Of a DNA stretch of 26,296 bases, positions 1 to 26,296 are shown in pieces; position 1 is the first letter of the stretch; each line of letters starts with the position of its first letter. The translations under genes and the position numbers were made by a program. The notes under the pieces are model-generated. The model was not told the origin of the DNA and made no database searches. It was given only the letters and a program-made list of their open reading frames with translations. Source of the DNA: Punctularia strigosozonata HHB-11173 SS5 (taxonomy: Eukaryota > Basidiomycota > Agaricomycetes > Corticiales > Punctulariaceae); assembly GCF_000264995.1 (NCBI RefSeq), contig NW_006767443.1, positions 553,565-579,860 of the forward strand. Reading direction: 5' to 3'.

Positions 1-639
1 CAGCAGTGGTCGCTCATATGTCAAGATCGAGACGGAGCTAAGTCCCGACGCCGGAGGTGGTGACGTCCGGACCTAGCGAGATGATTGTCGGAGTCGAGTC
101 GGAAGAGAGTCGGAGAAAGTCGGAGGGAGTCGGAGCAGAGTTTCGAGATACAGAGAGTGAGTGCGAGTACGGACCAGACTCAAGCTTTAAGGCTTGAGTC
201 GCTACGCGCTCTAAGTCCGTGTCGGAGCAGAGGAGTAACTTAGTCGATATTCGAACTAAGGAGTTAGAGTACAGGAGCTAGGAGTTTATATACGCGGAGG
301 CACGGTTCGGAGCTCGTATCGATAGGGAGTTATCGGAACTATGAACCATGTGGAATAAGGAGTTATCGGAACTATGAACCATGTGGAACTGTCAATCGTA
401 AGGACGGAGCATATGGTTACAAGCTGATAATCGGAGGTAGAATAAATCCGAAGGGAATATCAAACCGTTAAAGGCATATCGGTCGTGAACGTCGGAGTTG
501 AATCCGTTATGACTCGAGAACTACCGGGACGTTGAGTCGCCGGAGGACTATTCATGTGATAACGTAGGTCCGGTACCGGAGCTGCTACTCCGATGGCGGA
601 CAACCCGGAACGACCGGAGCTATCGTACTTGGCCCGGTT
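1..639. repeat. TCGGAG-rich decayed repeat with a 30-nt direct duplication
   Basis: No convincing coding frame was found here. Between about 90 and 145 the motif TCGGAG recurs in several slightly different spacings. A 30-nt stretch beginning GGAGTTATCGG is present twice without mismatch, at 326-355 and 359-388 (period 33). A short inverted repeat (CTCAAGC / GCTTGAG) sits at 178-199. The sequence runs into the transposase-like relic that follows, so it may be part of the same decayed mobile element or an older insertion into it. No terminal repeats, primer-binding site or target duplication could be identified. Confidence 0.45.
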
Positions 640-2144
640 ATGGCCCAAGATCCGACACGTGACAATAATGCGTATATGGTGTTTGCTGATGTTTCCGATC
701 TCAGGTGGACCCTCCGCTATCAGGCGAAGGAAACGAAAGCAAATGCCACAGACACGGCGAGGTCTACGCTACAAGAGCGCCGCACAGCACTCTATCGGAA
801 CATCCAGAAATGGTACGACGTTCAAAACTCCTACATGCCAGCAGCCCTTGCGCGCCGTTCTTCACATCCTGCGGAAAGCGGCGAAGAGGTTGCAACAGTG
901 ACTCATGCTGAAAATCTTGTGATATTGATGCCGTCCGACATCGAGGTCCCTGAGCTCCGCAGCTCCGGATGCATTGGCGGCGTGATCGACATCGAAAAAC
1001 AGTACGCCACGGCAAGAATGAAAGACGGCCTAGTCAACGTCCGACAGTTTCTGTGCATCAGATCTGCCGCACGCCAGAAGATGAAGCATTCATTGGGCGG
1101 TATGAATGATTCGGGTCACTTTTGTTCGATGCTCACAAGTTCTCAGGTCAGAAAGAAGGGACGCGATCGAAAACACTTCTCGGTTCTGTGTCGAAGAAGC
1201 TACAGCATGCCGTCAACGTATATCGAACATCATACGCGGCCGTCAAGACTCTTGACCCGAGCGGCGACTGGACGATGTATTATCAGGTTCTGTCCGATGA
1301 CGACATCCGAGGCCCGTTTCGTGACGTCCATCTGGATGATGAAACGGAACGGAGGAGGACACCGTCCTGGATTTGGACCGTGCCTGGCATCCAACGGACG
1401 TCGGCGGAAACGGATGACCGTGATGCCGACGAGTACATGCGCAGCGAATGGGCAAGGCAGCGGGCACGATCACGAAGATGCGCGGAGGAGATCGTATTGC
1501 TTGTGGAGGAGATGAGGCATGTACTGACGTATCTCCGATCGAAGGTGACCTGGTGGGATCAACAGCAGGACGGACGATTTGCAGAAGACTGCGTTATGCG
1601 CGGACTTAGTGCTTACGCGCACCGTCAATCGCGCATACTTACCAATCTTGGCAGTGTCTTCGCGGCGCAATGGCTACCATTACTCAAGATCTCCGCTCTT
1701 GGAGGTGAATGGATATCGGAGTTCGACACCTTGGGTAGTCCGCAGTCCAGTTCGCCCAGTAAGTACCTCCTCGCTAGTGAATGCAATGAACTCACAATTG
1801 CTTTGCCAAAGCCGCCACAGGTGCGCTTTGGAGAGAACCATTTCCAAGTCATGTCAATTAACAGGGATCTAGGCCCATTGTCTACAGCCTCTTCGATTCC
1901 CGATATGCCGCTGCCAATCACCGCGTCACCAACTTCGGGACACATCGCGACACGTTAGTCATCTGTTGGCGATCCGTTCCCGCCTCTATTGATATGCTCA
2001 TTAGCGTGTGCTTCGCATCAATCAGAAGACGATAACTGTGTAGACGATGAATACGAATCGGACACAGAAGGTGAATATAGTGACGAGAGCGACTCAGAGG
2101 GTGACGAGGTTCCCGAGTGGGCGCGTGCCGACGACATGCAGTGA
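640..2144 (+). pseudogene. KDZ-type (Kyakuja-Dileera-Zisupton) transposase-like protein, C-terminal part, broken
   Basis: The translation resembles the C-terminal half of the large KDZ transposase-associated proteins that are abundant in agaricomycetes. Recognisable landmarks are LQERRTALYRNIQKW (about 769), VQNSYMPA, a GQ..GTRS-like block (about 1145), LDPSGDW, DIRGP, the SWIWT motif, EWARQRARS, and WWDQQQDGRFAED near 1550, followed by QWLPLLKISALGGEW. The first part is in frame with 640 and the second in frame with 1122. The change of frame is either a frameshift or a 47-nt GT-AG intron at 1100-1146, which would restore the frame exactly. A TAG at 1956-1958 interrupts the reading frame, which then continues open in the same frame through an acidic tail (EYESDTEGEYSDESDSEGDE) to TGA at 2142-2144. 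The N-terminal catalytic region is absent upstream. The family call is from memory of family patterns and is moderately sure; the in-frame stop is directly visible. Confidence 0.62.
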
Positions 2145-2265
2145 CTGAGCGCATTCACGCAGTCTTTCCGCCTTTCTTGCCGCAGGAAATAGGCCCTCTG
2201 TATTTGTCTGATCTGTACGAAGCATCGCACGATGTAACCTCAGAGTCCTAAATAGTTCTCCGTGC

Positions 2266-3076
2266 ATGAGTACGCTGGTCTGTTGTCATCTCCACTCTCC
2301 TCTAATTGATGAAATGGTTGAAGAGCTTTGCCATTGCATCGAGAAACCCAGACAACGTGGACCTGATGGGCGCAAGCTGACCTTGAGAGAGCTGATCGCG
2401 CTCATGGAGCAGCCCTTAGCGGAGAAATGGTCCAAAATCAAGGTGAGCGACTATGTCTGGACTGCGATTATATTCTACTCATTGACACATGGGACGCGGA
2501 TATAGGCGCTCATTTGAAAGTTGGCGTTCGAAAGACTGGTCATAGGCCGAGTTTATCAAAATCAGCCTATGTTCGCCACCGGGGCGGTGGTCGGTGAGGT
2601 ACATTATTGCAATGATACGCACAACGTGCCATGATACTCATAAATATCAAGGTCGCCAACAGTGAAGGAATGAATTTCTTGTGGGACTACGTGGACCTCT
2701 GGCCGCTTCGTTTATACCTTCGATTTTTTCTTTCTGTTTACGCGAACCCCAGCCTGCCCAGCGGCATTGCCTTGAAGCTCAGAATGGCTCTCACAGCTTT
2801 CGACGATCATTCCATGCTTCCGGAAACTGCGTCTGAATCTACGGCATCTGTACCAAGTGACGACGACGCCGATGCTCCTGAACAGAATCCGGATCAATGC
2901 TATGGCGTATGTTTCCTCGTACACTTTTCTATTCTGTCTATTTACAGAAGCACAGGATGCAATCGTGCTGCCCTCTTCGTGAACGCCTGCGGCATGACGT
3001 CGACGTGATGAACATAACTTATCGACGTGCAGGAAGCGAGCACCGAGCTTTGCTCGGTGCGCCGTCTTGGAGATAG
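2266..3076 (+). CDS. Conserved-looking hypothetical protein, 4 exons, unknown function
   Basis: The proposed exons are 2266-2442, 2566-2598, 2652-2906 and 2948-3076. All junctions are GT-AG and in phase 0, and together they encode 197 aa ending at TAG 3074-3076. The introns are 123, 53 and 41 nt; the last is unusually short. Visible features are a basic/acidic N-terminus (GPDGRKLTLRELIALMEQP), an aromatic-rich middle (LWDYVDLWPLRLYLRFF), an acidic linker (SVPSDDDADAPEQNPD) and a C-terminal RERLRHDVDVMNITYRRAG block. No catalytic motif is recognised. The gene lies 120 bp downstream of the KDZ-like relic on the same strand and may belong to the same element or be an independent gene or relic. 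The second and third exons rest on splice logic alone, so the model is tentative. Confidence 0.38.
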
Positions 3077-3380
3077 GGAACACGTATAGGAGCAATGTCA
3101 GACGAGCTCCATTCAAACTCCGTGGTTGCGCTTTACTTCGTTACTGGTGTATTTCCTGTAGACTTTGGCTGTGGAGCATCATGATATGTACACCCACCAT
3201 CTTTCGCGTGTTAATGCCAAGCTCGCAGCCAGACAACGTACACGACGGGAGCGGCGTGGCATGCAGAAGGGAATAGTAATACATAGCTGTCATCCAACTC
3301 GGGTACACCTCGCCTCGCTATAAAATTACAACAGACTGTAAGCTGAGCCCCACGTCACGGGCTGCCACCACGATATCACC
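3077..3380. other. Intergenic, nothing recognised
   Basis: No frame, RNA gene or repeat was recognised. A CTATAAAAT sequence at about 3318 resembles a TATA box, but no gene follows it. Confidence 0.4.
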
Positions 3381-4025
3381 CACACCTCTCCCGACGCCAG
3401 CCATACATACGAATCCATAGGTACCCTCATCCTCCTACGAAGATGAAAGCACGCCTAACAAGCCTTGTGGAAGGTGGACATGAACACAAGGCCAGATCGG
3501 GACATTGATGCGAGGCCGCCACACTGTTCCACTCCAAGATCATAAACTTGCGAATCCCAGAACTAGGATTGTTGGCATCCCGGTTAGCGCTAGCTGCGTA
3601 TGCATGAAAGTCAAGAATCTAGACTGTGAGCCTTAGCTCTAGCGATTAATACAGCTAACCTAGCACCGAGGTGAACACCCCGAGATATTCGGGCCATGTG
3701 AGGGCGCAAGGTTCTTCCGCCTGGTGTTGAGTTCCCGCTTCTCTCCTGATGCCAGCCGTACACGCACCTCCATATGTACCTTCATCCCTCCTATTGAAAT
3801 AAAAGCACACTGGATAAGCCATGTGCAAGGTGAACGTGAACGTGAACGAATAGCCATACCAACATATTGACGCGAGGCCGTCACGCTCTTCTTGCCGAAC
3901 CTGATCACACAAGCTCGCGGGTCCCAAAATCAGCGTTGTTGGCACGCCATGTCGCGCTAACTGTATATGCATGCACGTCAGCAATTGGTATTGAGAGCCC
4001 AAGCGCCAGCTGTGAGATTCAACCG
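3381..4025. repeat. Diverged tandem duplication, two units of about 270-285 bp
   Basis: Unit 1 spans roughly 3381-3650 and unit 2 roughly 3739-4025. Corresponding blocks include GCCAGCC followed by ATAC/ACAC at 3396 and 3751 (offset 355), GTACC..CATC..CCTCCTA, AAAGCACRC, GATGCGAGGCCG versus GACGCGAGGCCG, GTTGTTGGC versus GTTGGCA, and TGCATG..GTCA at 3601 and 3969 (offset 368). The larger downstream offset is partly explained by an extra GTGAAC iteration (GTGAACGTGAACGTGAAC) near 3829-3846 in unit 2. Neither unit has a convincing coding frame. The source could be a non-autonomous transposon or an old segmental duplication. Confidence 0.6.
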
Positions 4026-5499
4026 CTCATGTTGAAACGTCACATCACCTAGAGATGCTGGGTCTTGTGATTTGAGGTGAATGGCGACGCAATATATTCA
4101 GTCGTACCTTATAGGTGGATGGCGGTAGCGCCGAGGTCAAGCAAACGGTCCTAAGTGGAGACAGGGTGCTACAACTCTTGAGTAACAGTACTACTTGTAC
4201 GGTCAAAGACTATCTGGCACGTATAGGTATGAGCACGTACTGTCAAACGTCCGCCCCAGCTCTATGCACCCTCTGGAATGCCTCTGTCAACCCGGGTATT
4301 CTACTACTTTGAGTCGCTCTTCCAAGCCATGGTGGGGATTCACTGCGTGTTGGAGTTATCTTCATTGTTGAAATGCGAGGGATGCAGGGCAAAGGAGAGA
4401 GGAGAGGACCAGGATAGCTGTCGTCGTGCCAGGTGCCAGCTGAACGCCCAAGGCGCGTCCGAAAGCAGACACGTCACATGACCTGGGGATAAGCCCTGGC
4501 AACACCCGCTCGACCCACATCCTCGCCGACCCGCGCTGCCGATCAGTTCATCAAGTGTATTCAAACTCAGCTGTATGTTCTGGCCACTCTCTTCTGAGCA
4601 ATGCTTGATACGTTGTAGACTATCTCGTCATGGCAAAAAAAAATCGGCCATCGTGTGGCATTAAAGGAGCAGTTCAACCGCGACCCAAGGTAAGTAACTC
4701 ATTTTTTGTCGCCGTTAGCGAATGCTAAGTGTATATCGGCAGTAATGAGAAGAACCAGGAGAAGGGATGACGGAGATTGAAAGAGTGATACGAGTTTCCG
4801 GATTGGGTAGGGAGTGCCGTGGAATGACCGGTGCCGCATTGTGCCGTATGTCTCGCTGGGTCCGGTTTCGTAAATCTACCTAGAGCGGCCGATCAATTGT
4901 AACGCTTTTCGCGCACCCAAAGGTCTACCGAACTGCAAAAAGCCGACCGACATCTCAAGCCAATCGAGCCCCCGCGGTGTTCCGATCCCGAATCATCAAA
5001 GTAGTATGTCCATCGACAGTTTCATTTACGATAGTACAAACCGCGCATGCCACTCCCATACCATGAAACGAACTATCCCTACGACAACAATTGCTCAATG
5101 AAGCGGCCCTGGACACGAACGACGATACCTTGTAGCGAACGCACTCATCGGGGTACGTACAAAGCGTCCAGGGTGGTGCGAGTCCGATGTTTGATATCGA
5201 CCATCGCACTCGTCCGGCGGTGTACGACAAGTTCTGGTAGTAGCTGCAATTCTCGTAGGCATATGTGCGACTGGAGGGACGTACAAGATGATAATGGTGT
5301 GATCGATCGTGGAATTGAATGGTTTCAGGGGAGCGGCGGTGGTATAGGCATACCTGGCACATCTGAACGAAGCAGGCACTGATTAATAACAAGGAATATT
5401 CGTAGAGAAAGCACTCAGCGGAAGCGAGGCGAGTCCGATCCTTAGAACCAACAACATCATGCGAGCTGGTGTGGGGGAGCTGGGGCATCTAAGTCAAGC
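4026..5499. other. Intergenic, no gene recognised
   Basis: Frames up to 177 codons are present on the minus strand (4955-5488), but their translations show no known motif and have the composition of non-coding sequence. The part from about 5200 onward has phrases (GTAGCTGCAATTCTCG, GGCATATGTGCGA) resembling the minisatellite that follows, so it may be an older, more decayed section of that array. Confidence 0.45.
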
Positions 5500-6110
5500 G
5501 GCTGTTGTACGCGAGCAACAAATCTTTGAAGCGAGCTGCAGCTCGTAGTTGCGTATGTGCCAGAGCATTTGCGAGTGAACGGAATGGTTTACCCAATCTG
5601 ACGATTCATCAAGGCGACGGCAGTGTATACGTACCTGTAATATGTGGCAGAGGGACCAATGCGCGCGCGCGATGGTCGTCGGGGAACTTGCAGGAGTATA
5701 TGCGAGAGATTGCTTGATGCATGCAATCCCATCCTCAAATCTGACAAATCGGCAGGGCGATGGCAGTGCAAGTGTAGCTGGAGTATGTGGCAGCGTGCCA
5801 GGTTCAAGGTGCGAGTTACCAGGGTATATGCGGGGAACCGCTGGATGAATGCGGTTCCAATACCTGTGTGTAGCTGGAGTATGTGGCGGAGCGATCGATG
5901 CGTGGTGTGCGTGCCAGGTTCAAGGTGCGAGTTACCAGGGTATATGCGGGGAACCGCTGGATGAATGCGGTTCCAATACCTGTGTGTAGCTGGAGTATGT
6001 GGCGGAGCGATCGATGCGTGCCGGGTATATGCGAGAGATACGAACCTGATCTTAAAAATGACGGTCTACGAGACGAAGGCAGTGTAGAGGTAGCTGGTAT
6101 ATGTATGGTA
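5500..6110. repeat. Decayed minisatellite array; core has two identical 112-nt copies, period 116
   Basis: The copies at 5793-5904 and 5909-6020 are identical over 112 nt (starting GCGTGCCAGGTTC, ending GATCGATGCGTG). The flanks contain progressively weaker copies. The phrases CAGTGTA.ACGTACCTG.AATATGTGGCAGA (about 5610), CAGTGCAAGTGTAGCTGGAGTATGTGG (about 5764) and CAGTGTAGAGGTAGCTGGTATATG (about 6080), and repeated TATATGCGAGAGAT, mark further units of varied length. The perfect pair points to a recent duplication inside an older array. It produces apparent ORFs on both strands that contain the same repeat and are not considered genes. Confidence 0.8.
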
Positions 6111-7020
6111 ACCTCGGCGCGTGCATGGAGAGTCCTTGTAAAGAATGTAGCAAATGCCAAAGTTGCCGAGGTGTATTCGGTGGCGGTGGCGGACTACACA
6201 GCGCGAAACCGCGAGACCACCTGGGGTCTTGGTGGAGTATATAGCTGAGGTTGGTGCTGGCATGGCGTTCGCCTGCACGTCGTAGGTTCCAGCTCCTGCT
6301 GCAATATATAATCCAGGTGTGCTATTGTGCGCGCCGTCATGGCCACCTTCGATGTGCACGTTTAGCTGCACTTTATAGTGGAGATCCAGTACTGCGCTTT
6401 ATGCAGGACGTTTCTTCGGTTATTGCTGGCGTACTCTTACTGAAACAGTCACTAGGGCTGCCGGGGACACGCGTTCGATGCCGTTTCCTGCTACAGGCGG
6501 TGTACGCCAGCCATACGGCGAGTTCGTCTACTGCCGGACACCACCACGCGCTGCAATTGCGGTAGGGCCTCTGTGCATGTGAATCCACCCGGAGCCGTCC
6601 TCGGCGCCGGATGAGTACATCCAACGACAGTCGGTATCGTGTTCATTTCCAAACGGTGACCATCTGATCATCGACTTCTGCAGCCATGCAAACTCGCTTC
6701 TATCGACACAGCGACGGTGGTCGACGGGTGGTCGATCCTTCTACGAGACCAATCACCCGTGGCTGCGCCTGCTAAGCTATTTTTAGCTCACCAAGCGCAA
6801 CCGTCATCAAGGCTTCTTGGGGCATCTGTCCATTGCTACGCTGCAGTGCACAACGCGTCGACGTCGCCTCGTTCCACATGCTCAGCCGTGCTTGTCGTGC
6901 TGATCACCGCCTTCTCGCCCAAGTGTCGTACCTTCGCCCCGGCATGTCTTGTGCAACGGATGTACAAAGCACATGGCAAATCCGTTACCGGGGACGCGGC
7001 CTTCCTGCTCGTCCGAGTTG
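6111..7020. other. Intergenic upstream region of the sedolisin gene
   Basis: No gene was recognised. Short open frames exist but carry no known motif. The last few hundred bases are presumed to hold the promoter of the peptidase gene. No binding site could be named with confidence. Confidence 0.4.
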
Positions 7021-7027
7021 TATAAAG
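7021..7027 (+). promoter_or_regulatory. TATA box of the sedolisin gene
   Basis: TATAAAG lies 96 bp upstream of the chosen ATG (7123), a usual distance for a fungal gene with a short 5' leader. Confidence 0.55.
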
Positions 7028-7122
7028 GCGCTAGCCTGCAGACCGATAGAGCAAGGTACTTCGGTCCTCAACACCCTTCCGGCACAGTCAGCAACTCGGT
7101 CATCCGTTGCAGTCAGCTCGCC

Positions 7123-9150
7123 ATGGTCGCCACTCGCCTCTTCTTCGCCTCGCTCCTCGCGATCGTCTCTGCCAAGCCCTTTGAGAACTTCGTGGTGCAC
7201 GAGCAGCGCGATGCCGTCCCCTCCGGCTTCAAGGTCAAGGCCCCTGCCAGCCGCGAGACTATGCTCAACCTCCGCCTTGCGCTCACCGAGAGCAACTCGG
7301 CCGGTCTGATCAAGGCCCTGTACGACGTCAGCACCCCGTCCAGCAAGAACTACGGTCAACATCTCGCCAAGGAGGATGTAAGCATCATCCTTCCGCTTAC
7401 GCTTGCGGGTGGCTGATTAGACGCTTGTCCTCGTAGGTTGAGGAGTTTGTCGCTCCCAAGCAGGAGTCCGTGGAAGCTGTCACCGCCTGGCTCAAGGAGA
7501 ACAACATCTCTGCGAAGACCCTCTCCCCCGCCGGTGACTGGCTCGGCTTTTCCGTCTCCGTCGAGGATGCCAGCAAGCTCTTCGACGCGGACTTCTCGGT
7601 CTACACTCATGAGGGTTCCGGCAAGGACATCGTCCGCACCCTCTCGTACTCCATCCCCGCGAGCCTGAAGGAGCACATTGACTTCGTGCACCCCATGACG
7701 ACGTGAGCATTTCCAAAGCTGTCACGATTATCTGTGTCTTAACTCATCGACAGGTTCTCCGCCGTGAACGGCATCAAGCCCAAGGTCTCCGCCTCGGCAC
7801 CGAAGATCGCCTCCAACATCACCGAGGACATCTCCTCCGCCTGCGCTAACCGTGTCACCCCGACCTGCTTGCGCTCGCTGTACGGCATCCCCAAGAAAGC
7901 CGCTTCCGAGAGCTCCAACAAGCTCGCCGTCTCCGGTTTCATCGAGCAGTACGCCAACAAGGCCGACTTGAAGACCTTCCTCGGCAAGTACAGGACCGAC
8001 ATGTCTTCCTCCACCACCTTCACCCTCAAGAAACTTGACGGTGGCAGCAACCCCCAGAGCGGATCGGAGGCCGGCGTTGAGGTGAGACCCTGTCAACGAC
8101 CAGCCCTTTCTCCCATTACTGACAACGTTCTGCGCTTAGGCCAACCTCGACATCCAGTACACCGTCGGCGTCGCTACCGGCGTGCCCACCATCTTCATCT
8201 CCGTCGGCGACGACTACCAGGACGGCGATCTCGAGGGCTTCCTCGACATTGTCAACTACCTCCTTGACGAGGACACTCCTCCCCAGGTCCTGACCACCTC
8301 CTACGGCGAGAACGAGAGCGACATGTCCCGGTCCCTGGCCAAGTACGCTTGATTCATCGTCCACCCCGTTATCGGCGACTGACTCTCCCACAGCAAGCTC
8401 TGCAATGCTTACGCTCAGCTTGGTGCTCGTGGCACTTCCATCCTCTTCGCCTCCGGTGACGGTGGTGTCAGCGGTTCCCAGAGCTCGTCCTGCTCCAAGT
8501 TCGTCCCGACCTTCCCCTCGGGCTGCGTAAGTCTCCCCCCTTCGCATACACCCCGCATTCGCTCACACCGCATGTCTCTCCAGCCGTACTTGACCTCCGT
8601 CGGCGCCACCACCGGCATCAGCCCCGAGACCGCTGCCGACTTCAGCTCCGGCGGCTTCTCCAACTACTTCGACATCCCCGACTACCAGTCCGACGTCCAC
8701 GCCGCCTACCTCAAGAAGCTCGGCTCGACCAACTCCGGCAAGTACAACGCGACCGGCCGCGGCTTCCCCGACGTCGCCGCGCAGGGTGTCAGCGTCGAGG
8801 TCGTCGTCGACGGCTCGACCGAGCCCGTCGACGGTACCTCCTGCGCCTCGCCCATCTTCGCCTCCGTCATCTCGCTCCTCAACGACCAGCTCATCGCCGC
8901 CGGCAAGAGCCCGCTCGGCTTCCTCAACCCGTGGCTGTACGAGAACTCGGACGCGCTCAACGACATCACCTCCGGCGACAACCCGGGATGCAACACCAAC
9001 GGCTTCCCCGCCAAGGCCGGCTGGGACCCCGTCACCGGCCTCGGTACTCCTGGTGAGCATTCTCGTTTGCAGGGTAGCCTGTGGAACATGTCGCTGACTG
9101 GCATGATTCTCCTAGACTTCGACAAGCTCAAGACTGCTGCTGGCTTGTGA
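7123..9150 (+). CDS. Secreted sedolisin (tripeptidyl-peptidase I-like serine-carboxyl peptidase, family S53)
   Basis: Acidic extracellular peptidase, expected to remove tripeptides or cleave proteins at low pH. The exons are 7123-7377, 7437-7702, 7754-8081, 8140-8342, 8394-8526, 8584-9052 and 9116-9150. Spliced they give 562 aa, normal for the family. A signal peptide (MVATRLFFASLLAIVSA) is followed by the S53 propeptide (about residues 30-175). The catalytic set is complete: Glu283 and Asp287 in EANLDIQY, oxyanion Asp373 in FASGDGGVSG, and nucleophile Ser481 in DGTSCASP. The C-terminal NDIT...GWDPVTGLGTP segment is the usual calcium-binding region. All six introns are GT-AG and 51-63 nt long. 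The intron in codon 351 turns an apparent stop (8353) into normal sequence (NKLCNAYAQLGARG). The gene looks intact and active. Whether it is an endo- or tripeptidyl-peptidase cannot be told from the sequence alone. Confidence 0.95.
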
Positions 9151-11740
9151 TAGATCTAGAGTTCGCTCGCTCGTCTCTCCGCTCATGACGCACTGGCACG
9201 CATACCCCTGTTGTATCAACTAGCATAGCATTTATCGGATCTGCATTTTTTTTTTTCGACTCGTGGTGTGTGCTGGAAAACGGTTTTTATGAACCGCTGC
9301 TTGGCAACCTCGATCACTCAACTCCGATCCCGAAGGCGGGTGTATATAGCCGTTGACGCTGACACTGACAGTGAATTCGAGCAGTCCTGAACGCCCGCAG
9401 CCTTTTCGCTCCTGACCCCCGTTTCCGTTCAGGCTCGCAACCTTCCGAGCAACTGCACTTGGCTTTCATCGTTGTTCTCACATCTGCGGACGGATCCGCA
9501 TCCGCTCAGTACAGAGGTGTTACAGATATCCGCCAATGCGAAAACAATAATAATTCTTCAACCCCATTTCGACAAACGATGATCCGCCGGGCGAATGCTG
9601 GAACGAACGTTAACAACGCCGGTATCGAAGATCGGGGAAAGAACGCGTGCAGGATCTGCGTACGTACGTACGTGCACGCTTTGTCGTGACTTTTGCTGCG
9701 GGTTTTCAAAAAAAAACGAGGTTGGACGGGGATCCGCGAGTGCAAGCCTGAGTGCTCCTGGAACGTGGACGAAACATTTAAACCTCGTGCCGAATCGCAA
9801 TCACCACCGCCGTAGGACGAGTGATGGAACGAAGGACGCCGCCAGCCCGATCCCGGAGTGGTCGATGCGGCGGTGAGTCCGATCCGTTCGGTTCGGGTAG
9901 TCTCCGAGTCTGCCTTGCAATAGCGCGTGTCGTGCTGCCGGTGGAGGTGATAGGCGGCGGGGGTGGACGTGCCGGTACTTCAGGCAGGAGTGCCGGCATG
10001 CGGGTCGGCGCGTGCTCCGGGCGAAATTTTCGTGGACGTGGCCGGGAGGGAGGATCTGGGACCGAGAGATATCGTCGTGAAAAGCGAGGTGCACGGACGC
10101 GTAGCTGTGACTCTCCGCATGTGCGTGCTGCTGACTCGTTAGCGCGGCATAAGTACTTATGTACTTTGGATCCCTGTTCGCGTCTTCTGCTGGAGCCTGG
10201 AGGCAATGCCCCGGTGAGAGTTGGATGCCCATCAGGTCATCGGTCACCGTGCGCGTGGTCACGAATCGGTCGTGACGGAGGTTAACCCCGGTCCAGCGCT
10301 CGCGCACTCCGGTTTCCACGGGCGCAGTCACCGGACGTATAATGCAGCGCTGGCGTGCAGCCTTGCACCCCCGCCCACAGATCAAAGGGAGTTCAATGCG
10401 GATCTCCTCTTTGTCGTCACTACCCGAAACCAAACCCCCCCCCCCCATTTCCGCGGCCGTTGGACGAGCATGCGCAGCCGTGGAGTCAGTCGCACTGGAT
10501 GCAATTCCGTTGATTGGCAGGATCCCCCGCACGGATGCCACACGGACTCACGATCGATGCGTCGAGCTCGGGCGTTGGTCGGTACGCTCTGAATCTTATG
10601 CAAGTGAAGGTGGAAGGAGGAGGAGGTCCTGGAACGATCTGGTAAAATATGCATGGTATGTGGCGTTCTGCCGCCGGCTTTCCAGGGCGCGCAAAGCCCT
10701 GTGGTATCTCAGATGTCGCCGCAAGCCCATTAGCAACCATGGTGACGGGGAGCGATTTGCAAATAATGCAAAAGTCCTTGGGCGCGCTTGATTCCTCGGA
10801 TAAACGCGCGAGGATAATTACGCAACCGCAGTCGCACCTGGACTTGCAAGATCAGGGAAGAGCACGTTAGTCAGACGAACGGTCTCAGGTGTTTCGCCGG
10901 GCTGCGAGCACTGGTGTCTCTGAGGAGCACGTACCCACAGGACGCCCGGTGAGAGTATCAGATGATGTATGCGGAGGAGCTGTACGTGTCACACGGATAG
11001 CATATGCGTTCTCCGACTTCTGCGAGAGAAGATGGGCCCAGGGGGTTGATTTGAGGGAACGGGAAGTCGAAAGAAATCTTGATTAAAAACCGGGTTCGAG
11101 AGTCGATTGCTCTTCTCTCATTGGCCACCTTCGTCGGTGCCTCGAGGCGACGTTGCAGCGATGCGGCGCACTGGACACGCCCGGTATTCTAAGATTATAC
11201 ACACACTGATTTGGAAATTGCGAGCACAGCCGCCACCGAAATCGGGAACTGCATTAACGAAAACGCCGAGAATCGAACGTCAGAGTGAACAGGAGAACTT
11301 CGCCGCGAAGGGCTCCATCCGAAAGCTTGTTACTAATGCAAGTATAGACATATGCTTGTGCGGTTCCTTTGATTCAAGAGTACGATTTGAAGCTTGCATA
11401 ATAGAAACTGCCATTCGAGGAGCGTCGAGGAAGAGGCACGATAACATCGGGCACACCGGTAACTCAAACAGGGAGAAGCCCGGATTAGACGCGTCCTGAT
11501 TGGTCCATGCGGTGCGGGGGTTTGCCTCCGCTGACGCTCTGCACTTACCACACCCGTTCACCTCGCGTCTGCTTCCCGCGCGGGGGCGTTACTTTACGCA
11601 GCGTCGAGTTTTTCATGACGGCGATGTTCCATACACAGGATGTTACCCCACGACGCAACCACGGTCCTGGCGCGCACGCCACGGACGGGGACCAGGCCCG
11701 GCTTTGTCACCGTCCTTCCGTCAATGTATGAACAGGGCTT
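9151..11740. other. Long intergenic region, no gene recognised
   Basis: About 2.6 kb separates the peptidase from the transporter. Open frames up to 246 codons occur (for example minus strand 9801-10541), but their translations are Arg/Pro/His-rich without known motifs. A TATA-like TGTATATAGC lies at 9341-9350. A CGTACGTACGTACGTG iteration is at about 9658-9673, and a run of about 13 C near 10435-10447. An unannotated transcript or a short gene with introns is possible but not supported. Confidence 0.45.
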
Positions 11741-11748
11741 TATATAAG
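11741..11748 (+). promoter_or_regulatory. TATA box of the PDR transporter gene
   Basis: TATATAAG lies 135 bp upstream of the chosen start codon at 11883. The leader between is pyrimidine-rich (CTCCTCTTCGCCCCCGCTC), as is common upstream of fungal genes. Confidence 0.55.
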
Positions 11749-11882
11749 TCTCGCGCCTCTGAGACCAAACGGATCGCCGTTTTCTGTTCTCCTCTTCGCC
11801 CCCGCTCTGCTCGTCTTCTCCTCGTCTCGCACCTCCATTCTTGGGAGGTGAGCCGCCAAGCTCGACAACGTAAACGGAACAA

Positions 11883-14800
11883 ATGAGCGCGCCGAGAGAC
11901 GACACCATGTCCGTCTCGGACTCGGCCTCGACCTACATCGAAGACCACGCGGAGTTCCGCCGCACGCCGACCTCGCCCCGCCCGGAGCGCATCGACATCG
12001 ACGAGCAGGGCCAGCGCGACGTCACCGAGCTCGCCCGGCGCCTCTCCATCTCCTCCAACGCCCGGCGCCTCTCCACCTCCTCCGCCCACCCCGCCGGCGG
12101 CACCCAGAGCAAGCGCAACAGCCTGCTCCCCTTCTCGCAGACGCTCTCCCCCGCCGTCTCCCGCAACTCGTTCGCGCTCGGCCCGGTCAAGGGCGGCGGC
12201 GGCGACGACGACAAGGCGGGAGACGGGAGCTTGCCGAACCCGTTCGTCGGGACCGACGACCCGAGGCTCGTCCCGGGAAGCGGCGCGTTCGACGTCCGCG
12301 CGTGGATCCGCGCCGTCTTGGACATCACCGAGCGCGAGCCGGAGCGCTTCCCGCAGCGCACCGCCGGCGTCAGCTTCAAGAACCTGTCCGCGTACGGCTT
12401 CGGCAGCTCGACCGACTACCAGAAGGACGTCGGCAACGTCTGGCTCGAGGCGATCGGGTTTTTCAGGAAGTTGTTCGGGGCGGAGAGGGAGCACAAGATC
12501 GATATCCTGCGCAACTTTGACGGGCTGATCCGGAGCGGGGAGACGCTCGTCGTCCTCGGTCGCCCGGGGAGCGGGTGCAGTACGTTTTTGAAAACGTACG
12601 CGGATACGCCATTTTGGTTCCCCGCCTTTGTGATTCGTTCTCATCTCCTCTCTTTTTTGATACAGCATCGCCGGACAGACCCACGGTTTCTTCCTGTCGC
12701 CCGAGACGGAAATCCATTACTCGGGCATTCCGCGAGAGTACTACATCAAGCACTTCAGGGGAGAGGTCATCTACCAGGTACGGGCCCCCCTCCCCGTGGT
12801 CTTTTGAACACCGCGCTCGGATCTGATTTTTTTTTCTATTTCCAGGCAGAGGTCGACGTACACTTCCCGATGCTGACTGTCGGCGAGACGCTCGGCTTCG
12901 CGGCGCTCGCGCGGACGCCGCACAACCGTCCCGAAGGCGTTACCCGCCAGCAGTGGGCGATGCACATGCGCGACGTCGTCATGGCTATCTTCGGTCTCAG
13001 CCATACCGTCAACACCCGCGTCGGGAACGACTTCGTCCGTGGGGTGCGTATCGATTCCATTTCCAGCGGTGGTATGTATGGGAAAAAAAAAGTCTGACGC
13101 GCGCGATGACCCCAGGTTTCGGGCGGTGAACGCAAGCGTGTGTCGATCGCGGAGGCTACTCTGAGCGGTAGTCCGGTACAGTGCTGGGATAACAGTACGC
13201 GAGGATTGGACAGTGCTACCGCGCTTGAGTTTGTGAAGACGTTACGAACCGCATCGGAGGCTGGTGGAGTGTCCAACATCGTCGCAATCTACCAAGCTAG
13301 CCAGGAAGCGTACGACGTCAGTCCATATGCGCATATATTCAGCTGTTTCGCTTAATCGTACGTCCGCAGCTGTTCGACAAGGTCATCCTGCTCTACGAGG
13401 GCCGCCAGATCTTCTTCGGCCCTACGACCGCTGCCAAGGATTATTTCCTTCGGATGGGCTACGACTGCCCACCTCGCCAGACGACCGCGGACTACCTCAC
13501 CTCGATCACCAGCCCAGAGGAGCGCATCGTCCGTCCCGGGTTCGAAGGCCGCGTCCCGCGCACGCCGGACGAGTTCGCCGCCGCGTGGAAGCGGAGCGCC
13601 GAGCATGCTCACCTCATGCGCGAGATCGAGGCGTACGACCACCAGTACCCCGTCGGCGGGCACCACCTCGAGGCGTTCGTCAAGTCGCGCAAGGCGCAGC
13701 AGGCGGACCACGTCAGCTCCAAGTCGCCGTACACGATTTCGTTCCCGATGCAGGTCCGCCTGTGCTTGATGCGCGGGTTCCAGCGGCTGCGGAACGACCT
13801 GTCGATGTTCTTCGTGACGGTGTTCGGCAACTCGATCATGTGTCTGATCATTTCCTCCGTCTTTTTCAACCTCCCCGCGGACACGAGCAGCTTCTTCTCG
13901 CGCGGCGCGTTGCTGTTCTATGCGATCCTCATGAACGCGTTCTCGAGCGCGCTCGAGATCCTCACGCTCTATGTGCAGCGGCCGATCGTGGAGAAGCACA
14001 CGGCGTACGCACTCATCCACCCCGCCGCCGAGGCCCTCGCGTCGATGCTGGTCGACATGCCGGCGAAGATCCTCACCGCCGTCGCGAGCAACCTCATCCT
14101 GTACTTCATGACCAACCTCCGACGAGAACCCGGCGCGTTCTTCATCTTCTTCCTGATCTCGTTCACGACGATGCTCGTGATGAGCATGATCTTCCGCACG
14201 ATCGGCGCCGCCTCGCGGACGCTAGCGCAGGCGATGACGCCCGCCGCGATCTTCATCCTCGCGCTCGTCATCTACACCGGCTTCACCATCCCGACGCGGG
14301 ACATGCACCCCTGGTTCCGGTGGATCAACTACCTGGACCCGATCGGGTACGCGTTCGAGGCGTTGATGGCCAACGAGTTCTCCGGGCGGCGGTACCCCTG
14401 CGCGCAGTTCATCCCCTCCGGGCCAGGGTACGCCGGCGTCTCCGGCCTCGAGCACGTCTGCGCCGTCGTCGGCGGCCAACCGGGCAACGGCTTCGTCGAG
14501 GGCTCGGACTACATCGCGCAGTCGTTCGAGTACAGCCGGGCGCACCTCTGGCGCAACTTTGGGATCCTGATCGGCTTCATGATCGCGTTCTTGGGCACGT
14601 ACCTCGCCGCGACGACGTACATCAGCTCGGCCAAGTCCAAGGGCGAGGTCCTCGTTTTCCGGAAGGGGAACCTGCGCCCGGCGAAGAGGGGGGACGAGGA
14701 GGGCGCGGCGCGCGGGGAGAAGCCGGCGCCGCTCATGGGATCGTCGTCGAACGGGTCGAGCAACGAGACCGCCGCGGACTTGAGCCAGCGGGATATCTTC

Positions 14801-17354
14801 ATGTGGCGCGATGTGGTGCGTTTCCGGTTTCCTGGGCTTGGGAGTTGATCGCGACGCTGAACGAATCGCGGGCAGGTGTACGATATTAAGATCAAGGGAC
14901 AGCCGCGGCGGCTACTTGACCACGTCGACGGATGGGTCCAGCCCGGCAAGCTCACCGCCCTCATGGGCGCTTCCGGCGCTGGGAAGACGACGTTGCTGGA
15001 TACACTCGCCTCTCGAGTGACCATGGGCGTTGTCTCGGGTGATATGCTCGGTACGTTTAAGAGTGTACGATGGATTGGTCGTTGTGCTCATGTTTCCTAT
15101 TTGCAGTCAACGGTCGTCAGCGCGATGCCTCCTTCCAGAGGAAGACCGGTTACGTCCAACAGCAGGATTTGCACCTCCAAACCTCTACCGTCCGTGAAGC
15201 TCTCGAGTTCAGCGCGCTTCTCCGACAGCCGGCGCACGTGAGCAAGAAGGAGAAGCTGGAGTATGTGCAGCAGGTGATCGACTTGCTGGAGATGCGAGAG
15301 GTATGCATACCCCTCCCGTGTGTAGTGGCCGGTCGTTGCTGACTCGGACTGCAGTATGCGGACGCCGTCGTCGGAGTTCCCGGTGAAGGTCTCAACGTGG
15401 AGCAGCGGAAGCGCCTGACCATCGGCGTGGAGCTCGCCGCGAAGCCTCAGCTACTCTTGTTCCTGGTTTGTCACATGCTCCCACTGCATCGCAGACACGA
15501 CTTAACGACATGTACAGGACGAACCCACCAGCGGTCTCGACTCGCAGACGGCCTGGTCTATTCTCAGTTTGCTGCGCAAGTTAGCCAACCACGGGCAGGC
15601 CATCCTGTGTACCATCCATCAACCTAGCGCGCAGCTGTTCTCGGAGTTTGATCGTCTGCTCTTCTTGGCGAAAGGTGGGGCTCATCGAGTACTCTGCCCG
15701 CCTGCGGATAGCTAACCACGACTTGGATCTCTTCTCTAGGCGGTCGTACGGTGTACTTTGGAGATCTCGGGGAAGATTCGAGGAACCTGATTGACTACTT
15801 TGAGCGAAACGGGGCGGATCCATGCCCACCTGCTGCGAACCCGGCGGATTGGATGTTGCGTGGGTGCTTGTCCTGTTGGAACGCTGCTTACCTGCTAACC
15901 CTCACGTGCTCCTTCTCTGCAGAGGTCATCGGAGCTGCGCCCGGCGCCGTCGCCAAGCGTGATTGGCCCGAGGTCTGGAAGGAGAGCCCTGAACGTCAAA
16001 ACATCCGGGCCGAGATCGGTAAAATGGAGCGCGAGTTGTCTGGCAGGCCCATTCAAGAAGACGCAAGCCCTCGATCATTTGCTGCTTCGCATTTCTCGCA
16101 ATACTGCCTCGTAACGAGGAGGGTTTTCCAGCAGTGCGTGCTTTTACTCGTGGAGTTTTGGGCCACACGTTGATGTCACCGTTGCAGGTATTGGCGTACC
16201 CCAAGCTACATCTACGCGAAGTTGACGCTATCCACTGTCACGGCCGCGTTCATCGGGTTCTCGTTCTGGCAGGCGAAGAGGAACCAGCAGGGCTTGCAGA
16301 ACCAGGTGAGCCCAGGGACGAAGCACGCATTCCCAGTGAATGGCTTGCTCACGTCTTCTCTATAGATGTTTAGCATCTTCATGCTCATGACTGCGTTCGG
16401 CAACATGGTACAACAAATCATGCCCCAGTTCGTGACTCAACGTGCCCTTTACGAGGTCAGGGAGCGCCCTAGCAAGACCTTCGGCTGGCCGGCGTTCATG
16501 CTCGCTCAGCTGACTGTGGAGCTGCCTTGGCGTACGTTCAAAGCGTTACGTCTTTCGATCATTACTTGATACTGACACGACTTTGCAGAAACCATCGCTG
16601 CACTTTTGGCCTTCGTCCTGATCTACTATCCGATTGGCCTGAACCATAATGCCGCGTTTGCCCATGAAACGGCGGAACGCAGCGGGCTGTTCTTCATGCT
16701 CGTTCTTGAGTTCTATATATTCACAAGCACGTTCGCGACCATGGTCATCGCTGGCGTCGAGGACGCGACTACTGGCGGCAACTTCGCCAACCTCATGTTC
16801 AAGTACGCAGCATGGCTTCGCTTCGTTCACGACCGATTTTGACCGATTTTGATCTTCCCAACAGCCTTTGTCTCATCTTCACTGGAGTTCTCGCCACTCC
16901 TGCACAGTTCCCGCATTTCTGGATATTCATGTACGACGTCTCACCTTTCCGATACTTGGTGCAAGCCATGCTGTCCGTCGGCCTCGCCCACGCCCCTGTC
17001 AAATGCTCGTCCATCGAGATCAGAACGTTCAACCCGCCCTCGGGCCAGACCTGCGGGCAGTACCTCCAGTCGTACATCGCCGCGGCCGGCGGCTCCGTCT
17101 CTAATCCCGACGCGACCTCCGGCTGCGAGTTCTGCTCGCTCACGACGACGGACGAGTTCCTGGACCAGATCAACGCGCACTTTTCCGAGCGCTGGCGGAA
17201 CTGGGGCCTGCTGATCGTCTACATCTCGTTCAACATCATGGCGTCCCTCGTCCTGTACTGGCTCATGCGGGTGCCGAAGGGGAACCGGGTGGAGAAGGCC
17301 GCGTCGGCGGAGCCTGTACAAGGGGACAAGAAGACGGAGGAGCTGCCGCATTAG
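11883..17354 (+). CDS. PDR/ABCG-type full-size ABC transporter (multidrug efflux pump)
   Basis: Plasma-membrane ATP-driven exporter of hydrophobic compounds. The exons are 11883-12595, 12666-12777, 12846-13043, 13116-13316, 13370-14815, 14876-15050, 15107-15300, 15355-15465, 15518-15674, 15740-15859, 15923-16133, 16188-16305, 16366-16531, 16589-16802 and 16865-17354. They give 1541 aa in the order NBD1-TMD1-NBD2-TMD2. NBD1 has the degenerate fungal PDR set: Walker [10 protein letters not shown] with Cys232 for Lys, signature VSGGERKR (342-349), Walker B ending WDN (Asn367) and Tyr400 in the H-loop. NBD2 has a normal Walker [10 protein letters not shown] (Lys927), Walker B with DEPTSGLD (1051-1058) and His1084, but a degenerate signature LNVEQRKR. 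This asymmetry is typical of the family, with one functional ATP site. The N-terminus is Ser-rich and probably regulatory. TMD1 is about 535-800 and TMD2 about 1213-1530. It appears intact. The substrate is unknown. Confidence 0.95.
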
Positions 17355-17867
17355 ATGGCGGCGCTATTTTTTATCGCTTTGCATGCTTCCCGTGCATTTC
17401 TGTTGTATCTTTGCTTTGAACTGCTTCGGACGGTCACTTACCTACAGCTTCCCCGATAATGAATAACGTATAACGCTCCTCGCCCCGTATTCTTTACATG
17501 CGCATGTACATTAGCCTCTCACATGAATGATCAACGGATCAACGATTTCATATATTATATCCGGTGAGAGGTGGTTTCTGAACACTGAACAGCACACTCT
17601 GAATCCGGAACGGCTCCTTGAGCGACGTCTCAAAATGTGGAAAGAATGTGTTTTACATCGGACATTGATTGCTCAGTATATTAGATGACAAACATCCGTG
17701 CTGTTCCGTTCAAGGTCCCGCCTCAAGGTCAGATGCTCACGATTGTGGACACAGTGAAGGCGTATGATGTCTTCTCTCGTTATTCGTCTCTGACCAATGC
17801 TTGGCACATTATATTGCATTAATATTGTCAGGTAATAAGTCGGGAAATAGATGCCAGACAGCAGTAC
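17355..17867. other. Intergenic, 3' flank of the transporter
   Basis: AT-richer sequence with no coding frame. It presumably contains the polyadenylation region of the transporter (CTATTTTTTATCG just after the stop codon). Confidence 0.4.
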
Positions 17868-18330
17868 TTATATTGACAACCCCAATCCCTGTCTCTTTCG
17901 AAGGCATATCTTAGCGGTTGGATTCGCAAGACAGTTCACTGCCAAGTAAGAGTTCGGCGGTCGGACGTGCGACCCATTCTCGAGTTGCACATCGTAATGC
18001 ATCACGATATGCGCAAGCATCATCTTCATCTCGTTTGCGGCGAAGAAACGGCCGGGGCTGAATCAGTGCTTAGTAGAGAGCATATCCCGGATGACGGTGG
18101 TATTCTCGCTAGACCTTGAAATGAATTCGCGAACATGAGTCGTCCGGGACGCGCGGGGCACAGGAGAGCGCCTCGCCGAACCAGAACGAGGCTGAGCATG
18201 AGTCGTCCGGAGTCGGAAAATCGGAATCATGCCGTGTTGCAAAGGAGGCCAGCATCCGTCTTGATCTCTTCGATTGAGTACAGTTCTGCTTGGATATGTA
18301 TCGCGGTCCGATGGTGTCTGTTCATCGTCC
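17868..18330 (-). pseudogene. Cytochrome P450 relic (3' part)
   Basis: The minus strand ends with a clear P450 C-terminus. PGRFFAANEMKMMLAHIVMHY follows the heme-binding loop, then VRPPNSYLAVNCLANPTAK and a stop at 17868-17870. The heme-loop Cys is not present: the codon before PGR reads AGC (Ser), and a TGA lies two codons further upstream (KH-stop-FSPGR). An intron ending in CAG at 18058-18060 could remove the TGA, but no upstream exon with FGxGRxxC was found. Further fragments on the same strand but in other frames include EFISRSSENTT (about 18100-18135), FRFS (18215-18226) and IQAELYSIEEIKTDAG (about 18250-18295). The ExxR helix between these is missing. This is a decayed gene with frameshifts and an internal deletion. 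The original function is unknown. Confidence 0.72.
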
Positions 18331-18617
18331 TGCGGAGCATCACGGAAGAAATGGCGATAAGTGCCTGTACCCTAATGTAGGGTCACAACGATTGAACGGT
18401 GCACTGATAGGGCTACATTGTACGAAAGGTGCTATTGATACAAGCTGGACGTCAAACAGGAACGGGATGGTCCCGAATGTGTGGGTAGGATGCTATGAGT
18501 TATCTTCTTCGCGCCATGAGAGCAGCGTAGAGGGTCTCAGCGCGCTGCTGACCGCGCGAGCTGAGCTCCATATATCTATGCATGGGATCAGTATGTGTTC
18601 CTATACCGGTCTAGCAC

Positions 18618-18914
18618 TCACTCTGAGTAGGCTTGTGGAGGAAGTTCCAGCATGCCAGAAGCTAATTGCTGAAAGGCGTCGGTGGGCGGGAAGATGGTCA
18701 GGAGGTCTTTGGATGCTATCCGTGCTTGAGGGACTTCGGAAGCGAGGAATACGCCTTCGGCGAAAGGTTTGTAGGTATAGACGTCTAAATGTCTGTCGCC
18801 CATATTGTGGCTACGGGCCGCTAAATAAAGCGAGCGGTTCAGATCAAAAGCGCCGACAGGATCCACGGTGAAACCTACATTGGACGAGCATGATCTGACG
18901 TTGCACAGAAGCAA
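18618..18914 (-). pseudogene. Unidentified open fragment, perhaps the 5' part of the P450 relic
   Basis: A 98-codon open frame on the minus strand contains HLDVYTYKPFAEGVFLASEV, which loosely resembles the N-terminal GYxKYxxxxF segment of fungal P450s. It lies at the right distance and on the same strand as the P450 C-terminus. The match is weak and could be chance. No signal anchor or other P450 motif is seen in it. Confidence 0.25.
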
Positions 18915-19369
18915 CAGCGAATGAACCGTATTCCATCATTATGTCGGATATGAGCTGCGGGAAATGACTGGACAATGGTTGGGCTGTTTATCTAGAGTTG
19001 ATTGCGGGTACCGGTGAGATACCAACGAAGCTTGGGGCCCTTCTCTTATAGGCGTTCGTTACACATTATGCCCTGCTGGTCGGTGACTGCGCCGGGCTCG
19101 AATAAGGATTTGCACCGGAAGCATATCAGTTCATATGAGTCATCTCAGCACGTCTTATGAATCTGAAAGCGAGATACAAATGCGGATGAAGCTCAAGAAT
19201 GCGGAGGATGAAAGTCAAGAGGTGTTGTCCGTAAATGGTCGTCTGTTTCAAGCTGCCATATATGGCAAGACGTTACATTCCAGGTGCGCGAAGAGGAGTG
19301 TCCCTCTGGACATCATGGTAAAAGAGCACAGTAGATAGCAGCCCGCTATAGCAGGAAAGAACACTACAA
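18915..19369. other. Intergenic, nothing clear
   Basis: No recognisable gene. It lies between the P450 relic and the 3' end of the Leo1 gene, and may include decayed 5' remains of the P450. Confidence 0.35.
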
Positions 19370-21160
19370 TTATTCATCCTCCTCCTCATCATATCCAACA
19401 ACTCTCTTCTTCCTCGTGCCTGACGCTGTCCCTGCCTTTCGCACTCTTCCTTCATCTTCATCCTCCTCGCTCTCCACATCCATATCCATCTTGTCCGCAT
19501 CGTCCTCATCTTTGTGCACATCCTTCTCGTGATCGTCCTCGCTGTCCTCATCTTCATCTCCGCTCTTTCCGCTTTTCCTCTTCTTCTCCTCTTCTGCTTC
19601 GATCGCGGCGTCGAGCTTGTCCAGCGGATCTTCTTCGCTGTGCTCCTCCTCCCGCCTCTTACTCTTCTTCTTCGGGCGTGAGCTAACTTCTTCGTCCGAG
19701 TCGCCGCCAGCGTCGGCATCTTCATCCGAGTCGGCCACAAGGAAATCGTCCGTCTCGTAGTCTCCCCCTCGTTTCTTCTCCTCCTTTGCCCGAGATCTCT
19801 TCTGCGAACTGCCTCCGCCCATATCCTCGTCGTCAAACCCTCCGTACACACCATCGTCTTCGTCTTCGTCTGACCACACGTCTTCCGCTCGGCGCGCACG
19901 GCTCCTCCCGCCCCCTCCGGACCGTCTCCTCCTCTTCTCCCCAAACTCATCGCCCTCGTCCTTCGGTCCCCTCACCCTCGTCTTCTTATCTCTCTTCATC
20001 TCCTCCATCAGCTCGAGCTCCGGGTCCCTCGTCGGGTCCGGCGCCATCCTCAATCTGGCAGTCTTCACGTGCTTCTGGCCGACGGCCTTGACGAGCATGC
20101 GGTGCGTCTCGGACAACATGTCGGTCGGCTGGAGCGACATCGTGCCGGTGATGACGGCCTCCGCTTGCAAGATCTCCGCGCGCTTGTGCTGCGCGACAAG
20201 ATAGGTGAGGCCGGTATAGACACCATTCGCGCCGGCAATCTGGGATTGGGACTGCGACTGCGACTGCGACAAGCCTTGCTGGGATTGTGAGGCGCCTAGG
20301 CCTTGGCGCGCAACGGCGCCGGACGTGTCCAACGTTTGGTTGATGTCGAAAAGCTCCCTGCCGAGTTTCAGACTTAATGTACCGTCCGACCAGCGGATAA
20401 CGCGAGCATTCGATTGTCGACGCTGCATGGGAGGCTACGTGAGAGGGGGTCGGATGATGAGGGGACAGAAACTTACGTCGACCCCGTTCTTGTCCTTCGT
20501 CCACCTCCACCTGACCGTGTTTTCGACCGCCAGTCGTATGGACATGCTTTTCTCCCGCATCAGACTGGCTTGTTCCGAGTCTTCATCTTCAGGGCCATAG
20601 TATGTGTCGGGGTGGAAAGGTTTGGAATCGATTCGTACGTAGCTAGGTATACGCAGCACCCATTGCTACCACATGTGCGATAGATAATGAGCATGTTGCT
20701 ATGCGCTAGCAACCGAAGGTACATACCTGACCGTCCGAACTTCGTGGCGCAGGGACGTTGGGTATCTGCACGTCTGCCTCCAATTGGCCACCCTGATCAA
20801 CCACGTCCTCCTCCGCGTACTCCATCGCTTTTCGGTGCTCGCGCTCGGGTGAAGGTAGCCTCTCCGATGTCGCCACCGACTGCGTACTAGGAGGCCGGTA
20901 CGGTATGAGCACGCTCCCATAATGCCAGTCCATGGCGGAACGTACTCTTCATCCTTCTCATGAGCTACGGGCTCAACCTCATCATCGTCGCCGAAGAGGT
21001 CGTCCAGGCCCTCCTCTTGGTCGTCGTCGCCTTCGCTCGCTGCGGCAGGCGCTTCCGCGGTCAACGAGTCCCCGTGCATGTCAATGTCGCCAGAAGTGCT
21101 GACGTCTACTCCGTTTTGCAGATGGTGCGGGTCTTCAAGAGCACCAGCTAAGGAGGACAT
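19370..21160 (-). CDS. LEO1: Leo1-like subunit of the Paf1 transcription elongation complex
   Basis: Nuclear subunit of the Paf1 complex, which travels with RNA polymerase II and promotes histone modification. The exons (minus strand) are 21160-20946, 20886-20727, 20665-20477 and 20422-19370, giving 538 aa. The introns are 59, 61 and 54 nt, all GT-AG. The acidic N-terminus (DDLFGDDDEVEPV) leads to the Leo1 core: IPNVPAPRSSDGQ, WVLRIPSYVRIDSKPFHP (127-144), VENTVRWRW (172-180), SNARVIRWSDGT (192-203) and THRMLVKAV. An SQ-rich insert (SQSQSQSQSQ) interrupts the core. The C-terminus is very acidic and Lys/Arg-rich, as in other Leo1 proteins. The acceptor of intron 3 could also be 12 nt upstream (adding four residues); the one used leaves a normal branch-point distance. 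The gene is divergent from the Ser-rich gene at 21490. Confidence 0.88.
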
Positions 21161-21489
21161 TTTCGACTGGCTGATACTACAGAGGCAATTACCCCTTCGA
21201 ACGCCAGACGGAGAGGGAGGCAAGGCTACAAGCCGTGGTTCGGTCACATGATGCCACTGACCGCGTTCGTCGTCGTTTGCCGGCTTGTCGCTGCCGTTCG
21301 TTCGTCTTGACGCTCGCCGCACGCGCTCCCGGCTCGACTTCACGCTCCTTACTCACAGCCTATCTTTTTCGAACATCCTATATACGTCGACTTACCCCTG
21401 CCGGGAATTGGCGGCGTGCACCTGAAAAAACCTTGGCGCAAATCACGGGTACACTAGATACATAACGTCGGATAACGCTCTGGACGAAC
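21161..21489. promoter_or_regulatory. Divergent intergenic promoter (Leo1 / Ser-rich protein)
   Basis: The start codons of two oppositely oriented genes are 329 bp apart, so both promoters must lie here, or overlap neighbouring coding sequence. No clear TATA box faces either gene except ATCCTATATACG at about 21376, 110 bp before the plus-strand ATG. Confidence 0.5.
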
Positions 21490-23020
21490 ATGCATCACCT
21501 ACGAATGTCCAAATCGAAGCGGAAATGCTCTCAGCCTCCATATGCACAACCGTTTCTAGAAGGCACGCCTACATCTCCAGCCTCATCGCCCCGGTCGTCC
21601 CAGGATAAGCCTCTGCCCGAGGCGCCGGACGAGCAGCGTAAAAGCCACTCTGCAAACCTCGCGCACAAACTGGACGACCTCATTCATCATCATCAGCATC
21701 CTCGGACCAGCTGGAAGACTCGCAAGAGATTCGGCAACAGCTTCATGATGAGACGCTCTACCAATCCGGAGGGACCCTACGATACCCAACGAGGAAGTCC
21801 ATCTCGCCCCGCGCCGATCTACAATGGTCCCGACGGCAGGTATCCTCAAGCTGGTACTGGGGCTTCACGTTTCATACCTTCTGACCCATTCTCTGCTGCG
21901 ATGGACTCTGGCTCACCTCCACATGCTGCTCCAACAATGTCATCGAGAAGTGGCTCGCGTTCTTGCTCTGCTCCCTCTCCGTACTCCGGTCCGGGCTCTG
22001 TAGCCGTTCTTGCATCGTCGACTCGCCTAGCGGAACCGTCTCGGTCATCATCTGACGATACCAGCAAACCGGGTATTGGCAACCGCAACCCCGCAAAGAG
22101 GCTATCCCGACTCAGCATGGTGGAATCAAGCATGTCCCTCTCTGGTATTCTCCAAGCCCTAGGGCCCAGAATTAGATACAGCCCTGCGTTTAGTGCCTCT
22201 CGTGCAATAAGCTCCTACCGGTCGACGGGTGACTCGAATCCGCCTATGTCTCCTTGTCTGAGCACCAACGAGCTACGCTTCCTTGAGTCTCTGCAGCCCA
22301 GACCGGGGACCCCTGGACGCCGCCCCGCAGGTTCTGTCGACCCCTTCTCTTCATTCTTCGAGTCTTCGTCAACAGTTTCGACTCTGGACGGTCTGCGGGA
22401 TTGGATGACTATCTCGCCTAGCCCCTCTGCGAAGACGTTGATTATATCTGCGGCAAGCTCCACTGCTCTTGGGCTGCCCAGAGACGCTAGAGGAGAGCGG
22501 GCAATGCCTCTGAATGCGACTGCAACAGCGACTTCTGCCAGCCCCGCCTCGGAAGTGTGTGGAAGTCCGAAATCGCTCTATGCTGGCTGCCTCCTTATGG
22601 ACGCTTCCGCGACGTCATGTGGCACCACGGGACTCGGCATTTCAACGTTGCTGCAGGCAAGCCCGCGCCTGCCCTATTTGGCGACCGTCGCGTCCTTTGG
22701 CGTCGCCAAGGAGCTTTTCGACGTCATATATGTCCCGCAGTCCTCTGCACCTTCCACGCCTCCGCGGGACTCCCTAAACAGCGGTGTTCCGGCGCTCGCA
22801 GACGTCGCCTCTGACACGGACGATGATGAGGGAGATGAACCTCTGGATCTTGGTAGGATTTTGGACCTCTTCCCGCTGCCTCCCCGCCATCAAAGCTGGG
22901 GCGATCGCAAAGCGTCTACGACGGCGGATTCCTTGAGTAAGTACTTGATCTCCTTTTCGATCATTACTTTGCTGAGTGCCCGCGTTAGTTTTGCCTTTTG
23001 GAGTGCCAATGAACTCGTGA
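21490..23020 (+). CDS. Ser/Pro-rich hypothetical protein, unknown function
   Basis: A long open frame from ATG 21490 (second Met at 21505) runs uninterrupted for about 480 codons. A GTAAGT donor at 22937 and an acceptor ending at 22988 define a 52-nt intron. Splicing gives 492 aa ending SLILPFGVPMNS at TGA 23018-23020; without splicing the frame would run to 23052. The protein is rich in Ser, Pro and Thr. It has a His-rich tract (DDLIHHHQHP), a basic segment (SWKTRKRFGNSFMMRRS) and a C-terminal acidic stretch (SDTDDDEGDEPLDLGRILDLFPLPPRHQSW) that looks like the most conserved part. No enzymatic domain or membrane segment is apparent. Such composition suggests an intrinsically disordered regulatory or signalling protein. 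It lies tail-to-tail with the NRPS-type fragment. Confidence 0.68.
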
Positions 23021-23215
23021 GAAAGATATGGAGGCAACGACAGCAAACCTAGACGTCTCCGTGCATGTTATCAACTACCAGCCGGCTTTCTGCGCCCGAG
23101 GACGTATCCATGCAATGTCCAGCGCGCACTCCGACGCCGGTCGTGAGCGGGAATAATGTTTATTTCCGTGATGATTACAATAATGTCCACATGATTATAT
23201 GTCTGCATATATTAA
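23021..23215. other. Convergent intergenic spacer
   Basis: A 195-bp AT-rich gap (GATGATTACAATAATG, CATATATTAATCACA) between two convergent gene ends, presumably carrying both polyadenylation regions. Confidence 0.4.
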
Positions 23216-24541
23216 TCACAATTTGACCAGCTCTGCCTGACGTCGCACTGAATCTGCCGCTATGAGTGAAGTCAACGCCACCTTCTGCTTCGATCGCAAG
23301 AATAGGCGGGATAACTGCATCCATTTCAACGAGTCACCTGAAAAAACATCGCGTCAGCGAACGCGAGACCTTCGAAGGTATCCTGTTTACCTCCAAGATC
23401 GGCGAACGGTGTATCCAGCCCAATCTGGGTGGCTTTCAGCCCCAGCACAGTCGCCCAAAGCCCGCGGACGAGATCTACCCTCGGGTCATGGGCTTCAGCC
23501 ACACTACTGTCGGCGCCTCCATTGGGCTGACCATTCAGATGCCCGTTCGCATGCCCATTATCGTGACCATTTGACTGCTTTTTCGGTGTTTTCAGGCGAG
23601 TATTCATATGCGTTTCGTAAGCTGCCTGCAGTTCGACCACGTCTAACTTGCCGGAGAGGTTGACTGGAAGACGGGGAAGCACGACGAACGTCGATGGCGC
23701 AACCAAAAGCTTCTTGGTGACTGGCGCCCATTTCACTGTAAGATCTACCGAGACGTCGCGCCGAACTACGACAAAAGCAACGAGAGTTTTCGCCCCCGCG
23801 GCGTCGCTCATAGGCACGACTGCCACCTGGTCCAGCTCCGGTATCTCCTTGCGAAGCGCTTCCTCGATCTCTTCTGGATCAACGCGCTGACCTCTGATCT
23901 TCTGCTGGCGGTCCTTGCGGGACACGAAGTCAAGAGTTCCGTCGGGAACGAGGCGCACGATGTCTCCGGTCCTGTACCCACGTTCGCGATGACCGGGTGT
24001 GGTCTCGACAAGCGCAAAGGCTTTGGCGTTCAGGTCACCGCGGCTAAGGTAACCCGGAGAGACTTGCGGTCCGCCAATGCAAAGCTCGCCGGTAGCGCCG
24101 TAGGGCAATGGTCTCAGATGTTCGTCAACGACAACCGCGATGTTGTCGCCGAAAACCTTGCCCAATGGGATCCTGCCGATGCCGACTGAACGGGCGTCCA
24201 TGACGTTCCGTGTAACCTCGACAGTGCACTCCGCAGGTCCGTAATGGTTGGAGACTCGTCGTATGCCGTTGCGAAGCAGACGATCGCGCAAATCGGGCCC
24301 GAACGACTCTCCACCCAGTATGACATCCGTCAGACTCTCCAGCTTCTCGTCCACCAGTAGCCTTGCGACGGTGGGCGTGACATTCACAATTTCAACCTGC
24401 ATGCTACGCACGAGCCCTGGTAAATCTTCTTTCAAGGCTGTGTCGGGAGCGATGCATAGGCAACCACCCGCCGACAACGTCCCGAAGACTTGCACGATAG
24501 AGGCATCGAAATTCAGGGAGGCACCCCAGAGCAGGCGCCCT
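23216..24541 (-). pseudogene. 5'-truncated NRPS-type adenylation and thiolation domains
   Basis: The exons (minus strand) are 24541-23391 and 23337-23216. The 53-nt intron (GTAAAC..CAG) splits the codon after LG and restores the carrier motif LGGDSLKWMQ, whose Ser is the phosphopantetheine site. The adenylation domain starts abruptly at LLWGASLNFDAS (core A4). It continues with NHYGPAE (A5), GELCIGGPQVSPGYL (A6), YRTGDIVRL (A7), DRQQKIRGQRVDPEEIEE (A8) and NLSGKLD (A10, with the catalytic Lys). An Asn-Gly-His-rich linker (NGHDNGHANGHLNGQPNG) joins it to a complete thiolation domain, then a stop at 23216-23218. Motifs A1-A3, including the ATP-binding loop, are missing because at 24541 the sequence changes into an antisense PAL fragment. 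The remaining part has no internal stop or frameshift, so the break is recent or an assembly join. The product and amino-acid specificity are unknown. Confidence 0.85.
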
Positions 24542-24552
24542 TTATACGGACG

Positions 24553-25360
24553 CGAGGGTACACGCACGAGACTATCAAGCTCGTCCGGATGCTCATGGCG
24601 ACGCATATCTACGCCCTATGCCAGGCCGCGGACTTGCGCGCGATGCAGGTCGAGTTCCGCAAAGAGCTCTTCGAGCTGATTCGCGCAGAGACTGTCGCGC
24701 GCTTCGCCTTCGTCGCCGACTCGCCCGAATTCGAGGCAGGTCTGCTGCTCGCGCTGCGGAACAGGGTGGTAGTGCTGTTGAACGAGACCGTCGACCAGGA
24801 CGCACGCCCGCGCTTCCACAAGGTATTCACCGGGCTCACTGCGACGCTCTCGAGCAAGCTGGTCGAGGTCGACGCGGGCGTGAAGCTCGGCGACGTCGAC
24901 GCGTGGAGGGCGGCCCTCGTCGAAAAGGCGACGGAGACATTCGTGCGCTTGCGCGAGGCATACCAGCCAGGGCCGGAGTCGCTTGCGAGCCAGATCTTGG
25001 GCAAGACGAGGACACTGAACGCATTTGTGCGCGGGGAGCTCGGCGTGAAGATGCACTGCGGTGACCCTGTCAAGGACGCGACGAAGATCGGTACGGAGAT
25101 CAGCAAGGTACGCATGAGCTTGGTGTGATATCGAGAATGGGAGCTGATGGGCTTGTCGCTGACAGATTTTCCGCGCGTTCGAGACGCCGAGAATGGGCGA
25201 GGTGCTGCTGGAGATTATGCAGGGCCGGATCTCTGGATCCGCTACCAATGGGCATGCGAACGGTCATGCCGATGGACATGCGAATGGACATGCGAACGGC
25301 CACGCCAACGGGGCGAACGGCGCGAAGCTGAATGGAAATCACAACGGTTACATACACTAA
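24553..25360 (+). pseudogene. 5'-truncated phenylalanine ammonia-lyase, C-terminal third
   Basis: PAL removes ammonia from phenylalanine to give trans-cinnamate. The exons are 24553-25107 and 25166-25360, with a 58-nt GT-AG intron. About 249 residues remain of an expected 700 or so. Recognisable parts are ATHIYALCQAADLRAMQVEF, LVEKATETFVRLREAY, TRTLNAFVRGELGVKM and ISKIFRAFETPRMGEVL. A tail rich in NGHANGHADGHANG repeats ends at TAA 25358-25360. The MIO-forming Ala-Ser-Gly and the whole catalytic half are missing: the reading frame runs left into antisense NRPS sequence near 24541-24555. The rest has no lesion. Histidine ammonia-lyase is less likely given the fungal PAL-like C-terminus. Confidence 0.82.
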
Positions 25361-25443
25361 AGGACGTATTGCTGGTAGAAAACATGGGTTATAATGAAGG
25401 TGTACGAGGGACGGGACGGAGTGCGAATGGAACGAGCGGCTAG

Positions 25444-25746
25444 TGTAGATATAAGTCTCACTGCTCGGGTAAGGGAGCAAGTCGTATTCATGTACCTAGT
25501 GTAGATATAACTACGGTACATTAGCTTTCGGTACAGGGTATATAGACAAAAGAGGGACTCACGTCTCACTGCTCGGGTAAGGGAGCAAGTGAGACGTGCG
25601 CTCGCGAAAATGAGACGATTATCTGAAGACGGAAGTATAAGTTTTCGTGTCCGCATATGTCCATACCACGCGAAGGCGCGCGCGCCGCGCGCGCAACGGC
25701 CGACACGGCGTCCGCTTGCATGCTCATCAACCATCTATCTCCAACA
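25444..25746 (-). mobile_element. Probable LTR of a retroelement (Ty1/Copia-like), minus orientation
   Basis: On the minus strand the segment begins TGTTGGAGATAG and ends CTTATATCTACA, giving TG..CA ends over 303 nt. Immediately upstream on that strand is a purine-rich tract (TTGAGGGGGAG) like a polypurine tract, so this would be the 3' LTR. A TATA-like CTATATACCC lies inside at about 25537-25546. Two identical 28-nt repeats (25455-25482 and 25563-25590) are contained in it. No matching LTR or reverse transcriptase is present in the window, and no target duplication can be tested, so the call depends on the terminal structure only. Confidence 0.5.
25560..25598. repeat. Strong hairpin inside the LTR-like segment
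   Basis: The arms CACGTCTCACTGCTC and GAGCAAGTGAGACGTG pair with a single bulged base around an 8-nt loop. The left arm and loop are copied at 25455-25482, but there the far end of the stem is lost. Confidence 0.65.
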
Positions 25747-25756
25747 CTCCCCCTCA
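25747..25756 (-). promoter_or_regulatory. Polypurine tract of the LTR element
   Basis: Read on the minus strand this is TGAGGGGGAG, directly abutting the TGTTGGAG start of the LTR-like segment, the position where plus-strand DNA synthesis is primed in retroelements. Confidence 0.45.
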
Positions 25757-26296
25757 AGCATCAGGAAAAACCCCATCTGGCAATTTTCTACATATATACA
25801 TACATGGTTCATAATATGATCATATTCTGTCCAAATTGTCACAAAAAAGCCAAAAAATCCCATAAAACTGTCAAATCATGACAGATGACAGACTAATCAG
25901 AGGACTTCCTTATAGGTACAAGGGGACTTAGAACTAATAACATAGGAAATGTGGTTGCAGTGTCAATAACATTAGCACTGGTCCTGTCCAAGGGGCTTAG
26001 AGAACAAATGTAGATATAAGTGTTGGAGTTGGGGATTGATACTTGACTGTTGACACCTCACCCTGGCCTGGCCCCATCTGTAACATCATATCATCCCATA
26101 TAGTAACAGCTTATATACTACATGTACATCTGAAAGACAGAGATTTCCATAGCTAACACATCATGGTTATGAACCCTCCAGATTACTGATGGCCAGGAGA
26201 CACTGTTGTGGTGCTTTTATCTCAGGTATAGTTAACTTGTCTCATGTCCCATTCAGCTATCACTAACAACTCGATGAGCTCAAAATATCTGTATGT
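25757..26296. mobile_element. Non-coding, probable internal or nested retroelement sequence
   Basis: AT-rich relative to the rest of the window, with no open reading frame of note. TGTAGATATAAG, the outer end of the LTR-like segment, recurs at 26009-26020. It is followed at once by TGTTGGAGTTGGGG (26021), which resembles the start of another LTR. Imperfect repeats AAGGGGACTTAGAACTAAT (about 25919) and AAGGGGCTTAGAGAACAAAT (about 25990) are also present. No reverse transcriptase or RNase H motif was seen. Confidence 0.35.

Follow-up and report, generated by a model that had tools for sequence, protein, structure and literature searches.

In a 26,296-nt stretch of Punctularia strigosozonata DNA (the window; C11:553565-579860 of a 33.57-Mb, 32-contig assembly), the 3′ part of an NRPS gene on the minus strand and the 3′ part of a PAL gene on the plus strand lie head to head, both truncated at their 5′ ends and neither with its missing part found in the assembled genome. 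We consider it probable, with moderate confidence, that one deletion ran through a head-to-head pair of NRPS and PAL neighbours and left both 3′ parts joined. The junction is probably real rather than an assembly fault, and both remnants should be inactive, judging from their sequence, because the PAL part is without the ASG (MIO) triad and the NRPS part is without the adenylation-domain half that holds TSGSTGxPKG. An earlier note on this DNA had placed the start of NRPS adenylation homology in mid-domain at about 24541 (minus strand) and that of PAL homology at about 24553 (plus strand), two-thirds into the protein, with the two abutting within about 15 bp and no other lesion in either fragment. 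Our comparisons bear out each of these points: the gap between the homologies is 12 bp, or 9 bp with the Pfam edge, and both frames are open with one putative intron each (Table 1).

Table 1 Features at and beside the junction (window coordinates unless a contig or locus is named)
Feature	Position	Strand	Basis or remark
NRPS 3′ part	23216..24540	-	Pfam PF00501 205-384, PF13193, PF00550; splicing predicted
Intron in carrier domain, 53 nt, GT...AG	23390-23338	-	Putative; splicing raises PP-binding score
Junction, ~12 bp outside both homologies	24541..24552		Homology edges on either side
PAL 3′ part, RYT motif to stop	24553..25360	+	Structure, relative and genome comparisons; alignment
Intron in PAL fragment, 58 nt	25108..25165	+	Putative; spliced frame gives IFRAFETPRMGEVL, as in relatives
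Target-site duplication GGTTA, 5 bp	25387..25391		Other copy at L013:9431-9435
3′ LTR of Copia-type element, 355 bp	25392..25746	-	5′ LTR at C11:588936-589290

Two gene fragments and their edges

On the NRPS side, PF00501 (AMP-binding) matches the minus-strand ORF over profile positions 205–384 of 384 (E 2.5e-27), and this match starts at ORF residue 22 (window 24543-24541), so that the mid-domain start proposed earlier holds to within 1–2 bases. The queries used to place the edge, in both the Pfam and the solved-structure searches, took in 21–22 residues upstream of it; in the comparison with solved NRPSs, no best stretch among the best 60 matches starts before ORF residue 19. The ranking of relatives was run with a query starting at 24540, so its alignment starts are uninformative on the edge, which was taken from the longer queries instead. 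From the break, the fragment reads through the second half of the adenylation domain, an NGH-rich linker and a complete carrier (PCP) domain with the GGDSL serine, to a stop codon at 23218-23216; PF13193 (AMP-binding_C) scores just under the cut-off. With the predicted splicing, the PP-binding match (PF00550) rises from 20.8 to 41.5 bits, and the spliced domain spans positions 2–66 of 67 and reads on into LGGDSLKW. On that splicing, the fragment thus holds a carrier domain with both the PP-binding match and the GGDS serine. The adenylation domain is incomplete, without its TSGSTGxPKG half; in the 10 stretches of relatives examined, TSG(S/T)TGxPKG lies upstream of the break position. Relatives are 27–41% identical among the matches listed (the best 120 of 581 and 120 of 2412), and the one basidiomycete we recognise among these NRPS matches is Ramaria rubella (P0171, ~33%). 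NGHANGH-type repeats occur in the linker (23500-23620, minus strand).

On the PAL side, homology sets in between 24553 and 24559, at an RYT motif that aligns with residue 473 in the closest relative. This relative, the PAL of Agrocybe pediades (P0001, 677 aa), matches from residue 472, which falls at window 24553 and agrees with the earlier placement of the edge two-thirds into the protein. The PAL structures 1t6j and 1y2m match from chain residues 511 and 513, respectively (E 6.5e-17 and 6.6e-17). A Pfam search of the fragment alone gave 0 families, as expected given that the PF00221 model stops at P0001 residue 501, and the family assignment therefore rests on the structure matches, the relatives, P0001 and the alignment. 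All 14 matches of a protein search with the fragment carry PF00221 (best E 7.1e-58), a significant C-terminal similarity that identifies the fragment as a PAL homologue by descent. Thirteen of the 14 are named (Agrocybe, Gymnopilus, Botryobasidium, Serpula, Lentinula and Pisolithus), all of them mushroom-forming fungi of the class Agaricomycetes.

In an alignment of the fragment with seven relatives, drawn from 7 of these 14 matches, the conserved NSLAL(I/M)S(A/G/V) block just before RYT is absent from the window, and similarity is abrupt from RYT onward. The sole oddity at this edge is one extra residue, R-G-Y-T against the R-Y-T of the relatives. The ASG (MIO) region, which supplies the MIO-forming triad of PAL, is absent from the fragment: in P0001, ASGD lies at residue 177 onward, and the fragment sets in only at residue 472–473. 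The frame ends at a stop codon at 25358-25360, preceded by an NGHANGH-rich tail; the C-terminus of a Serpula relative (P0004) carries a similar NGHANGHANG...GYVN tail. The tail repeats are of the NGHANGH type (25250-25360, plus strand), and a frame at the start of the other PAL gene of this genome, on contig C2, carries repeats of this kind as well.

State of the frames and base composition

With one putative intron each, both frames are open, and the C-terminus of the PAL fragment fits that of its relatives. According to a neutral-drift estimate in which indels are ignored, a pair like this would have a chance below 5% of being free of stops beyond ~0.06 substitutions per site. The open frames suggest that the break is recent; they reflect either a recent break or lasting constraint, of which the recent break is simpler. 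A rival reading is that the truncated frames still serve a purpose, perhaps through expression of a carrier-domain protein or a PAL C-terminal-domain protein. The frames are long and open, and of 52 positions that do not vary among the seven relatives, the PAL fragment differs at 6, which falls within the spread of the relatives (0 of 46 to 8 of 54). We nevertheless give this possibility almost no credence, since the fragments are without a 5′ part, the ASG triad and the first half of the adenylation domain, and recent breakage accounts for the open frames equally well. For annotation, no active PAL or NRPS should be called at this locus.

GC content at the three codon positions is 0.68/0.43/0.63 in the NRPS fragment and 0.64/0.40/0.86 in the PAL fragment; elsewhere in the window, third-position GC (GC3) is 0.93 in an ABC transporter gene, 0.90 at 8572-9150, 0.71 in Leo1 and 0.57 at 21490-23052. 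The GC3 difference between the fragments (0.63 vs 0.86) would also fit unrelated origins, which counts against a deletion within a gene pair and favours two independent truncations ending at the same place, such as two deletions or the insertion of an old fragment. Such a coincidence is very improbable, however, since edges ~12 bp apart and two open frames point to one event. A promoter scan across the junction with a bacterial model came out empty, a result that carries no information for a fungus.

Search for the missing 5′ parts

Six-frame searches of the 33.6-Mb assembly that contains the window turned up neither an orphan 5′ part of a PAL gene nor an orphan 5′ half of an NRPS adenylation domain, within the limits set by the first-look filters, the runs of N and NRPS queries of low identity. 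Full-length P0001 gave five matches, one to the window fragment and four to blocks of a gene on C2, to which all three Lyase_aromatic matches also belong. This gene (C2 79630-81815, at least four blocks) is the sole other PAL gene found in the assembly. A recent duplication of it was rejected as the source of the fragment: the two are 34% identical, compared with 53–55% between the fragment and the Agrocybe PAL, and the fragment, being closer to the latter, is therefore a separate paralogue. The C2 gene also bears on whether the onset of PAL homology could be an exon boundary. Frame reading puts an intron of that gene before SLALISAR, some eight codons 5′ of where the break falls; exon loss was thus dismissed, because the SLALISAR block is missing here although the intron lies before it, and because the PAL 5′ exons were not found elsewhere in the assembly beyond the C2 gene.

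For the NRPS half, the AMP-binding profile search scored 14 of 47 first-look candidates and returned 18 matches; since not all candidates had been scored, NRPS 5′ halves were added as queries. Two different adenylation 5′ halves gave four matches each (E up to 1). Loci at C6:622 kb, C14:458 kb, C14:643 kb and C16:16 kb were rejected as orphan halves, as their matches flank or cross the break position; likewise, the AMP-binding matches with no obvious partner were those at C14:643560, C6:77381 and C2:2413438, which cross profile position 205, and that at C1:2637082, which resumes downstream at 272–383; three of these were also checked by frame reading. The other two matches of the 5′-half queries, at C1:3252715 (E 0.056) and C15:499749 (E 0.83), were discarded because neither matched any of four adenylation domains at E 0.01; judged by eye from a motif, the former looks like a glycoside hydrolase. 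The assembly holds eight condensation-domain matches, six on C16 and two on C6. A multi-domain NRPS with condensation and adenylation blocks lies near the start of C16 (4855-16541); TAG occurs inside two of its matched stretches and may mark introns or lesions.

The earlier note had read the junction as the mark of a recent inversion or translocation, or of a mis-joined assembly; if real, two genes would have been lost by one event, with the missing 5′ halves expected together elsewhere in reciprocal order. Loss by one recent event is supported, in that both genes are cut at one point and both frames are open; the inversion or translocation is not, since the assembly yielded no orphan half of either gene and no reciprocal junction bearing both 5′ halves. 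An inversion or translocation that broke a PAL and an NRPS gene would account for the single meeting point of two unrelated genes. With no 5′ half of either gene, and hence no reciprocal junction, recovered from 33.6 Mb, the reciprocal pieces would need to have been lost later or left unassembled, and we regard this course as unlikely.

A misjoin or chimeric read, in which two loci, both intact in the fungus itself, were fused in error, is unlikely too. Runs of N occur at C11:518612-527335, 542068-553564, 579861-584329 and other positions; the latter two named here directly flank the window, which may thus be a single scaffold island, and this speaks for a misjoin. The window itself contains no N, and in a DNA-level search of the genome each fragment matches itself only, so that no repeat accounts for a misjoin. 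Moreover, the other halves of two intact loci should be assembled, yet they were not found.

Flanking sequence

Beyond the PAL fragment lies a Copia-type LTR element that starts 31 bp past the PAL stop codon and ~840 bp from the junction. Its two LTRs are identical at 353 of 355 positions, GGTTA stands beside both outer ends, and a gag-pol frame inside it (L013:4943-9043, minus strand) matches Pfam RVT_2 and a copia-type gag; the span of the element includes 4469 bases of N. This is a separate, young insertion. We rejected it as the cause of the break, because it starts beyond the PAL 3′ end and has its own target-site duplication. From ~25750 to 26296, the sequence has many diverged copies elsewhere and may represent a second, nested element. 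On the other side, a PDR/CDR-type ABC transporter gene is present at 11883-14848 (plus strand), probably continuing to 17354; it may have nothing to do with the locus, or may once have served a cluster as its transporter.

Discussion

The explanation we favour is a deletion in a divergent gene pair. In the ancestral order, an NRPS gene on the minus strand would have been followed, on the plus strand, by a second PAL paralogue, with the two transcribed apart. A deletion of at least ~2 kb, presumably one event, would then have taken out the intergenic region, the first ~470 PAL residues (MIO active site included) and, in the NRPS, at least the first half of its adenylation domain, so that the two 3′ parts came to lie end to end with ~12 bp between them. 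This sequence of steps, which the earlier note did not list, is ranked first because it leaves no missing pieces to explain: an inversion or translocation must also lose its reciprocal product, and a misjoin must leave both partner halves unassembled. Against it, besides the difference in GC3, stand the nearby runs of N, owing to which the missing pieces may simply have escaped assembly.

Also against it, the pair does not stand out as a widely conserved cluster, since none of the genera of the PAL relatives is named among the NRPS matches listed (the best 120 of 581 and 120 of 2412), in which many rows are nameless and candidates were limited by length. It is conceivable, if rather improbable, that a lineage-specific NRPS cluster with a dedicated PAL-family enzyme (a lyase or aminomutase), feeding in a phenylalanine-derived block, has just been lost here; if so, the intact genes of sister strains would specify a basidiomycete peptide of a new type. 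The deletion, if real, provides a clean and recent case of one event between divergent genes killing two metabolic neighbours, and the locus would point to a lost NRPS with only distant relatives among the matches listed.

The nearest counterparts of the PAL fragment are basidiomycete paralogues of the P0001 type from Agrocybe pediades, with up to 55% identity over the fragment, compared with which the window copy starts only at RYT and so has no ASG (MIO) region. Among listings of the literature on PAL–NRPS associations in fungi and on partial cluster deletions, no such pair is described. What we report adds one more example to a familiar kind of gene decay; the mechanism is ordinary and no new biological system is involved. 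Half-gene deletions are known from fungal metabolite clusters, where gliM is described as having lost its second half and fmqE its first (PMC5711037; PLoS Biol. 2017). The half-gene loss by deletion in these clusters resembles the one proposed here; according to that paper, other strains keep the intact gene, whereas in the window two adjacent genes are cut, apparently by one event. A PAL gene within a basidiomycete biosynthetic cluster has a precedent in str11 of the strobilurin cluster, which feeds a synthase (PMC6158276); as described there, that cluster is intact and based on a polyketide synthase, whereas the remnant in the window is broken and belongs to an NRPS.
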